Below are positions 1 to 64,000 of a stretch of DNA of 64,000 nucleotides, one piece after another. The position numbers and the translations under genes were made by a program. Position 1 is the stretch's first letter; each line of letters starts with the position of its first letter. The stretch is from Williamsia limnetica (GTDB taxonomy: Bacteria; Actinomycetota; Actinomycetes; Mycobacteriales; Mycobacteriaceae): contig NZ_QJSP01000007.1 of the NCBI RefSeq assembly GCF_003217475.1, positions 124,001 through 188,000 of the forward strand, given 5' to 3'. The notes below the pieces were generated by a model. It saw only the letters and a program-made list of their open reading frames with translations, did no database searches and was not told the DNA's origin.

Positions 1-390
1 GCCACTCAAGACATCCCGATCGACGGCACGCGAGGGATCACCGCCCTGGTCGGCGATTCGTTCTTCATCGCCACCAAAGCGCGGAACATGCGGCGGATCA
101 TCGGCACCGAGCTCGGAGAGGCCGAGCACGGCGTCGTGTTCAGCGTCCCGCACCGGCACCTGCTCATGGTCCATCCCGTCACCAACCTCCAGTCCACCCT
201 CGCGGTGAAGGAAATGGTCGGCTTCACGCTCGGACAGGTCGCCGAGGCCCCTGGCGGCAACATCAGCCCGCACACCTACTTCTGGTACGGCGATCGAGTC
301 CAGCAGATCACCCACCTCGACCCCGATGAGAACGCGATCGTCATCGAGAGCCAGGGCATGTTCGGCGACGCCCTCGCCCTGTTCAGCTGA
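1..390 (+). CDS. 3' part of an unidentified protein (5' end outside window)
   Basis: An open frame runs from the first base without a stop and ends at TGA 388-390, giving the last 129 residues of a longer protein. The first methionine inside the window is at 88, but the frame is open upstream of it, so the true start lies outside. The piece looks globular, with no membrane segment or cysteine motif. It contains PHRHLLMVHPV and an aromatic stretch HTYFWYG, which could be read as the end of a soluble enzyme or sensor domain. I do not recognise the family. It is convergent with holB, 89 bases away. Confidence 0.55.
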   Translation, partial: ATQDIPIDGTRGITALVGDSFFIATKARNMRRIIGTELGEAEHGVVFSVPHRHLLMVHPVTNLQSTLAVKEMVGFTLGQVAEAPGGNISPHTYFWYGDRVQQITHLDPDENAIVIESQGMFGDALALFS

Positions 391-479
391 CCCGGCCCGA
401 CTTCCCAACCCGCGCACGCGTTGGTGCCTCGCGCATCGGTTTGATCAAGTGCGCGACGCACCAGACGATGCGCGAGCCG

Positions 480-1724
480 TCAGTGGCGCAGCGCCAGGCC
501 GATCTCGGCCACCATCGCGTCGACCGCGAACTTGGGCTTGACGTTGAAACCCAGCGCCTCTCGACACTGCAGGACCGCCTCCACGCACGCCAGCAGCTCC
601 TCGGGGCGTGCGTAGCCGGCCATGGCGACGGTCTGCTCCGACATGTCCGGGTGCATCGCGGCCACCGGTGATCCGAAGGACGCCGCCAGCGCGTCGCGGA
701 ACAGCGCGGCGAGGTCGACCAGAGCCCGATCGAGCAGGTCGCGACCTGTCCGCGTCTCCCTGGATTTCTGACGCCGCTCGAGTTCTTTGAGGATGCCCGC
801 CGACCCACGGAGCGCCCCGGCCGCACCCTTGCCGGTACCTCCGGCACCCAGGGAGGTCCGCATCTCCTCGGTCTCGGCTTCGTCGAGTCGTGCGCTGATC
901 GCCTTCGCCGCATCGGTGGCGGTCTTGACCAACGCCTCGGCGGCCGCGTATGCCGTGGCATCCCGGGTGGCGGCTCGCGCGATCCCCAGGGCCTGCTTAC
1001 GTTGCTCCCGCGATTCCTCATCCGTGGCCAGGCGTCGCGCGCGGCCGACATGGCCGCCGCAGACCGAGGCCGCCCAACGGGCCATCTCAGGGTCGATGCC
1101 GTCATTGCCGACCAGGACGTCGGCGATCGCAGAGACCGAGGGCATCGTCAGTGCCACATGGCGGCATCGCGACCGCAGGGTCACCGCGATGTCCTCGGGG
1201 TCCACACTCGGCGCACACAAGAGGAACACGGTCCGTGGAGGTGGCTCCTCGACCGCCTTGAGCAAAGCGTTGGCCGCGCCCTCGGTCAGCCGGTCGGCAT
1301 CTTCGATGACCACGACCTGCCAACGCCCCACGCTGGGGCGGCGGGCGGCCGTCTGTACGACTGCGCGCATCTCCTTGACCGAGATGGACAGCCCTTGCGG
1401 CACGATTCGTCGTACATCGGAGTGCGTGCCGGCCATCACCGTGGTGCAGGCGTGGCAGCGGCCGCATCCGGGAGTATCTGCCACCTCGCACTGCAGGGCT
1501 GCCGCGAAACACTGGGCCGCCACCGAACGCCCCGAGCCGGGCGGGCCGGTGAACAGCCAGGCGTGCGTCATCGCCGAGGAGCCGTGCCTGGGGCCGTCGT
1601 CGGGCGGCCCGCCGTGAGCCTCCAGATCACGCGAGGCGGCCAAATGAGCTGCGGCGACGGACGCGACTGTGAGTTCTCCCACCACATCCGGCTGGCCGAC
1701 CAGTCGATCGAACACTGTTGTCAC
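480..1724 (-). CDS. holB: DNA polymerase III subunit delta' (clamp-loader ATPase)
   Basis: This 414-residue AAA+ protein of the clamp loader helps place the beta sliding clamp on primed DNA. Walker A is GPPGSGRS at residues 60-67. A zinc-binding set follows at Cys79, Cys87, Cys90 and Cys93 (CGRCHAC), then the Walker B region VVVIEDAD and the sensor segment ALLKAVEEPP, with LRSRCRH as the SRC motif. The glycine-serine-arginine-serine P-loop has Arg where ATP-hydrolysing subunits have Lys. This is usual for delta' proteins, which structure the complex rather than hydrolyse ATP. The start is GTG at 1724. It is divergent from the adenylate cyclase, as Rv3644c/Rv3645 are in mycobacteria. Confidence 0.93.
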   Translation of the reverse strand: MTTVFDRLVGQPDVVGELTVASVAAAHLAASRDLEAHGGPPDDGPRHGSSAMTHAWLFTGPPGSGRSVAAQCFAAALQCEVADTPGCGRCHACTTVMAGTHSDVRRIVPQGLSISVKEMRAVVQTAARRPSVGRWQVVVIEDADRLTEGAANALLKAVEEPPPRTVFLLCAPSVDPEDIAVTLRSRCRHVALTMPSVSAIADVLVGNDGIDPEMARWAASVCGGHVGRARRLATDEESREQRKQALGIARAATRDATAYAAAEALVKTATDAAKAISARLDEAETEEMRTSLGAGGTGKGAAGALRGSAGILKELERRQKSRETRTGRDLLDRALVDLAALFRDALAASFGSPVAAMHPDMSEQTVAMAGYARPEELLACVEAVLQCREALGFNVKPKFAVDAMVAEIGLALRH

Positions 1725-1793
1725 AGGTCAAGCCTATCTGCACGCTCGGACAGCCGTGTTTAACTCTTGCAAGCAGGCAGCTACCGTATTCAC

Positions 1794-3335
1794 GTGGTCG
1801 AGAGACAGTCGCAACTACAGCGCGCATGGCACTTGTTGCGCTGGCTGGTGCGCACTCCATGGCCGGTACTGGCTCTGGACATGCTCCGCGCGAACGTGGC
1901 CGGGGCGCTCTTCACCTTCGCCTTCCTCCGTTTCGGCCTGCCCGCGCAGACTTCGGTCAGCCTGTCGGAGATCAGCGGGGTCGGACAGCTCATCTTCGTG
2001 CTGTACCTGATCATCGCAGGCATCGTGAGCGCTTACGCCACCATCCGGCTCTCGCTACCGGTGCTGGTCTGGCATCGCCGACGATCACGCCTGGACAACG
2101 AGAGCGCGCGGCGCCGGGCCCTGAGATTGCCGCTGCTGCTGATGATCGTCCACGGCGCCCTCTGGCTGGTCGGCGGCGCAGTGTTCTCGCTGTTGAGCCT
2201 GTCCCAGTCGGGCCGTACCGCCCTGGTCGTCGCGCTGGGATCGTTCGTCGGCGCGCTCGTGACGTCCGTCCTCGGGTACATGCAGTCCGAGAAGGTGCTG
2301 CGGCCGATCACGGTGGCGGCGATGGCCAACAATCCGGAGGACGCGACCGCACCCAGCGTCACCCAACGCATCATCCTGTTCTGGGTGATCAGCGTGGCCG
2401 CGCCGCTGGCCGTGATCATCGCCCTGGTCGTCGGGCAGCAGATCGGCGTCATCGACACAGATGCCGCCGGACTACAGCGCCCCATCCTGTGGATGGCGGG
2501 TGCTGCGTTGGCGTTCGGATCGATCGGGCTGATCCGGTTGGTCTCGGCCATCGCCGATCCCATCAAACAACTCCGGCTGGCGCAGCACGAGGTGCGCGAG
2601 GGCAACCTCGACACCTCCGTCCGCATCTACGACGGCAGTGATCTGGGCCTGCTGCAGGCCGGGTTCAACGAGATGGTCGCCGACGTGCGCGAACGTCAAC
2701 AGCTGCGCAACCTGTTCGGCCGCTATGTGGGTGAGGACGTGGCCCGTCGAGCCATCGAGATCGGCACCGAACTCGGCGGTGAGGAACGCTACGTCGGGGT
2801 GCTGTTCGTCGACATCGTCGGCTCGACACGCCTCGCCGTCAACCGACCGCCGCGCGACGTGGTGAACCTGCTCAACGAGTTCTTCCGGGTGATCGTCGAC
2901 GTGGTCGGCAGGCACGGCGGCTTCGTCAACAAGTTCCAGGGCGACGCGGCGCTCGCCATCTTCGGTGCCCCACTCGACCAGAAGGACTTCGCGGGGCAGG
3001 CCCTCGCCGCCGCGCGAACGCTGCGTCAAGAACTCGACGCCGCACTCGGCGACACCGACGTCGGCATCGGGGTATCGGCGGGCAAGGCCATCGCCGGCCA
3101 TATCGGGTCGCAACAGCGCCTCGAATACACCGTCATCGGCGACCCGGTCAACGAGGCGGCCCGGCTGACCGACCTGGCCAAGTTCGAGCCGAGCCGCGTG
3201 CTCGGATCGGCCCGCGCGGTGTACCTGGCATCATCCGAAGAAGCTGCGCACTGGGACATCGGTGAAGGCATCGAGCTACGGGGCCGGGGCATCGAGACCC
3301 GACTGGCCAGACCGAACTACGAGGTCGAGGTCTGA
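1794..3335 (+). CDS. membrane class III adenylate cyclase with HAMP domain
   Basis: It makes cAMP from ATP at the inner face of the membrane. About six hydrophobic segments fill the first 250 residues, followed by a HAMP segment (SAIADPIKQLRLAQHEVREG) and a C-terminal catalytic domain. Counted from the chosen start, the metal-binding aspartates are in FVDIVGST (about Asp340) and KFQGDAALAIFG (about Asp384, with adenine-selecting Lys380). IGDPVNEAARL supplies the second adenine-recognition Asp and the transition-state Asn and Arg. The frame is open back to TTG 1767. GTG 1794 is preferred because TACCGT at 1782-1787 sits six bases upstream, a good -10 for a leaderless message. It is the counterpart of M. 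tuberculosis Rv3645. With CRP encoded at 29444, the window holds both ends of a cAMP signalling path. Confidence 0.93.
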   Translation: MVERQSQLQRAWHLLRWLVRTPWPVLALDMLRANVAGALFTFAFLRFGLPAQTSVSLSEISGVGQLIFVLYLIIAGIVSAYATIRLSLPVLVWHRRRSRLDNESARRRALRLPLLLMIVHGALWLVGGAVFSLLSLSQSGRTALVVALGSFVGALVTSVLGYMQSEKVLRPITVAAMANNPEDATAPSVTQRIILFWVISVAAPLAVIIALVVGQQIGVIDTDAAGLQRPILWMAGAALAFGSIGLIRLVSAIADPIKQLRLAQHEVREGNLDTSVRIYDGSDLGLLQAGFNEMVADVRERQQLRNLFGRYVGEDVARRAIEIGTELGGEERYVGVLFVDIVGSTRLAVNRPPRDVVNLLNEFFRVIVDVVGRHGGFVNKFQGDAALAIFGAPLDQKDFAGQALAAARTLRQELDAALGDTDVGIGVSAGKAIAGHIGSQQRLEYTVIGDPVNEAARLTDLAKFEPSRVLGSARAVYLASSEEAAHWDIGEGIELRGRGIETRLARPNYEVEV

Positions 3336-3365
3336 CGGGCGGACCCCGTCGCACACCCAGTCGTT

Positions 3366-3405
3366 GCAGGCAAAACCGCGTGTTGCTGCACCTGGTTCTG
3401 CCTGC
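3366..3405. terminator. bidirectional hairpin between cyclase and topA
   Basis: The arms GCAGGCAAAACC (3366-3377) and GGTTCTGCCTGC (3394-3405) pair over 12 positions with one mismatch. The hairpin lies between the convergent stops at 3335 and 3435, so it can serve both genes. No long U-run follows, as is common in actinobacterial terminators. Confidence 0.6.
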
Positions 3406-3434
3406 TCGGGCTGGGTTTGTAGACCGCCGGTGAC

Positions 3435-6400
3435 CTAGTCGGTCGACTTCTTCGGCGGGCTCTTCCTCGCGGCCGTCTTCTTGGCAGTCGTCTTCTTGGC
3501 GGCGGCCTTCTTCGCAGGAGCCTTCTTGGCCGCGGTCTTCTTGGCAGCCGCTTTCTTCGCCGGAGCCTTCTTCGCTGCCTTCTTCGCCGACTTCTTGGCG
3601 GGACCACGAGCACGCCGGTCCGCGAGCAACTCCGACGCACGTTCGTCGGTGATCGACGCGACGTCGTCATCCTTGCGGAGGCTGGCGTTGGTCTCGCCGT
3701 CGGTGACGTACGGACCGAAGCGGCCGTCCTTGATGACCATCGGCGCTTCCGAGACCGGGTCCTTGCCCAGCTCCCGCAGCGGCGGTGCAGCGGCCGCGCG
3801 ACCGCGACGCTTGGGCTCGGAGTAGATCTTGAGCGCTTCTTCGAGGGTGATGTCGAAGATCTGATCCTCGCTGGTCAGCGACCGGGAGTCGGTGCCGCGC
3901 TTGAGGTACGGACCGTACCGGCCGTTCTGGGCGGTGATCTCCTGGCCCTCGGCGTCCTGGCCGACGATCCGGGGCAGCGACAGCAGCTTCAGCGCATCCT
4001 CGAGGGTGACCGAACCGATCTCCATCGACTTGAACAACGACCCCGTGCGCGGCTTCGGTCCTGCCTTCTTGGCAGCCTTCTTCGCGGTCTTCTTGGCCGT
4101 TGCCTTCTTGGTCGCCGTCGCGGTTCCACCGCCGCCGGAGGGAGCGTCCAGCGGGGTCGCACCGTCGTCGAGCGGGGTGGGCGCCGGAGGCGGGGCGAGT
4201 GCTGGCGACGACGCGTCGTCGTCACCATCGTCTTCGGGATCAGGCAGGATTTCGGTCACGTACGGACCGAAACGGCCTTCCTTGGCCACGATCTCGTTGC
4301 CCGAGAGCGGGTCGACACCGAGGGTTCGGCCTTCCTGCGGGGTGCTGAAGAGCTTCTCGGCGAGTTCGAGCGTCAGCTCGTCCGGGGTGATGTCGTCGGG
4401 CAGATTGGCGCGTTGCGACTCGGGCTCGCCGCCGCCCTCAGGGGTGACGGTGCGTTCGAGGTACGGCCCGAACCGGCCGACGCGTACGTACACGGGCCTG
4501 CCCTGATCGTCGTCGAACAGGCGGATCGAGTTGACCGTGCGCGCGTCGATCTCTTCGAGATTGATGCCGACCAGCTTCTTCAGACCGGTCGCGGCCTGCC
4601 CCTCGGCACCTTCTTGCCCGAAGTAGAACTGCGTCAGCCAGTTGGTGCGATTCTCCGCACCGCTGGCGATCTGGTCGAGATCGTCTTCCAGCGACGCGGT
4701 GAAGTCGTAGTCGACGAGCCGTTTGAAGTAGGCCTCGAGCAGGCCGACGACGGCGAACGCGATCCAGGACGGCACGAGCGCCGACCCCTTCTTGTGCACG
4801 TATCCGCGGTCTTGGATGGTGCCGATGATCGACGCGTACGTCGACGGGCGTCCGATCCCCAGCTCCTCCAGCGTCTTGACCAGCGATGCCTCGGTGTACC
4901 GGGCAGGCGGGTTGGTGGTGTGCCCGTCAGGACGTAGTTCGGTGGCCGTGAGTGCCTGGCCCTGGACGAGGTTCGGGAGGCGACTCTCGGCGTCGTCGGC
5001 GGTGCCACCGGCCTGCTCGTCGACGGTCTCGACGTACGCGGACAAAAATCCGGGGAACGTGATGGTACGACCGGAGGCGGCGAAGGTGCAGGTCTCCCCC
5101 GTCCGTGCGTTTCCGGTGATCCGCAAACTCATCGTGGTGCCCCGGGCGTCGGCCATCTGCGAGGCGACGGTCCGCTGCCAGATCAGCTCATAGAGCCGGA
5201 ACTCGTCGGTCTGCAGTGCAGACGCGACCTCACCCGGGGTCCGGAACGACTCACCGGCCGGCCGGATGGCCTCGTGGGCCTCCTGAGCGTTCTTGACCTT
5301 GCGGGTGTACTGCCGCGGCGTCGGATGGACGAAGTTCGCGCCATAGAGATCACGGGCCTGGTTACGGGCCGCCGTGATGGCCGACTCCGACAGCGTCGTC
5401 GAGTCGGTACGCATGTAGGTGATGTAACCGTTTTCGTACAGCCGCTGCGCGACCCTCATCGTCCGGTCAGAGGTGAACCGCAATTTGCGGCCTGCCTCCT
5501 GCTGCAGCGTGGAGGTCATGAATGGGGCATACGGCTTGCGGGTGTACGGCTTTTCTTCGACCGAGGACACCGACATGGAAGCGCCTTGCAGGCCTCCGGC
5601 CAGGGCGACCGCGCGGTTCTCGTCGAGGATGACCACGCCGTCGGCCTTCTTCAGGCCGCCGACCGAGTCGAAGTCGCGGCCACTGGCCACGCGGTCGCCG
5701 TCGACGCTGACCAGGCGGGCACCGAAGCTGCGCGGTGTCGCCTCTGCGCCGGCGTCCAGTGTTGCTGCGATGTCCCAGTAGCTCGCCGACCGGAACGCCA
5801 TCCGCTCGCGTTCGCGCTCGACGATGATGCGGGTGGCCACCGACTGCACACGGCCGGCCGACAGCTTCGGCATGACCTTTTTCCACAGGACGGGCGACAC
5901 CTCGTACCCGTACAAGCGGTCGAGGATGCGGCGCGTCTCCTGGGCGTCGACGAGGTCTTCGTCGAGGTCCCGGGGGTCTTCTGCCGCTGCCCGGATCGCC
6001 GATTCGGTGATCTCGTGGAACACCATCCGCTTGACCGGGATCTTGGGTTTGAGGGTGTCGAGCAGGTGCCACGCGATGGCTTCACCCTCGCGGTCACCGT
6101 CTGTCGCCAGGTAGAGCTCGTCGACGTCTTTGAGCAGCGCCTTGAGCTCGGTCACCGTGGACTTCTTGTCCGGCGACACCACGTAGAGCGGTTCGAAGTT
6201 CTCGTCGACGTTGACGCCGAGTCTCGCCCACGCCTGCCCCTTGTATTTGGCGGGCACGTCCGCGGCGCCGCGCGGCAGGTCACGGATGTGACCGCGCGAT
6301 GACTCCACGATGTAGTTGGGACCGAGATATGTGGAGATCTTGCGGGCCTTGGTCGGGGACTCCACGATCACGAGCCGGCGCACGACACCACCTGTCTTGC

Positions 6401-6440
6401 CGGCTGTAGTACCTGAATCCGCCACCGTCTTTGCCTGCAC
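3435..6440 (-). CDS. topA: DNA topoisomerase I (type IA) with Lys/Ala-rich tail
   Basis: This 1001-residue enzyme relaxes negative supercoils through a transient 5'-phosphotyrosine cut. The Toprim domain begins with RRLVIVESPTKA (Glu27) and carries the acidic triad in TDGDREGEA (Asp114, Asp116, Glu118). The catalytic tyrosine is Tyr342 in GYITYMRTDS. The C-terminal half holds repeated topo-C domains recognised by the recurring RFGPY and GRYGPY motifs. The last 70 or so residues are a strongly basic run of KK and KKA repeats, a DNA-binding tail typical of mycobacterial TopA, which aids processivity. A second Lys/Ala patch lies between topo-C domains near residue 790. The intact length and all catalytic residues indicate a working essential enzyme. 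Confidence 0.97.
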   Translation of the reverse strand: MQAKTVADSGTTAGKTGGVVRRLVIVESPTKARKISTYLGPNYIVESSRGHIRDLPRGAADVPAKYKGQAWARLGVNVDENFEPLYVVSPDKKSTVTELKALLKDVDELYLATDGDREGEAIAWHLLDTLKPKIPVKRMVFHEITESAIRAAAEDPRDLDEDLVDAQETRRILDRLYGYEVSPVLWKKVMPKLSAGRVQSVATRIIVERERERMAFRSASYWDIAATLDAGAEATPRSFGARLVSVDGDRVASGRDFDSVGGLKKADGVVILDENRAVALAGGLQGASMSVSSVEEKPYTRKPYAPFMTSTLQQEAGRKLRFTSDRTMRVAQRLYENGYITYMRTDSTTLSESAITAARNQARDLYGANFVHPTPRQYTRKVKNAQEAHEAIRPAGESFRTPGEVASALQTDEFRLYELIWQRTVASQMADARGTTMSLRITGNARTGETCTFAASGRTITFPGFLSAYVETVDEQAGGTADDAESRLPNLVQGQALTATELRPDGHTTNPPARYTEASLVKTLEELGIGRPSTYASIIGTIQDRGYVHKKGSALVPSWIAFAVVGLLEAYFKRLVDYDFTASLEDDLDQIASGAENRTNWLTQFYFGQEGAEGQAATGLKKLVGINLEEIDARTVNSIRLFDDDQGRPVYVRVGRFGPYLERTVTPEGGGEPESQRANLPDDITPDELTLELAEKLFSTPQEGRTLGVDPLSGNEIVAKEGRFGPYVTEILPDPEDDGDDDASSPALAPPPAPTPLDDGATPLDAPSGGGGTATATKKATAKKTAKKAAKKAGPKPRTGSLFKSMEIGSVTLEDALKLLSLPRIVGQDAEGQEITAQNGRYGPYLKRGTDSRSLTSEDQIFDITLEEALKIYSEPKRRGRAAAAPPLRELGKDPVSEAPMVIKDGRFGPYVTDGETNASLRKDDDVASITDERASELLADRRARGPAKKSAKKAAKKAPAKKAAAKKTAAKKAPAKKAAAKKTTAKKTAARKSPPKKSTD

Positions 6441-6596
6441 CTTTCCATGGGTCTTATGGCCCGTTTGTACCTTATGTATAGCGCTAACGACATCCCCGCA
6501 CCTGATCTGCCACCCGTGAACACCGCCGCAGCGGGGTGCGAACCGCCCATTTGGACAGGTTGTCAGTGCAGTTCAGACACGTTATCGATCACACTG

Positions 6597-7223
6597 TCAA
6601 ATAAATGGCCACTGCAGGGCTGCCCCGGGAATGTCCGGCGCCTCCCCGACCGATTCGATCAGTCGGGTCATGCGCCGCTTCCCCGCGATGCGCAGGGCAG
6701 GGTTCGCACTCCTGGTGCCCACCAGAGTGGGTGCAATACCCGCCCGCATCACCGCGGTCGCGAGCGAACCATGCGAATCCGGAGCGTGGGCGTCGAGCCC
6801 GAGCAGATAGCGGTCGGCGTCACGCTGTCCGGCCGCCATCACCCACAGTCGCAGCGCGCGCGGACTCGGCACCCAGGCGGCGGGCATCGACTTGACCGCG
6901 CCCTTGGTCCACTGGCGGTAGAGATTGTCGAGCACCGGTGTCGACACGGTGCCGACCAGAGGCGAGCCCTCCGACGACAGCGATACCTCGGCGGCCACCC
7001 CGGACCGCTCGATCTCGTCGGCGAGTGCCCGGGCACGCCAATCGTCTGCCACCACGACCGACAGCCGCGCGCCCCGCGGCCCGATGGCCACCTGCCCCGC
7101 GGACGCCAAGATCCCGGCGAGATCGTCCAAGGACGGCTCGTCGGTCTCCGCGGAGAACATGGACAGCTGACCCACGTTGAAACCGTACGGTATCGAGGGC
7201 CGAAAAAGACTCACCCCCGGCAC
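6597..7223 (-). CDS. conserved actinobacterial protein (Rv3647c-like), function unknown
   Basis: A 208-residue soluble protein occupies the conserved slot between topA and cspA. No catalytic motif, signal peptide or membrane segment is visible. The first half has an alternating alpha/beta look (ARLSVVVADDWRARALADEIE, then a strand-rich section). The second half is basic (RIAGKRRMTRL) and ends in the aromatic tail LQWPFI. The fixed position in related genomes argues that it is a real gene. The start is ATG 7223, 57 bases downstream of the cspA stop, so co-transcription with cspA is possible. I assign no function. Confidence 0.75.
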   Translation of the reverse strand: MPGVSLFRPSIPYGFNVGQLSMFSAETDEPSLDDLAGILASAGQVAIGPRGARLSVVVADDWRARALADEIERSGVAAEVSLSSEGSPLVGTVSTPVLDNLYRQWTKGAVKSMPAAWVPSPRALRLWVMAAGQRDADRYLLGLDAHAPDSHGSLATAVMRAGIAPTLVGTRSANPALRIAGKRRMTRLIESVGEAPDIPGAALQWPFI

Positions 7224-7280
7224 CGTGGCTCGGCGCCGGGGGTGAATCCGGAGTTTCGCGTGTGGTGTGGAGGACGAGTC

Positions 7281-7484
7281 CTACAGCCCACGAACGCCGG
7301 TGGCCTGCGGGCCTTTCGTGCCTTGGCCGACCTCGAACTCAACCCGCTGGTTCTCCTCGAGGGTCCGGAAACCGTTTCCCTGGATTTCGGAGTAGTGGAC
7401 GAACACGTCATCCGGTCCATCGTCGGGCGCGATGAAACCGAACCCCTTTTCCGCGTTGAACCACTTCACAGTCCCCTGAGCCAT
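7281..7484 (-). CDS. cspA: cold-shock protein, CspA family
   Basis: This 67-residue single OB-fold RNA/DNA chaperone begins [21 protein letters not shown]1 is KGFGFI and RNP2 is VFVHYSEI, which supply the stacking aromatic residues. The frame extends a further 65 codons upstream, but that part has no domain character. ATG 7484 is preceded by AAAGGAAC as a ribosome-binding site, so the extension is read as untranslated leader. A long leader fits the temperature-responsive leaders known in the family. The 339-base gap to the divergent helicase holds this leader and promoter. Confidence 0.95.
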
Positions 7485-7795
7485 GCCTTGTTCCTTTTCT
7501 ATCACCGGTAACGGCGGAGAGTTACCCACGCCGGGCCGGTTCCGACCGCCATACCTACTGGCGCCGCTTGCGAGCACGCCCGCACACCAACCGTCAGTAC
7601 CACGCTCGCAACACGATCTGCGAGAGCCGAGACCACATGCTTGAACCCACCCCCGAGAACTGCGACCATATTCAGTCAATCATGTTCTCGGCGTGCACAA
7701 CAGTGGAGAGTTCAAGTTGATTCAAAACGTCGCCCAGAGCCTGATTGTGGGTCGTGAATGCCGGCCGAACTTCGCTTTGTCACATTTCGCAGGCC

Positions 7796-7831
7796 TAGTA
7801 TTACAGCGTGATGAACTGGACTGATGAATAA
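7796..7831 (+). promoter_or_regulatory. leaderless promoter with a 7-codon upstream ORF overlapping the helicase start
   Basis: TAGTAT at 7796-7801 is a good -10 box. Six bases later GTG 7808 opens a seven-codon frame (VMNWTDE) that stops with TAA at 7829-7831, overlapping the helicase ATG at 7824. The helicase ATG has no Shine-Dalgarno sequence. Translation could therefore begin on the leaderless mini-ORF and restart at the helicase. This is inferred from the sequence layout only. Confidence 0.4.
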
Positions 7832-10157
7832 CGCAGACTTCGGTACCGAGCTGCTCGCCCGGACGCTTGCGGGCATCGATCCAGACGACTCACCGCTGAC
7901 ACACAAGTCAGTAATTCCCTCCCGGACAGCTTCTTTCGCCGATTGGCCAAAATGGGTCGCCGGTCCGGTTCGCGACGCGCTCGTGGAATCCGGCGTGAGG
8001 CAGCCGTGGACGCATCAGGTCACCGCGGCCGAACACGCCTGGGCGGGAGAGCATGTGGTGCTCTCGACCGGAACGGCGTCCGGGAAATCCCTCGCCTACC
8101 AGGTGCCCATCCTGTCGCGGTTGCTCGACGATCCGCGGGCGACCGCGCTGTATCTCGCACCCACCAAGGCACTCGGCTCCGATCAGCTTCGATCGGTGTC
8201 GTCACTGTTGGCCGGGCGCAAGGAGTTCATGCATCTGCAGCCCTGCGCCTACGACGGTGACACCGAACCGGCCGTTCGGCAATGGGCGCGCGAACATTCC
8301 CGGTGGATCTTCACCAACCCGGACATGCTGCACATCGGGATACTCGGGTCGCACGGCCGATGGCGCCAGTTCATGCGCGGACTGCAATTCATCGTCGTCG
8401 ATGAATGCCACCACTATCGCGGCGTATTCGGGTCGCACACCGCCCTGGTGCTCCGGCGGCTGCTCCGCATTGCCCGGGCCGCGGGCGCCGACCCGGTGGT
8501 GATCGGGGCCAGCGCCACCGCCGGGAGTCCCGGCGCGGCCATGAGCCGGATGATCGGCGCCGAGTGCGTGGAGATCACCGAGGACGGATCGCCCCACGGC
8601 GCCCGCACGGTCGCACTGTGGGAACCCGGTTTCGTCCCCGAGATCACCGGCGAACACGGCGCCCCTGTGCGACGACAGGCCGGGGCGGAGGCGGCGCGCA
8701 TCCTCGCCGATCTCGTGCTCGAGGGCGCGCGCACACTGTGTTTCGTTCGCAGCCGCCGCGGCGTCGAACTGACGGCACTGTCGGCCAAACGCATCCTCGA
8801 CGACGTCGATCCGGACCTGTCTTCACGGGTCGCCGCCTACCGCGCGGGATACCTCGCGGACGACCGCCGCACCCTCGAGCGCGACATCGCCGACGGAAAG
8901 TTGCTGGGGGTCGCCACCACCAACGCGCTGGAGCTCGGCGTCGACATCAGTGGCCTCGATGCCATTGTGGTGGCGGGATTTCCGGGCACCGTCGCGTCGT
9001 TCTGGCAACAGGCCGGCCGCGCGGGCCGACGGGGCGAGGGGTCGCTGGTGGTGTTGGTCGCCCGCGACGATCCCCTCGACACCTATCTGGTCAACCATCC
9101 CGAGGCACTGCTGAACAAGCCGGTCGAGGCCACCGTCACAGACCCCACCAACCCCTATGTGCTGGGACCGCAATTGCTCTGCGCAGCAGCGGAGTTGCCC
9201 CTCAAAGACGCCGAGGTCGACGCCTTCGGGGCGCGGGAACTGCTGGAGGATCTCGCCCGCCAGGGACTCATCCGGCACCGCAAGGCGGGCTGGTACGTGG
9301 CCGCCGGAGTCGATCCCCACGGCGCGGTCGATATCCGCGGCGGCATCGGCGGACAGGTGATGATCGTCGACGAGACCACCGCGCAGTTGCTCGGTACCGT
9401 CGACACCGGCCGGGCGATGTCCACTGTGCATCAGGGCGCCGTCCACATCCACCGCGGCGAGAGCTATGTGGTCGATGAACTGGACCTCGACGACGGTCTG
9501 GCACTGGTGCATCCGGAGGAACCCGACTGGACAACCAGTGCTCGCGAGACCACCGTCGTCGACATCACGGGCATCATCGAGACGGCCACCCACGGGCCTC
9601 TGACCGTGGCGCTGGTGCGGGTGGACGTGACGCATCAGGTGGTCGGTTACCTGCGGAAATTGATCTCCGGCGAGGTGCTGGACTCGGTGGAACTCGACCT
9701 GCCGCCGCAGACCTTGTCGACGCGGGCCGTGATGTACACGATCGCCCCGGAGGCCCTCGAGGCCGCCGGGGTGGACCCGATCCGGTTCCCGGGAGCGCTG
9801 CACGCTGCTGAGCACGCCGCGATCGGATTGTTGCCCTTGGTGGCGACCTGCGACCGCTGGGACATCGGGGGCCTGTCCACCAATCTGCATCCCGATACCG
9901 ACCTGCCCACGGTGTTCGTCTACGACGGGTACCCCGGCGGTGCCGGCTTCGCCGACCGTGGGCATGAGGCATTCGACATCTGGATCCGCGCCACCCGAGA
10001 TGCGTTGTCCGGGTGCGGGTGTGAAACCGGTTGCCCGTCGTGCGTGCAGTCCCCGAAATGCGGCAACGGCAACGAACCGCTCGACAAAGACGGAGCCATC
10101 AGGGTGCTGAACCTGATCCTGCACGAGCTGCCCGTGAGCGCAGGGGTGGGCCCGTGA
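7824..10157 (+). CDS. superfamily 2 DEAD/DEAH helicase of the MrfA/Hrq1 type with C-terminal four-cysteine domain
   Basis: This is a 777-residue ATP-dependent DNA helicase. The Q-motif region PWTHQ (61-65) is followed by Walker A STGTASGKS (81-89), the motif II box DECHH (193-197) and, in the second RecA lobe, motif VI QQAGRAGRRGEGS. The C-terminal half is a DUF1998-like region ending in a tight cysteine set (GCGCETGCPSCVQSPKCG). In Bacillus MrfA and eukaryotic Hrq1 this arrangement accompanies repair of DNA crosslinks and bulky lesions. That function is transferred by family resemblance, not shown here. It is the counterpart of Rv3649, the helicase that conventionally neighbours the tad locus in actinobacteria. 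The last codons lie inside a 20-bp tandem repeat. Confidence 0.9.
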   Translation: MNNADFGTELLARTLAGIDPDDSPLTHKSVIPSRTASFADWPKWVAGPVRDALVESGVRQPWTHQVTAAEHAWAGEHVVLSTGTASGKSLAYQVPILSRLLDDPRATALYLAPTKALGSDQLRSVSSLLAGRKEFMHLQPCAYDGDTEPAVRQWAREHSRWIFTNPDMLHIGILGSHGRWRQFMRGLQFIVVDECHHYRGVFGSHTALVLRRLLRIARAAGADPVVIGASATAGSPGAAMSRMIGAECVEITEDGSPHGARTVALWEPGFVPEITGEHGAPVRRQAGAEAARILADLVLEGARTLCFVRSRRGVELTALSAKRILDDVDPDLSSRVAAYRAGYLADDRRTLERDIADGKLLGVATTNALELGVDISGLDAIVVAGFPGTVASFWQQAGRAGRRGEGSLVVLVARDDPLDTYLVNHPEALLNKPVEATVTDPTNPYVLGPQLLCAAAELPLKDAEVDAFGARELLEDLARQGLIRHRKAGWYVAAGVDPHGAVDIRGGIGGQVMIVDETTAQLLGTVDTGRAMSTVHQGAVHIHRGESYVVDELDLDDGLALVHPEEPDWTTSARETTVVDITGIIETATHGPLTVALVRVDVTHQVVGYLRKLISGEVLDSVELDLPPQTLSTRAVMYTIAPEALEAAGVDPIRFPGALHAAEHAAIGLLPLVATCDRWDIGGLSTNLHPDTDLPTVFVYDGYPGGAGFADRGHEAFDIWIRATRDALSGCGCETGCPSCVQSPKCGNGNEPLDKDGAIRVLNLILHELPVSAGVGP

Positions 10158-10190
10158 GCGCAGGGGTGGGCCCGTGAGCGCAGGGGTGGG
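10131..10190. repeat. three perfect tandem copies of a 20-bp unit across the helicase stop codon
   Basis: The unit CCCGTGAGCGCAGGGGTGGG occurs at 10131-10150, 10151-10170 and 10171-10190 without a mismatch. The first copy encodes the last residues of the helicase and the second supplies its TGA. Copies two and three are therefore probably duplications by slippage, and copy number may vary between strains. Confidence 0.95.
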
Positions 10191-10262
10191 CCGCGCGTGA
10201 TGCAGTGAGGAACGCGAGCGCGCAGCGCTCACGTGACGAGCGAAGAACGCGCATGAGGCCCA
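10186..10262. repeat. intergenic element bounded by inverted GTGGGCC/GGCCCAC
   Basis: Immediately after the tandem array, GTGGGCC (10186-10192) is matched by GGCCCAC near 10256-10262. Inside, GAGCGC-GCA-GCGCTC forms a second small hairpin. The element is rich in GAGCG and ACGCG words of the kind dispersed in actinobacterial intergenic DNA. It may be a small mobile or terminator-like element; no coding content is seen. Confidence 0.45.
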
Positions 10263-10400
10263 CGACGGAGCGAACCATAGACACTGTCGATCATCTGCAT
10301 GAAATGGATGCTCTGTTTCACTCATGGAGCCGCGAAAGTCACTCTCCTTGAGGTCGTCGGGTTTACCGTGAGGAATCCGATCAGCGAAGAGGCCACAACC

Positions 10401-11354
10401 ATGACGCAGCAGACACCGGGGCAACCTGACCCGTATGACCAGACCCGCATCACGTCCAGCAACCCACCTCCGGTGAATCCGATCCCGGGCACCCCCCGCC
10501 CGGAGGAATCCCCGCCCGCGGGTATCGACCATTCGGCGGCAGGTGCGGAGCCGACGCGTCCACCGCAGCATGGTGGGCCTCCCCAGGGCCAGTACGGGCA
10601 AGAACAGTACGGGCAGGGCCAGTACGGGCAAGGGCAGTATGGGCAGTGGCAACCCGGGGCTGCGCAGCCGGGCCAGTACGGCGGCCAGCAACCGCCACAG
10701 CAGTACGGATCACCTTCGAATCAGCCGCAGTACGGCGCGCCGCAAGGTCAGCCGCAGTACGGCGCACCGCAGGGGCAGCCGCACTACGGTGGCCAGGCGC
10801 CCTACCAACAGGGTGGGCAGCAGCCGTATCAAGCTGGCCAGAATCCTTATGGGGCCCCGCAATCCAATCAGGGTCAGCAGCCCTATGGCAGCGCATTCGG
10901 TGCAGCGCCGGCAACCTCGACCGAGCCGGTCTCGCAGGCCGTCAAGATCATCGGATTGGTGATCGGGGTGTTCGCGGTACTGGTCGCGATCGCGGCGTTC
11001 CTGCCCTGGATCTCCGGAACGATCAGCGAGAGCGGTCTCGGCGGTGACGGCGACGGATCGAACGACGGTGTGCTGACCCTGGTTCTCGCAGTGATCGCGG
11101 GGATCTTCGGCGTCGTCAGCGTTCTGATCAACAAACGGTCCGCGCTGCACCTGACGGCCGGCATCGTGGCAGTGGTGACAGGGCTGCTGGTGGCGCTCAT
11201 CGCGATCATCGACATCGCCGATGTCATGGACGCCAAGGACACCGGTGAGGTGCTCGGCATCACGGTCGACGTCGGCATCGGGCTGTGGCTCACCCTCGTC
11301 GGTGGCATCGGCCTGGTCATCGCCGGCATCGCAGGGATCATCAAGCGCAAGTGA
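10401..11354 (+). CDS. membrane protein with long Gln/Gly/Tyr-rich N-terminal tail
   Basis: This is a 317-residue protein of unknown function. Residues 1-180 are low-complexity and disordered, rich in Pro, Gln, Gly and Tyr with tandem GQYGQ and QYGAPQGQP units. About four transmembrane helices follow (IIGLVIGVFAVLVAIAAFLP, a second near VLTLVLAVIAGIFGVVSVLI, then two more), ending in a short basic tail IIKRK. ATG 10401 was chosen over the longer frame from 10299 because the extension has unrelated composition and GAAGAGG precedes this ATG. Such tails in actinobacterial membrane proteins often mediate weak multivalent contacts at the envelope; that role is inference. Confidence 0.75.
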   Translation: MTQQTPGQPDPYDQTRITSSNPPPVNPIPGTPRPEESPPAGIDHSAAGAEPTRPPQHGGPPQGQYGQEQYGQGQYGQGQYGQWQPGAAQPGQYGGQQPPQQYGSPSNQPQYGAPQGQPQYGAPQGQPHYGGQAPYQQGGQQPYQAGQNPYGAPQSNQGQQPYGSAFGAAPATSTEPVSQAVKIIGLVIGVFAVLVAIAAFLPWISGTISESGLGGDGDGSNDGVLTLVLAVIAGIFGVVSVLINKRSALHLTAGIVAVVTGLLVALIAIIDIADVMDAKDTGEVLGITVDVGIGLWLTLVGGIGLVIAGIAGIIKRK

Positions 11355-11378
11355 CACAGCCCGGCCGGGCGCGACCGG

Positions 11379-12098
11379 TCAGATCAGGCGGAAGCCACTG
11401 CCGATCGTGTTGCGCCCGTTCAGGTCTTTGAGGATGTAGCCGATCCCGGTGCTCAGCGTCGGCACGTGGACCGGGTTGCCCGGGTCGTTGCACTCGATGT
11501 CGAAGCTCAGCCCGGTGCCGCCGATGTTCTTGAAGATACGACCGCCATTGAGCAGACCGACGAGTTTGTTGTCCACGACGACGGGTGCACCCGAGTCACC
11601 ATGGTTGGAGCAGCTCTGGTTCAAGGTGAAGGTCGGACTCTCGGGATCGGTGCCCCAGACGATGCCGCAGTTGGTGCCGGTGGTGCGGCCCGCCTTGCAC
11701 GCGTTCTGACCGAAGGTCGGCTGTGGGCCGAATCCGCCGAGCGTCAATCCCCGGTAGTTGCGCTGTGGCTCGACCTTCGCCGGATCAAAGCGGATCACCG
11801 CGTAGTCCCAGTACTTGTTGGACGAGGCGACCTGACCGATCACGCCGGACCCTGCGGCCTTCTCGGCACGGATGGCGTCGCCGGTCTCGGCGCAGTGCGC
11901 CGCCGTCAACCCGACGAGACGGCCGGCGGAGTCGTGACCGATCGCGGTCAACGTGCACAGCGAGCTGTTGTTGATGATGATGCCCGCACCACCGCCCAGG
12001 CCGATCCGGGGCGCAGCGTTCGCCGAAGCGGCCACCATCCCCGACAAGCCGATCACCGCGATGATCCCGGTCATGATCGCCAACAAACGTTTCGTCAA
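11379..12098 (-). CDS. secreted trypsin-like serine protease (S1 family)
   Basis: This 239-residue chymotrypsin-fold protease has a classical signal peptide: basic MTKR, a hydrophobic core, and likely cleavage after ANA at residue 28. The catalytic triad is complete: His68 in LTAAHC, Asp98 in YWDYAV and Ser169 in NHGDSGAPV. Paired cysteines Cys48/Cys69 and Cys134/Cys144 suit an exported, disulphide-stabilised enzyme. It has no pro-domain or PDZ domain, so it is shorter than HtrA-type proteases and resembles small mycobacterial exported proteases. It is convergent with the membrane protein 24 bases away, and divergent from the MmpS-like gene. Confidence 0.88.
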   Translation of the reverse strand: MTKRLLAIMTGIIAVIGLSGMVAASANAAPRIGLGGGAGIIINNSSLCTLTAIGHDSAGRLVGLTAAHCAETGDAIRAEKAAGSGVIGQVASSNKYWDYAVIRFDPAKVEPQRNYRGLTLGGFGPQPTFGQNACKAGRTTGTNCGIVWGTDPESPTFTLNQSCSNHGDSGAPVVVDNKLVGLLNGGRIFKNIGGTGLSFDIECNDPGNPVHVPTLSTGIGYILKDLNGRNTIGSGFRLI

Positions 12099-12439
12099 AG
12101 AAAGCCCCCACCATTCACTTCAGTTAATACAGTCGTGCAGATCATACGTCTGGCTGATTCCGCGCCGATTTCGCACCATTGTGAAGCAAGCCACACCCTG
12201 CTGCCGCACCGACCCCCCCTTGTCTACCGCACTGACGCCCTCAGCGTCACCCGCGGAGGCCGACCGCGGCCGGGCACCAGAGCGTCGTGACCAGCCGGCG
12301 AGCGGGTAAGTGTAGTCCGAACAGACTACGAAATGCGCTGACTCCCAACAGTTTACGTTCGGATTGCATGTGTAGGTCGTGTTATGGTTCTCCCACTTTC
12401 CCGGCAATCTGCGCGGGGTGTCTGAAGGAGAATTGAAAA
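12099..12439. promoter_or_regulatory. divergent promoter region with operator-like inverted repeat
   Basis: This 341-base gap separates the leftward protease and the rightward secreted protein and must hold both promoters. GTAGTC (12312-12317) and GACTAC (12324-12329) form a perfect 6-bp inverted repeat with a 6-bp spacer, a plausible dimeric repressor or activator site. No coding sequence could be supported. Confidence 0.4.
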
Positions 12440-12877
12440 GTGTTGAAGCGCGTTCTGGTTACGTTGACGTCCACTGTGGTCGCCCTGGGCTTGATCTCCG
12501 GGGTCTCCCCGGCCTCAGCGGACGTGGAATTCCCGACTTCGGGAGACGTGATCAAGTACGTGTTCGTGTCGAACAAGCCGATCAACGACTCGATCTACTG
12601 GTACGACGCCTATGGCGATGGTCAGTCGTTCCCCGAAGACCCGTCCCAGCGGGTCCGGTTCAACAACACGTTCGTCGGCACCGATGGGCACACCTACTGG
12701 TCGACCAGCCGTACGTTCACCTCCCGATCGACGTACCAGCTTGTCGGGGGCTATATTTCGGCCGACTACCAGAACGACGGCAGTGGCAACAACTACGTGC
12801 GTTGCTCCACGTTTGTCAACGGTGTCCAGACGGCGTTCGAATACGCCGAAGGTCGTTACGCCACCGCATACTGCTGA
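12440..12877 (+). CDS. small secreted MmpS-like protein
   Basis: This is a 145-residue exported protein. GTG 12440 is preceded by AAGGAG at 12425-12430. A signal peptide of about 27 residues ends in PASA. The mature part resembles the periplasmic domain of MmpS proteins: an early VIKYVF strand, IYWYDAYGDGQ, a WS.SRTF strand, a GGYISADYQNDGSG turn, then a Cys (VRCSTFVNGV) paired with the C-terminal Cys. MmpS proteins normally have an N-terminal membrane anchor and sit beside an MmpL exporter. Here the leader looks cleavable and no mmpL is near. The assignment rests on pattern only; a different beta-sandwich family is possible. Confidence 0.6.
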   Translation: MLKRVLVTLTSTVVALGLISGVSPASADVEFPTSGDVIKYVFVSNKPINDSIYWYDAYGDGQSFPEDPSQRVRFNNTFVGTDGHTYWSTSRTFTSRSTYQLVGGYISADYQNDGSGNNYVRCSTFVNGVQTAFEYAEGRYATAYC

Positions 12878-12897
12878 CGCACCGGCGATTGCCGGCT

Positions 12898-13275
12898 TCA
12901 GGGCACCGGCCCTGCCCGTGCGGTGGCACGGGCAGGGCGGTGACCCAGCAGGCCCAACTCGACGTACACATCGACCGACACCACCACATCTCCGTCCTCG
13001 GGAGCGCAAGACGCGACCACAGCACCCGCCCGTCCAGCGATGACGTCGGCCTGCGCACACGGATCGGCCTCACCGAGCACCAGAGCAGACGCAGCCGCCA
13101 AGGCCGCGAGATCAGCAGCCGACTGCGCATGATGGCGCGCAGCGACCGCAGCACCCACAAACAGAACCAGCACCACCAGACCCGCCAGCGCGGCGATCGC
13201 ACACGCCCCCGCAACCGTCGCCGAACCACGCTCGTCGCCCGCAACTCTCACTCGCCCATCGCGTGCGATTCTCAC
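12898..13275 (-). CDS. TadE-like protein of the helicase/tad neighbourhood (Rv3654c type)
   Basis: A 125-residue pseudopilin-like protein is the last gene of the tad operon. After a short basic N-terminus comes GSATVAGACAIAALAGLVVLVL, a TadE/TadF-type membrane helix with a preceding Gly-Ser. A small-residue-rich helical section follows (HHAQSAADLAALAAASAL) with two cysteines (DPCAQ and SCAPEDG). The start is GTG 13275, whose GTGA overlaps the stop of the second frame of tadE at 13272. Its role is probably a minor pilin or assembly factor of the Flp-type apparatus. Confidence 0.78.
   Translation of the reverse strand: MRIARDGRVRVAGDERGSATVAGACAIAALAGLVVLVLFVGAAVAARHHAQSAADLAALAAASALVLGEADPCAQADVIAGRAGAVVASCAPEDGDVVVSVDVYVELGLLGHRPARATARAGPVP
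12910..12937. terminator. 12-bp perfect hairpin at the end of the tad operon
   Basis: The arms CCCTGCCCGTGC (12910-12921) and GCACGGGCAGGG (12926-12937) have a four-base loop. The hairpin overlaps the last codons of the leftward TadE-like gene and lies 33 bases after the rightward MmpS-like stop, so it can act on both. Confidence 0.6.
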
Positions 13276-13632
13276 TCATCACCGCCCGGTTCGATCGCCG
13301 CCACCGCCTGCGCACCCACCTCCACGCCGGGCAGCAACGGCACATCGACCCGCACCCGAGCGACGATCAACTCCCCCTCGGTGCGAATACTCACCGACGC
13401 CATCAGGACCGACCCGCGCAGCTACCTGCCGCGCCAGCCCCGAATCACCCTGCGCCGCAATCCTCGCCGCCTCCCGCGCCGCATCGATACACCGCACGTG
13501 AGCAGCCACAGCGACCACCGCCACCACCCCGATCACCACCATGGCCACCAGCGAGGCCAGCGCGATCGCCGCCTCCACCGTCACCATGCCTCGATCATCG
13601 GCCGACAGAGGTCGACGAACGCGCCGCACCAT
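13272..13632 (-). pseudogene. TadE-like pilus assembly protein with a +1 frameshift
   Basis: The N-terminal part (13632 to about 13415) is a normal TadE: basic leader, GMVTVEAAIALASLVAM helix and CIDAAREAARIAA. After AARV the open frame continues as arginine/glycine-rich nonsense to 13279. One base forward, the sequence reads SVLMASVSIRTEGEL then VARVRVDVPLLPGVEVGA, the expected TadE C-terminus. That frame stops at 13272 in a GTGA overlap with the next gene. The shift lies within about 13405-13424, plausibly at the GGG of GCGCGGGTC. It may be a true mutation, an assembly error or programmed +1 frameshifting. The in-frame product would be 117 residues with a wrong tail. Confidence 0.8.
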
Positions 13633-13838
13633 CAGCCGACCGTGGTCTGCAACGCCTTGTCGATGATCCCCGTCAACGCCGACACAATCGAATCACCGGT
13701 GACCACTGTGTAGAGAACCGCACCGAACGCCGCAGCGGCAATCGTGCCGATCGCGTACTCCGCAGTCGACATCCCGTCGTCGTCGATCATGAGCACCGCA
13801 ACACGCGCCTGCGTCTTTCGAAACATTCTGCCTACCAT
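13632..13838 (-). CDS. Flp-type pilin (DUF4244)
   Basis: This 68-residue probable major pilin of the tad system has a short basic leader (MVGRMFRKTQARV), DDDGMSTAEYAIGTIAAAAFG as the Flp-like processing and helix region, and a hydrophobic stem ending TGIIDKALQTTVG. The conserved Glu-Tyr after the small residues is typical of Flp pilins, which are cut by a TadV-type peptidase; none is encoded nearby. ATG 13838 was chosen over a frame open to 13967 because AGGGGGAAG lies just upstream. Its stop overlaps the tadE start by four bases (ATGA). Confidence 0.85.
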   Translation of the reverse strand: MVGRMFRKTQARVAVLMIDDDGMSTAEYAIGTIAAAAFGAVLYTVVTGDSIVSALTGIIDKALQTTVG

Positions 13839-13879
13839 TGCTTCCCCCTTTTCGTGCCGTGGCCAGTCCACGGCAGATC

Positions 13880-14482
13880 TCAGAGCAGACCTCCGCCGAA
13901 CACCTTCCCCGCCAGCCCCATCACCACGGGCACGATGCCCAGGCAGACGAATGCCGGCAGGAAACACAGTCCGAGTGGTCCGCTGATCGCAACCCCTGCA
14001 CGTTCAGCGGCGGCTGCCGCCTGGTCCTGGGCCTCGCCGCGTCGGCTGTCGGCCAACTCCTCCAACCCACGCACCGGCGACGACCCTGCTCGCGCAGAAC
14101 GTCGTGCCACCGCCGCCAACGTCGCCGCGGACTGATCGGCATCTGCCGATACCGACCACGCCTGCAATGGATCCGCGCCCAAGGACAACAAATCGGAGGC
14201 GTGGGCGAGTATCTGTGCGAGGGCCGGCGGAGCCGAGCGGGACACCACCTTCGCGGACGTGGCGACCGGTAGCCCGGATCGCAGGCATACAGCGAAGAGG
14301 TCATAACTCGCTGCCGCGGCGAAGGGATCGTCAACCGGTTTCTTCTTTCCCAGCCAGCGCGGTTCCCGACTCCGAGCGCGTGTCGGGGGTGGCGGAACGA
14401 TCCGGTAGGTCGTCCAGACCGGGCCGGGGACGAGCAGCAGACCAGTCGCCCCGGCGAGCACGGCGAGCACCACGCCCGTCAT
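13880..14482 (-). CDS. tadC: TadC-like type II secretion F-domain membrane protein
   Basis: This platform protein of the tad assembly machine has about 200 residues from ATG 14482, whose ATGA overlaps the tadB stop. It has an N-terminal membrane helix (GVVLAVLAGATGLLLVPGPV). A cytoplasmic four-helix T2SSF domain spans about residues 60-170 (DLFAVCLRSGLPVATSAK, LAHASDLLSLGADPLQAW). A C-terminal hydrophobic segment reads GPLGLCFLPAFVCLGIVPVV. It is smaller than proteobacterial TadC, as usual in actinobacteria. It should pair with TadB in the membrane above the TadA ATPase. Confidence 0.83.
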   Translation of the reverse strand: MTGVVLAVLAGATGLLLVPGPVWTTYRIVPPPPTRARSREPRWLGKKKPVDDPFAAAASYDLFAVCLRSGLPVATSAKVVSRSAPPALAQILAHASDLLSLGADPLQAWSVSADADQSAATLAAVARRSARAGSSPVRGLEELADSRRGEAQDQAAAAAERAGVAISGPLGLCFLPAFVCLGIVPVVMGLAGKVFGGGLL

Positions 14483-15321
14483 CGGTCGGTCACCTTGCCG
14501 ACGATGCGCCGCGACCACAGCAATCCGGCGCAGACCAAGCCCACCCCGATCACCAGCAGAACGCCACCGAGCCCACCGCCGAGCAACACCGACAACGGCG
14601 CGGCGCCCATCGCCTGACCGAGCACGATCCCGAGTATCGGCAGCAGGGCGAGAACCAGCGCAGTGGCTTTGGCACCGGCGAGCGCAGCGGTGGTTCGTGC
14701 CTTAAAACGATGCCGTGCCAGTAGGTCTGCGCGCACCGAGGTGAGCAGCTCGGCCATCGGCAGGCCGTACCGCTCGGCGGTTCGCCACGCGACGGCCACC
14801 CGCTGCCACGCGGCAAAGCCGGCAGCGCTTCCCGACCCGGCAGCGGAGTCACCGACATGCCCCCTCGCCTGCTCGATCCCTGCCGCGACATCACCACCGA
14901 GTGCGGCTCGACCCGCCATCATCTGCAACATCTCGGCCGTCCCGGCGCCTGCCGCACCGCTGCAATCGTCGGCAGCTTGCCTGCACGCGTGTGCGGGGTG
15001 CGCCCCCACCCTCAACTCGGCGACCATCACCTCCAGCGCTGCGAGCAGTCGCGCCATCTCTGCGGCGCCGGCCCGCTCGCGTCGCTGCGAAACCAGCATG
15101 ACCTGAGCCATCCCGGCGGCCATGGCCGCAGCCAGGGCAGCACTGGCTCCGGCGAACACCAACGCGAGCACCGGACCCAGAGCAAGACCCACGCCGAGTC
15201 GATCGGCACGCAGAGTGGGTCTCACACGTTCGGCAGGGATCAGCTCGTGCGCCCGTCCCTGCGCCCGCGGTCTGACCCACAACAAGATGGCCAGACCCAG
15301 CGCCGCCAACACCGCGCTCAC
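14479..15321 (-). CDS. tadB: TadB-like type II secretion F-domain membrane protein
   Basis: It has 280 residues from GTG 15321, chosen because GTGA overlaps the tadA stop at 15318; the frame is open far upstream only as a shadow of tadA. N-terminal helices (LAALGLAILLWV; LGVGLALGPVLALVFAGAS) precede a T2SSF domain with the signature GAHPAHACRQAADDC, and two C-terminal helices follow (ALVLALLPILGIVLGQAMG and LGGVLLVIGVGLVCAGLLW). It forms the inner-membrane platform with TadC. Confidence 0.85.
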   Translation of the reverse strand: MSAVLAALGLAILLWVRPRAQGRAHELIPAERVRPTLRADRLGVGLALGPVLALVFAGASAALAAAMAAGMAQVMLVSQRRERAGAAEMARLLAALEVMVAELRVGAHPAHACRQAADDCSGAAGAGTAEMLQMMAGRAALGGDVAAGIEQARGHVGDSAAGSGSAAGFAAWQRVAVAWRTAERYGLPMAELLTSVRADLLARHRFKARTTAALAGAKATALVLALLPILGIVLGQAMGAAPLSVLLGGGLGGVLLVIGVGLVCAGLLWSRRIVGKVTDR

Positions 15322-16517
15322 CTCGCCAACCTGCCGTCCAGTACCGCGGCCAACGCTGTTGCAGCGCTGGTGAAGCCACCCGCTCGAGTCCAGACGGCAT
15401 CGACACAGACGAGGCCGTCGTCGTCGCGGCGGAGCATGCCGATTTCCGAGACACCCCTGCTGCCCGCCGAATCCCTGAACACCCCGATCACCACGGAAAT
15501 CGCTGCCGCCAACTGGCTGTGCAATGCCGGCCGGTCCATGCCGCCCAGAGCCGCGAGGGCCTCCATCCGTGCGGGAACCTCCGCCGTCGAGTTCGCATGC
15601 AGGGTGCCGGCGCCGCCGTCGTGCCCGGTGTTCATCGCGGTCAGCAAATCCACGACCTCGGCGCCGCGGACCTCGCCCACGACGATCCGATCGGGACGCA
15701 TCCGCAGCGCCTGCCGGACCAGTGCCCGCACCGGAACCTCGCCGGCCCCTTCGACATTCGGTGTCCTGGCGACGAGTCGCACGACGTGGGGATGCTGCGG
15801 CGCGAGTTCCACCGCGTCCTCGACGCACAGAATTCGCTCGGCCGGGTCCACCCGTCCGAGCAGCGCAGACAACAGAGTTGTCTTTCCGGCACCTGTCCCG
15901 CCCACGACCAGGAAGGCCAACCGGGCGTCGACGATGGCCTCCAGTAGCGCGAGGGCCTCCGGATCGATCGCCCCCGACCGCGCGAGGGCGTCGAGGTTCT
16001 GCGTAGCCGGTCGCAGGACCCGCAGCGACAGGCACGTCCCGTCGACCGCGATCGGCGGGATGACGGCGTGCAACCGCACGCTGTAGCCGCGTCGACCGAG
16101 TCCGGTCAGCTGGCCATCGACCCACGGTTGCGCATCGTCGAGCCGCTTGCCTGCAGCCAAGGCCAACCGCATCGCCAGGCGGCGCACCGCATCGTCGTCT
16201 TCGAACTCGACGTCGGAGCGCTCGAGCCCGCGCCCCTGATCGGTCCAGACCTGCTTGGGTCCCACGACCAGGATGTCGTTGACCGCCGGGCCGGCGAGCA
16301 GGACCTCCAGCCGCCCGGCCCCGACCAGTTCGGTCTGCAGAAATCGCAGGGCGTCAAGCAGATCGGTGTCGCCGAGGACGCCGCCTGCCTCGGCGCGCAC
16401 GACCGCCGCCATGACTTCGGGCGTGGGTTCCTGCGCCGTGGCCGCCAGCTTCTCGCGCACCCTGGTCAGAAGCTGTGCACGGCCGGGATCCGTTCCGGCA
16501 CCGCCACCGGCGGTCAT
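15318..16517 (-). CDS. tadA: TadA/CpaF secretion ATPase
   Basis: This 399-residue VirB11/PilT-superfamily ATPase powers Flp-type pilus assembly. The N-terminal domain ends in the RRGYSVRLHAVIPP strand. Walker A is GGTGAGKTT (206-214). An Asp box with acidic residues (CVEDAVELAPQ), the Walker B-like segment RPDRIVVGEVRGAE and a His box (MNTGHDGGAGTLHANS) complete the set. The start ATG 16517 overlaps the ssd stop (ATGA). The order ssd-tadA-tadB-tadC-flp-tadE matches other actinobacteria. Confidence 0.93.
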   Translation of the reverse strand: MTAGGGAGTDPGRAQLLTRVREKLAATAQEPTPEVMAAVVRAEAGGVLGDTDLLDALRFLQTELVGAGRLEVLLAGPAVNDILVVGPKQVWTDQGRGLERSDVEFEDDDAVRRLAMRLALAAGKRLDDAQPWVDGQLTGLGRRGYSVRLHAVIPPIAVDGTCLSLRVLRPATQNLDALARSGAIDPEALALLEAIVDARLAFLVVGGTGAGKTTLLSALLGRVDPAERILCVEDAVELAPQHPHVVRLVARTPNVEGAGEVPVRALVRQALRMRPDRIVVGEVRGAEVVDLLTAMNTGHDGGAGTLHANSTAEVPARMEALAALGGMDRPALHSQLAAAISVVIGVFRDSAGSRGVSEIGMLRRDDDGLVCVDAVWTRAGGFTSAATALAAVLDGRLAR

Positions 16518-17581
16518 CGCAGGACCCGCCGCAGCGCGACCGCACGATCGAGTACCGTCGCCGCGGACCGGCGCAGCGGTGAGCGCCCGCTGAGAGCGAG
16601 TCCGCCGGATTCGAGGTGGCGATCGAGCCGCACATCAGGCCGAGCCGCGGTCAGCAGCGGCAGACCGACGACGTCGGCCACCTCGACCGCCCGCAACCCG
16701 CCGGGGGCCGGGCCGCGGACGACGACCTCGACCCTTCCGGTGCGGGCCCGCAGGCGTGCGGCCATCTCGCGTCCGGCGGCGCAGCCCCGGATCGTTGCCG
16801 CGGTCACGAGCACCACCAGGTCGGCAACCTCCACCACTGCCTCCACCAGGTCACCCTCACGCCGGGGTAGATCCGCCACCACCACGTCACCGTTGCTGCG
16901 TGCGGCATCGATCGCGGCGAGCGCGGCCTCGGGTCGGACGGGTGTGCACCCGCCGCGCCTGCCGGTGAGAATCGCCAGTCCACCCCGGGCATGCGGAAGA
17001 GCTGTGTGCAACGAGGCCGCGACGACCTGCCCGCTCTCCAACGTGAGTTCTTGCCAGCGCAGCCCGGGCTGGTCCTCGACCCCGAGTAGGAGATCCTGGC
17101 CACCACCGAGGTCATCGAGGTCGAGAACGAGTCCACCCAGCCCCCTCTCGCAGGCCACCAACCCCACTCCGGCGGCCAATGTCGAGGCCCCAGCGCCTCC
17201 GTGTCCGGAGATCAGGGCGATGGCCACGCCGGAGGGCCCGTTCGGCTTCGCGATCCGGGAGAGCGCCTGTACCACCGCGTGCTCGTCGTCGGGGAGCACG
17301 AACCCGTCGCCGGCGCCAAGCGTGAGGGCGGTGCGCCACATCTGTGGTCCATCGCCGGCGAGACCGACGACGAGCAGACCTCCTCGACGCGGTAATCCCG
17401 ACGCGAGGGTGGCCTCCACGGTGCTGGCGTCCACGAGCACCGCGGTGCACTCGGCCCACTCCCTGCGGCATCGTTCGGGAAGCGCACGAACGATTTGATA
17501 TCCGGCGGCTGCGGCGACACGCGCAACGTCATCCGCGAGGTCCGAGGACACCATCACGAGCACACTCGACGTTTCGGTCAT
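16514..17581 (-). CDS. ssd: Ssd/CpaE-like MinD-family ATPase (septum site-determining protein)
   Basis: This 355-residue ParA/MinD-superfamily protein heads the tad operon and is the counterpart of M. tuberculosis Rv3660c. The first 130 residues form a response-regulator-like, CpaE-type domain without phosphorylation residues. A deviant P-loop SGHGGAGAST follows, lacking both the signature lysine and the Walker lysine; VLDLDDLGGGQDLLLG stands in the position of the A' motif. Loss of the lysines suggests altered or absent ATP hydrolysis. In related genomes this protein is linked to septum regulation and to polar placement of tad pili. ATG 17581 is preferred over 17632 because the extra residues look like leader. 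Confidence 0.83.
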   Translation of the reverse strand: MTETSSVLVMVSSDLADDVARVAAAAGYQIVRALPERCRREWAECTAVLVDASTVEATLASGLPRRGGLLVVGLAGDGPQMWRTALTLGAGDGFVLPDDEHAVVQALSRIAKPNGPSGVAIALISGHGGAGASTLAAGVGLVACERGLGGLVLDLDDLGGGQDLLLGVEDQPGLRWQELTLESGQVVAASLHTALPHARGGLAILTGRRGGCTPVRPEAALAAIDAARSNGDVVVADLPRREGDLVEAVVEVADLVVLVTAATIRGCAAGREMAARLRARTGRVEVVVRGPAPGGLRAVEVADVVGLPLLTAARPDVRLDRHLESGGLALSGRSPLRRSAATVLDRAVALRRVLR

Positions 17582-17794
17582 GGGAGTGATCGTGGCGTGC
17601 CATCTGCGCCGAGGCGGCCGTCTGTCGGCCACCGAGCATCGACCTGTGGAGAGTCTGCGGATCTGTGGACAAATCCTGCGTGGCAGTCAGCGGACGTGCG
17701 CTCGTGGAGTAGGCGGAAAAGCCGGAACATGCAGGTGAGAAGTACAAAAGATGCAGAAGTGACCGCGTAGTTCACACGGCCGAAAAGGTCTGGA

Positions 17795-17889
17795 AATGGG
17801 GACGACCCTGGCCAGGGGGGGGAGGAGGCCAGGGTCGTCGCGTTCAGCCCCGGGGGGTCGGGCTGAAAGCCCCGGATCAAGTCCGGGTA
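17795..17889 (-). ncRNA. 6C small RNA (C-rich hairpin loops)
   Basis: Read on the minus strand, three hairpins follow each other: TCCGGG/CCCGGA style arms at 17882-17887 and 17871-17876; TTCAGCCC/GGGCTGAA with a loop containing six C (17843-17867); and a perfect 13-bp stem GACGACCCTGGCC/GGCCAGGGTCGTC with a loop containing eight C (17801-17839). Two stems whose loops hold runs of six or more C define the actinobacterial 6C RNA. The M. tuberculosis 6C/B11 RNA lies in the same interval, between Rv3660c (ssd) and Rv3661, on the same strand. The ends are approximate: 5' from the promoter, 3' just past the last stem. It is thought to act on GC-rich mRNAs through the C loops. Confidence 0.85.
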
Positions 17890-17895
17890 ACTATG

Positions 17896-17901
17896 ACTAT
17901 A
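17896..17901 (-). promoter_or_regulatory. -10 element of the 6C RNA
   Basis: The minus strand reads TATAGT, followed after seven bases by the first 6C hairpin, which places transcription start near 17888-17889. A TTGCAA lies about 19 bases upstream as a possible weak -35. Confidence 0.5.
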
Positions 17902-18037
17902 CACAAGTTTCTGGGATTGATTGCAACTTCAACCATTTGATTCTCTTCACCCAAACGCTGCGATCGTAGGTGAAGTTATCCAGCTCGCCACAGCCCGAAC
18001 CGGTGCCCCACACGGTGGCCCGACGTACCCTCGACTG

Positions 18038-18874
18038 GTGACCGCATTCACGTCGGCAGACGGTGGAACGATGCCCTCAGGTTCGACGCGAATCGCCGCG
18101 TTCTTCGATCTCGACAAGACCATCATCGCCAAATCGAGCTCCCTCGCATTCTCGCGACCATTCTTCGATCAGGGGCTGATCAATCGTCGCTCCGTCCTCA
18201 AATCGTCGTATGCGCAGTTCATGTTCCTGCTGTCGGCGGCCGACCATGACCAGGTCGAGCGCATGCGCAAACACGTGACCGAGATGTGTACGGGTTGGGA
18301 CGTCGAGCAGGTGTCGTCGATCGTGCACGAAACGCTCCACGACATCGTCGATCCCCTGGTGTTCGCCGAAGCCGCGGACCTGATCGCCGGCCACAAGGCG
18401 CGCGGGCACGACGTGGTCATCGTGTCGGCGTCGGGCACGGAAATCGTCGAACCGATCGGCAAGATGCTCGGGGCCGACTATTCGATGGCCAGCCGGATGA
18501 AGGTCGTCGACGGAAAGTACGCGGGCGAGGTGGAGTTCTACTGCTACGGCGAGGAGAAGGTGGTCGCGATGAACGAGATCGCGGCGTCGGTCGGCTACGA
18601 CCTCACGAAGTGCTTCGCCTACTCCGACTCGATCACCGATCTGCCCATGCTGCGCGCCGTCGGGCATCCGACCGTGATCAACCCCGATCGTGCCCTGCGC
18701 AAAGAAGCGTCCACGCAGGGGTGGCCCATGCTCTCGTTCACCAAGCCGATATCACTACGCAGCCGGCTGCCTGCGGCAACGCCCGCGACCGTGACGGCCT
18801 CGGCCGCAGTGGGTGTGGGCGCAGTCATCGCGGGCGCCTTGACCTACACGGCATTGCACCGCCGGCGGCGCTGA
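18038..18874 (+). CDS. HAD-superfamily (SerB-like, IB type) phosphatase with C-terminal membrane anchor
   Basis: A predicted phosphomonoesterase, counterpart of Rv3661. HAD motif I is FFDLDKT with nucleophile Asp, motif II VIVSASG, a lysine in the KVV segment, and motif IV AYSDSITDLPML. A cap domain of mostly helices lies between I and II (residues about 40-140). The last 30 residues contain a hydrophobic helix (TASAAVGVGAVIAGALTYTAL) and an Arg-rich end, suggesting a tail anchor. GTG 18038 gives 278 residues and ATG 18071 is an alternative; the frame remains open to 17921 without support. The substrate is unknown, despite older labels as a phosphoserine phosphatase or inhibition protein. Confidence 0.88.
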   Translation: MTAFTSADGGTMPSGSTRIAAFFDLDKTIIAKSSSLAFSRPFFDQGLINRRSVLKSSYAQFMFLLSAADHDQVERMRKHVTEMCTGWDVEQVSSIVHETLHDIVDPLVFAEAADLIAGHKARGHDVVIVSASGTEIVEPIGKMLGADYSMASRMKVVDGKYAGEVEFYCYGEEKVVAMNEIAASVGYDLTKCFAYSDSITDLPMLRAVGHPTVINPDRALRKEASTQGWPMLSFTKPISLRSRLPAATPATVTASAAVGVGAVIAGALTYTALHRRRR

Positions 18875-18967
18875 CCACCTTCGATCAGCCACGCGGACGT
18901 CGACGCGAAAAACGTTTTCGCCCAATGGAAAAGGGCCGATTCAAATTTGAGACCGTTGACCCCTTGA

Positions 18968-18983
18968 TGTGACCGTGGTCACG
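18968..18983. promoter_or_regulatory. near-consensus CRP binding site
   Basis: TGTGACCGTGGTCACG matches the mycobacterial CRP consensus TGTGA-N6-TCACA at all but the last base. Inside it, GTGACC/GGTCAC is a perfect palindrome. The site overlaps the promoter proposed for the downstream non-coding RNA. CRP itself is encoded at 29444-30118. Confidence 0.7.
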
Positions 18984-18998
18984 GTGTAGAAAGTAGTT

Positions 18999-19300
18999 AC
19001 GGAACGCGCGGGAAGCCAAGTTCGGATCGGAAGAGAAGATACGGACTCCTGACCACGCACTCCCAGCACGGATATCGAGCACCCACGCGCAGCACGCCGC
19101 GGGAGGCACCAGGTTGTGGGCCTGCGAGATTCGGCGTCGTATTCAGATGAGTTCCTTTGGGTGGGAACGCTTTTGAGGCGGCGGCGGACAACTCTGCCTA
19201 GGTCACCCCACACAACCACCACAGCACGCTTGGTAACTCGGATCCGTGCTAGCGGGCGGCCGACGGGAATCGCACAGCGACCCGGAGGCCGCCCGCAGTG
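18999..19300 (+). ncRNA. Ms1/MTS2823-like RNA (RNA polymerase-binding small RNA), predicted
   Basis: The 512-base convergent gap between the HAD hydrolase and the Fic-like gene has no convincing reading frame. It is the slot in which mycobacteria encode MTS2823 (M. tuberculosis) or Ms1 (M. smegmatis), an abundant RNA of about 300 nt that binds core RNA polymerase. TTGATG (18964-18969) and TAGAAA (18987-18992), 17 bases apart, are a possible promoter. The CRP site lies between them. A 10-bp stem GCGGGCGGCC/GGCCGCCCGC (19252-19261 with 19287-19296) could be the end, giving about 300 nt. A long-range GGTTGTG/CACAACC pair (19112, 19211) fits an extended fold. Primary sequence homology was not checked, so the limits are approximate. 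Confidence 0.5.
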
Positions 19301-19350
19301 CGTTGTCCGCCCCCTATGTATACCTGCCACAGCAGGTTTCGCTTCTCGGT

Positions 19351-19400
19351 GACCTACCGAGCTCGAGGACCTACGGAGCTCGGGACTTACCGAGCTCGGG
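19351..19400. repeat. three imperfect tandem copies of a 17-bp SacI-site repeat
   Basis: The units GACCTACCGAGCTCGAG, GACCTACGGAGCTCGG and GACTTACCGAGCTCGGG lie head to tail at 19351-19400. Each holds the palindrome GAGCTC. The third copy crosses the stop of the leftward Fic-like gene (19387). The function is unknown; the array is downstream of both convergent genes. Confidence 0.85.
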
Positions 19401-20139
19401 CGGCTTCCGCGATGGATCTCGCCTCGGCCGCACCGGCTTCCAATGCCTCACTGCTCAGCACCAACCAACCGCGGATGCCCTCGGGATCGCCGGTCCCGAA
19501 AGCCGTCGACAGCTCGCGGTATTGCTGCACCCGCTTGAACCAGGTCACCTCGGGTACGCCGAGGTTGTGTGGATCGAGTCCGGTACTCGCGCACACCAGC
19601 CGCGAGGCCGCGCGGGCCACCACCCCATTTGCATGGACGAAGGGCTCGAGTGCGAGCAGTTCCGCGTGCACCACAGCGGCCAGAACCGGCGCGGGCGCCT
19701 TCGTCGCGCCGGTGACGAGTTGCGCGAGCAGGGCCAGGCGTTGGTCGAGTTCGCGATCGGCTCGCGGTCGACCCAGCAGTTCAGGGTCATCGGTCAATTC
19801 GTTGGCCGCCAGCACGTGTAACCGGGCCAGCGCCTGCAGGGGCGCCCTGGTCCACACGGCCAGCAACTGCGGCAACGACTCCCCGTCCAGCGCCTGCGCC
19901 ACCCGCATCGCCCCCGACAGGATCGGTTCGTCGAAGTCCCCGTCCCGGACCAGCTCGATGCTGCCACCGTCGATGGCGGCGGACGACCGACCGGCCCGCC
20001 ACGACGCCTCGGTGGCAGTCTTGTCCCAGCCCCGAAGATTCGCGGGGTGCCGGTGGGCGGCCGCCAGTGCGTCACGCGCCCGGTCTGCCGCCTCGAGTAC
20101 GCCGGGCATCTCGAGCAACGGCGCCAAAGGATCAGTCAC
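19387..20139 (-). CDS. degenerate Fic-fold protein (Rv3662c-like)
   Basis: This 250-residue, largely helical protein is of unknown function. Residues 165-176 read EPFVHANGVVAR, which aligns with the Fic active-site motif HPFxxGNGRxxR. The catalytic His is replaced by Glu, Asp/Glu by His, the first Gly by Ala and the Arg by Val, while Pro-Phe, Asn-Gly and the last Arg remain. At 52-58, SSAAIDG resembles the inhibitory helix motif (S/T)xxxE(G/N) with Asp for Glu. The arrangement, inhibitory helix before the Fic core, is that of class II Fic proteins. AMP transfer by the usual mechanism is unlikely without the His, so a binding or regulatory role is inferred. The fold assignment is mine and needs a structural check. 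Confidence 0.65.
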   Translation of the reverse strand: MTDPLAPLLEMPGVLEAADRARDALAAAHRHPANLRGWDKTATEASWRAGRSSAAIDGGSIELVRDGDFDEPILSGAMRVAQALDGESLPQLLAVWTRAPLQALARLHVLAANELTDDPELLGRPRADRELDQRLALLAQLVTGATKAPAPVLAAVVHAELLALEPFVHANGVVARAASRLVCASTGLDPHNLGVPEVTWFKRVQQYRELSTAFGTGDPEGIRGWLVLSSEALEAGAAEARSIAEAARAR

Positions 20140-20178
20140 GGGAAGCCAGCGTACTGCGCACTCCTCGACCGTCCTGAG

Positions 20179-21015
20179 TCAGAGCAGATCGAGAACGTGG
20201 CCTGCGGCCCGTGCCTTGACCACGGCCTCGTGCCGATTGTGTGCTCCCAGCCGGACCATCGCGGCACGGAGGTAGGTCTTGACGGTGTCGACGGTCAGAC
20301 CGAGGCGGTCCGCCACCACGCGGTTGCCGAAACCCATCGCGACCAGCGTGAGCACCTCGAGCTGGCGGGGAGTGAGAGGCACTGACGGTTCACCGGTCGG
20401 GCTCGCGCCACCCATCTGATCGACGAGGTCGAGCAGTCGGCGCCGGGTCTCGGCGTCACCGGAGACCGCCGCGATGTCGCGGATCTCGTCCAACCACTCG
20501 GCGGCCTGGACCTGCGACTGCTGCAACGTGGCCATCGCACCGAGGCGGCGGTCGACCTCGTCTCGGGTTCGCAGTTCGGCGGCGACCCGGCCGGCTTCCA
20601 CCGACAGCGCCGCGACGGCCTCGTCGTCGAGGTGTCCCCCACCACGCCAGCCCGCGTAGATCAGACCGCGCACCGAGCCGTCGACGACGATCGGCGCTGC
20701 AGCGAGGTCGGTGATGCCTTCGCCGAGGATCTGGTCGTCGAAGTCGTGGGTGATCTCGCTGGCCGACCCGTAGTCGCGGATGAGCGTGGTGCGCTTGTTC
20801 AACCAGATCAGCCCACCGAGTCCTCGCTGCGGGGTCACCGTGATCGTGCGCAGCGCCGCGGTCTGATGGCCGACCGATTCGGTTACCGCAATGGCGCCCT
20901 GCTCACGCAGACCTGCGAAGACGACAGGAATGCCCGTCACACGCCGCAGTCGCACGCTCGTTGCGCGCACCAGCTCGCGATCGCTGGGGCGGAGCACGGT
21001 GTTGTCGACACTCAT
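20179..21015 (-). CDS. GAF-LuxR transcriptional regulator, divergent from acs
   Basis: A regulator of about 278 residues. Residues about 20-150 form a GAF-like sensor domain (IPVVFAGLREQGAIAVTES, then APIVVDGSVRGLIYAGWR). A helical linker follows, then a C-terminal LuxR helix-turn-helix (LTPRQLEVLTLVAMGFGNR, VADRLGLTVDTVKTYLRAAM). ATG 21015 is used; a GTG at 21021 is in frame. The divergent arrangement with acetyl-CoA synthetase and the shared inverted repeat at 21083-21103 suggest that it controls acs and itself. The ligand is unknown. Confidence 0.85.
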   Translation of the reverse strand: MSVDNTVLRPSDRELVRATSVRLRRVTGIPVVFAGLREQGAIAVTESVGHQTAALRTITVTPQRGLGGLIWLNKRTTLIRDYGSASEITHDFDDQILGEGITDLAAAPIVVDGSVRGLIYAGWRGGGHLDDEAVAALSVEAGRVAAELRTRDEVDRRLGAMATLQQSQVQAAEWLDEIRDIAAVSGDAETRRRLLDLVDQMGGASPTGEPSVPLTPRQLEVLTLVAMGFGNRVVADRLGLTVDTVKTYLRAAMVRLGAHNRHEAVVKARAAGHVLDLL

Positions 21016-21082
21016 CAGCACTATCCACTTTCGGGGCTATTGCCATTGATGATGCCGCAGACATCATGTGGTGCACAACACA

Positions 21083-21103
21083 GTGACCCCTCACACGGGT
21101 CAC
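21083..21103. promoter_or_regulatory. operator-like inverted repeat in the luxR-acs intergenic region
   Basis: GTGACCC (21083-21089) and GGGTCAC (21097-21103) form a perfect 7-bp inverted repeat with a 7-bp spacer, about 70 bases upstream of acs and 70 upstream of the regulator. It is a candidate site for the GAF-LuxR protein. Confidence 0.5.
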
Positions 21104-21157
21104 AGGCCGGCTCGATCGACACCGATTCCGGGCGGCCGAGAAGCTGAAAGGGAACCG

Positions 21158-23101
21158 ATGAGTGATGGCACCGCACCCGTGACGTACGCCCCGCCGACCG
21201 CATTCGTGGAGCAGGCGAACGCCGGACCCGAACTGGAGCAGGCCGCCGAGGCCGACCGATTGGCGTTCTGGGCCGAGCAGGCCCGCCGCCTGCACTGGGA
21301 GACCGACTTCGGCGACGTCCTCGACTGGTCGAATGCCCCCTTCGCGAAGTGGTTCGTCGGCGGCAAACTCAATGTCGCCTACAACTGCGTCGACCGCCAC
21401 GTCGAGGAAGGCAACGGCGACCGCGTCGCGATCCACTGGGTCGGCGAACCCGGCGACAGCCGCGACGTCACCTACAGCGACCTGCTCGCGGAGGTCTCGC
21501 AGGCGGCGAACTACTTCACCGAGATCGGCCTGGTCTCCGGCGACCGCGTCGCGATCTACATGCCGATGGTCCCCGAGGCGATCGTCACCATGCTCGCCTG
21601 TGCCCGCCTGGGTCTGACCCACTCGGTGGTGTTCGCGGGATTCTCCGCCGCCGCGTTGCGGTCGCGGGTCGACGACGCCGAGGCGAAGCTCGTGGTGACC
21701 ACGGACGGCCAGTATCGGCGCGGTAAGCCGGCACCACTCAAGGCGGGTGTCGACGAGGCGCTGGGCACCGGCGACGACGCGGCCAAGTCGATCGAGCACG
21801 TCTTGGTCGTCAACCGCACCGACTCCGACATCGATTGGGTCGACGGTCGCGACCTCTGGTGGCACGAAACCGTCGCCAAGGCCGACACCAAGCACGAGCC
21901 CGAGGCCTTCGACGCCGAGCACCCACTGTTCCTGCTCTACACCTCGGGGACCACGGGAAAGCCCAAGGGCATCGTCCACAGCTCCGGCGGTTACCTGACC
22001 CAGGTCAGCTACACCTTCCACAACGTCTTCGACCACAAGCCGGGCAAAGACGTCTTCTGGTGTGGCGCCGACATCGGCTGGGTCACCGGGCACAGCTACC
22101 TCGTGTACGGACCGTTGTCGAACGGCGCCACCGAGGTGGTCTACGAAGGAACGCCCAACTCCCCCAACGAACATCGCCACTTCGAGGTCATCGAGAAGTA
22201 CAAGGTCGGCATCTACTACATCGCGCCGACCCTGATCCGGACCTTCATGAAGTGGGGACGCGAGATCCCCGATGCCCACGACCTGACCTCGCTGCGACTG
22301 CTCGGCAGTGTCGGCGAGCCCATCAACCCAGAGGCCTGGCGTTGGTATCACGAGGTCATCGGCGGAGAGCGCTGCCCGATTGTCGACACCTGGTGGCAAA
22401 CCGAAACCGGGGCGATCATGATCTCGCCGTTGCCCGGCATCACCGCCACCAAACCCGGTTCGGCGATGGCGACACTCCCGGGCATCAGCGCCAACATCGT
22501 GAACGAGAAGGGCGAGTCCGTCGGCGCCGGCGAGCAGGGATTCCTGGTGCTCGACAAGCCGTGGCCGTCGATGTTGCGCGGGATCTGGGGCGACGAGGAG
22601 CGATTCAAGGACACGTACTGGTCGCGGTTCGCCGAGCAGGGCTGGTACTTCGCAGGTGACGGCGCACGCTACGACGACGATCACGCGCTGTGGGTCCTCG
22701 GCCGCATCGACGACGTCATGAACGTCTCGGGTCACCGGATCTCCACCTCAGAGGTCGAGTCGGCCCTCGTCGGGCACCCCAGCGTTGCCGAGTCGGCGGT
22801 GATCGGTGCCACCGACGCCACCACGGGACAGGGCATCGTGGCGTTCGTGATCCTGCGTCAGGGTCGCGAGGACACCGGCGATCAGCTCATCAAGGAGCTG
22901 AAAGACCACGTGTCAAAGGACATCTCACCGATCGCGAAGCCGCGGGAGATCTACATCGTCCCGGAGTTGCCCAAGACGCGGTCCGGCAAGATCATGCGCC
23001 GTCTGCTCAAGGATGTCGCCGAGGGTCGCGAACTCGGTGACACCTCGACCCTGGTCGACCCCTCAGTGTTCGACGCGATTCGTCAGCAGCGCAAGGGCTG
23101 A
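21158..23101 (+). CDS. acsA: acetyl-CoA synthetase (AMP-forming)
   Basis: This 647-residue ANL-family enzyme converts acetate, ATP and CoA to acetyl-CoA, AMP and PPi. The P-loop is LYTSGTTGKPKG and the aromatic/threonine motif is DTWWQTETG. The hinge region lies near YFAGDGARYDDDHALWVLGRIDDVMNVSGHR. The C-terminal catalytic lysine is in PKTRSGKIMRR, the site normally silenced by acetylation. ATG 21158 is preceded by GAAAGGG and matches the usual length; the frame upstream to 21068 is leader. The expected position next to the ephE-marP region agrees with Rv3667. Confidence 0.96.
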   Translation: MSDGTAPVTYAPPTAFVEQANAGPELEQAAEADRLAFWAEQARRLHWETDFGDVLDWSNAPFAKWFVGGKLNVAYNCVDRHVEEGNGDRVAIHWVGEPGDSRDVTYSDLLAEVSQAANYFTEIGLVSGDRVAIYMPMVPEAIVTMLACARLGLTHSVVFAGFSAAALRSRVDDAEAKLVVTTDGQYRRGKPAPLKAGVDEALGTGDDAAKSIEHVLVVNRTDSDIDWVDGRDLWWHETVAKADTKHEPEAFDAEHPLFLLYTSGTTGKPKGIVHSSGGYLTQVSYTFHNVFDHKPGKDVFWCGADIGWVTGHSYLVYGPLSNGATEVVYEGTPNSPNEHRHFEVIEKYKVGIYYIAPTLIRTFMKWGREIPDAHDLTSLRLLGSVGEPINPEAWRWYHEVIGGERCPIVDTWWQTETGAIMISPLPGITATKPGSAMATLPGISANIVNEKGESVGAGEQGFLVLDKPWPSMLRGIWGDEERFKDTYWSRFAEQGWYFAGDGARYDDDHALWVLGRIDDVMNVSGHRISTSEVESALVGHPSVAESAVIGATDATTGQGIVAFVILRQGREDTGDQLIKELKDHVSKDISPIAKPREIYIVPELPKTRSGKIMRRLLKDVAEGRELGDTSTLVDPSVFDAIRQQRKG

Positions 23102-23207
23102 CCGAGCGCGCTGACTGCTCCACGCACCGAGATCGGCCCCAGCTGATGGGGGCGAGGGCATACTGCCCTCGAACCCCGCTCAGGGGGCCGATCTGGGTGC
23201 GAAGTCT

Positions 23208-23714
23208 TCAGCGAAGTGTCGCGAAGTGCTTCACGGTGTCCGTCTCGAGCGTCCCGAACGCCTTGGCCGAGACGGGCAGCGCAAACTTCGACGTCCGAGC
23301 CATCGGCCCACCGAGTTCGATGGCGAAGGACCAGGTGAACCGGCATCCACGTTCTGCGGGTTCGATCTCGCTCAGCTCGCCGAATCTGCGCAGACCGGGA
23401 ACGTTGGCCTGCTCGACATAGAAGGCGTTGCGGTACCGCTGGGTCTGCGGATCCTCGTCCCAGCAGAAGAACCTCTCCGACAGTCGCGCATAACCGGGCG
23501 CGAGCTGCGCCGAACGGGTGGTCCCGACGCCGTACGGCGCCGGTGAGGTGAAGTTGATGGCCTTGATCAGGCGGCACCAATCCAGGGTGTTCTGCCTGGT
23601 CAGTTCAGCCCACGCGCGTTCCGGTGACACCGGGAGGTTCACCGAGAACTTGTGCGTGACGGGTGCCGTGTCGAAAAAGTCCAGATCGAAGGATTCGAGC
23701 GCGTACGTGGGCAT
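23208..23714 (-). CDS. SRPBCC (START-like) family protein
   Basis: This 168-residue protein has the pattern of polyketide-cyclase/START-like ligand-binding folds. An early strand has the motif VNLPVSPERAWAELT, followed by the helix, GVGTTRSAQLAPG as the beta turn, and a later strand GCRFTWSFAIELGGPMAR before a long C-terminal helix. ATG 23714 is preceded by GAAAGGCGACA. It probably binds or transports a hydrophobic ligand; no enzyme activity can be assigned. It is convergent with acs, 106 bases away, with no strong hairpin between. Confidence 0.75.
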   Translation of the reverse strand: MPTYALESFDLDFFDTAPVTHKFSVNLPVSPERAWAELTRQNTLDWCRLIKAINFTSPAPYGVGTTRSAQLAPGYARLSERFFCWDEDPQTQRYRNAFYVEQANVPGLRRFGELSEIEPAERGCRFTWSFAIELGGPMARTSKFALPVSAKAFGTLETDTVKHFATLR

Positions 23715-23904
23715 TGTCGCCTTTCGTGTGCATGTGCTCTCACGCCGGCGACCACCTGCTTTTGGAGTCCGCCTACCCGCGTAAAAGGTCCGATGAGCCT
23801 GCAATCAATCCTGGCATGGCAACATAAGGCTACAAACCCCGGCGCTGCGAAAGTCGAACGTCCGGGTGGTCTCGGATGTCGTATCCGAGGATGGAGGAGT
23901 AGTA

Positions 23905-24423
23905 GTGACGCTGGACGACCGCCCATCGGGAGATGTTCCGCCGAACGTCTCGTCGATCCCGTTGTCCGACCCGAACGTGCGCCCCGGCGGCGATCCGAGT
24001 GTCGGGGCCCTGGTCAAAGAAGCGACGACGCACCTGTCGACCCTGTTCCGTGCCGAATTGGCGCTGGCCAAGGCGGAGCTGACAGGCGAGGCGAAGAAGG
24101 CGGCGATCGGCTCAGGGCTGATCATCGTCGCGCTCACCGTGGCGCTGTACGCCAGCCTGTTCTTCTTCTGGTTCCTGGGCGAGTTGCTGTCCGAGTGGCT
24201 GCCCCGGTGGGCTGCCTTCGGCATCGTCTTCTTGATCCTTCTCGTCGCGGCCATCATCACCGGGCTCGTCGGCTACATAGTCTTCAAGAAGATGACCGGA
24301 CCGAAGAAGACCATCGCGTCCGTGCAACACCTGTCCGATGTACTGCCGTCGGGACACGACGGTTCGGTTCATCCTGCCGCCGACCTGAGCAAGCCGAACA
24401 CCGCCAAGGCGTTCAAGGGCTGA
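23905..24423 (+). CDS. phage-holin-family (PF07332-like) two-helix membrane protein
   Basis: This is a 172-residue membrane protein, counterpart of Rv3669. The N-terminal part contains an amphipathic segment (SVGALVKEATTHLSTLFRAELALAKAEL, given as two overlapping motifs SVGALVKEATTHLS and FRAELALAKAEL). Two transmembrane helices follow (IGSGLIIVALTVALYASLFF and AAFGIVFLILLVAAIITGL) with a charged tail. The actinobacterial version is chromosomal and not linked to lysis; the name is historical. GTG 23905 follows GGAGGAG at proper spacing. The gene is four bases before ephE, so the two are co-transcribed. Confidence 0.85.
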   Translation: MTLDDRPSGDVPPNVSSIPLSDPNVRPGGDPSVGALVKEATTHLSTLFRAELALAKAELTGEAKKAAIGSGLIIVALTVALYASLFFFWFLGELLSEWLPRWAAFGIVFLILLVAAIITGLVGYIVFKKMTGPKKTIASVQHLSDVLPSGHDGSVHPAADLSKPNTAKAFKG

Positions 24424-24427
24424 GGAT

Positions 24428-25360
24428 TTGGTATCCCCGGACCCGTCGACCGTTCGTTTCACGGGCCCGTGGCGGCATCATGACGTGCGGGCGAACGGGG
24501 TTCGGTTGCACGCGGTCGAGTGCGCCGATCAGCCGAGCTCTGATCGGCCGCTGGTCCTGCTCATGCATGGTTTCGGCGAGTTCTGGTGGAGTTGGCGGCA
24601 CCAGCTCCCGGCGCTGACCGCGGCCGGCTACCGGGCGGTCGCGGTGGACCTGCGGGGCTACGGCGACAGTGACAAACCGCCACGCGGCTACGACGGCTGG
24701 ACCCTCGCCGGTGACACCGACGGGCTGATCCGGGCGCTCGGCCACGCCGACGCCACCATCGTCGGCCACGCCGACGGTGGGCTCGTGTGCTGGGCGACGG
24801 CGACCCTGCATCCGCGGTCGGTGCGCTCGATGGCCGTCATCGCCTCGCCCCACCCCCAGGCCTTGAAGGACGCCAGCCTGCGCGACCGCGCTCAGCGCAA
24901 GGCGTTTCTCGCCGGGTTCTTACGCGCCCAGATCCCGCGGACGGCCGAACGCGACCTGGTCCGCGACGACGGAGCCATGATCGAAGAGATGATGCGCAGC
25001 AATTCTGGGCTGCGCTGGCCGATGACCGACGACTTCGCCGACGCCGCGGCCCGCAACCGCTCGGCGATCCAGATCGCCGGCGTCGCGCACTGCAGCCTGG
25101 AGTATCGGCGGTGGGCGTTCCGGTCGCAGTTCCGACCGGACGGCAGCCGCTTCCTGGAACTGATGGACAAGCGCCTGCAGATCCCGGTGCTGGCGATCCG
25201 CGGCGAGCTCGACAACTACATCCGCCGCCCGACCCTCGCGGCCAGTGCGAAGTGGGCTGCCCACCTCGACCTCACCGAGATCGCGGGCAGTGGCCACTAT
25301 GCCCACCAAGAGGCGCCCGATGAGGTCAACCGCCAGCTGATCGAGTTCGCAGGCCGCTGA
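24428..25360 (+). CDS. ephE: alpha/beta-hydrolase, EphE-like epoxide hydrolase with altered nucleophile
   Basis: This 310-residue protein has the epoxide hydrolase layout: oxyanion HGFG (47-50) with GEFWWSWRHQL, a cap domain after residue 140, an acidic residue in GELDNYI and the catalytic His in GSGHYAHQE. The nucleophile elbow usually reads VGHDWGG. Here it is VGHADGG (112-118), so the expected Asp position holds Ala115 and an Asp follows at 116. Either the register shifts or the enzyme is inactive or has a different chemistry. TTG 24428 is used, with GAGGA just upstream; no ATG lies near the N-terminus. The synteny with Rv3670 is good. Confidence 0.82.
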   Translation: MVSPDPSTVRFTGPWRHHDVRANGVRLHAVECADQPSSDRPLVLLMHGFGEFWWSWRHQLPALTAAGYRAVAVDLRGYGDSDKPPRGYDGWTLAGDTDGLIRALGHADATIVGHADGGLVCWATATLHPRSVRSMAVIASPHPQALKDASLRDRAQRKAFLAGFLRAQIPRTAERDLVRDDGAMIEEMMRSNSGLRWPMTDDFADAAARNRSAIQIAGVAHCSLEYRRWAFRSQFRPDGSRFLELMDKRLQIPVLAIRGELDNYIRRPTLAASAKWAAHLDLTEIAGSGHYAHQEAPDEVNRQLIEFAGR

Positions 25361-25365
25361 CCGAG

Positions 25366-25432
25366 CCCGATCTTGGTGGCTTTTGGTGACGCCGACCTCT
25401 TCAAACAGTCGCGGGAACCCACCAAAATCGGG
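25366..25432. terminator. bidirectional hairpin between ephE and marP
   Basis: CCCGATCTTGGTGG (25366-25379) pairs with CCACCAAAATCGGG (25419-25432), 14 positions with one wobble, over a 39-base loop. It separates the convergent genes and abuts the marP stop codon. Confidence 0.55.
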
Positions 25433-26629
25433 TCAGGAATGGACGCAGGATTGGGTGTTCACCGCGGTGCTGAGCCGTTCGGATTCGGCCAACCCCGGCT
25501 TCACCTGATCGGCGGTGAGCACGAATCCGGTTTCGCTGGTCGGGTCCTCGGCGGCACCGAACACGACGCCGAGCACCTCCCCGCGCGAGTTGATCAACGG
25601 CCCGCCCGAGTTGCCCTGCCGGATCGACCCGCGCACGGTGTAGACCTCGCGGGTGACGGACGTGTTCGGGTAGATACCCGGACCTCTGAGCTGGATGACT
25701 TCGCGGATCCGCTCCGCGCTGGCGTTGAACGGACCCGCCTCGGGATAGCCGAGCGCGATCGCGTCCTCGCCGGTCTTGGCCAGCTTGTCCGCGAATCGCA
25801 TTGCGGGCGCCTGCAGGCCGGGGACGTCGAGCACGGCGATGTCGGTCGCCGGATCGAAATAGACGACGGTGGCGTCGAATTGGTCATCGGAGGCCACCAC
25901 ATGCAGAGTGGTCGTCCCGGCGACGACGTGGGCGTTGGTCATGACCCGTTCGGGCGAGACGACGAAGCCGCTGCCCTCGAGAGCCTGGTTGCAGCTGGGC
26001 GCGATGCCCTCGATCTTGACGACGCTGGGGCGTACCTGGTCGACGATCGGCTGGTCGAGCAGTTCCTGATTCGGTGGTTCGACACTGGTGATGGGAGTGC
26101 GCCCGAACGGTCCGATCGCCTCTTTGAGCCCGGAGCTGTCGAACATGTCCCAGAACTCACGCGGAAGTCGTTGCATCCACTGCGGGGCAACCGAGTTGAT
26201 CTCCTCGATCACCCTCGACTCCCGGACAGCGCTCGCGATCTCCGGTTGCGCCGACGTGCTGATGGGAGTGGCGAGCACCCAGGCCGCGAGCAGGACCGCG
26301 ACGGCCTGCAACAGCGAGCCGACCACCGAGTCCGCGCGACGCACCGACAACGTCCGGATGCCGCTACGAGCGGCGCGGCCCAGGACCATGCCGGAGATCT
26401 CACCCACGATCACCAGCGCGACCAGCAACAGCACCCCGGCGACGAGCCGCCAGCGCTGGTCCTCGATGTTGCGGATCAGGTGCGGAGCCAACAACACTCC
26501 GGCAGCCGCGCCGAGCAGCACCCCGATGAACGCCATCGCGGACGACACCGCGCCCTGACGGTATCCGGAGGCAGCGGCGAGCAGCGCGATACCGATCACC
26601 AGGATGTCGACCCAGGCGGCCCCGCTCAC
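25433..26629 (-). CDS. marP: membrane-anchored acid-resistance serine protease MarP
   Basis: A 398-residue protein with four N-terminal transmembrane helices (residues about 5-125) and a periplasmic chymotrypsin-like domain. The catalytic triad is His234 (TNAHVV), Asp263 (TDIAVLD) and Ser341 (GNSGGPL). Cys213 and Cys395 correspond to the disulphide that activates the M. tuberculosis enzyme under oxidative conditions. In mycobacteria it is required for survival in acid. The frame overlaps the nudix stop by ATGA, so the cluster nth-tlpA-nudix-marP is read leftward as one operon. Confidence 0.94.
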   Translation of the reverse strand: MSGAAWVDILVIGIALLAAASGYRQGAVSSAMAFIGVLLGAAAGVLLAPHLIRNIEDQRWRLVAGVLLLVALVIVGEISGMVLGRAARSGIRTLSVRRADSVVGSLLQAVAVLLAAWVLATPISTSAQPEIASAVRESRVIEEINSVAPQWMQRLPREFWDMFDSSGLKEAIGPFGRTPITSVEPPNQELLDQPIVDQVRPSVVKIEGIAPSCNQALEGSGFVVSPERVMTNAHVVAGTTTLHVVASDDQFDATVVYFDPATDIAVLDVPGLQAPAMRFADKLAKTGEDAIALGYPEAGPFNASAERIREVIQLRGPGIYPNTSVTREVYTVRGSIRQGNSGGPLINSRGEVLGVVFGAAEDPTSETGFVLTADQVKPGLAESERLSTAVNTQSCVHS

Positions 26630-27363
26630 TCCTGGCCCACCTTCTCGAGTTCACCGGCGAGGTCGCGGCTGTCGGATTTGTCCCAGGGGATCTCCCAGCC
26701 CGCGGCTTCGATGATCGCCGCGAGCATGCCTCCGGTGAAACCCCAGACCAGCATGTCATCGACCGCAAACGCCGGCCCCTGATAGACCCGGCCCCCGCCG
26801 ATGGTGCGCTGCACCTGGAACCTGTTGTGCGGGTTCACCAGATCGCGCACCGACACCCGTGTCACCCGCGCGGTCTCCCCCACGTCGACGACACCGACCT
26901 CGGACGGTTGGGGCCAGTACGCCAGCACCGGCGACACCTCGAAGCCCGATGGCGGGACGGGGAACATGTCGAGGATGGCCAGCTCGCTGACACCTGCCGG
27001 ATCGAGACCGGTCTCCTCGACCGCCTCTCGCATCGCCGTGCCCACCGGGAAATCGTCCTCCGGATCCCGAGCACCGCCGGGAAACGCGACCTGTCCGCTG
27101 TGATTGCGCAGGGTCGCCGCACGCTGGGTCAACAACACCTCTGCGTCGGCGGGGACGCCACCGTGGTGGGTCGCGTCGCCGTTCCAGTCGCCGCTGAACA
27201 ATACGAGTACCGCCGCGGGCCGGGGGCTGCGCATCATCGCCCGCATCAGCCGCTCGGTCATGCCGCCCCGGTCTTCGACCGAACGGGTCACCCCGTCGAG
27301 ATTGGCGATCAGCCCGCGCATCCACGGCGGCACCGACGTGGCCGGCACCAGGACCTGGGTCAT
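26626..27363 (-). CDS. Nudix hydrolase of the CoA diphosphatase (NudL) type
   Basis: This 245-residue protein has a Nudix box (GGARDPEDDFPVGTAMREAVEETGLDP, read as GGARDPEDD then TAMREAVEETG). The two extra residues before the REAVEE helix match CoA-pyrophosphatase members rather than MutT. Upstream, LLTQRAATLRNHSGQVAFPGG carries the family signature LLTxR...HxGQxxFPGG. It probably cleaves CoA or a related nucleotide; the substrate is unproven. The start ATG 27363 overlaps the tlpA stop. Confidence 0.88.
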   Translation of the reverse strand: MTQVLVPATSVPPWMRGLIANLDGVTRSVEDRGGMTERLMRAMMRSPRPAAVLVLFSGDWNGDATHHGGVPADAEVLLTQRAATLRNHSGQVAFPGGARDPEDDFPVGTAMREAVEETGLDPAGVSELAILDMFPVPPSGFEVSPVLAYWPQPSEVGVVDVGETARVTRVSVRDLVNPHNRFQVQRTIGGGRVYQGPAFAVDDMLVWGFTGGMLAAIIEAAGWEIPWDKSDSRDLAGELEKVGQE

Positions 27364-28094
27364 GCGGCGACGCCCAAGTACTTGTCGACGACTTCGGCCA
27401 CCTCGTCGGTGGAGTCGAACACGGTGGGCAATACGGCCGCGACCGTGCCATCGGCGCGGACGAGCACCGTCGCCGGGTAGACGCGCGGCACCCCGAGCGC
27501 TGCTGCGATCTTCGATTCGGTGTCGACGACGGTGGGGAGCCGGACCCCGATCTCGGAGAGCAGGTTCAGCGACAGGAACGGATTCTCCGACCCTTCCTTG
27601 CCCTGGACGGTCAGCACCCGCACCCGGTCACCGACCTGCTTGGCGTATTCGTCGATCACGGGCAGCTCGGCACGGCACGGTCCGCACCAATGCGCCCAGA
27701 TGTTCACCAGCATCGGCGTCCCCGCGGTCGCCGCACCGAGATCCACCTGCGATCCGTCGGCCAGACACGGCACGCTCACCCCGGCCAGCTTTGACCCGAC
27801 AGGCGCGGGACCGACCGGCACGGGACACGGCTCCAGGGCCGCCTGCAGCCGGGCGTTGGCCATGTCCTCGTCCGATACGTTCGCCTGCAAGCCCGGCACG
27901 GCGGTGCTCCCGCTCTGCGATATCCCGTTCGGCGCCGGCGCCGGGCTCTGCGCCTGCCGCGGCCAGATGGCGACGATCAGGGCGATCACGACCACGAGCA
28001 CAGCGATCGTCCACCGCGCTGACACCGACAGGTGAAACCGCGGGCGCCCGGGTGGGTTCGTCGCGGGTCGATTCATCTCTTCCAGATCGGGCAC
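27360..28094 (-). CDS. TlpA-like membrane-anchored thioredoxin
   Basis: A 244-residue protein with an N-terminal signal anchor (WTIAVLVVVIALIVAIWP), a Pro/Ala-rich linker and a thioredoxin domain with active site WCGPC, followed by GVPRVYPATVLV holding the cis-proline segment. Two extra cysteines (LEPCPVP, VPCLADG) precede the domain and could form a second disulphide. It acts outside the cytoplasmic membrane in thiol exchange, consistent with redox control of neighbouring MarP. GTG 28094 is used; ATG 28076 is an alternative. It lies three bases after nth. Confidence 0.88.
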   Translation of the reverse strand: MPDLEEMNRPATNPPGRPRFHLSVSARWTIAVLVVVIALIVAIWPRQAQSPAPAPNGISQSGSTAVPGLQANVSDEDMANARLQAALEPCPVPVGPAPVGSKLAGVSVPCLADGSQVDLGAATAGTPMLVNIWAHWCGPCRAELPVIDEYAKQVGDRVRVLTVQGKEGSENPFLSLNLLSEIGVRLPTVVDTESKIAAALGVPRVYPATVLVRADGTVAAVLPTVFDSTDEVAEVVDKYLGVAA

Positions 28095-28097
28095 GGC

Positions 28098-28916
28098 CTA
28101 CATCCCCGCCAATGCCAGCAGATGATCGGTCTCGGGACCCTTCACCAGCTTCGCGGCCTCCGCCTTCTCGACCGGGCCCAGCCCGTAGGAGGGGCAGTCG
28201 GCCGCCAGCACACAGACCCCGCAGGCCGGCTTGCGCGAATGGCACACCCGACGCCCGTGGAAGATCACGCGGTGCGAGAGGTCAGTCCAGTTCTTGCGCT
28301 CGATCAGCTCACCCACGGCATGCTCGATCTTCACCGGGTCGGTCTCGTCCGTCCATTTCCAGCGCGCCGCCAGCCGACCGAAATGGGTGTCGACGGTGAT
28401 TCCGGGCACACCGAAGGCATTGCCGAGCACGACGTTGGCGGTCTTGCGGCCGAAGCCCGGCAGCGACACCAGATCGCTCAGATTGTTTGGCACCTCGCCA
28501 TCGAATCGCTCCACCAACGCCTGACCCAATCCCATGATCGAGTTGGCCTTGTTCCGGTAGAAGCCGGTCGACCGGATCATCTCCTCGAGCTCGGTCCGAT
28601 CGGCACCCGCGTAGTCCTCCGCAGTGCGGTACCGCCGGAACAAAGCCGGGGTGGTCAGGTTCACCCGCACGTCTGTGCACTGGGCCGACAGGATCGTGGC
28701 CACCGACAACTCCAACGGATTCGTGAAGTCGAGTTCGCAGTAGACGTGGGGAAAAGCGGTCTGTAGGGAGCGGTCCATCCGCCGCGCCCGGCGGACAAGG
28801 CCGGTCCGGGTCTCGACACCGCGCTGCGCCGCAGTCCTGGCGCGCTTGGCACCTGCCTTCGAACTCACCAATTCAGAGTACGGCGAGCTGTCACCGACAG
28901 GCGTATCGGCTGTCAT
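28098..28916 (-). CDS. nth: endonuclease III (DNA glycosylase/AP lyase)
   Basis: A 272-residue bifunctional base-excision repair enzyme that removes oxidised pyrimidines. The helix-hairpin-helix is [13 protein letters not shown] with catalytic Lys158, and the catalytic Asp176 lies in VDTHFGRL. The iron-sulfur cluster motif C-x6-C-x2-C-x5-C is intact ([17 protein letters not shown]). There is an N-terminal extension of about 45 residues rich in Lys and Arg compared with E. coli Nth. It is the first gene of the leftward marP cluster. Confidence 0.95.
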
Positions 28917-29001
28917 CCGCTCGCCTCACAGGCAGCGGCGTGACGCCTTCGGTGCGGCGATCGTGTCTCTTCTGAGACCTGGGTTGTGTTTACTACTCCC
29001 C

Positions 29002-29250
29002 ATGCACGGACTCGCCGTACTCCTGTTCCCCGCGGTTCTCATGCTCTTCGCTCTGGCGATGGAGCGTGTGGAGAACCAGCTCGAACGCCTCAACGTGCGG
29101 GTCGACCACGTCGAGGAGTTCTTGGAGTCCGCCGAGCCGGAGCAGATGGACACCCTGGCCAGGCAGGGCTTCCCCGCAGCGCTCGACGAGTTCCGCGACC
29201 GCAGGATGCCCACCCCCGTCGAACCAGGCGAATCGATCCGCGCCAGCTGA
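29002..29250 (+). CDS. small single-pass membrane protein (Rv3675-like)
   Basis: An 82-residue protein with an N-terminal hydrophobic helix (GLAVLLFPAVLMLFALAM) and a charged, partly coiled-coil tail (ERVENQLERLNVRVDHVEEF). It lies between nth and crp, the position of Rv3675. ATG 29002 has no ribosome-binding site and may be leaderless. The frame upstream of it has no protein-like character. The function is unknown. Confidence 0.7.
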   Translation: MHGLAVLLFPAVLMLFALAMERVENQLERLNVRVDHVEEFLESAEPEQMDTLARQGFPAALDEFRDRRMPTPVEPGESIRAS

Positions 29251-29443
29251 CGATCGAAGGACTCACCCATCGAGCCGTCTCCCGCCATCTGGTGGAGCTC
29301 CGTCTCCCGCGCCGATGGGGGTAAACACAATCTTTCGGAATGAATACCCGTAGACTTGCCTGCGGGTGACAAACACAACACTTTGATCGTTCGTACACCC
29401 GCGAGTGAACGCGGTCTGGCTGGACCCTTAGAAAGGGGCGTAA

Positions 29444-30118
29444 GTGGAAGAAGTACTGGCGCGGGCGGGCATATTTCAAGGAGTTGAGCCCACCGCCGTC
29501 GCGGCACTGACCAATCAGCTTCAGCCGGTTGATTTTCCACGCGGACACATCATCTTCAATGAGGGCGAGCCCGGAGATCGGCTCTACATCATCCTCTCGG
29601 GCAAGGTGAAAGTCGGCCGCAAGTCCGTTGACGGCCGCGAAAATCTGCTGACGATCATGGGCCCGTCCGACATGTTCGGCGAGTTGTCCATCTTCGATCC
29701 CGGCCCCCGTACCTCGTCGGCGACCACGGTCACCGAGGTTCGCGCGGTGTCGATGGACCGTGAAGCACTCCGGTCCTGGATCGCCGACCGTCCCGAGATC
29801 GCCGAGCAGCTGCTGCGCGTGTTGGCTCGTCGCCTGCGCCGCACCAACAACAACCTCGCCGACCTGATCTTCACCGACGTGCCCGGACGTGTGGCCAAGC
29901 AGCTCTTGCAACTGGCGCAGCGGTTCGGAACGCAAGAAGCAGGCGCGCTCCGCGTCACCCACGACCTGACGCAGGAAGAAATCGCTCAGCTCGTCGGTGC
30001 TTCACGTGAAACCGTCAACAAGGCGCTGGCCGATTTCGCCCAGCGCGGCTGGTTGCGACTCGAAGGCAAGAGCGTACTGATCGCGGACTCCGAGCGTCTG
30101 GCTCGCCGAGCTCGCTGA
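29444..30118 (+). CDS. crp: cAMP receptor protein CRP
   Basis: This 224-residue dimeric transcription factor has the same length as M. tuberculosis CRP (Rv3676). The cyclic-nucleotide pocket has Glu80 in FGELSIF and Arg89-Thr90-Ser91 in [10 protein letters not shown] long dimer helix ([16 protein letters not shown]) leads to a C-terminal winged helix-turn-helix ([21 protein letters not shown]). GTG 29444 follows AAAGGGG. TAGACT about 90 bases upstream is a possible -10. A probable target site lies at 18968. Confidence 0.96.
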
Positions 30119-30125
30119 GTTTTTT

Positions 30126-30202
30126 CCACAGAACCACCCGTTTCGGTCAAACCATCCAGGTGTGAACCCCTGGGTATGACCAGAACGGGTGGTTTTGTGT
30201 GG
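30126..30202. terminator. long imperfect hairpin between crp and metallo-hydrolase genes
   Basis: The arms 30126-30149 and 30177-30202 pair over more than 20 positions, including the perfect core ACCACCCGTT/AACGGGTGGT and the outer CCACA/TGTGG. T-runs flank both sides (TTTTT before, TTTTG after), so it can terminate both convergent genes. Confidence 0.75.
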
Positions 30203-30206
30203 AGAG

Positions 30207-31013
30207 CTACTCGTCGGCCAGGTAGGCCAGCTGGGTCTTCACCGACATCTTGGCAGCGGGCCACAGCTTCTTGTCGACGTCCGCGTACACCTTCTTGACC
30301 ACTGCGAGGGGCTTGACCGTCGCCGGCGACTCCCCGAGTTCGTCGAGTGCCGCACGCACCTGGTCGATGCGGTCTTCCCGGTGCTTCTTGTAGAACCGGG
30401 CCAGCGGGATCAGATCCGGATGGTCCGGGCCGTGGCCGGGCAGCAGCGCTGCACCTTCACCCTCGACGATCAGCCGGTTGAGCGAGTTCATGTAGTCGCG
30501 GAGTGTGCCGTCCTGCGGATCGAGCACCGTCGTCCCGCCGCCGAGGATCGTATCCCCGGTCAGCATCACTTTGCGACCATCGTGTTCGACGAGAAAGCTC
30601 ACCGAGTCGCCCGTGTGACCGGGGGTGTGGAGCACGGTGATCCTCAGACCGGCAGCGTCGATGACCTCGCGGTCTCTCAAGGTGGCGGCACCTTTGGTGT
30701 ACTTCTCGGCCCGCGCCCGGATCGGGGCTCCGGTCTGCTCCCGGAAGTACTTGATCGCGCCGGTGTGGTCGTAGTGCCGGTGGGTGATGAGACCCAAGAC
30801 CACGTTTCCCTGCGCCGCAACGGCTTTGACGTGCTTCTTCTTACCTTTGGGGCCGGGGTCGACGACCACACAATCGTCCTGGCCCGGGGCCCGCAGGATC
30901 CAGGTGTTGGTGCCATCGAGGGTCATCATCCCCGGGTTGTGACACAGCAGCACGGACGCGAAATCGGTGACCGGTCGAACGACGCCATAGGCAGGATGCT
31001 GCGGTGCATTCAT
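30207..31013 (-). CDS. metallo-beta-lactamase-fold hydrolase (LACTB2-like)
   Basis: This 268-residue hydrolase has the zinc motif THRHYDHTG, then HTPGHTGDS and TGDTILGGGTTV, and a final metal-binding GHGPDHPD. The C-terminal 70 residues are helical with lysines (VYADVDKKLWPAAKMS), as in the LACTB2/Rv3677c group, which includes single-strand RNA endoribonucleases and thioesterases. The substrate cannot be set from sequence. It is divergent from the enoyl-CoA hydratase, 24 bases away. Confidence 0.88.
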   Translation of the reverse strand: MNAPQHPAYGVVRPVTDFASVLLCHNPGMMTLDGTNTWILRAPGQDDCVVVDPGPKGKKKHVKAVAAQGNVVLGLITHRHYDHTGAIKYFREQTGAPIRARAEKYTKGAATLRDREVIDAAGLRITVLHTPGHTGDSVSFLVEHDGRKVMLTGDTILGGGTTVLDPQDGTLRDYMNSLNRLIVEGEGAALLPGHGPDHPDLIPLARFYKKHREDRIDQVRAALDELGESPATVKPLAVVKKVYADVDKKLWPAAKMSVKTQLAYLADE

Positions 31014-31037
31014 GCCCCTCAGGCTAGCGTGAGCAGC

Positions 31038-32009
31038 ATGTCAGGTTCCCCGGCGACACCATTGTTCGTCGATCTTGCAGACCCCACGCTCGCAGCGTGC
31101 CCCCGGGATGCGCTCCCCGGGGTTGTCGTGGCCTACTGCCGGGGCCTGCCACCGGAATCCGCGGCGCCGTGGCTCGACCACGCGACCTTCACCCTGACCG
31201 AGGACTCCACCGCCGATCGCCGGATGGTTCAGGTCGAGTCGATCGACTCTGCCGTCACGGCGATCACCGAGAACGTCGGCCTCCGTCCGGTGGCCGCCGC
31301 GGTCTGCGACGACGTGTTGCGTGCCGACGCCGCCCGGGCCGGGACCCTGAGCGGCCTGATCACCGAGTCACTGGCCTATTCGACGCTGCAGGCCGGGCCA
31401 GAGTTCGCACGCTGGCTCGCCGACCAGGGTCCCCGTCAGACGCACCGGCAAGACGACCCGGTGCTGCTCGATCGCGACGGTTCGTCGCTCGAGATCAGCT
31501 TCAACCGACCGACCAGGCACAACGCGTTCAGCAATGCCTTGCGCGCAGGGTTGATCGATGCCCTGACCGTCGTGCTCGCCGACCTCACCGTCGACTCCGT
31601 CACATTGAGTGGGCAAGGCCGGTCGTTTTGCAGCGGTGGGGATCTGACCGAGTTCGGTATGTTCACCGATCCCGCGAACTCGCACCTCGCCCGGACCAGG
31701 TACAGCCTGGGGCTGCTGCTCGATGCCGTCGCAGAAGGACTCGGGCCGCACTTCCGGGCCCGCGTGCACGGCGCCGTACTCGGCAGCGGACTGGAGATGG
31801 CGTCGTTCTGCCCTCACGTGAGCGCCCACCCCAGCACCATCTTCGGACTGCCCGAACTCCAGTTGGGGCTGCTCCCCGGTGCGGGCGGCACCGTCAGCAT
31901 CCCGCGCCGAATCGGGCGGTGGCGCACCGCGTTCCTTGTGCTGAGCGGGCGGCGGATCGACGCCACCACTGCGCTCGACTGGGGCTTGATCGACGCCATC
32001 GACGTCTAG
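31038..32009 (+). CDS. enoyl-CoA hydratase/isomerase family protein with N-terminal extension
   Basis: A 324-residue protein. The crotonase domain occupies about residues 135-324: SFNRPTRHNAFSNAL, oxyanion segments GQGRSFCSGGDLTEFG and ARVHGAVLGSGLEMASF, and the LPELQLGLLPGAGGT helix where catalytic Glu residues usually sit. The first 130 residues do not match the standard crotonase length and may be a degenerate second copy. ATG 31038 is seven bases after TAGCGT, a leaderless arrangement; GTG 31029 is in frame. It belongs with the CoA-transferase and amidohydrolase downstream by theme, though these are on the other strand. Confidence 0.82.
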   Translation: MSGSPATPLFVDLADPTLAACPRDALPGVVVAYCRGLPPESAAPWLDHATFTLTEDSTADRRMVQVESIDSAVTAITENVGLRPVAAAVCDDVLRADAARAGTLSGLITESLAYSTLQAGPEFARWLADQGPRQTHRQDDPVLLDRDGSSLEISFNRPTRHNAFSNALRAGLIDALTVVLADLTVDSVTLSGQGRSFCSGGDLTEFGMFTDPANSHLARTRYSLGLLLDAVAEGLGPHFRARVHGAVLGSGLEMASFCPHVSAHPSTIFGLPELQLGLLPGAGGTVSIPRRIGRWRTAFLVLSGRRIDATTALDWGLIDAIDV

Positions 32010-32029
32010 ACGGCTCAACAAGCGAGAGT

Positions 32030-33403
32030 TCACCGGTTTCGGTAGAGCACGCCACCGATCACAGTGCCTGCCACCAGCTCTGCGGTCAGCTCGTCGAGGA
32101 CGACGTCCGACGGCTCGGACAGCAGCGTGAGGTCGGCGCGGGCCCCCGGAGCCAACACCCGAGCTTGAGCGGGTGCGAGGGGTTCACCGAGAAAAAGCCT
32201 CAGGGCAGTGTGGGCCGAGACCCGTTCCGGCACAGACAGCACCGCCCCGGACGCGCAGAGTCGATCGCGGGCCGCCCGCATACAGGCCCAGGGGTCGAGG
32301 TCTCCGAAGGGGGCATCGGTGCCTGCGGCCACCGCGACCCCGGCACGCAGCAGACTCGCGAGGCGCCACAGCTGCGGGAGATCGGCGGCCGGGATGTCCT
32401 GCAGATACTGCTCGCCGCGTTCTGCGACGAAGTTGGGTTGTGTGACCACGGTGACGCCGAGGTCCACCAGATCGTCGATCATCTCCTCGGGAACCATGGC
32501 AGCGTGCTCGATCCGGTCCCCCACCATGGACCCTGCGGCGCGCAGTGCCGCCACCGCCACCACCAGCTGGACCACCGTCACGCAGTGCATCGCTACCGCG
32601 ACCCCTTTGCGGTGGTTGCGTTCGACCCACTGCGTGAGGTCGTCGAGGTCGAGGGTGTCGTCGTCGAGAATGCGCTTGATCGGACCGAAGCCCAGGTGGG
32701 TATGGCCGGTGTCGTGCGAGAGCACCAGCACCCGTTGCCGCAGTCGGCCGTCGCCCACGGCAGCGTCGAAGGAATCCAGTTCATCCGCAGTAAGATTCGG
32801 CGTCGCCTCGGTCACCCCCACCACGCCGTAGGCGCTCAGCCGGGCACTGACAGGTGCGAAATCAACCGGTGCGTGCACTGTCGACGCGGCAACTTCCGCG
32901 TCTTCACGGAACAGCCGGCCCGTCGGGTGGTCCGACCGGCCGAGCGCGGCGAGCCCGGCCGAGTTCAGGATCCACATCGCGCCGCTGCGGTGTTGAACAC
33001 GCACTGGAACAGTCGATATCACGTCGTCCAGCTGACGCCGGTCGAGTTCGCCGGCCACACTGTCGTGATAACCGACTGCTCTGATCCAGCCGTCCTGGCG
33101 GGGTTCGGTGGCCCGCAGCACGCGCCGCAACGCCTCGGCGTCGGCGACCTCCGGGGGGCCGACCGACACCGACGCACCGGCGGCGGCCACCGCCCGCAGG
33201 TGTACATGGTGATCGTGCAAACCGGGGATCACGGTGCCGCCGGCGAGATCGACGACCTCTTCACCGGTGCGAGTTCGCACGTGGGGCCCGACGTCCAGGA
33301 TGATGTCGCCCTCAGTACGTATCGAGAGGGCCTCGCCCGTGATCGCCTGGGCGTTGACGATCAACACCTGCCGGACCGTTCGTCTGCCAGCTGCCGAACC
33401 CAT
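32030..33403 (-). CDS. amidohydrolase, YtcJ-like
   Basis: A 457-residue metal-dependent hydrolase. The metal motif is GLHDHHVHLR after an N-terminal strand domain (VIPG). Later metal and catalytic positions lie in VAVAMHCVTV, GDRIEHAAM and GTDAPFGDLDPW. The family acts on N-acyl, formamide or lactam-like bonds; the substrate is unknown. Its N-terminus overlaps the CoA-transferase 3' end (33361). GTG 33376 would shorten the overlap, so the start is not certain. Confidence 0.85.
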   Translation of the reverse strand: MGSAAGRRTVRQVLIVNAQAITGEALSIRTEGDIILDVGPHVRTRTGEEVVDLAGGTVIPGLHDHHVHLRAVAAAGASVSVGPPEVADAEALRRVLRATEPRQDGWIRAVGYHDSVAGELDRRQLDDVISTVPVRVQHRSGAMWILNSAGLAALGRSDHPTGRLFREDAEVAASTVHAPVDFAPVSARLSAYGVVGVTEATPNLTADELDSFDAAVGDGRLRQRVLVLSHDTGHTHLGFGPIKRILDDDTLDLDDLTQWVERNHRKGVAVAMHCVTVVQLVVAVAALRAAGSMVGDRIEHAAMVPEEMIDDLVDLGVTVVTQPNFVAERGEQYLQDIPAADLPQLWRLASLLRAGVAVAAGTDAPFGDLDPWACMRAARDRLCASGAVLSVPERVSAHTALRLFLGEPLAPAQARVLAPGARADLTLLSEPSDVVLDELTAELVAGTVIGGVLYRNR

Positions 33404-34533
33404 TGCTCATCAACTATTTTCACCGGACGCCTGACGATCGCCGGCACCGGAGGCGGGCTGACCACAGCCTCCGACCGTGACGGCACAAGTGGACATGCCG
33501 CATAGCGGGCGGCCACGCCTGCCATCGCGACATCGAGGACTTCACCGCCACCTCGGCTCAGCGATTCGAGGACGGCGTGAGCGGCCTCGAGCCCGGTCAA
33601 CGGATCCGCGATCGCGTCACCGCAGAAGACCGGACCGTGGATACCGCTGCCCACCAGACCACCGGCCACCGCAGCGTCGTCTCCGAACGCGACCCGGTCG
33701 CGCTCGTCCTGCCCTGCGCCGTAACCGGTGATCCGGACCCAGACCCGGCCCGGCCGAGGAGCCCGGGTGCCCGCGGAGAGTCCGGCCTGCTCGAGCGCGC
33801 GAGGTCGCGATGCCTCGATCACCACATCCGCGACATCGAGTAACGCTGCGAGCAGCGGGGATTCGCCGGACACCCGCGCCGAGAACTGCAGCTTGCCACC
33901 GTTCATCCAGTCGAAGAAATCCGCATTACCGTAGCGGGCGCCATCGGGCCGATCCGGGCTCTCGACCTTGATGACCGTGGCGCCCAGCCCGCGCAGCAGC
34001 TGCCCGCACAGCGGACCCGCCCACATCGCGGACAGGTCGACCACCAGCAGACCCGGATCGATCGGACGCTCGCAAGCAGCCCACAGCTGTTGCGCCACAA
34101 CAGGTTCTCCGGTATGAGAGCCCAGGGCAGCGCACGGCATCCCCAGCAGACGTCCCCGTTCGACGAGGTCGTCGGCCCTGCGATCCGAGGCTGCGTCGGC
34201 GAGCACCTGCCACGGATCGGCGATCGGTTCACCCGTCTCGAGCAACGCTCCGAGGACGTCGAGATCACTCGGCCGGGCGAGCGTGAACACACACCAGGTG
34301 TCACGGCAGCGGATCAACCGGGTGCTGCCACCGACCGAGGTCCGGCCTGCGCGTGAGGTCCCCGTCAGTCCCGCCCGGCCGGCGAGCAGCAGCGCCGCAT
34401 CCACCCCGAACGGAGCGGCACGCCGGTCGGCCCTCTCCAGGATCCGAGACCGTGAGAAGTCGGGTGGGTCGTCGGGTTCACCCGTCAGGTGGGCAAGTCC
34501 GCTCTCGGCCCATCGCCTCGTCGGCGCGGTCAT
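33361..34533 (-). CDS. CaiB/BaiF family CoA-transferase
   Basis: A 390-residue protein from ATG 34533. The class III CoA-transferase core begins near residue 160 (VVDLSAMWAGPLCGQLLRGLGATVIKVESPDRPDGAR), a type hallmark, here split as DLSAMWAGPL and GATVIKVESPDRPD. The catalytic Asp and Gly loop is expected around ADFFDWMNGGKLQF. The first 150 residues are longer than typical and less conserved. It is translationally coupled to the amidohydrolase, so the two may degrade one substrate, for example an acyl-CoA amide. Confidence 0.83.
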   Translation of the reverse strand: MTAPTRRWAESGLAHLTGEPDDPPDFSRSRILERADRRAAPFGVDAALLLAGRAGLTGTSRAGRTSVGGSTRLIRCRDTWCVFTLARPSDLDVLGALLETGEPIADPWQVLADAASDRRADDLVERGRLLGMPCAALGSHTGEPVVAQQLWAACERPIDPGLLVVDLSAMWAGPLCGQLLRGLGATVIKVESPDRPDGARYGNADFFDWMNGGKLQFSARVSGESPLLAALLDVADVVIEASRPRALEQAGLSAGTRAPRPGRVWVRITGYGAGQDERDRVAFGDDAAVAGGLVGSGIHGPVFCGDAIADPLTGLEAAHAVLESLSRGGGEVLDVAMAGVAARYAACPLVPSRSEAVVSPPPVPAIVRRPVKIVDEQWVRQLADERSGRC

Positions 34534-34622
34534 CGCGCCGCCTGCAGGGCCGATCGGCTCACGACTCCTCCTCGAACGTTCATCGTCGCTCCACCCTATG
34601 CAACCAGTGCTTACCATCAGGT

Positions 34623-35387
34623 ATGGGCCGATTTCATCGTCACGACGAACCGCACCTCCACGCCGACGGAACGACGCACGCTCATTCCCACGATCACGGC
34701 GACCACAGCGGTTACGAGACCGGCGCCGAGCGGGTCGACGTGCTGGAGGCGATCTTCACCGAGAACGACGCACGGGCCGACCTCAACCGCACTGCGTTCG
34801 CCGGCGCCGGGGTGCAGGCGGTGAACCTGATGAGCTCACCCGGATCAGGCAAGACGGCGATCCTCGCGAAGACCCTCGATGCCTTACGGGAGTCGGTGCG
34901 CGTCGGGGTCATCGAAGGTGACATCGCCACTGATCTGGACGCAGTCCGGTTGGCGGACAAGGGCGCTCAGGTTTCGCTGATCAACACCGATCAAGGTTTC
35001 GGCGGCGAGTGCCATCTCGATGCACCGATGGTGAACCGGGCGATGCAAGGGCTGGACCTGTCCGAACTCGACCTGGTGATCATCGAGAACGTCGGGAATC
35101 TGGTGTGTCCCGCGGAGTTCGATGTGGGCGAGCACGCCCGGGTGATGGTCTATTCGGTGACCGAGGGTGAGGACAAACCTCTCAAGTATCCGCTGATGTT
35201 CGGCCGGGTACACGTGGTGTTGCTGAACAAGATCGACCTGTTACCGCATCTGGATGTCGAGATGCAGGACTTCCTCGACAACATCGCCGAGACCAATCCG
35301 GCGACGCGGGTGATCCCGGTCAGCGCGAAGACCGGGGAGGGTCTCGACCAGTGGTACCGGTGGCTCAGCGGGCTCCTCGCCCGCTGA
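34623..35387 (+). CDS. hypB: HypB, nickel-binding GTPase for hydrogenase maturation
   Basis: A 254-residue G3E-family GTPase. The N-terminus is His-rich (HRHDEPHLHADG, then HAHSHDHGDHSG), a nickel store. The G domain has the P-loop SSPGSGKT, EGDIATDLDAVRL, an IIENVGNLVCP metal site with Cys, and NKID. It helps insert nickel into [NiFe] hydrogenases, and sometimes urease. No hypA, hypC-F, hydrogenase or urease gene is in this window. ATG 34623 follows TACCAT by five bases, another probable leaderless start; the frame upstream is a shadow. Confidence 0.93.
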   Translation: MGRFHRHDEPHLHADGTTHAHSHDHGDHSGYETGAERVDVLEAIFTENDARADLNRTAFAGAGVQAVNLMSSPGSGKTAILAKTLDALRESVRVGVIEGDIATDLDAVRLADKGAQVSLINTDQGFGGECHLDAPMVNRAMQGLDLSELDLVIIENVGNLVCPAEFDVGEHARVMVYSVTEGEDKPLKYPLMFGRVHVVLLNKIDLLPHLDVEMQDFLDNIAETNPATRVIPVSAKTGEGLDQWYRWLSGLLAR

Positions 35388-35396
35388 GTCCCGGGA

Positions 35397-35861
35397 CTAG
35401 ACCTCGACTATCAGTTCGACCTCGACCGGCGCGCCCAGCGGCAGTTCCGCAACGCCGACCGCTGCTCGCGCATGGCTACCCGCTTCGCCGAATATCTCGC
35501 CGAGCAGGTTCGACGCACCGTTGATCACCTGTGGCTGGCCCGTGAACCCCGGTGCCGAGGCCACGTACCCGACGACCTTGACGATGCGCTTGATCGAGTC
35601 GATCCCGACCAGCCCATCGATCGCGGCCAGCGCGTTCAGCGCGGCGATCCGCGCCGCTTCGGTGGCCTCGCCTGGCCGAACCACACCTTCGGCGCCTTCG
35701 GAGACCTTGCCGTGGACGGTCAGTTCGCCACCGAGGATGGGCAGCTGTCCCGAGGTGTAGACCAGATTGCCGGTCTGGACGGCCGGCACATACGACGCCA
35801 GCGGTGCCACCACCTTGGGGAGCACGATGTTCAGTTCGGTCAGTCGCTCCGACCAGGTCAT
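35397..35861 (-). CDS. ridA: RidA family (YjgF/YER057c/UK114) protein
   Basis: A 154-residue protein from ATG 35861. RidA core features are YTSGQLPI, a GxxxxxxxEATEAAR helix, VVGYVAS and a final HARAAVGVAELPLGAPVEVE carrying the conserved Arg that binds the imine/enamine carboxylate. It is a little longer than E. coli RidA, as in Rv3678c. It probably hydrolyses reactive enamines from PLP enzymes, or acts as a homologue of unproven activity. It lies seven bases after a small DUF4177 gene. Confidence 0.85.
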   Translation of the reverse strand: MTWSERLTELNIVLPKVVAPLASYVPAVQTGNLVYTSGQLPILGGELTVHGKVSEGAEGVVRPGEATEAARIAALNALAAIDGLVGIDSIKRIVKVVGYVASAPGFTGQPQVINGASNLLGEIFGEAGSHARAAVGVAELPLGAPVEVELIVEV

Positions 35862-35868
35862 GGTTCGA

Positions 35869-36033
35869 TCAGCCCTTTGCGCGTTTGAGGTAGGCGACAT
35901 GCTGTTCGCCGGTGGGGCCCGGCAGTACGCTCACCAGCTCCCAGCCGTCGGCACCCCACTGATCGAGGATCTGTTTCGTGGCGTGTGTAAGCAGCGGAAC
36001 GGTGACGTACTCCCAAGCGGTTGTCTCACTCAT
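35869..36033 (-). CDS. DUF4177-type small protein (Rv3678A-like)
   Basis: A 54-residue protein read from ATG 36033. It begins MSETTAWEYVTVPLLTHAT, contains QWGADGWELVSVLPG, the DGWELVSV core typical of DUF4177, and ends YLKRAKG. The gene is immediately upstream of ridA on the same strand (stop at 35869, RidA start 35861) and its position agrees with Rv3678A. The function is unknown. Confidence 0.8.
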   Translation of the reverse strand: MSETTAWEYVTVPLLTHATKQILDQWGADGWELVSVLPGPTGEQHVAYLKRAKG

Positions 36034-36070
36034 GTCAGTAGCCTAACCGCTGGGTATCCGCACGCCAGAG

Positions 36071-37144
36071 GTGACCGAGCCAACAATGCCGTCTGAGGCT
36101 TATGGCTCCGATCCGGTGGATATGGTGATCGTTGTGACCCAAGACGAGCCTCCGGGCTACAACTGGCCAGACGTCGCGAAGAAAGCACGCTTGCATTTTG
36201 TGTCCGGCAAGGGCGGGACCGGGAAGACCACGGTCGCTGCCGCGCTGGCGCTTGCGCTCGCCGCCGACGGTAAGAAAGTCCTCCTCATCGAGTGCGAAGG
36301 TCGCCAGGGGATCGCCCAGATCTTCGACGTCCCGCCGCTGGCACCGACGGAGACCAAGGTGGCCACCGCCGAGGGTGGCGGTCAGGTGTCGGCGCTCGCC
36401 ATCGACATCGAGCACGCTCTGCTGGAGTACCTCGACATGTTCTACAACCTCGGATTCGCCGGGCGGGCCATGCGCCGCATCGGTGCGATCGACTTCGTCA
36501 CGACCGTCGCGCCGGGGCTTCGCGATGTTCTGGTGACGGGCAAGATCAAGGAAACCGTGGTCCGCGTCGACAAGAAGGGCAAGCGCGTCTACGACGCGGT
36601 GGTCGTCGACGCACCGCCGACCGGGAGGATCGGCAACTTCCTCGACGTCACCAAGGCCATGGCCGACCTGACCAAGACCGGTCCGCTCCGCAATCAGAGT
36701 GACGGCGTCGTGAAGCTGCTGCACTCCCCCGATACCGTCGTCCACCTGGTGACCCTGCTCGAGGCGATGCCGATCCAGGAGACCATCGAGGCGGTGGCAG
36801 AGTTGGAGAGCAAGGACCTGACCATCGGATCGCTCATCATCAACCGTGTTTCGCCGCAGCACCTGCCTGCTGATTCGATCGCGGACATCGCCGACGGCGT
36901 CATCGACGCCGCGCAGCTGCGGAAACACCTCGACACCTCCGGGCTCACCATCACCGAGGCCGACTTCGAGGGTCTGCTCGCCGAGACCATCGAGCATGCG
37001 AGCCGGGTACAGGCGCAGCTCGAGGCGGGCGCCGACCTGGACTCGATGCACAAGGACAAGCTGGTGTTGCCGAACTTCGATGACGGCGTCGACCTCGGCG
37101 GGCTCTACGAGCTCTCGGAGACCCTCCAGAAGGCAGGTGCCTGA
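36071..37144 (+). CDS. ArsA/GET3-like ATPase, first of a pair (Rv3679-like)
   Basis: A 357-residue P-loop protein. Walker A is a deviant [10 protein letters not shown] with the signature lysine, followed by [19 protein letters not shown] (switch I region) and [17 protein letters not shown] (switch II). It belongs to the anion-transport/tail-anchor ATPase family and acts with its partner at 37144; in M. tuberculosis the pair forms a heterocomplex. GTG 36071 gives the longest frame; ATG 36122 and GTG 36134 are alternatives that lose little. The stop overlaps the next start by one base (TGATG). Confidence 0.9.
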
Positions 37145-38238
37145 TGCCCATCGATCTGAAAATGGGCAAGATCCTCGACGACAGGGGCACCAAGGTCGTG
37201 ATCTGTTGCGGCGCCGGTGGGGTCGGCAAGACCACCACTGCTGCCGCGATGGCCGTCTATGCGGCGGAGCGCGGCCGCAAGGTGGTGGTGCTGACCATCG
37301 ACCCGGCCAAACGTCTCGCGCAGTCACTCGGGATGAGCGAACTCACGAACAGTCCGCAGCCGGTGAAGATCGACGGTGACGGCTCCCTCGACGCCATGAT
37401 GCTCGACATGCGACGCACCTTCGACGAGATGGTGACGCAGTACTCGCCGCCCGATCGGGCCGAGGCCATCATGAACAACTCCTTCTATCAGACCGTCGCC
37501 TCCTCGTTCTCCGGAACTCAGGAGTACATGGCCATGGAGAAGCTGGGCCAACTTCTGGCACAGGATGATTGGGATCTCGTAGTCGTCGACACCCCGCCCT
37601 CGCGCAATGCCCTGGACTTCTTGGATGCCCCGCAACGACTGGGGTCGTTCCTCGAAGGCCGGCTGATGAAGATGCTGGTCGGCGGCGGTCGCGGCGTGGG
37701 CCGCGTCGTCACCGGCGTGGTGGGCCTGGCGATGAAGGGCATCTCGACCATCATCGGCGGCGAGACGCTGCGGGACGTGTCGGTGTTCGTCCAGTCACTC
37801 GATTCGATGTTCGGCAGCTTCCGCGAACGCGCCAACAAGACCTACCTGTTGCTCAAGCAGCCGGGGACCCAGTTCGCCGTGGTGTCGGCAGCCGAACCCG
37901 ACGCACTGCGCGAAGCCGCGTTCTTCGTCGACCGCCTGTCCGAGGAGAAGATGCCGCTCGCGGGTCTGATCCTCAACCGCACGCATCCCAATCTGACGTC
38001 GATCAGCGGCAGCGCCGCCGAAGCCGCCGCCAACGCGGTCGATGATCCGCTGACGAAGGCGGTGCTGACGATCCATTCCGAGCGGGCAACCACCGGCAAG
38101 CGTGAGCTACATCTGCTGCAGAGCTTCACCTCGTCGCATCCGACGGTCCCGATCGTCGGCGTACCGTCACTGCCTTTCGAGGTGGCCGACATGACGGCCC
38201 TGCGCGCCGTCGCCGAGCAGATCACCAGCAAGGGCTGA
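37144..38238 (+). CDS. ArsA/GET3-like ATPase, second of a pair (Rv3680-like)
   Basis: A 364-residue partner with P-loop [25 protein letters not shown] at the A-loop/switch I and [17 protein letters not shown] as switch II. Unlike ArsA it lacks the cysteine triplet for arsenite. It is probably a membrane-associated ATPase involved in glycerol and nitric oxide tolerance, as shown for the mycobacterial pair. The WhiB4 gene follows in the opposite direction across a strong hairpin. Confidence 0.9.
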
Positions 38239-38252
38239 GACAGAGCAGTACG

Positions 38253-38298
38253 AACACAGAGAACCGCCCCCGAGAGATCGGGGGCGGTTCTCTGTGTT
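38253..38298. terminator. 21-bp perfect hairpin between the ATPase pair and whiB4
   Basis: The arms 38253-38273 and 38278-38298 are perfect reverse complements over 21 bases, with core GAACCGCCCCCGA and loop GAGA, followed by a TTTG. It lies between convergent stops 38238 and 38306 and is the strongest terminator in the window. Confidence 0.9.
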
Positions 38299-38305
38299 TG
38301 GTTGT

Positions 38306-38623
38306 CTAGCCGACGCTGATGGTCTGCCGCCGGCGTTGGGTCTCGAAGAAGTCACTCCACGAGGTGACTTCCGGATGCTGGCGCAACAGCGCTCGACGCT
38401 GGCGTTCGGTCATGCCTCCCCAGACCCCGAACTCCACACGATTGTCGAGCGCATCCGCACCGCACTCGAGCTGAACAGGGCAATGACGGCAGATGGTTGC
38501 CGCCTTGCGCTGCGCTGCGCCTCGTACGAACAGCTGATCCGGATCCACTTCCCGGCACCTGGCCCTGGCCACCCAAGCCAGTCTTGCTTCGTTCTCTACG
38601 GTCGCAGCTGCCGCTTTTGCCAT
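38306..38623 (-). CDS. whiB4: WhiB-family iron-sulfur regulator (WhiB4-like)
   Basis: A 105-residue protein from ATG 38623. The four cysteines that bind a [4Fe-4S] cluster are Cys23, Cys45, Cys48 and Cys54 (CRHC spacing). The GVWGG turn follows, then a basic tail (ERQRRALLRQH) for DNA contact. WhiB4 is an oxygen-sensitive repressor of antioxidant and envelope genes in mycobacteria. It is divergent from ponA2, whose promoter it may touch. Confidence 0.93.
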   Translation of the reverse strand: MAKAAAATVENEARLAWVARARCREVDPDQLFVRGAAQRKAATICRHCPVQLECGADALDNRVEFGVWGGMTERQRRALLRQHPEVTSWSDFFETQRRRQTISVG

Positions 38624-38834
38624 TACGATCCCCTGTCTGAAGCACAATACTGACGTCTGCCGCCACATTTGAGGCCGAATGTTACGTGAGTCACATTCGA
38701 TTAGAACCCAATCTATGGACCCCGGTCAGCCATCGTCAAGACCTGGACCGAAAAAAGTGGCACTTACGTGCAAACCCCCATTTCAAACTGATCACGCGAG
38801 CAGCTCGATACGCAGCCGACTTGCGTCCGGCACG

Positions 38835-38840
38835 TATCCT
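38835..38840 (+). promoter_or_regulatory. -10 box of a leaderless ponA2 message
   Basis: TATCCT at 38835-38840 is seven bases from GTG 38848, so transcription would start at the start codon. No Shine-Dalgarno sequence is present. Confidence 0.55.
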
Positions 38841-38847
38841 TGCGGTC

Positions 38848-41304
38848 GTGCCAAAGTCGAAATCGCTGTCCATGCTCGCCGGCTGCTGCATTCTCGCCGG
38901 TGTGCTGGTCGCAGGATTGCTGTTCCCGGTTGCCGGCGGGTTGGGGCTGGTCTCCAACCGCGCCGCCGACACCGTGCAGAACGTCTCCTCCGAACTGCTC
39001 GAGGGCACCGTTCCCGAGGTGACGACCATGACGGACGTCAACGGGAAGCCCATCGCGTTCCTCTACGACCAGCGGCGCACGCAGGTCGGCTACAACGACA
39101 TCTCCCCCGAGATGATCCGGGCGATCATCTCGATCGAGGACAAGCGCTATCTCGACCACGATGGAGTCGACTGGAAGGGCACCATCCGTGCTTTCCTGAA
39201 GAACTCGTCGTCCGGTGAGGTCCAGCAGGGCGCTTCGACCATCGACCAGCAGTATGTGAAGAACTACCAGCTGCTCGTCCTGGCCCGCACCGACGCTGAT
39301 CGCCGCGCCGCCACCGAGACCACTCCTGCGCGCAAGCTCAAAGAGGTCCGGATGGCGCTCACGCTCGAGGAGACCCTGACCGAGCAGGCCAAGCGGGACA
39401 AGAACCTCACCGACGAGCAGGCCAAGCAGGAGGCGAAGAAGGAGATCATCACCCGCTACCTCAATGTGGTGCCGTTCGGTAACGGCGCGTACGGCATCGA
39501 GGCGGCGGCGCGGACCTACTTCAACAAGTCGGCCAAAGACCTCACCATCCCGGAGTCGGCGATGCTCGCCGGCATGGTGCAGTCCAGCTCGGCACTCGAC
39601 CCGTACACGAATCCCGAAGGTGTCACCGAACGTCGCAACCTGGTGCTCGAGACCATGGTCGACAACTTCCCCAACAGGGCAGCCGAGTACCAGGCAGCGG
39701 CGAACACCCCGCTCGGGGTGCTGCCGACGCCGGGATCGCTGTCCAACGGCTGCATCTCAGCCAATGACGCCGGGTTCTTCTGTGACTACGCGCTGCAATT
39801 CCTTGCCGAGAACGGGCTGAGCCGCGACACCATCGCGCGCGGTGGGTACACCATCCGCACCACGCTCGATCCCACCGTTCAGCAGGCGACGATGACCGGC
39901 GTCCAGAACATCACCGACCCCAACCTCGAGGGTGTCGCCACGGTCATGAGCGTCATCAAACCCGGTACCGAGTCGCACGACATCATGTCGATGGCGTCGA
40001 GCCGCGTCTACGGTCTCGATCAGAACGCGAATCAAACCGTCCAGCCCCAGCCGTTCTCGATGGTCGGCGACGGTGCCGGCTCGGTCTTCAAGATCTTCAC
40101 CGTGGCCGCAGCCATGGAGAAGGGCCTCGGCGCCGGATCGTCGTTGCAGGTCCCGGCCACGTTCCAGGCCCAGGGCATGGGTAGCAGCGGCGGCGTCAAC
40201 GGTTGCCCCGCCAACACCTACTGCGTGAAGAACGACGGCAAGTACCCGGCTCAGATGTCGGTGACGGCAGCACTGGCGCAGTCCCCCAACACCGCGTTCG
40301 TGAAGTTGCTCCAGGATGTCGGCGTCTCGTCGGCCGTGGACATCGCGGTCCGCCTCGGGCTGCGCTCGTACACCAATCCGGGCACGTCGGGCGAGGGCGA
40401 TCTCAGCCTGGCGGACTACTTCAAGCAGAACAATCTGGGGTCGTTCACACTTGGGCCCACGGCGGTCAATGCGCTGGAACTCTCCAACGTCTCGGCCACC
40501 CTCGCCTCGCACGGCGTCTGGTGCCCGCCCAACCCGATCGCGTCGATCACCCAGCCCAAGCGCGACAGCTACGGCAACCAGGTCCTCGCACCGGACGGCA
40601 AACCCGCCGTACAGGAGGTCGCGTTCGAGCGGCCCAAGTGCGAGAAGGCCGTGGAGCCCGGGCTCGCCGACACCCTCGCGAACGCCCTGAGCCAGGACGA
40701 TCGCGGATCGGGCACTGCCGCAGGCGCGGCCAGCTCGACCGGATGGAGCCTGCCGCTCGCCAGCAAGACGGGAACCACCGAGGCGCACCGTTCGTCCGCG
40801 TTCCTGGGGTTCACCAACAACCTGGCCGCGGCGACCTACGTCTACAACGACTCCCCAACGCCGTCGGAATTGTGCTCCAGCCCGCTCACACAGTGTGGCT
40901 ACGGCAACCTCTACGGCGGCAACGAACCAGCCCGGACCTGGTTCAACGCGATCTTGCCGGTGGCCAACAACTTCGGGCCGACAGCGCTGCCACCGAACGA
41001 TCCGACGTATGTCAGCGGCGTCGGCGGTAAATCCGTGCCGAGTGTCTCGGGGCTGAGCGCCGACGAGGCGACGAATCGACTCGAAGCCGAGGGCTTCAAG
41101 GTCGCCAGGCTCGACACCGACAGCGGGCAGTCCGCGGGCACGGTGGTCTTCACCGCGCCCGAGGAGACCGCCATCCCGGGCAGCACGGTCACCATCTACG
41201 TCAGTACCGGCCAGACCCAGCTCCCGAGCAGGACCAGAGCCCCGTCACCGCCGACGACCATCACCGTGCCCGGGGTCGGGCCGATCGTGATCCCCGTCCC
41301 CTGA
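38848..41304 (+). CDS. ponA2: class A penicillin-binding protein PonA2 with PASTA domain
   Basis: A bifunctional peptidoglycan glycosyltransferase and transpeptidase of 818 residues. There is an N-terminal membrane helix (MLAGCCILAGVLVAGLLFP). Glycosyltransferase motifs are IEDKRYLDHDGVDW with catalytic Glu97, GASTIDQQYVKN and RKLKEVRMAL. Transpeptidase motifs are SVFK (SxxK), SPN in LAQSPNTAFV, and KTGTTE. The C-terminus carries one PASTA domain (VPSVSGLSADEATNRLEAEGF onward, read as VPSVSGLSADEA) and a Pro/Thr-rich end. GTG 38848 was chosen by the leaderless promoter and the length match to Rv3682. Confidence 0.95.
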   Translation: MPKSKSLSMLAGCCILAGVLVAGLLFPVAGGLGLVSNRAADTVQNVSSELLEGTVPEVTTMTDVNGKPIAFLYDQRRTQVGYNDISPEMIRAIISIEDKRYLDHDGVDWKGTIRAFLKNSSSGEVQQGASTIDQQYVKNYQLLVLARTDADRRAATETTPARKLKEVRMALTLEETLTEQAKRDKNLTDEQAKQEAKKEIITRYLNVVPFGNGAYGIEAAARTYFNKSAKDLTIPESAMLAGMVQSSSALDPYTNPEGVTERRNLVLETMVDNFPNRAAEYQAAANTPLGVLPTPGSLSNGCISANDAGFFCDYALQFLAENGLSRDTIARGGYTIRTTLDPTVQQATMTGVQNITDPNLEGVATVMSVIKPGTESHDIMSMASSRVYGLDQNANQTVQPQPFSMVGDGAGSVFKIFTVAAAMEKGLGAGSSLQVPATFQAQGMGSSGGVNGCPANTYCVKNDGKYPAQMSVTAALAQSPNTAFVKLLQDVGVSSAVDIAVRLGLRSYTNPGTSGEGDLSLADYFKQNNLGSFTLGPTAVNALELSNVSATLASHGVWCPPNPIASITQPKRDSYGNQVLAPDGKPAVQEVAFERPKCEKAVEPGLADTLANALSQDDRGSGTAAGAASSTGWSLPLASKTGTTEAHRSSAFLGFTNNLAAATYVYNDSPTPSELCSSPLTQCGYGNLYGGNEPARTWFNAILPVANNFGPTALPPNDPTYVSGVGGKSVPSVSGLSADEATNRLEAEGFKVARLDTDSGQSAGTVVFTAPEETAIPGSTVTIYVSTGQTQLPSRTRAPSPPTTITVPGVGPIVIPVP

Positions 41305-41312
41305 CCCGATGT

Positions 41313-41363
41313 TGGTGGGTTCTGGCGAGCATTTTCCCAGGTGGGGCTCGCCACAACCCACCA
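41313..41363. terminator. bidirectional hairpin between ponA2 and yqeY-like gene
   Basis: TGGTGGGTTCTGGCGAGC (41313-41330) pairs with GCTCGCCACAACCCACCA (41346-41363), 18 positions with one mismatch, across a 15-base loop rich in T. It separates convergent stops. Confidence 0.75.
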
Positions 41364-41371
41364 CTACCGGG

Positions 41372-41842
41372 CTACGCCTGGAGCTTGGCCCGTACGGCTG
41401 ACGACAGGCGCTTACCGTCCGCGCGGCCGGCAGCCAACGCGGTGGCCTGATTCATGATCTGGCCCATCTGCTTCATGGTCGGCGCCTCACCGGTGTGTTC
41501 CTCGACCGCCTTGTAGGCCTTGTCGACGAGTGCGGTGAGTTCGTCGTCGCTGAGCTGGCTGGGCAGGTAACGCGCGATGATCTCTGCTTCGGATCGTTCC
41601 TTGACCGCCAGTTCCTCACGGTCGTTCTCGGCGAAGACAGTAGCCGCCTCCGCACGTTTCTTGGTCTCGCGGGCAAGGACTTTCATCACGTCGTCGTCGG
41701 TGAGCTCACGGGCCTCCTTGCCGGAGACCTCCTCGGCCTGAATCGCGGCCAAGATCATCCGCAGGGTCCCGGTGACGGCGGTGTCCCGGGCTTTCATGGA
41801 CGTCGTCAGATCGGCGCGGATCTGCTCCTTGATTGTTGACAT
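41372..41842 (-). CDS. GatB/YqeY domain protein
   Basis: A 156-residue all-helical protein. N-terminal helices (IKEQIRADLTTSMKARD, TLRMILAAIQAEEV) are followed by a helical bundle and the YqeY tail (TMKQMGQIMNQATALAAGRADG), which resembles the tRNA-binding domain of GatB. It is stand-alone and has no amidotransferase partner nearby. The role is unclear; tRNA or protein binding is inferred from the family. Confidence 0.85.
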   Translation of the reverse strand: MSTIKEQIRADLTTSMKARDTAVTGTLRMILAAIQAEEVSGKEARELTDDDVMKVLARETKKRAEAATVFAENDREELAVKERSEAEIIARYLPSQLSDDELTALVDKAYKAVEEHTGEAPTMKQMGQIMNQATALAAGRADGKRLSSAVRAKLQA

Positions 41843-41912
41843 GCAGACAAAGTTACGCCCGTCCCCGGCATACTCCGCACCCGTTTATTTGCCGCGAGCG
41901 TATTCTGTTGCA

Positions 41913-42908
41913 ATGGCTCAGGCACGGAAAACCGCTTCTCGGCGCACCCATCAGATCGCGGCGCCGACCCCGTCGCAGGCGATCGCCGGTGTCGTAGCGG
42001 CCGGTGTGGCCGGCATCGCGTACGCGACCCTGGTGGAGCGCAACGCCTTTGCACTGCGACATCAGACGCTGTCGATCCTCGAACCCGGCGCCACCCCGCT
42101 GCGCGTCCTGCACATCAGCGACCTGCACATGATGCCGGGGCAGAGACTCAAGCAGGCCTGGGTGCAGGAACTCGAGGGACTGCAACCGGATCTGGTCATC
42201 AACACCGGGGACAACCTGGCCCACCCGCAGGCCGTGCCGTCGGTGATCCAGGCGTTGGGCGGGCTGCTGTCGGTGCCGGGGCTGTTCGTGTTCGGGTCCA
42301 ACGACTACTTCGGCCCGAAGCCGAAGAACCCGATGAAGTACTTCAAGAAGGACCACAAGCGCACCCACGGCGAGCCCCTGCCCTGGCAGGATCTGCGCGC
42401 GGCATTCACCGAACGCGGCTGGCTCGACGCCACGCATTCGGTGCGTGAGCTCGAGGTCGCAGGGGTCCGGGTGGCCGCTGCAGGCGTCGACGATCCGCAC
42501 ATCGGCCGCGACCGCTACGAGACCATCGAGGGACGACCCAATCCCCTCGCCCACCTGCGCCTCGGCCTGACCCACTCCCCCGAGCCGCGCGTGCTCGACA
42601 AGTTCGCCGACGACGGCTACGACCTCGTCATGGCCGGCCACACCCATGGTGGGCAGCTCTGTCTGCCGTTCTTCGGGGCGCTGGTGACCAACTGCCAACT
42701 CGACCGATCGCGGGTCAAGGGTCCGTCGGCATGGGGTGCGTCGATGAAGCTGCACGTGAGCGCCGGATTGGGCACCTCGCCGTACGCTCCAGCCCGGTTC
42801 TGCTGCCGGCCCGAGGCGACGCTGCTGACGCTGACTCCGGTGTCGAACGGCGACGCCGACTACGACCACGAGGACTCGTTGCCGCCGGTCAATGCGGAGG
42901 CCAATTGA
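41913..42908 (+). CDS. membrane-anchored metallophosphoesterase (Rv3683-like)
   Basis: A 331-residue protein with one N-terminal hydrophobic helix (AIAGVVAAGVAGIAYATL). The catalytic domain has ISDLHM, NTGDNLAHP, GSND, GLTHSPEP and AGHTHGGQL, all the expected metal ligands. The substrate is unknown; homologues cleave UDP-diacylglucosamine-like or cyclic nucleotide substrates. ATG 41913 lies six bases after TATTCT, consistent with a leaderless transcript. Confidence 0.9.
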   Translation: MAQARKTASRRTHQIAAPTPSQAIAGVVAAGVAGIAYATLVERNAFALRHQTLSILEPGATPLRVLHISDLHMMPGQRLKQAWVQELEGLQPDLVINTGDNLAHPQAVPSVIQALGGLLSVPGLFVFGSNDYFGPKPKNPMKYFKKDHKRTHGEPLPWQDLRAAFTERGWLDATHSVRELEVAGVRVAAAGVDDPHIGRDRYETIEGRPNPLAHLRLGLTHSPEPRVLDKFADDGYDLVMAGHTHGGQLCLPFFGALVTNCQLDRSRVKGPSAWGASMKLHVSAGLGTSPYAPARFCCRPEATLLTLTPVSNGDADYDHEDSLPPVNAEAN

Positions 42909-42974
42909 GCCGCCTGACCAGGCGATTTAATACCTTTCGCGGACTGCGGTAAGCTTCTGCAGGCTGATAGATCA

Positions 42975-43048
42975 CGGGGTGTGGCGCAGCTTGGTAGCGT
43001 GCTTCGTTCGGGACGAAGAGGTCGTGGGTTCGAATCCCGCCACCCCGA
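42975..43048 (+). tRNA. tRNA-Pro (anticodon CGG)
   Basis: A cloverleaf of 74 bases: acceptor CGGGGTG/CACCCCG, anticodon stem CTTCG/CGAAG with loop TTCGGGA (anticodon CGG), T-loop TTCGAAT and discriminator A. No CCA is encoded. Its place between the metallophosphoesterase and an operon is typical for this genus group. Confidence 0.95.
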
Positions 43049-43108
43049 CAACGGTGAAGGGCAATAGCCCGGGTCCGACAAAGATGTGTTGGTTGAGACA
43101 CAAGCAGT

Positions 43109-43142
43109 GAGACCCCGATCCGGGTTACCGGATCGGGGTCTC
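43109..43142. terminator. 15-bp hairpin after tRNA-Pro
   Basis: GAGACCCCGATCCGG (43109-43123) and CCGGATCGGGGTCTC (43128-43142) are perfect complements with loop GTTA. They follow the tRNA by about 60 bases and precede the stop of the leftward ABC permease. Confidence 0.8.
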
Positions 43143-43175
43143 CTCGTCTGTGCCTCGCGGGCGCTGACTCGTTGG

Positions 43176-45689
43176 TCAGGCACCGATGCCGAGGGCATCG
43201 CGATCGCGGTGGGCCACCCGTCGCGCCGTGCCGGTGATCGCGACGAACCCCAGCAGCGTGGCGGCGCCGACGAGCACGGCGTACGTCCAGACAGAGACGG
43301 TCGGGAAGGGTGCACCCGACACGGCGATCGCGATTCCGGCCAAGGGCGGATAGGCGACCAGGGTGCCGATCGTCGCAGCCACGGCCACCGCCGCCAACGA
43401 CTCTCTGCGCATCATCGCGCGCACCTGTCGGGTACTCGCTCCGACCAGCTGCAACAACGCGAACTCGCGACGACGGTCGGTGGTCATCAACACCATGGTG
43501 TTGACCACCGCGATACCGAGGAACCCGAGCAACACCGCCAGCACGACGAGGGTGACCGAATCCTGCTTTCGCTGCTCCTGATCGACGGCAGCGGCAAACT
43601 CGTTGCTGCTCAGGGCTGTTACGCCACCTGACGCTTCGATGGCGCGCCGGGCGTCGTCCATGCGTCCCGGCGCCGCCGACACCAGTACGTGGTCTACGAG
43701 TCCGGCGGTGGTGTGTTCGCGTACCTGGGTGCCGGGCAGCGTGATGTCCCCGAATCCGAATCCGCGGTTGTAGGTGGCGATCACGGTGGCCGACACCACC
43801 GCACCGTCGCCCAGTCGCACAGTGATGGTGTCGCCCAGGCCGGCGCTCATCGCTGCTGCGGCGTCGCGGCTCAGCGCCACCGACCCGGCGGCGAGCTCAC
43901 CCAGATCGCCTTCGCGCACATCGAGGTCCAGGGTGGAAGCCGCAGTCTCGGGCTCGATGCCCTGTACCGAGTAGACCTCGGTGACGGGAGCGTCGGCCAT
44001 GTCCCGGGTGAACAAGGCCTGGCTGCGGGTGATCGGGTTGGCTGCGCTCACCGAATCCATCGAGGCGATGGTGGCGGCCAGTTGCGGGTCGACACCGGCA
44101 GGTCCGGTCACCACGAGATCAGCCAGAGTTCCCCGCTCCGTTTGATCTTCGGCCGCAGCGAGCAGGGTGCTCTGGCTGAACAACTGCACCGATCCGAAGG
44201 CGATCGCCAACGCCAACGGCATGATCGCCGATGCCAGGCGGCGCCTGTGGGCGCTGAGGTTGGCTGCCGCGAGCACCGCACTCGCGGAACCACTGCGGGT
44301 CATCCGCCCGGAGAACGCGCGCATCGCACCGGACACCAGGACGGGCCCGAGAAGCGCTGCCGCGACGATCAACAGGATGGCCGAACTGCCTGCCCCTGCG
44401 ATGGCGGCCGGTCCGGGGACGAAAGCCGGCAGCAGGGAGGCGATCAACCCGCCGATCCCGGTGAGCACGCCCACCACGATGCGTGTCCGGCCGAGTGCCG
44501 CCGCCTCGACTGCGGCTTCACGCAACGCGTCGACCGGATCGAGCCGCGCTGGTCGGCGGGCGGAGATGGCAGCGGCCATCCTGGCCGTCACGACTGCCGC
44601 GATGACAGCGACGAGGGCGGGAACAGGCCCCATTGCGAGAGAGAAGTCCGGGGGTAATATCCCGGCTTCGGCGAATTGGTGGCGCAGGACGGACGCCAGC
44701 GCATAGCCCGGCGCGACCCCGAGCAGCGCGGCCATCCCCGAGACCACCCACACTTCGGCGCCGATCAGCCGGTGCACCTGCCTCGGTGTCGCGCCCATGG
44801 ATCGCAGGAGCGCAAAATCTCGGCGTCGCTGCTGGATGGACGACGACAGCGTGCTCGACACCACGAACACAGCGATCATCAGGGCGACGCCTGCGACCGC
44901 GGCAGACAGCGCAGCCAGTTCGCCGCGTGCGGCCCCGATGTCCACGTACTCGGCGTCGGCGCGGGCGGCGCCCGTGTAGGTGTCGACGTCGAGGTCGCGC
45001 AACTGAGTCCCGACCTGCGAGGCCAGCGCTGCAGGGTCCACGCCCTCGCGGGCGATGAGTCCGATGGCTGCCACGGTGCCCGAATGCGGCCAGAGTTCTT
45101 GCGCGCGTCCATCGGTCATGAAGATGGTGGTCGGACGCCCGATGGGCTCTGCCGACGAGGTGGAGGCCAGACCGACCACGGTGTACGAGCTCCCCCCGCC
45201 TCCGTGCCGAAGTGTCACCTGCTCACCGAGCATCCTAGGGTCGGTCGTCACCACCTCATCTGCCCTTGTGGGCGCGTTGCCCCCGACGATGCGGTAGGGC
45301 GCAAGTGCGGCAGACGACCAGCCGTGAGCATCGAACACGCGTCCGCTGTCGTCGCTGAGCAGGACGTTGATGTCGCCGACGGCCGACTCCACATCCGGGA
45401 GTGCAGCCAACTCGCCGACCGCGGACGCGGGCAGACGCACTCGTTCGCCGTACGGCTGATCCAGATCTTCGGGTACTGCGAGCGACTGCGGCCCACCGAC
45501 CACGACATCGGCGCCGGCGAGGCGATGGGGTGTGGCACCGCCGCGGATGCCCGATTCGAAGAGCACTCCCAGCGCGCAGACAAGCAGAGCGGCCGAGAAC
45601 ACGGTGATGAACACTGCTGTGAAGCCGTTGCGATGGCTGCGGAGGTTTGCGACAGCGATGCCGCTCATTGCAGATCTCATGGCGCTCAC
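43176..45689 (-). CDS. ABC transporter permease, MacB/FtsX type with duplicated domains
   Basis: An 837-residue membrane protein from GTG 45689 (GTGA overlaps the ATPase stop). It has an N-terminal helix, a large extracytoplasmic domain, three helices (about residues 260-400) of the FtsX fold (LMIAVFVVSSTLSSSIQQRRRDFALLRSMGATPRQVHRL, given as FALLRSMGATPRQVHRL). A second copy follows (helix, extracytoplasmic domain, then VVLAVLLGFLGIAVVNTMVL and REFALLQLVGASTRQVRAM). The doubled FtsX arrangement is the usual MacB/BceB-like mechanotransmission transporter. The substrate is not deducible; likely envelope stress or antimicrobial resistance. Confidence 0.87.
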   Translation of the reverse strand: MSAMRSAMSGIAVANLRSHRNGFTAVFITVFSAALLVCALGVLFESGIRGGATPHRLAGADVVVGGPQSLAVPEDLDQPYGERVRLPASAVGELAALPDVESAVGDINVLLSDDSGRVFDAHGWSSAALAPYRIVGGNAPTRADEVVTTDPRMLGEQVTLRHGGGGSSYTVVGLASTSSAEPIGRPTTIFMTDGRAQELWPHSGTVAAIGLIAREGVDPAALASQVGTQLRDLDVDTYTGAARADAEYVDIGAARGELAALSAAVAGVALMIAVFVVSSTLSSSIQQRRRDFALLRSMGATPRQVHRLIGAEVWVVSGMAALLGVAPGYALASVLRHQFAEAGILPPDFSLAMGPVPALVAVIAAVVTARMAAAISARRPARLDPVDALREAAVEAAALGRTRIVVGVLTGIGGLIASLLPAFVPGPAAIAGAGSSAILLIVAAALLGPVLVSGAMRAFSGRMTRSGSASAVLAAANLSAHRRRLASAIMPLALAIAFGSVQLFSQSTLLAAAEDQTERGTLADLVVTGPAGVDPQLAATIASMDSVSAANPITRSQALFTRDMADAPVTEVYSVQGIEPETAASTLDLDVREGDLGELAAGSVALSRDAAAAMSAGLGDTITVRLGDGAVVSATVIATYNRGFGFGDITLPGTQVREHTTAGLVDHVLVSAAPGRMDDARRAIEASGGVTALSSNEFAAAVDQEQRKQDSVTLVVLAVLLGFLGIAVVNTMVLMTTDRRREFALLQLVGASTRQVRAMMRRESLAAVAVAATIGTLVAYPPLAGIAIAVSGAPFPTVSVWTYAVLVGAATLLGFVAITGTARRVAHRDRDALGIGA

Positions 45690-46456
45690 CACTGCCCGAG
45701 GTCGGTCAGCGACTTCTCGATGGCCCCGGCGGTGGGTGCGTCCAGATGACCGGCAAAACGTCCGCTTGCGAGGAACAAGACGCGGTCGGCCCGGGCGGCA
45801 GCGATCGGATCGTGCGTCACCATCACGACGGTTTGCCCGAGCTCCCTCGAGGCGTCGCGCAGGAGAAGGAGGATCTGCTGGCCGGTCCGGCTGTCGAGCG
45901 CACCGGTTGGCTCATCGGCGAAGATGACACCGGGGCGGGTGACGAGTGCCCGAGCGATGGCGACGCGTTGTTGCTGTCCGCCAGAGAGTTCCGCGGGTCG
46001 GCGCCGGTTCATGCGCGAGAGGCCCACCGACTCGAGGATCTGCTCGACGTGACCGCGATCGGCTGTGCGCCCGGCCAGCAGCAGGGGCAACGTCACGTTC
46101 TGCTCGACCGTCAGTGACGACATCAGGTTGTAGGCCTGGAAGACAAACCCCACGTGGTCGCGCCGAAACATCGTCCGCGCCTTCGGCTTGAGTGCGCTGA
46201 CCTGCGTGTCGCCCATCCACACCGAACCGCTCGTGGGCTGGTCGAGCCCGGCAGCACAGTGCAGGAAGGTGCTCTTTCCCGAGCCGGAGGGACCCATGAT
46301 CGCGGTGAATCCCTGCGCGGGAAGGGCGAGACTGACGGCGTCGAGCGCGGTGACCCGGGCACTCCCCGACCCATAGGACTTCGTGACGTTGTCGAGACGG
46401 AGCGCCGGTTGCGACACCGGGACTTGTTGAGGATGCACTGGAGCGAAAGAAGTCAT
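45686..46456 (-). CDS. ABC transporter ATPase (MacB/LolD type)
   Basis: A 256-residue ATPase from ATG 46456. Walker A is GPSGSGKST, Q-loop FVFQAYNLMSSLT, signature LSGGQQQRVAIARAL, Walker B VIFADEPTGALD, and VMVTHDPIAAA the H-loop. Together with the FtsX-type permease it should form a tripartite-like exporter without an outer-membrane partner. It is divergent from the two-component system, which is likely its regulator. Confidence 0.93.
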   Translation of the reverse strand: MTSFAPVHPQQVPVSQPALRLDNVTKSYGSGSARVTALDAVSLALPAQGFTAIMGPSGSGKSTFLHCAAGLDQPTSGSVWMGDTQVSALKPKARTMFRRDHVGFVFQAYNLMSSLTVEQNVTLPLLLAGRTADRGHVEQILESVGLSRMNRRRPAELSGGQQQRVAIARALVTRPGVIFADEPTGALDSRTGQQILLLLRDASRELGQTVVMVTHDPIAAARADRVLFLASGRFAGHLDAPTAGAIEKSLTDLGQW

Positions 46457-46565
46457 GACAGCAACGCTATGAACTGCCGGCCGTGCGGACCATCCCGCTG
46501 ACCACCGGACCAAAGGTGTAGCCAGCTATACCGTCAAAGCGGCAACGTTGCGGCATCCTGGTGTG

Positions 46566-47816
46566 ATGAAACGCAGCGCGCGGGTCGCGACATGGTGGCG
46601 GGCTTGCCGTTTCTTGATGGTCGAAGGTGCAGCCGCCTTCGTGTCGTTGGCTTTCGTCTTCGCCGGGCTGATCATTGCTGCGCTGCTCATCCTGGTCGTC
46701 GGGTGGTTGCTGGTCCCGCCCTATGTGCGCATGCTGCGGTTCTGGGCCGGCGAGGCACGCCGACGCACCGGGACCTATACGGGTGCGGTGATCGCTGACC
46801 GCTATCCGCCGATGGCCGACCAGCCAGGATTCGCCGACGTGCGAACGTTACTGGCGTCTCGGTCTGTCCGCCGCGACTTCGGCTGGGTGGCCATTCACGG
46901 ATTCGCGGCCCTCGTTGCGGGGTTCGTGGCAGTCGTCCTTCCGCTCGCCGCAGTCAATTCGTTGCTGATCCCGGCATATTGGTGGGCCATGCCGGAGGAC
47001 GAGCCGGTCGGCAACATCTACCTCGTCACGTCGTGGCCGCTGGCCGCGACGATGCCGCTGATCGCTGCGGCGTACGCAGGCATCGCGTGGTGGTTGATCC
47101 CCGCGATGGCCCGCGCCATCGCCGCCCTGGCGACTTCGCTGTTGGCTCCGACACGTGAAACGGAGTTGTCGCAGCGGGTTTCGGCGCTGACCGCGAGCCG
47201 GGCCGCCGCGCTCGATGCCCACTCGGCGGAGTTGCGGCGAATCGAGCGCGATCTGCATGACGGTGCCCAGAACCGATTGGTGGCCGTGGTGATGATGTTG
47301 GGATTGGCCGAGAGATCACTGCGCGTGGATCCGGATCAGGCACTGCCCCAGCTTCTTCGGGCCCAGGATGCCGCATCCGATGCCTTGTCGGAGCTGCGCA
47401 CCCTGGTGCACGACATCTATCCGCCGATCCTCGATGAACTCGGTCTCGAAGGCGCGGTCGCCGCCCTGGCCGGACGCTCCTCCGTGACCTGCATCCTCGA
47501 CGTGCGCAACCTGCATCGTGCGCCCGCCGCAGTCGAGGCCGCCGCGTATTTCGTGGTGGCCGAGGCCTTGACAAATGTGGTCAAACACAGTGGTGCAGAC
47601 ACCGTGCACCTGACGATCAGCACGCGCAGCGGGCAAGCGGGAAGCACCATGATCATCGAAGTCGTCGACGATGGCCGCGGAGGAGCCGACGAGTCGGCGG
47701 GCAGCGGCCTGAGGGGTATCCGCCGGCGGGTGGCAGCATTCGAGGGAACGATGACCCTGGACAGCCCGCGTGGCGGGCCGACGACACTCGAAGTGGAGTT
47801 ACCATGCGGATTCTGA
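46566..47816 (+). CDS. sensor histidine kinase (NarL/DesK type)
   Basis: A 416-residue membrane kinase. Residues 1-200 contain several hydrophobic helices (AFVSLAFVFAGLIIAALLIL, GFAALVAGFVAVVLPLAAV and LAATMPLIAAAYAGIAWWLIP) with no large extracellular domain. The HisKA_3 domain is RIERDLHDGAQNRL with phospho-accepting His. The ATPase domain has EALTNVVKHS (N-box) and VVDDGRGG, GSGLRGIRRRV (G boxes). ATG 46566 is chosen; the frame extends to 46548. The gene overlaps the response regulator by 13 bases. Confidence 0.9.
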   Translation: MKRSARVATWWRACRFLMVEGAAAFVSLAFVFAGLIIAALLILVVGWLLVPPYVRMLRFWAGEARRRTGTYTGAVIADRYPPMADQPGFADVRTLLASRSVRRDFGWVAIHGFAALVAGFVAVVLPLAAVNSLLIPAYWWAMPEDEPVGNIYLVTSWPLAATMPLIAAAYAGIAWWLIPAMARAIAALATSLLAPTRETELSQRVSALTASRAAALDAHSAELRRIERDLHDGAQNRLVAVVMMLGLAERSLRVDPDQALPQLLRAQDAASDALSELRTLVHDIYPPILDELGLEGAVAALAGRSSVTCILDVRNLHRAPAAVEAAAYFVVAEALTNVVKHSGADTVHLTISTRSGQAGSTMIIEVVDDGRGGADESAGSGLRGIRRRVAAFEGTMTLDSPRGGPTTLEVELPCGF

Positions 47817-48448
47817 TCGCCGAGGACGACGCCCTGCTGCGTGAGGGTCTGGCGCTGTTGCTTCGCAGTGTCGGCATCGAGGTGACGGGCGCGGTCGCCG
47901 ATGCCGAGCAGTTCCTGGCGTCATTCGATGCCGACCCGCCCGACGGTGCGGTACTCGACGTGCGCATGCCGCCGACGTTCACCAACGAAGGACTCAAGGC
48001 GGCGATCGAGGCTCGCAGGCGCATCCCGAACTTCCCGGTTCTGGTGCTGTCGGCCTATGTAGAGGACCGATATGCCGGAGAACTCCTGGCAGGCAGTGCG
48101 GCCGGTGTCGGGTACCTACTGAAAGAGAGGGTGGGCAAGGTCGAAGAGTTCGTCGATGCACTCGAAAGAGTGGTGGCCGGCGGTACCGTGATGGATCCGG
48201 AAGTGGTGTCGCAGTTGATGAGTCGACGCCGCGCCGACGATCCCATCCGATCGTTGACCCCTCGCGAATCGGAAGTGCTACGGCTGATGGCCGAAGGACT
48301 CGGCAACACCGATATCGCTCGCAAACTGGTGGTCAGCGACACAGCCGTGAGCAAGCACATCGGCAACATCTTTGCCAAACTCGGACTGGCCACATCAGAC
48401 ACCGGTCATCGGCGAGTCCTTGCGGTCCTCGCCCATCTCCGGTCGTGA
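47804..48448 (+). CDS. NarL-family response regulator
   Basis: A 214-residue two-domain regulator: receiver with Asp8/Asp9, phospho-accepting Asp52 in VLDVRMPP and Lys in YLLKERVG, then a LuxR-type HTH (LTPRESEVLRLMAEGLGNTDIARKLVVSDTAVSKHIGNIF, given as TPRESEVLRLMAEGL). Partner of the kinase by overlap. Likely controls the divergent ABC transporter. Confidence 0.92.
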   Translation: MRILIAEDDALLREGLALLLRSVGIEVTGAVADAEQFLASFDADPPDGAVLDVRMPPTFTNEGLKAAIEARRRIPNFPVLVLSAYVEDRYAGELLAGSAAGVGYLLKERVGKVEEFVDALERVVAGGTVMDPEVVSQLMSRRRADDPIRSLTPRESEVLRLMAEGLGNTDIARKLVVSDTAVSKHIGNIFAKLGLATSDTGHRRVLAVLAHLRS

Positions 48449-49342
48449 GCGACGTCTGCATGGTGGCTGAGAATTGAAACGACCCAAGCGCGATGCCGCG
48501 GGCGGCTTGGTTATCAATGACGCACTCAATAGTTGAAAGAGGTTGTTTCATCAGCACTTTGGGGTAGACCACGCACCGCTCATACGTTGAAGCGACATAA
48601 TTACCGATTATCGGCGTCGACCCCCTTTCGGATTCGCAGGCTTCCGCGAGAATTGCCGTTACCGTCAGTCTTCCCGAGTGCCATCAGGCAAGTAACCCAA
48701 GTCCGTTCCAAATCCGTTCTTCACTCAATCAAAGACACCGCTATTGTGTCCGAGATTCCTGCGAGCAACGGAATCTGTGTGCCTAATCGCGCCCAAATCG
48801 CGGCAGGCTATGAGCTACAGTGGCTACTCACGGTGGTTTCGACCTCGCCGAGTCCGCGACGCCGCCGGGGCGTAGTTCTCGAGGCCTATCTATCTATCAC
48901 CCGAACCTCCGTGACTACTGCGTCCGCCAAATGGTCAGTTTTGAAGACATATCCGGATCTGTTGCGCGACTGTATTGCCGCAGTTTGCCGATGCTGGACG
49001 ACTTCCACGGCCGCCCCGGGCGGAGGGTCGCCATCGGCGGCGATGCCTAGTGAACCGCCACGATCATGGGGATGTCCGAGGCTACGCCATCCGCTGTGTC
49101 GAGCCATCAGCTTTCACCGGCACTACACGCGATCGCAGACCGACTTGGCAGCCAGACGGGTTGTTGGTCGACGACCTGCGCTCCTCACTGCACACCTATG
49201 TTCAAATACGTCCCGGCACCCATCCCGCACATAACGCATCGAATCGTTCCGTTACATCGGCAATCTCGACAAAACGGACAATGAGCGCAAACACAAACAG
49301 TCTTCCTGATTTACACTTCTGACGCGTCGTGTGATTACCGTC
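48449..49342. other. gene-poor, lower-GC stretch between response regulator and MFS genes
   Basis: These 894 bases contain only frames with poor codon structure. The longest, 48533-49234 on the plus strand, lacks the third-position GC bias of neighbours and matches no family I recognise; another, 48820-49050, has some normal composition (LYCRSLPMLDDFHGRPGRR) but is short. Base composition is visibly more AT-rich. It may be the worn remains of an insertion. Confidence 0.4.
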
Positions 49343-49410
49343 GCTATCCGGAGCGAGTGCTCCGCTTATCCTGTAGCTTCTTGCTATCCGGAGCTCTTAC
49401 TCCACTTATC
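49343..49410. promoter_or_regulatory. two operator-like repeats upstream of the MFS gene
   Basis: GCTATCCGGAGCGAGTGCTC at 49343 and a related copy beginning GCTATCCGGAGCTCTTACTC at 49383 lie 40 bases apart and both continue into CGCTTATC/CACTTATC. The first contains the perfect inverted repeat CGGAGC-GAGT-GCTCCG; the second is imperfect. Four helical turns of spacing suits a TetR-type repressor. The encoded repressor is the broken TetR gene behind the transporter. Confidence 0.65.
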
Positions 49411-49426
49411 GCTTCAGGAGCAATAC

Positions 49427-50902
49427 ATGGAAACCACGTCCCGCAGGTCGCACTACCGTGTGACCTTTGCCGTCCTCACGGTCGGTGTCGGTGCCTACGC
49501 ACTACTACAATCGCTTGTTACGCCGGTACTTCCGACCATTGAGCAAGCGTTGGGCACCAACCAGACCAATGTCACCTGGGTGCTCACCGCCTACCTGCTG
49601 TCAGCCTCCATCTTCACGCCGATCATGGGTCGCCTCGGCGACATGCACGGAAAGAAGCTCTTCTTCGTGATCGCTATGGCCGCGCTGGCCATCGGTTCAC
49701 TCCTCGCCGCACTGGCCACGTCTCTGACAGTGATGGTCATTGCGCGCGTAATCCAGGGCATCGGCGGCGGCGTCCTGCCGCTGGCGTTCGGCATCATCCG
49801 TGACGAGTTCCCGGCAGCCCGTGTTGCGGGCGCCGTCGGCATGATCGCTGCGCTCATCTCGGTCGGAGCCGGCCTCGGGATCGTGCTGGCCGGCCCGATT
49901 GTCAACGCACTCAGCTACCACTGGCTGTTTTGGATACCGCTGATCATGATCACCTTGGCCGGCGTCGCCGCCCAGTTCCTGGTTCCCGAGTCAAAGGTTC
50001 GATCGGCCGGAAAGATCAACTGGCTTACCGCGTTCTTGCTCTCGGGTTGGCTGGTGGCACTATTGCTCGCTGTCAGCCAGGCTCCCACGTGGGGCTGGGG
50101 TTCGTTCAAGGTCATCGGCCTCCTGATTGCGGCTCTAGTCATCGCGATCACCTGGGTCGTTGCCGAATCCCGTTCCGCCAACCCGCTCATCGACATGAAG
50201 ATGATGCGCATCCGCACCGTCTGGGCAGCCAACCTTGCCGCACTGCTCATGGGCATCGGCATGTACGCGGCGTTCGGCTTCTTGCCGCAATTCCTCCAGA
50301 CACCCGAGTCAGCGGGATACGGCTTCGGCGCCTCGGTTACCCAATCAGGATTGATGCTGTTACCCAACACGATCGGCATGTTCCTGCTCGGACTTGCCGC
50401 CGGGCGTCTGTCAGCACGCTTCGGGTCCAAGAACCTGCTGGTTGTCGGTTCAGTGATCAGTGCCGTCGGCTACTTCATGATTGCCTTCCTGCACTCGGCG
50501 GAAGTCGACATCTACCTCGCCATGTCGGTGGTGGGGATCGGCTTCGGACTGGCCTTTTCTGCGATGTCGAATGTGGTGGTCGCCGCGGTCCCGGCGGAAC
50601 AGACCGGTGTCGCAAGCGGCATGAACGCCAACATCCGGACCATCGGCGGTTCTCTGGGTGCGGCATTCATGGCCAGCGTCGTCACAGCCGGCGCCTCGCC
50701 CTCCGGGCTCCCAAGGGAATCGGGGTACACCAACGGATTCATCATGCTCGGTGTCGCGGTGGGACTCAGTGCCGCTGCAGCTCTCTTCATCCCCGCATTG
50801 AAGCGGGACAGGAAGACACACCTGGAACCGTCCGCGGACCTTGCTCACGCCGAGTTGGCAATGGTCGCCGGTGGCACGCTGTCTGGGGACAAGCCCGAAT
50901 GA
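49427..50902 (+). CDS. MFS drug exporter, DHA2 (14-helix) family
   Basis: A 491-residue proton-driven exporter. Fourteen hydrophobic segments can be counted, with motif A GRLGDMHGKK between helices 2 and 3 and motif C GAGLGIVLAGPIVN in helix 5 marking a drug/H+ antiporter. ATG 49427 follows CAGGAG. It is immediately followed by a TetR gene (ATGA overlap) and preceded by two operator-like repeats, so it was probably under TetR control. Its substrate is unknown. Confidence 0.92.
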   Translation: METTSRRSHYRVTFAVLTVGVGAYALLQSLVTPVLPTIEQALGTNQTNVTWVLTAYLLSASIFTPIMGRLGDMHGKKLFFVIAMAALAIGSLLAALATSLTVMVIARVIQGIGGGVLPLAFGIIRDEFPAARVAGAVGMIAALISVGAGLGIVLAGPIVNALSYHWLFWIPLIMITLAGVAAQFLVPESKVRSAGKINWLTAFLLSGWLVALLLAVSQAPTWGWGSFKVIGLLIAALVIAITWVVAESRSANPLIDMKMMRIRTVWAANLAALLMGIGMYAAFGFLPQFLQTPESAGYGFGASVTQSGLMLLPNTIGMFLLGLAAGRLSARFGSKNLLVVGSVISAVGYFMIAFLHSAEVDIYLAMSVVGIGFGLAFSAMSNVVVAAVPAEQTGVASGMNANIRTIGGSLGAAFMASVVTAGASPSGLPRESGYTNGFIMLGVAVGLSAAAALFIPALKRDRKTHLEPSADLAHAELAMVAGGTLSGDKPE

Positions 50903-51567
50903 ATCCATCGCGGAATCCTCGGCCGAGGACGTCGAAAGGGGCTGCGCCGAGACGCGGCCGAGAATCGTCAACGGTTGATCGACGCCGCCGAGCAGGTCTT
51001 CAGCGAACACGGGCTCGATGCGGCGGTCGACGAAATGGCCCGCGTAGCGGGCGTCGTCACCCGCAAGCTCTACCGCCGGTTCCCCACCGAAGATGCCCTC
51101 ATCAGTGAACTCGTCCCCCATATCCTGAGCGAGCTATTTGGAACAGGCCACTTCGGGCTCTCGGCTCCCGGTGGCGACGGACTCGCCGAGGTCCTGTTCG
51201 CGACGGGTGCCAGGCAGGCCTCGCACCGCGGATGTATCTCGCGCCTGTGGAACGACGACAAGACGAGGCTCCCGAAGGACGAATATCGCCGAATGGTTCA
51301 CCGGTTGCTGGCGGACGCAAGTGCGCACCGACGAATCCGCGAAGACGTCACCCTCACTGACATCGACTCTCAGTGGGCCAAGCGAGCGAACGGTGGAAAC
51401 AACTCCCGGCATCACCGACAACAGTTGGCCGCCGGATCCTGGCCACCATGATCGCGGGGCTCAGAACCAGCACCGAAGAACTTGGCCAGCAACCGATCGA
51501 CGAGAGAATAGAAATCTTGAGTCCGCTGAGCATACTCATGGATTTCAAGCAGGTACGAAACGCATGA
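50899..51567 (+). pseudogene. TetR-family repressor, broken by three +1 frameshifts
   Basis: ATG 50899 overlaps the MFS stop (ATGA). The frame reads MNPSRNPRPRTSKG and must gain one base at the GGGG of 50938-50941 to continue as LRRDAAENRQRLIDAAEQ, the HTH (MARVAGVVTRKLYRRFPT) and the ligand domain (REDVTLTDIDSQWAKRA). A second +1 shift near 51390 leads to VETTPGITDNSW, and a third near 51430 to RRILATMIAGLRTSTEELG. All three sections fit the TetR_C pattern of MFS regulators in one reading. The open frame from 50975 alone would miss the start and C-terminus. Possible assembly errors, but probably a real pseudogene. Confidence 0.7.
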
Positions 51568-51659
51568 CGACCGTTCGTTCGGTAGTGCAACCCCTCTGGC
51601 TCAGCAGGGTCGAGCGGGTTGACGCCGAACGCTTCGACGGATGGTTATCGACAAAGATC

Positions 51660-52338
51660 ATGTGCACCATCGATTCCGCCAGACCTTCACTCGCCGCAAC
51701 CAGACTGCCATCGAGGAAATTGGCTCCGGGCTGTTGACTTGGCCGCAAGAGCGATCACACGTGACCGGTCCGAGCCAGCGAGATGTTCGTCGAGCTCTCG
51801 ACTTCTGTCCATGAACCGGCGCGCACCGATGGCGACCGTCGGCCAGATGCCAGCACCCCGCGACCGCGTGCACGAGGTCAACCTCGAGTCTCGTCGAATA
51901 TCACGAGTCCACCGCTGCTGACTGTCGATGCCAGTGATCTTCAGATCCCGTTCCGACCATTGCTGCGGCGGCGACCGGGTCTCGGTGCTGATCGTGTGCC
52001 CCGACTTGCCATCTCGCTTATGCCACACAGGCTATCGCCTGATAAAACTTCTCAATCAAGCGCATTCGCGGACGCGCCTCGGGTTGTTCCATGTCGATTG
52101 GCGGCGAAGTCTCGCCATCAGCGAAGCAAAGTTGCCGTTCATAGAACGATTCGAGTGTTACACCGCTGCTGATCTGGGCCGCCACCGTCGAGCCCGCCGA
52201 GGTGCCTATGATCATGTCGGGTTGACGAGAGATTGCCAGAAGGATTCGGATGGTTCCCGGATACCTATCCAGAACTCCGAGTTCTCAAGCGATTCCGGCC
52301 ACCCATCCGCCGGCAAAGACAAATCCTTGCTCGACCAT
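51660..52338 (-). pseudogene. patatin-like phospholipase pseudogene
   Basis: From ATG 52338 the minus strand reads MVEQGFVFAGGWVAGIA, then TGA where the family has Trp (GIAWELGVL). It continues in the same or neighbouring frame as ELGVLDRYPG and PDMIIGTSAGSTVAAQISSG, the patatin nucleophile motif GTSAGS. Farther on are recognisable broken segments in other frames: WSERDLKITGIDSQ, then GIWPTVAIGARRFMD, and near the end GANFLDGS. Thus one nonsense codon and at least two frameshifts destroy a patatin-family lipid hydrolase of about 270 residues. It follows the PPOX gene on the same strand. Confidence 0.7.
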
Positions 52339-52347
52339 AGTGCCCTC

Positions 52348-52746
52348 CTACTGCACGCGGACCCGCGTGGGGCTGAAGGTGACGACAACTCGATCTTCGG
52401 CGGCCTGATCGGCCATCGACTCCAACGTCTGTCCATACGTTCCGATGATCCTCGCCATGAACGTCCGATTCGCGTCGTCGTCTTCGACCTCGACGTTCGC
52501 ACGCACTTCCAAAGTGTGAAACGGGTTGTCGGAAGCGATCGCGAAAATCGTGGCCTGCGGCCGCGCAACCAGATTCGAATATTTCTTGCGATTCTTCGCC
52601 AAGGACGTTCGCAGCACGCCGTCGCCGTCCAGCAAGACCCACACGGCGGTGGTCTGGATGGATCCGTCGTCGTTGATCGTACTCAGTGCGACGGTCGTCG
52701 AGGTGACGAGATCGCGGTGGCTATCGGGGATCGTCAGTGTTGACAT
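52348..52746 (-). CDS. PPOX-class (F420/FMN) split-barrel oxidoreductase
   Basis: A 132-residue protein from ATG 52746, which follows AAGGAGAGCCC. The split-barrel fold is indicated by an N-terminal VALSTINDDGSIQTTAVWVLLDGDGVLRTS pattern, read as ALSTINDDGSIQTTAVW, then LAKNRKKYSNL and a helix with ESMADQAAEDRV. F420- or flavin-dependent reductases of actinobacteria use this layout. The substrate is unknown. It and the downstream TetR gene are on the same strand, separated by 71 bases. Confidence 0.83.
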   Translation of the reverse strand: MSTLTIPDSHRDLVTSTTVALSTINDDGSIQTTAVWVLLDGDGVLRTSLAKNRKKYSNLVARPQATIFAIASDNPFHTLEVRANVEVEDDDANRTFMARIIGTYGQTLESMADQAAEDRVVVTFSPTRVRVQ

Positions 52747-52817
52747 GGGCTCTCCTTGAGTGGCGAAGCGGACGATTACCTGGTGCTGCGTAGGTTCTTT
52801 CGTTTGGGTTCGCGGTC

Positions 52818-53477
52818 TCAACCGGGCTCAGGGTCACCGCCGCGACGCATCGCGGCTTCCATCTCTCGCGTCGACGGTGCCGGAGCCAGTTCGCCCACGC
52901 TGCCGCTTTCGGCCGCGGTGAGAAAATAGCTGACCAATCGACGCGAGGCGACCGCCGCGGCATCACCGCTGCCTGCCACCACCCCTGCGTTCGCCATCAG
53001 CAACACAACGAGATCCTGAGAGCGGAACTCCGGCCGCAGACGTCCCGCCTTTTTTGCCTTCGAGATGAGCTTCTCGAAGCCGCGGTAGGCCACGGCGCGC
53101 TTGTCTTCGAAGAGAACTTCGTCGGGGAACGTCATTGTCAGGACATTTGCGAATCCGCGATCCCCGTGCTGCATGACGCAGACCCGTTCGATGTAGTCGC
53201 AGAAGCCGCGCCAGGGATCAGACTCTGCCAGAGCCACATCCACCGCGTCCAGGTAGGTGGTCATCTTGTCGTCGAAGGCGTCCACCACCAAGGACTCCCG
53301 GGTCGGGAACCGTCGATAGAGCGTCGCCATGCCGACTCCAGCCTGCCGCGCGACCTCCGCCATCGACACGTCCAGTCCGCGCTCGGCGAACACCTGTCTG
53401 GCCGTGCACACCAGTGCGGCCCGGTTCCGCTCGGCGTCAACGCGCAGCACCGGCCGAACGCGTGGCTTCGTGGTCAT
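52818..53477 (-). CDS. TetR family regulator
   Basis: A 219-residue TetR protein: N-terminal HTH from residues 15-60 (ERGLDVSMAEVARQAGVGMATLYRRFPTRES, read as MAEVARQAGVGMATLYRRFPT), then a helical ligand domain with variable sequence. It is divergent from the SDR gene, and the 22-bp inverted repeat at 53496-53517 lies in the shared region. Likely local autoregulator of the PPOX and SDR genes. Confidence 0.92.
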   Translation of the reverse strand: MTTKPRVRPVLRVDAERNRAALVCTARQVFAERGLDVSMAEVARQAGVGMATLYRRFPTRESLVVDAFDDKMTTYLDAVDVALAESDPWRGFCDYIERVCVMQHGDRGFANVLTMTFPDEVLFEDKRAVAYRGFEKLISKAKKAGRLRPEFRSQDLVVLLMANAGVVAGSGDAAAVASRRLVSYFLTAAESGSVGELAPAPSTREMEAAMRRGGDPEPG

Positions 53478-53495
53478 CAGAACAACCTACCACCG

Positions 53496-53517
53496 AAGTG
53501 GAAAACACTCTCCACTT
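53496..53517. promoter_or_regulatory. TetR operator-like inverted repeat
   Basis: AAGTGGA (53496-53502) and TCCACTT (53511-53517) are perfect inverted arms with an 8-bp spacer, 18 bases upstream of the TetR start (53477) and 82 upstream of the SDR start. It is a probable site for the TetR protein. Confidence 0.65.
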
Positions 53518-53598
53518 GAACGGCCGTGAGGTACGTTCACACGTGGAACCATCAGCCGGTGGACGATTCGAGTCGACCGGAGTGCGGAGGAAACGGTC

Positions 53599-54402
53599 GT
53601 GAGAATCGAACCCGGTCAAGTTGCCGTTGTCACCGGAGGCGCCAGTGGTATCGGTTATGGACTCGCGGCAGGGCTGGGATCACGAGGGGTCAAAATCGTG
53701 CTCGCCGACATCCGCCAGGCCGGCCTTATCGAGGCCACAACTGCGCTGACGGCGCTGGGAGTCGAAGTCCTCGGGGTTGTGACGGACGTCGGCGATCCCG
53801 AGTCGGTCGCGCATCTCGCGGATTCGACGATGGGTCACTTCGGTCGTGTGGACATCGTCTGCAACAACGCCGGGGTTGTCGGGGCCCAGGCACCGATGTG
53901 GGAGCAACAACCACAAACATGGCAGTGGCTCATCAACATCAAGTTGATGGGCGTGGTGCATGGGGTCACAACCTTCGCGCCACTGCTACTCCAGCACGGC
54001 ACCGGTCACTTCCTCAACACCGCATCTGCCGGCGGTTTGATGCCATTGCCGACGATGACCCCTTACAACGCAACGATGCACGCAGTGGTCGGGCTGACCG
54101 AGACGCTGAATCTCGAACTGCGCGCGGTGGCCCCCGGAGTGGGCGCGTCTGTCTTGTGCCCGGGCCGCGTGGCGACCGGACTCGGCACCAACTCGCAGGC
54201 TCTCGAACCCTCGGTCGGTGCTGCGGCGACCGGAAATCCACAAGATCTCGCTGGATCGGTCCTCGACCCCGCAGAGCTGGCCGAACTGACCGTTGCCGGT
54301 ATCGCGGCGGACGCCGTGCACATCGTGGCCGGCGCGGGTGTCGCGGCGGGAGCGCAAGCACGGATGGATTCGCTTCTCCGTGATCTGGATCTGGGGGCGT
54401 GA
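53599..54402 (+). CDS. short-chain dehydrogenase/reductase lacking the catalytic lysine
   Basis: A 267-residue classical-type SDR. The cofactor motif is TGGASGIG (12-19), NNAG at 89-92, Asn113, Ser143 and Tyr156 are present. The YxxxK lysine position 160 is Met (YNATM), read directly from TAC AAC GCA ACG ATG. The Lys normally lowers the Tyr pKa and binds the nicotinamide ribose, so activity is probably altered or lost. GTG 53599 is preceded by GGAGGAAACG. It is divergent from TetR and convergent with the luciferase-like gene. Confidence 0.88.
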   Translation: MRIEPGQVAVVTGGASGIGYGLAAGLGSRGVKIVLADIRQAGLIEATTALTALGVEVLGVVTDVGDPESVAHLADSTMGHFGRVDIVCNNAGVVGAQAPMWEQQPQTWQWLINIKLMGVVHGVTTFAPLLLQHGTGHFLNTASAGGLMPLPTMTPYNATMHAVVGLTETLNLELRAVAPGVGASVLCPGRVATGLGTNSQALEPSVGAAATGNPQDLAGSVLDPAELAELTVAGIAADAVHIVAGAGVAAGAQARMDSLLRDLDLGA

Positions 54403-54430
54403 CGGCTGCGCGCGCGATGCCGACGATCAG

Positions 54431-55342
54431 TCAGTAACCACGCAGAGCGGCAATGACATCACTGCCGAACACGGCGATGGTGTCCGGGTCGGCGCGATCG
54501 TGGAACCGCACGATCGCGAGTTCGACACCCCGCTCGGCCTCTGACGTGAACGTCGCCGCCAACTCCCCCGGTGTCTCGATCAGCGGCGGCCCCCAACCTG
54601 ATTCGGGCATTCTGCGAGCCGCTCGTTCGGCTACTTTCGCGCGGGATTCTTCCTCGACCACGACACCGACCGGATACTGCACCGAAATCTTCGCGGTTCC
54701 GCGTAGCGGCGCGAGCTCGTCGAATCTCGGGCGTGCGGCGGCAACGCAATTCCACCAGTCTGCGTGTTCCGCCACGAGCGGCATCGTCAATTGCTTACCG
54801 GCACCGCCGATATGGATGGGGATCGTCCCTCGCACCGGAGTCGGTAGACCATAGGCGCCCGACAACTGAAAGTGTTTGCCTGAATAGTCGAACAGTTCTC
54901 CCGAGAACATCATCCGGAGGATGTCGATCGTCTCGCCGAGCTGTTCAGCACGTTCTCGGCGGGTGCCGACGTCGAAGCCGAACATCCCGAACTCGTCGTC
55001 CACCGAACCCCACCCGAGACCCAGCTCCAAACGGCCGCCGGAGATCTGATCCACGGTGGCCGCCATCTTGGCCAGGAGCGACGGATGGCGGAACGGGTTG
55101 CATCCCACCAGGTGCCCGAGACGAATAGTCGAAGTCGAGGTCGCGATCGCGGAGAGAAGCGTCCAGCTCTCGAGTGTGTCGAACTGTGGCGCACCGGGAG
55201 CATAGAGGTGGTCCATGATCCAGAAAGAATCGAAACCAGCCTCCTCTGCATTGCGGGCGGCGGCGATCACCTCCGTGGCGGAAACTCCCAGTTGCGGCAT
55301 GAAGATGCCGAACCGGAGCGCAGGACTACGACGGTCGGTCAT
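54431..55342 (-). CDS. LLM-class F420-dependent oxidoreductase
   Basis: A 303-residue luciferase-like TIM barrel. Typical segments are FGIFMPQLG, FDSFWIMDHLYAPG, TSTIRLGHLVGCNPFRHPSLLAKMAATVDQISGGRLELGLGWG (split as RLGHLVGCNPFRHPSLL and SGGRLELGLGWG) and IPIHIGGAGKQ. It is the last gene of the leftward SDR-TetR-TesB-LLM set, overlapping the thioesterase stop by 17 bases. Substrate unknown; F420 use is inferred from the actinobacterial family. Confidence 0.9.
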   Translation of the reverse strand: MTDRRSPALRFGIFMPQLGVSATEVIAAARNAEEAGFDSFWIMDHLYAPGAPQFDTLESWTLLSAIATSTSTIRLGHLVGCNPFRHPSLLAKMAATVDQISGGRLELGLGWGSVDDEFGMFGFDVGTRRERAEQLGETIDILRMMFSGELFDYSGKHFQLSGAYGLPTPVRGTIPIHIGGAGKQLTMPLVAEHADWWNCVAAARPRFDELAPLRGTAKISVQYPVGVVVEEESRAKVAERAARRMPESGWGPPLIETPGELAATFTSEAERGVELAIVRFHDRADPDTIAVFGSDVIAALRGY

Positions 55343-56195
55343 GGGTGATTCGAACCAGGCCTTCTTGTGTCGTGCGGGCGACGTGTCGACCGGTCACATC
55401 AAGGATGTGTCCTTGGCAGAGAGCGCGATTCGACGACGACCACACGGACGCCGTTTCGTGAAGGAGCCACCCCCCGGTCAACGGACCCCCTTGGAACCAC
55501 AGGGCGTGGTCGAGGCTGGCGGCACGGACCCGGGGGTCACCCATGATCATGCCCCGCGGCCCCAGAGAAGTGGCCAGCAAGAACATGTCGGACAGGTACG
55601 CGAGCGCGGCAGCGTTGACCAACGGATCGTCCGGGAGCCGGTCGAGCGGCCTCACCAGAAATCGTTGCTGCGCCGGAGCCGAGCCCGTCCGCAAGGTGCG
55701 CGCGCGCATCGGCTCCTCAAAGAAGCGAACCTCGAGCCGCAGCATCTGACCGAGCTTGCCAAGCCAGGTGTTGATCGTCTCCACCATCGCGGTGTCGGAC
55801 TCGGTGGTGGCCCACGACGCCTGTTCCACGTCGATCGGCTGCCGCACCGGTTCCGGCGCATCATTGGTTGCGGTATGGAATGACAGCTCCGCAGTCAGTA
55901 ATCGGTGCTCTCCCTGCGTAGCGACCACGCGTCTGCGCGAGCTCGAGCGCCCGTCGCGCTCACAGTGAACCGAATAGTCGATCGGGAGAGCCCAGTCGCC
56001 GGCGCGCTCGAAGTATGCGTGCAACGAATGCGGGAGTTGCTGCGCCGGAACGGTTCGTCCGGCGCTGATGACCGCCTGTCCGAGCATTTGGCCACCGAAT
56101 ACCCGACCAGGCAGCGAAGGACGCGATCGCGCGCGGAAGACATTTTTTCCCAAGGATTCAGGATCGAGGATCTCGGCCAGATCGTCGACGATCAT
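55326..56195 (-). CDS. acyl-CoA thioesterase II (TesB type)
   Basis: A 289-residue double-hotdog thioesterase. N-terminal hotdog: LPGRVFGGQMLGQA, HSLHAYFERAGD; second hotdog: ASLDHALWFQGG with the catalytic Asp and the HETASVWSSSNRALCQGHI region carrying Gln and Ser/Thr partners. Length matches E. coli TesB (286). ATG 56195 overlaps the TetR stop by ATGA. It hydrolyses acyl-CoA esters, perhaps releasing products of the neighbouring catabolic genes. Confidence 0.92.
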   Translation of the reverse strand: MIVDDLAEILDPESLGKNVFRARSRPSLPGRVFGGQMLGQAVISAGRTVPAQQLPHSLHAYFERAGDWALPIDYSVHCERDGRSSSRRRVVATQGEHRLLTAELSFHTATNDAPEPVRQPIDVEQASWATTESDTAMVETINTWLGKLGQMLRLEVRFFEEPMRARTLRTGSAPAQQRFLVRPLDRLPDDPLVNAAALAYLSDMFLLATSLGPRGMIMGDPRVRAASLDHALWFQGGPLTGGWLLHETASVWSSSNRALCQGHILDVTGRHVARTTQEGLVRITHDRPS

Positions 56196-56758
56196 GCCAG
56201 TCCCTCCAGGTGGTCGCGGACAAACCGGTCGACCAAGCCGTCGTCCACCCGTGCGTCGGCCCGTAGACCAGCTACCGCACAGAGGAATACGTGTAGGTCG
56301 TCCAGGGTGAAGTCTGCACGTACCGTTCCTTGCACCTGCGCCTGCGAAATGAGGGCGCGGCCTCGCCTCCGGATGTCCTCGCGACGTCGGGTCAGACCAG
56401 GAGTGCTGTCGGGATCGGCCAAAACGATATCGGCAAGACCGCGACCACCCACCCCGGACAACCGTCGTGCATACTCCTGCATCGCATCGATTGCCGACGC
56501 CATCTCTTCAACCACATCGAGCTCGGCTTCCACCTGGGTCAGAAAATCGGCGAGAACGGCCTCGATCAGCTCGTCACGGGTCGAAAAGTGTCGATACAGA
56601 GTCCCGATTCCCAGTCCGGCATCCGATGCGACTGCCGCAGCCGAGAGTTCGTATCCCCTGTTCCACAGATGCTCTCGCCCGATCGCCAGCAATTTCTCAC
56701 GATTGCGGAGTCCGTCGACGCGGGGCCGGCGTCGTGCTGAAGCGTCAGCGCGGATCAT
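56192..56758 (-). CDS. TetR family regulator within SDR-thioesterase operon
   Basis: A 188-residue TetR protein from ATG 56758 (ATGA with SDR stop 56755). HTH: ELSAAAVASDAGLGIGTLYRHFSTRDEL read as VASDAGLGIGTLYRHFS. The frame is open upstream to 57211 only as a shadow of the SDR. It is translated between the SDR and thioesterase, so it would be co-expressed with and probably regulate the operon. Confidence 0.9.
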   Translation of the reverse strand: MIRADASARRRPRVDGLRNREKLLAIGREHLWNRGYELSAAAVASDAGLGIGTLYRHFSTRDELIEAVLADFLTQVEAELDVVEEMASAIDAMQEYARRLSGVGGRGLADIVLADPDSTPGLTRRREDIRRRGRALISQAQVQGTVRADFTLDDLHVFLCAVAGLRADARVDDGLVDRFVRDHLEGLA

Positions 56759-57519
56759 CGCACCTTCAGCGTGCCGCCGTCGATCGAAATCGTCTGCCCG
56801 GTGACGAATCCGGCACCTTCTGACGAATAAAACGCCATGACGGGCACGAAGTCTTTGGCGATGTCGCCGAGCTGGCCACCGATTGGAATCCGTTGGGCCA
56901 TCACGGCGTCGTGCTGGACCAGCTGCTCCTCGGACATCTCCGAGCGCGTCTTGTCGTACATGGGTGTCCAGATCGCCGGGGCGATCGCGTTGACGGTGAT
57001 GCCGTGCTGGCCCCATTCGGCCGCGACGGTACGCGTCCAGGCGAGAACTGCACCCTTGCTCGCCGAGTAAGCGGCTTTGCGTGGCAATCCGTCCAATCCG
57101 GCTGCTGACGCGAAATTCAGGATCGCGCCGCCATCGGCTTTCAGATGCCGGAAGGCAGCCTGGTTGGTCAACATCGTTCCGGTGGCGTTGATCGCCATCA
57201 CGGTGTTCCAAAGGTCCAACGGAGTCGACTCCGACGGCGCGAAAGGCGCGATGCCGGCTGCGTGGATCAGGACATCCAGGCCACCAAGGGTTGTGACCGC
57301 TGTATCTATTGCGTGATCGACAGACGCCTGGTCCGACACATCGACCTGGTGGAACGATGCGCCGGCTTCCTCCGCGATGGCCCGGCCCGATTCCTCGACC
57401 AGGTCCAACGACACCACCCGGGCTCCGAGAGCAGGGAAGGCGCGCACAAGCCCTTCCCCCATACCGCTCGCGCCGCCGGTCACGATGATTCGACGTCCGC
57501 TGAGATCCTGCACGCTCAT
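56755..57519 (-). CDS. SDR oxidoreductase
   Basis: A 254-residue classical SDR from ATG 57519, which is preceded by GGAAGGC; ATG 57534 is in frame but lacks a site. Motifs are TGGASGMG, an HAAG in place of NNAG, Ser (FASAAG) and YSASK catalytic pair, with the C-terminal GQTISIDGGTLKVR typical of the family. The first gene of the operon. Confidence 0.92.
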   Translation of the reverse strand: MSVQDLSGRRIIVTGGASGMGEGLVRAFPALGARVVSLDLVEESGRAIAEEAGASFHQVDVSDQASVDHAIDTAVTTLGGLDVLIHAAGIAPFAPSESTPLDLWNTVMAINATGTMLTNQAAFRHLKADGGAILNFASAAGLDGLPRKAAYSASKGAVLAWTRTVAAEWGQHGITVNAIAPAIWTPMYDKTRSEMSEEQLVQHDAVMAQRIPIGGQLGDIAKDFVPVMAFYSSEGAGFVTGQTISIDGGTLKVR

Positions 57520-58012
57520 GTGCTTGCCTTCCATCAGGCTTAAACGGAGTTACTGGCTCCTCTTAACTCCGATCGTAGCGCCGATATGGATTCTTACGCA
57601 AGGACGCCAACAGATCTCACGATTTCGCCGCAGTAACCGGATGATCGAGTGATCCCCCAAACCGGCCGTGAAGACGTCACTGTCGTCACCGGCGCCCGGA
57701 TGGCCCGCCTCGCGAACATCGACGACCCGCCACCTGCAACCCTGGGTCGCGACGCCGGACCTCGGCCCCCCGATACAGCAGACGACGATTCCCCCGGAGC
57801 GTTGTGACCGCGAGCGGTACATTCTTGGTATAGCCCACCCGAACGCTCAAGCTGCTCAACCCGACCTGGACGAGGCTCGCTTCAGTCGCACGTCCCTTAC
57901 AAAGGGCTCTCGTGAAGTGCGCAGACACGTCGGCTCTCAGTTTGGTTGACAGCCGACGCCATGCGCACCGAAGTTGTATCGGCGCGCATGGCGTGGCTAT
58001 TCACCGCCCCGC
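57520..58012. other. intergenic region with operon promoter and transporter terminator
   Basis: These 493 bases hold no supported gene. CGCCATGCGC (57957-57966) and GCGCATGGCG (57984-57993) form a 10-bp hairpin just after the stop of the leftward substrate-binding protein gene, a probable terminator. The part near 57535-57600 should contain the SDR operon promoter; no clear -10/-35 could be chosen. Confidence 0.55.
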
Positions 58013-59281
58013 TCAGCTACCCGGGAGCTTATAGAGCGCGGGATCAGCCGGAATACGTTGGAAGCCACTGAGGTTGCCGTCCTTGTCCGCAGTCGCCAGA
58101 ATTCCGTCAGCGCTGCAGGTATTGGGTGAAAACGCGATCTGTTTCCCGTTGCACTGGAACATGATGCCGTTGGAATTCGGCAGTTCGGTTGGAGGTGCCG
58201 ACTTGATGGCAGCCATGACACCGGCAGGCGTCACGTCGGCGATCTTCGCAGCGTTGAGCGCGTTGATCGCACCCAGCATCGGCGAGTATCCGTAGTTGGA
58301 CATGGACGAGACCTTCGTTCCGTCACCGTATTTGTCAAGAACCGCGGTGAACAGCTTGACCGATTCGAGATCAGGGTTGAGGTCGGCGGAAGCCGAGACC
58401 TTGACCCCGTCATAACCTCCGGGGATGGCCGAGCTGCTCTGCGGTGAGATGCAGCGTTCGATGATCACGACCTTGGCCTGAGGAGACACGGTTTTGATCG
58501 CCTTGATCGCACTCGTGCAGAAATCGGTACTGCCGGCGATATGGTAAAGATCCGGGTCGGCTTCGGCTGCTGAGGCGATCTGCGGACTCATGTCAGCGGT
58601 ACCCGGCGGGACGGCCGTGGTGTTGACCTCGAGCCCGGCGTTCCTGAACAACATCTCGCCGACCTTCGCCGCACCCTGGGCAGCCGGGACGGCGATGACA
58701 ACCTGATCAACCTTCTTGAGTCCTTCCTCTTTCGCCCATTCGGCCGGACCGCCGAACAACGACAGACTGTTGAAGAGGGAGAACACACCCGGTGTTGTCA
58801 GTCCGGCCTGCGTCGGCGCGGTCTGCATGATCAGCGGAATCTTCGCCGGGGCGAGAACGGAGATCACCGAATCGAGGACACCGATCGAACCGCCCAACAC
58901 AGCCGAGACCTTCGCCGCGACCATCTGGTTCGCGCAATCGGTTGCCGTCGCCGGAACGCCGAGGGTCTCACAGACCTTCACCTCGATGGGGTGACCGCCG
59001 AGGCCGCCCAGGTAGTCGTTGGCATAGGCGGCTGCCGCCTGCGCGCCCATAATCTCGTCGGTCGTGTTGATCGTCTGCCCGGCACCCTCACTGATGAAGC
59101 CGAAGGTCACTGGGGTCCCGGTGGCCTTGTTCGCAGTCCCCAGCGCCGATTGGTCAGCGGCTGTTGATGATCCCCCTCCGCCGCCGCCGTCGTCGTCGGA
59201 ACCACACGCGGCGAGACCCGCAACCAACACTCCTGCAAACAGGACCGAGGCGATTTGCCGCCGGCGTCCATGGAACTTCAT
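58013..59281 (-). CDS. ABC transporter substrate-binding lipoprotein (LivJ/K type)
   Basis: A 422-residue periplasmic-binding protein from ATG 59281, preceded by AAAGGAG. Signal peptide with lipobox LAAC and mature Cys25-like N-terminus followed by an acidic-glycine linker (CGSDDDGGGGGGSS). The type I PBP fold is indicated by TPVTFGFISEGAG, GGSIGVLDSVISVL and SNYGYSPMLGAINAL. Its ligand may be a small branched or aromatic acid; unknown. The gene follows livF on the same strand after a 118-base gap with a hairpin. Confidence 0.9.
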   Translation of the reverse strand: MKFHGRRRQIASVLFAGVLVAGLAACGSDDDGGGGGGSSTAADQSALGTANKATGTPVTFGFISEGAGQTINTTDEIMGAQAAAAYANDYLGGLGGHPIEVKVCETLGVPATATDCANQMVAAKVSAVLGGSIGVLDSVISVLAPAKIPLIMQTAPTQAGLTTPGVFSLFNSLSLFGGPAEWAKEEGLKKVDQVVIAVPAAQGAAKVGEMLFRNAGLEVNTTAVPPGTADMSPQIASAAEADPDLYHIAGSTDFCTSAIKAIKTVSPQAKVVIIERCISPQSSSAIPGGYDGVKVSASADLNPDLESVKLFTAVLDKYGDGTKVSSMSNYGYSPMLGAINALNAAKIADVTPAGVMAAIKSAPPTELPNSNGIMFQCNGKQIAFSPNTCSADGILATADKDGNLSGFQRIPADPALYKLPGS

Positions 59282-59299
59282 TTCTTCTCCTTTGGGTTT

Positions 59300-59340
59300 G
59301 ACCCAGTCGATGGCTGCGAATGTACGGTGATGACTGGGTC
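59300..59340 (-). terminator. hairpin between livF and the substrate-binding protein gene
   Basis: GACCCAGTC (59300-59308) and GACTGGGTC (59332-59340) form a 9-bp stem 18 bases upstream of the binding-protein start. It could attenuate transcription or protect the mRNA to set a different level of binding protein from the permease. Confidence 0.5.
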
Positions 59341-59399
59341 GGCGAAAACGAACTGATCGCTTGCCTGGACGATGCACAGGGGCTGCGGCTCAACCGCGC

Positions 59400-60134
59400 T
59401 CATACCGAGGTGGTCTCCCCCAGATATGCCGTTTCCAGCAGCGCCGGGTCGGCCGCGAGTTCACCGGCGGGACCCCGCAGGTGAACGTCGCCGTGCACCA
59501 CGACGATGGCCTGGTCGGCAACACTCAGGGCGAGGCTGACGTGTTGTTCGACCAGGACCACCACCGCGTTGGTCTCGTCGGCGATACGCCGGACCAAAGG
59601 CAACAGGTCCTCGACGATGACCGGCGCCAGTCCCATGCTCATCTCGTCGATGAGCAGGACCCTGGGATTCTGCACGAGTGCGCGTGCCACGGCCAGCATC
59701 TGCTGTTCGCCGCCCGACAACGAACCCGCCGCGACCTTGAGACGCTTTGTCAACGAAGGGAACAGGTCCATCGCGCCATCGACGTCGAGACCACCGGACT
59801 TGTTGGCGATGGTCAGGTTCTCTTTGACGGTCAGGGTAGTGAACAGCGCACGATCATCCGGCACCAACACCAGATCTGCCTTGTTCGCCGACGCGGGTCT
59901 GCCGCTGGGCAGCGCTCGTCCGCCGACCGACACCCCACCCGCGAGCCGTGGCAACAGGCCCGCCAATGTCGCGAGCAGAGTTGTCTTACCGGCACCGTTG
60001 GGGCCGAGCAACGCCAGCACCTCGCCCTGCCTGAGCGCGAGATCGAAATCACGCAGGACTGCCACCGACCCGTGACCTACGGTCAGGCCCTTGCACTCGA
60101 GGGCGTACCCCGGTGTCGACGTGGTGTCTGTCAT
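59400..60134 (-). CDS. livF: branched-chain-type ABC transporter ATPase LivF
   Basis: A 244-residue ATPase. Walker A is GPNGAGKTT, signature SLSGGEQQMLAVARAL, Walker B VLLIDEMSMGL and H-loop VLVEQHVSLAL. The absence of the LivG insertion and the shorter C-terminus mark it as LivF. ATG 60134 overlaps the stop of the fused permease-ATPase gene by ATGA. Confidence 0.93.
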   Translation of the reverse strand: MTDTTSTPGYALECKGLTVGHGSVAVLRDFDLALRQGEVLALLGPNGAGKTTLLATLAGLLPRLAGGVSVGGRALPSGRPASANKADLVLVPDDRALFTTLTVKENLTIANKSGGLDVDGAMDLFPSLTKRLKVAAGSLSGGEQQMLAVARALVQNPRVLLIDEMSMGLAPVIVEDLLPLVRRIADETNAVVVLVEQHVSLALSVADQAIVVVHGDVHLRGPAGELAADPALLETAYLGETTSV

Positions 60135-62890
60135 GACGTGATCTCCTCTGCGTGGGCATTGCCCAGGTAGGCCTCGGCCACGGAGCGGTCGTTTCGCACC
60201 TCGTCCGGAGTCCCGGACACGATCACCTTGCCGAAGTTGAGTACGTGGATGCGGTCACAGAGACCGAGCACAAATCCCATGTCGTGATCGACGAGCAGGA
60301 TACTGACGCCGCTGTCCCGAACTGCCCGCAATTGCTCTGCCAACCAACGGCTCTCAGATGTATCCAGGCCACCGGCGGGTTCGTCGAGCAACAACGCGGT
60401 CGGAGAGCCGACGAGTGCACGGGCGATCGAAACCAGTTGGCGCTGGCCTTGCGACAACTCGGATGCCGGCCGGTCCCGCACCGGATCCAGACCGAGCAGA
60501 GCGAACACAGCGTCGACTCTCGCCTCGTCGTTCATCTCCGAGACGCGGCCGTCGGCGGAACTCGCAGCCGTCAGTCCCACCTTGATGTTTTCGAGAACGC
60601 TCAGGTCGTCGTACAGCTCGATCGCCTGGAACGTCCGGCCGAGTCCGGCACGAATCCGTTTGTGGGGCACCAGCTTGTCGATCGACTTGCTGTTGAGCAC
60701 CACATCGCCGCTGTGTGGGGCGAATCCGCTGATCGCGTCGATCAGAGTGGTCTTGCCCGCGCCGTTGGGTCCGATCAGACCGACAACCGTGCCCTTGCCG
60801 ACCGAGAACGACACATTGTCCACCGCGACGACGCCGCCGTACCGCACCGACACGTTCCGCAGCTCGAGCACCGGAGGAGCGTCGGGATCGACCGCCGGAC
60901 GCTCGCGCGCCTGCACGTCGATCGCGGCGGCGGCGCCCGTCGCCGTGTCGTCGGGAGCCGTCGACCGGCTGCGCCACCTGGCTATCAGGGCGTGCACCGG
61001 CCCCACCACGCCCTCCGGGTTGAAGATCACGGTGAGTACCAGCAGCAGACTCGCCACCACCGGGTACCAGCCACTGACGGTGAACGCTTCGTCGATCACG
61101 ATGATCAGCAATCCGCCTGCGGCGGTGATACCTGCGAGGTTGCCTCCGGATACCGATGTGGCTCCCGCAAGATACACCGCGCCGAAGAGGATCAGGCCGT
61201 TGAGCGCGGAGAACGAGTCGAAGGTGACCGATTGCTGCTGATAGGCCAGCAACGAACCACCGAGTCCGGCAATGAACGCGGCGATCGCGAACGCTGCGAT
61301 CTTGATGACCGTCACGTTGACGCCCGCGGCAGCGGCCGAACGTTCGTTGGCCCTCACCGCCAGCATCTGTGCTCCGAGCTTGCTACGTCGAAGGACGGCG
61401 ACCCCGATACCGACGGAAATCAGGACGATGAGGCACAAGACCCCGAACCGCAGTCGTGGATACTCCAGCCCCGCACCGATTCCCAGGTCCCACCCGAAGA
61501 TCTTCGGGGCCGGCACCGCCTGACCCGCGGACCCGACGAAGTCGCTGTTACGGAACCACACGGCCTCCACCGCGTAGGCCATGGCGAGTGTGACCACCGC
61601 GACGGTGAGGCCTCGTATTCGCAATGCCGGCAGCCCGATGATGACACCGAGCACAGCAGCGATGAGCGCCGCGAGCAGAGGAGCGATCGGGAAAGGTATG
61701 TGGAGATCGGAGGTGAGCGGCCCTACCGTGAAGCCCGCGACGCCGGCGATCGTCAATTGCGCCAACGACACCTGGCCGGCATATCCGGTGACGACCACGG
61801 TCGAGAGCGCAACGATCGCCATGATCAAACTGACTATGAGTCCGGTGCGAAACCGGTCTTCCAGGAGAACAAGTCCCAGCAGCGCGATGACTCCGAACAC
61901 GATCGTGGTCCAGACCAGGTGCTCGGGTCGCGGCGCCCTGCCGAGGTTGCGCTCGATGACCGCCCCACGAGAGGGCAAAGGCTGAGCCCGGACCACGAGC
62001 AGCACCAGGATGATGATCAGTGGTACCAGTTCCGGCAGACCCGCCGACGGTAGCCAGTCGAACTTGGCAGCCAAGTTCTGCGCTTCGGACTGGAACATGC
62101 CGATGACGAGTCCGGCAACGGCTGCCACCACGATGAACTGGAATCGTGCCGCGATCGCCGCCGCCAAGGCGGGGACGATGAAGAGTGTGTACGCCACCGG
62201 CACCAGCGGAACGATGGGGGCGATGAGGATGCCGGCGAGACCAGCAACGGCCGAGCTGATCATCCAGTTGTAGATCGCCACCCGGTCCGGAGAGATACCA
62301 CTGAGGTAGGCACCACGCTCGCTCTCGGCAGCGGCCCGCGTCGCCAGACCGAACTTGGTGAACCGGAAGACAGCGGCGAGTAACACTGCGACCACGATCA
62401 CGGTGATGGCGAAGTATATGCGGTCAGAGGACACGCGGAAGTCACCTGCGGACCACACCTCCGTGGGGAAGATCGGGTCGACCGCGATGGGCGTGGTGCC
62501 GATCATCTGTGCGACCAGACCGCTGATGAGGAGCGAAATACCCAACGCTGCAACTGCCTTTGCGACGGGCGGTGCGGTGCGCAGGGGCCGGAACACGATC
62601 ACATACAGGAGTAGTCCGAGGATCGCGGCCATCGCGAGGGCGATCACCATCGCCGGCCACAGGCTCATCGGATCGCCGATGTCGACCGTGACGGGGAATC
62701 CCGGGACAAGGATCAGCAGCTCACCCTGCCGCAGGTACGCATAGGCATACGCGGTGTAGAGGGCGATCGAACCGGTTGCGAAGTTCAGGACGCCTGAACT
62801 CCGGTAGGTCATCACAACTGCGAGGGCGAGGGCGCCGAACACAGCCCCATTGCCGAGACCGAGCAAGAGAAATACGAGGTGTTGCGTCAT
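60131..62890 (-). CDS. fused LivH-LivM-LivG: permease-permease-ATPase of a branched-chain-type ABC transporter
   Basis: One 919-residue polypeptide from ATG 62890 (AAGGATCG upstream; frame open to 62995). Residues about 1-300 are LivH-like (LGLGNGAVFGALALAVVMTY, GLATRAAAESERGAYLSG). Residues about 310-640 are LivM-like (VVTGYAGQVSLAQLTIAGVAG, RSKLGAQMLAVRANERSAAAAG). After a Pro/Ala linker, residues about 670-919 are LivG-like with Walker A GPNGAGKTT, a variant signature LSQGQRQLVS and Walker B LLLDEPAGGLD. In most bacteria these are three genes. The junctions are in frame with no stop. LivF completes the transporter, giving one ATPase per fused chain and one free. Confidence 0.92.
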   Translation of the reverse strand: MTQHLVFLLLGLGNGAVFGALALAVVMTYRSSGVLNFATGSIALYTAYAYAYLRQGELLILVPGFPVTVDIGDPMSLWPAMVIALAMAAILGLLLYVIVFRPLRTAPPVAKAVAALGISLLISGLVAQMIGTTPIAVDPIFPTEVWSAGDFRVSSDRIYFAITVIVVAVLLAAVFRFTKFGLATRAAAESERGAYLSGISPDRVAIYNWMISSAVAGLAGILIAPIVPLVPVAYTLFIVPALAAAIAARFQFIVVAAVAGLVIGMFQSEAQNLAAKFDWLPSAGLPELVPLIIILVLLVVRAQPLPSRGAVIERNLGRAPRPEHLVWTTIVFGVIALLGLVLLEDRFRTGLIVSLIMAIVALSTVVVTGYAGQVSLAQLTIAGVAGFTVGPLTSDLHIPFPIAPLLAALIAAVLGVIIGLPALRIRGLTVAVVTLAMAYAVEAVWFRNSDFVGSAGQAVPAPKIFGWDLGIGAGLEYPRLRFGVLCLIVLISVGIGVAVLRRSKLGAQMLAVRANERSAAAAGVNVTVIKIAAFAIAAFIAGLGGSLLAYQQQSVTFDSFSALNGLILFGAVYLAGATSVSGGNLAGITAAGGLLIIVIDEAFTVSGWYPVVASLLLVLTVIFNPEGVVGPVHALIARWRSRSTAPDDTATGAAAAIDVQARERPAVDPDAPPVLELRNVSVRYGGVVAVDNVSFSVGKGTVVGLIGPNGAGKTTLIDAISGFAPHSGDVVLNSKSIDKLVPHKRIRAGLGRTFQAIELYDDLSVLENIKVGLTAASSADGRVSEMNDEARVDAVFALLGLDPVRDRPASELSQGQRQLVSIARALVGSPTALLLDEPAGGLDTSESRWLAEQLRAVRDSGVSILLVDHDMGFVLGLCDRIHVLNFGKVIVSGTPDEVRNDRSVAEAYLGNAHAEEITS

Positions 62891-63338
62891 CAGGGTGACG
62901 ATCCTTGTCATCGAAATCGGTCGAGTATCGCTTGACGATAGGACAGCAACCACACCGGTGTTCACGTTTTGAAAAAGTACGAACAGTTGTTTCATCTAAC
63001 TGTTTAGCAACCCGCAACCAAATGCTGGCGAGATTGCTGAGGAACACCTCATGAGCCGGCGAAGTGCCTGGCCCTACCGTTCGACGGGCGTGGTTTCCTA
63101 TACGATTGCGTCTAATCCTCTGCCTATATTGGGAAGCGTGTTTTGGGACGGCTGCTGCGGGTCGCAGGCGGGCGATCCGGGAGGTTGTTCTCGCGGCGTA
63201 CGGGCGCGGGAGGGAACCGACGACGCGGCGACGCTCCGTACCCAGCGGCGCAGCCCAGCCGTCCACCGGGCCGAAACCCCCGTTGACCGTTTCGGCCCGG
63301 TCAGCGGGGACTTCGGCCCGGTTGGCGAATTGCTCGCG
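62891..63338. other. intergenic region upstream of the liv genes with SDR terminator
   Basis: This 448-base gap separates two leftward genes. A perfect 12-bp hairpin CCGGGCCGAAAC (63266-63277)/GTTTCGGCCCGG (63289-63300) lies about 40 bases after the SDR stop, a probable terminator. A third TTCGGCCCGG copy occurs at 63312. The promoter for the transporter should lie between 62900 and 63100, where AT-richer sequence is found, but no single -10 is convincing. Confidence 0.5.
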
Positions 63339-64000
63339 TCAGTTGGTGACCAATTGGGCGACGAACCCGTCCGGTGCCGTGCCGTAGAGCAAGCGTGCGG
63401 CCTGGGTCAATTCGCCGCTATCGAGTTTGCCTCCGGCGCGGGCGCGATACCTCTCCGGCTTCTGGTTCCAGCCGATCATCCGGATCAACAGGTCTCCGTC
63501 GACCCGCAGGATCTGTCCGGTCAGCCAGGCGGCCTCGTCGGAAGCGAGCCACGCGACCACCGGCGAGCTCTGTCCGGGATCCAGGCTTGGATCATTGGCC
63601 TTCTCACCGGTGAAGACATCGGCGGACAACCGGGTCGCGGCCACCGGCGAAATCGCGTTGGCGGTGACGTTGTAACGCTCCATCTCCAGTGCAGTTGTCA
63701 GCGTGAGACCGACGATCGCGGCTTTGGCCGCGCTGTAGGCCGCCTGTCCCGCATTGCCTTTGAGCCCCGCGCCCGAGGTCGTGTTGATGATTCTGCCTCG
63801 GACGTCTGCGCCGGCCTTCGATTCGTTCCGCCAGTAATCGCAGGCGTGTTTGGTTACTGCGAAGGTACCTTTGAGATGTACCGAGACAACCGCATCCCAG
63901 TCTTCCTCGGTCATTCGGGTGATCAGCTTGTCGCGAACGATTCCGGCGTTGTTGACAACGATGTCGAGGCGGCCGAACTCGGCAACCGCCTGGGCGATGA
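63339..64000 (-). CDS. SDR oxidoreductase (N-terminus beyond window end)
   Basis: The last 220 residues of a classical SDR. The frame continues to the end of the window: AVAEFGRLDIVVNNAGIV precedes MTEEDWDAVVSVHLKGT. Catalytic Ser (NTTSGAG) and YSAAK are present. The C-terminal 40 residues (PERYRARAGGKLDSGELTQ) are an extension seen in some 300-residue SDRs of lipid metabolism. The cofactor motif lies outside. Confidence 0.92.
   Translation of the reverse strand, partial: IAQAVAEFGRLDIVVNNAGIVRDKLITRMTEEDWDAVVSVHLKGTFAVTKHACDYWRNESKAGADVRGRIINTTSGAGLKGNAGQAAYSAAKAAIVGLTLTTALEMERYNVTANAISPVAATRLSADVFTGEKANDPSLDPGQSSPVVAWLASDEAAWLTGQILRVDGDLLIRMIGWNQKPERYRARAGGKLDSGELTQAARLLYGTAPDGFVAQLVTN

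What the first reader, a model, noticed from the sequence alone, without database searches (positions are those of the whole stretch)
18964..19300. Ms1/MTS2823-like RNA under a CRP site
A gene-free convergent gap in the MTS2823/Ms1 position contains a possible promoter (TTGATG, TAGAAA), a near-perfect CRP palindrome overlapping it, and a terminal hairpin 298 nt later. This would place an RNA polymerase-binding RNA under cAMP control in this genus. If it overlaps the core promoter, CRP would repress rather than activate it.
Basis: partly seen in the sequence, partly recalled or inferred. Interest (0 to 1): 0.7.

Follow-up and report, generated by a model that had tools for sequence, protein, structure and literature searches.

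The report
Ms1 RNA with CRP site in promoter
This gap encodes the known RNA-polymerase-binding RNA called Ms1, and its promoter carries a binding-site sequence for the cAMP-responsive regulator CRP that has been kept in the same place in many related bacteria, which suggests what may switch this RNA on and off.

Summary
Rfam's Ms1 model matches 18999-19304 (+) end to end (134.5 bits, E 3.8e-35; curated cut-off 162, not reached). The upstream HAD hydrolase matches known Ms1 loci. The host is a Williamsia relative; Ms1 in Williamsia was already predicted in print, so the RNA itself is not new.

The CRP palindrome is the interesting part. TGTGACCGTGGTCACG (18968-18983) lies between -35 and -10, centred at -23.5. 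GTGA-N6-TCAC sits in this register in 9 of 9 genomes of the genus. Of 77 named relatives 35 are intact and 11 one letter off, from Williamsia to Amycolatopsis. No other register matches in those 86 promoters. A strict promoter-plus-dyad pattern hits 153 of 401 family genomes; its mirror control hits none. One clade of mycobacteria and some other genera lost the dyad but kept promoter and RNA. A CRP about 91% identical to solved mycobacterial CRP is encoded 10 kb away.

Best reading: CRP bound over the core promoter holds Ms1 down, and release allows its stationary-phase rise. Binding, direction and cAMP dependence are untested. My searches found no paper joining CRP to the Ms1 promoter, but the 2019 Ms1 promoter paper was not readable.

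The parts
18071..18874 (+). HAD-family hydrolase, upstream neighbour of Ms1
   Evidence: ORF 17921-18874, conserved part from the ATG at 18071; Pfam HAD PF12710, 117.8 bits
18964..18969 (+). -35 element TTGATG
   Evidence: sequence and 17-nt spacing; relatives were anchored on TTG, so its invariance is by construction
18968..18983 (.). CRP-type dyad TGTGA-CCGTGG-TCACG inside the -35/-10 spacer, centre at -23.5
18987..18992 (+). -10 element TAGAAA
   Evidence: sequence; T, A and the three last A columns 1.7-2.0 bits in 20 non-redundant promoters
18999..19304 (+). Ms1 RNA (RF02566), A18999 inferred as +1
   Evidence: Infernal match to model positions 1-304, 134.5 bits, E 3.8e-35
19252..19296 (+). 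3' terminal hairpin (terminator-like, no U-run)
   Evidence: sequence and fold; relatives of the genus printed
19387..20139 (-). convergent downstream gene, weakly Fic-like
   Evidence: ORF; Pfam Fic 20.3 bits, under the cut-off of 24
29444..30118 (+). CRP orthologue, the proposed ligand of the dyad
   Evidence: cNMP_binding and HTH_Crp_2 over cut-off; phmmer end to end with solved mycobacterial CRP 3h3u, 447 bits
2790..3287 (+). adenylate/guanylate cyclase domain (one of six in the genome)
   Evidence: PF00211 at G000:C7:126790-127287

Best explanation
The interval is the Ms1 locus of a Williamsia species. A sigma-A-type promoter (TTGATG-17-TAGAAA) drives a roughly 300-nt structured RNA of the Ms1 family, which in mycobacteria and Streptomyces binds core RNA polymerase without the primary sigma factor. 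A CRP dyad fills the space between -35 and -10, so a CRP dimer and RNA polymerase could hardly bind together. CRP is therefore most likely a repressor of Ms1: bound during growth, it keeps the RNA low; loss of occupancy on entry to stationary phase (less cAMP, less CRP or competition) lets Ms1 rise. Shown here: RNA family, promoter anatomy, deep conservation of the dyad in one register, presence of a matching CRP. Inferred: that CRP is the binder, that it represses, that cAMP modulates it, and that the RNA binds polymerase in this genus.
For: Ms1 match full length, one copy in the genome, 9/9 in the genus, 337/401 in the family. Dyad intact in 9/9 genus genomes; in 77 named promoters 35 intact, 11 one letter off, 31 two or more off. 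In these 86 promoters 55 have 7 or 8 of the 8 arm letters at the one register and 0 at each of 45 others. In 20 non-redundant promoters the right-arm letters CAC carry 1.7 bits each, like the last two letters of the -10, against 0.4-1.1 for the other spacer letters (9-14, 19-21) and 0.1-0.3 for ten upstream positions; four promoters of the lost type were left out of this set by their right arm, and with them two of the three letters fall to 1.1. Strict promoter-dyad pattern: 153/401 family genomes, 13/31 genera, mirror control 0 in the rows; in the class sample 9/178, all nine among 13 family members. In Pseudonocardiales-type loci the Ms1 model (E 1e-6 to 2e-16) starts 34-36 nt after the TTG of the dyad promoter in 9 of 11 loci tested, 7 of them with an intact dyad. 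CRP in the same window, about 91% identical to M. tuberculosis CRP by count on the printed alignment, recognition-helix stretch identical. Published: mycobacterial CRP consensus TGTGA-N6-TCACA (passages of PMC4218801, PMC7739888); binding near the start site goes with repression in M. tuberculosis (PMC4117774, abstract and Results part 1); M. smegmatis crp2, whose start site a CRP site overlaps, rises 3.4- to 4.1-fold without Crp1 (passages of PMC7739888).
Against: No transcript, binding or reporter data were available for this organism. The dyad is missing where Ms1 persists (31 of 77 named; 36 of 60 fetched promoters, 59 of them chosen for lacking the strict pattern, have neither arm complete), so it is not essential to the RNA. 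CRP of M. tuberculosis was proposed to gain only about 2-fold in DNA affinity from cAMP (passage in PMC4218801), so 'cAMP control' may be weak. The M. tuberculosis CRP ChIP-seq paper names three sRNAs with CRP sites upstream and has 0 mentions of MTS2823 in its main text. No data on CRP or cAMP levels in stationary phase were read. Extra symmetry in the central six letters is not above shuffles.
Confidence: 0.62

Rival explanations
1. CRP binds the dyad but activates Ms1, for example by contacting sigma-A or bending the spacer.
For: M. smegmatis Crp1 is reported to interact with sigma-A (passage of PMC12709188).
Against: The centre at -23.5 lies inside the core promoter; the activating sites I read of lie upstream (-58 to -101 at cydA, -81.5 at ahpC). 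The spacer is already 17 nt.
Confidence: 0.12
2. Another dyad-binding regulator with a GTGA-N6-TCAC-like preference, not the CRP orthologue, is the ligand.
For: The outer letters vary (TGTGA...TCACG, TGTGA...TCACA, AGTGA...TCACT), and one Rhodococcus has GTGG...CCAC (L072). Regulators of other DNA-binding families were not surveyed.
Against: Of 14 HTH_Crp_2 matches in the genome three reach the cut-off; the CRP gene scores 65 bits, the next two 31 and 27, and the 243-aa ORF at the 31-bit match looks DtxR/MntR-like by eye.
Confidence: 0.13
3. The dyad is an incidental by-product of promoter conservation, with no regulator.
For: The left arm touches the -35 element, and all sequences are related.
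Against: The right arm lies in the spacer and is conserved while its neighbours vary. It is lost in several lineages with -35, -10 and RNA kept, and in one promoter the intact dyad sits 1 nt off the usual register while the -35/-10 distance is unchanged (L154).
Confidence: 0.05
4. The RNA is an Ms1 homologue that no longer binds polymerase in Williamsia.
For: Scores are below the Rfam cut-off in 9 of 9 genus genomes.
Against: The match covers positions 1-304 and relatives show compensatory changes; Streptomyces Ms1, found by structure similarity plus synteny, still binds the core (abstract of PMC9130861).
Confidence: 0.08

Closest known systems
Ms1 RNA of Mycobacterium smegmatis / MTS2823 of M. 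tuberculosis (RF02566)
   Same: Full-length covariance match, HAD hydrolase upstream, about 300 nt, promoter directly before it
   Different: 62% identical over aligned positions to the Ms1 of a Mycolicibacterium (L095); below the Rfam cut-off; no expression data
Ms1 candidates of Williamsia (Vankova Hausnerova et al. 2022, PMC9130861; abstract and passages seen)
   Same: Same genus and synteny; the RNA prediction is theirs
   Different: The main text has 0 occurrences of CRP or cAMP
CRP-repressed mycobacterial promoters (frdA of M. tuberculosis, crp2 of M. smegmatis)
   Same: CRP site in a repressive position
   Different: There the site overlaps the start (frdA +4.5); here it is in the -35/-10 spacer, and the target is a polymerase-binding RNA
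MTS0997/Mcr11 (CRP-dependent sRNA of M. tuberculosis; the name Mcr11 is recalled)
   Same: An sRNA linked to CRP
   Different: Putative CRP site 107 bp upstream, expression reduced without CRP (passage of PMC3207917)

Membership tests
Ms1 RNA (RF02566) | Match to sequence-structure model | tested here: met
   E 3.8e-35, positions 1-304
Ms1 RNA (RF02566) | Curated gathering score reached | tested here: not met
   134.5 of 162; 0 of 9 genus genomes reach it, although all match at E 1.5e-31 or better; 95 of 401 in the family do. The cut-off is a curation threshold and I do not take failing it as exclusion
Ms1 RNA (RF02566) | Synteny with HAD hydrolase upstream | tested here: met
Ms1 RNA (RF02566) | Base pairs supported by compensatory change among relatives | tested here: met
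   33 of 81 RNAalifold pairs, 18 sequences, 91% of cells paired; the structure was predicted on the same alignment and no control was run
Ms1 RNA (RF02566) | Binds sigma-free core RNA polymerase; abundant in stationary phase | not testable with these tools
   needs RIP and RNA-seq
CRP operator | Dyad TGTGA-N6-TCACA | tested here: met
   9 of 10 letters; G instead of the last A
CRP operator | Conserved in register among relatives | tested here: met
   lost in some lineages
CRP operator | Cognate CRP in the genome | tested here: met
CRP operator | Binding and regulation in vivo | not testable with these tools
   needs EMSA, ChIP, reporter

The most novel reading that the evidence does not exclude
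Ms1 is the RNA arm of an ancestral CRP switch: across the GTDB family Mycobacteriaceae and into Pseudonocardiaceae CRP sits on the Ms1 core promoter and ties the store of sigma-free RNA polymerase to the CRP/cAMP state of the cell. A derived clade of mycobacteria lost the right half-site once, and several other genera lost the dyad separately, leaving the RNA free of this brake. This could underlie the very high exponential-phase level reported for MTS2823 compared with the 130-fold induction of Ms1 in M. smegmatis.
Probability: 0.42. Interest if true: 0.8.

Novelty: new member of a known kind. Interest (0 to 1): 0.62.

Why it matters
What controls the about 130-fold stationary-phase rise of Ms1 was left open by its discoverers in 2014 (PMC4191392, section 24 read). 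A deeply conserved operator on the core promoter names a candidate regulator and predicts which lineages should show the control and which should not. It would link the pool of free RNA polymerase to a second-messenger regulator.

Tried and rejected
Default Rfam scan of the window showed no Ms1; the E-value scan of the interval did. A first dyad regex had the wrong spacing and returned nothing useful; corrected. Extra symmetry in the central six letters: not above shuffles (703 of 5000 on 40 distinct cores; 2469 of 5000 on 13 spread-out cores), so I claim none; the outer pair exceeded shuffles on the 40 cores (1 of 5000) but not on the 13 (491 of 5000). A second CRP-like site at 18037-18052 near the 6C RNA is intact only in the window's own genome among 13 loci; four others have it one letter off; not pursued. 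Attempt to read the M. tuberculosis promoter: I searched 12 genomes picked by size with the Ms1 model, hoping for the published coordinate; none fitted, so the dyad in M. tuberculosis, and by name in M. smegmatis, stays untested. Of those 12, 11 promoters could be read: 6 intact, 4 one letter off, 1 lost.

Rows dropped: of 80 named loci three gave no usable Ms1 start (L107, L109, L115); L112 was first placed by the dyad motif itself and later confirmed by the Ms1 model; L108 has the dyad promoter but no Ms1 match at E <= 1, L115 neither; L079 was mis-anchored, left out, and re-anchored (lost either way). Of the 60 promoters were chosen among genomes without the strict pattern, so they are biased against the dyad; G083 has it.

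Full report
What is there. The + strand interval after the HAD hydrolase gene (18071-18874; Pfam HAD) and before a convergent, weakly Fic-like - strand gene (19387-20139) holds only mechanical ORFs, of which I tested one, without a Pfam match. The Rfam Ms1 model matches 18999-19304 over its whole length with E 3.8e-35. The score, 134.5 bits, is below the curated cut-off of 162, so the default scan lists only a 6C RNA and a tRNA in the window. The genome has one copy; 9 of 9 genomes of the genus have it, none over the cut-off; 337 of 401 genomes of the GTDB family have it at E <= 0.001 and 95 pass the cut-off (stricter filters, so 64 misses include false ones: G094 has no match there but carries the promoter pattern). 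Eighteen sequences share a predicted consensus fold with compensatory change at 33 of 81 pairs, and the window sequence folds 5 sd better than shuffles.

Which organism. The closest named HAD hydrolases are from Williamsia sp. 1135 (90%) and W. muralis (85%); one similar record (84%) is titled Kitasatospora, probably a mislabel. Ms1 in Williamsia was already predicted by the 2022 synteny study (passages of PMC9130861), so the RNA is not a new find.

The promoter. TTGATG (18964) and TAGAAA (18987) are 17 nt apart, and the Ms1 model begins at A18999. In M. smegmatis the mapped first nucleotide is likewise an A downstream of conserved -35/-10 hexamers (passage of PMC4191392). TGTGACCGTGGTCACG fills the spacer, centred at -23.5.

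Is the palindrome more than chance? The genome holds 39 TGTGA-N6-TCAC matches against 16 for the mirrored pattern; in the window near-matches are no more frequent than in shuffles. More telling is conservation in register. The pattern TTGMNGTGA-N6-TCACNNNGTANAAA occurs in 153 of 401 family genomes and 13 of 31 genera, and the mirrored control shows 0 in the rows. In the rows whose coordinates I compared by hand Ms1 starts 7 nt after it (G000, G349, G306, G022; G082: 17). In the class sample a slightly looser pattern hits 9 of 178 genomes, all nine among the 13 family members, none of the 165 others; it therefore says nothing for more distant Ms1 loci. In 86 promoters (9 genus, 77 of 80 named loci) 55 carry at least 7 of the 8 arm letters at this register and none at 45 other registers. 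By column, the right arm CAC has 1.7 bits against 0.4-1.1 in the rest of the spacer (20 non-redundant promoters; four of the lost type were set aside by their right arm, and with them the last two letters fall to 1.1).

Where it is kept and lost. Of 77 named promoters 35 are intact, 11 one letter off, 31 further off. Intact: 4 of 4 Williamsia, 3 of 3 Tsukamurella, 6 of 6 Amycolatopsis (AGTGA-N6-TCACT), 1 of 1 Prauserella, Saccharopolyspora and Antrihabitans, 9 of 19 Rhodococcus (6 one off, 4 lost). Among 11 Pseudonocardiales-type loci the Ms1 model matches in 9 (E 1e-6 to 2e-16), each time starting 34-36 nt after the TTG of the dyad promoter; L108 and L115 have no match. Of 32 loci assigned to Mycobacterium 27 are lost, 24 of these with TCAC changed to TCTA, with TTG and TANAAA kept. 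On a HAD protein tree of 115 rows the 33 'lost' rows need 3 changes, and 29 of them form one branch inside Mycobacterium (support 93, not starred; quick method). The lost form TCTAG occurs in 68 of 297 Mycobacterium genomes. Of 30 Mycobacterium-type loci taken by Ms1 score alone 25 are intact. Sixty further promoters, 59 picked among genomes without the strict pattern, show 13 intact and 36 with neither arm complete; by eye the rows of genus groups g13 (3), g24 (3) and g27 (8) have no dyad. So the dyad is old, widespread and dispensable for the RNA. That the lost species are mostly slow growers is my own knowledge.

The regulator. The window encodes a CRP at 29444-30118 that aligns end to end with solved mycobacterial CRP (447 bits, about 91% identical by count on the printed alignment). 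It is the best HTH_Crp_2 match in the genome (65 bits against 31). Six cyclase-domain matches are present, one at 2790-3287. Published mycobacterial CRP sites are TGTGA-N6-TCACA; CRP sites close to the start go with repression in M. tuberculosis (PMC4117774, abstract and Results part 1); M. smegmatis crp2 has a CRP site over its start and rises in a crp1 mutant (PMC7739888 passages). cAMP was proposed to raise DNA affinity of M. tuberculosis CRP only about two-fold (passage of PMC4218801).

Mechanism. A CRP dimer on 18968-18983 would cover DNA between the sigma contacts, so repression is the likeliest outcome (inferred). Ms1 rises about 130-fold in stationary M. smegmatis, and its regulator was left open (PMC4191392, section 24). 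MTS2823 in M. tuberculosis is already second only to rRNA in exponential phase and rises from 6748 to 43600 RPKM (PMC3207917 passages). If M. tuberculosis belongs to the lost type and M. smegmatis to the intact type, the difference would fit; I could verify neither promoter by name. After CarD depletion Ms1 was the most affected gene in stationary phase (PMC12709188 passage), so CRP would not be the only input.

Limits. All evidence is comparative sequence; no expression or binding data were used for this organism. The novelty statement covers the ten searches of the held library and not Sikova et al. 2019.

Noticed in passing
17797-17871 (-): 6C RNA (RF01066, 65.6 bits) just upstream of the HAD gene on the other strand; a 6C match is also listed in 9 of 11 Pseudonocardiales-type loci (one of them below the cut-off and cut by the locus end). 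The M. tuberculosis CRP ChIP-seq paper names ncRv13660c, which I take (recalled) to be the 6C/B11 RNA, as having a CRP site.
   Followed up: partly
18037-18052: A second dyad GGTGACCGCATTCACG upstream of the 6C RNA and in the extended HAD reading frame; intact in 1 of 13 loci.
   Followed up: yes
18999-19304 and loci L001-L009: Rfam's Ms1 gathering score (162) rejects all nine genus copies that match at E 1.5e-31 or better; 242 of 337 family genomes with a match fall under it, so annotation by that cut-off under-reports Ms1.
   Followed up: yes
L134-L148 and Mycobacterium genomes: The lost form is itself rather uniform (GGTCTAGTAGTACAAAGG), perhaps a new constraint in place of the CRP half-site.
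   Followed up: no
L154: A promoter of genus group g22 keeps the intact dyad 1 nt off the usual register while -35 and -10 stay 17 nt apart.
   Followed up: no
L042: Record titled Kitasatospora arboriphila NRRL B-24581 carries a Williamsia-type locus (HAD piece identical to that of a genus genome); probably a mislabelled or mixed genome.
   Followed up: no
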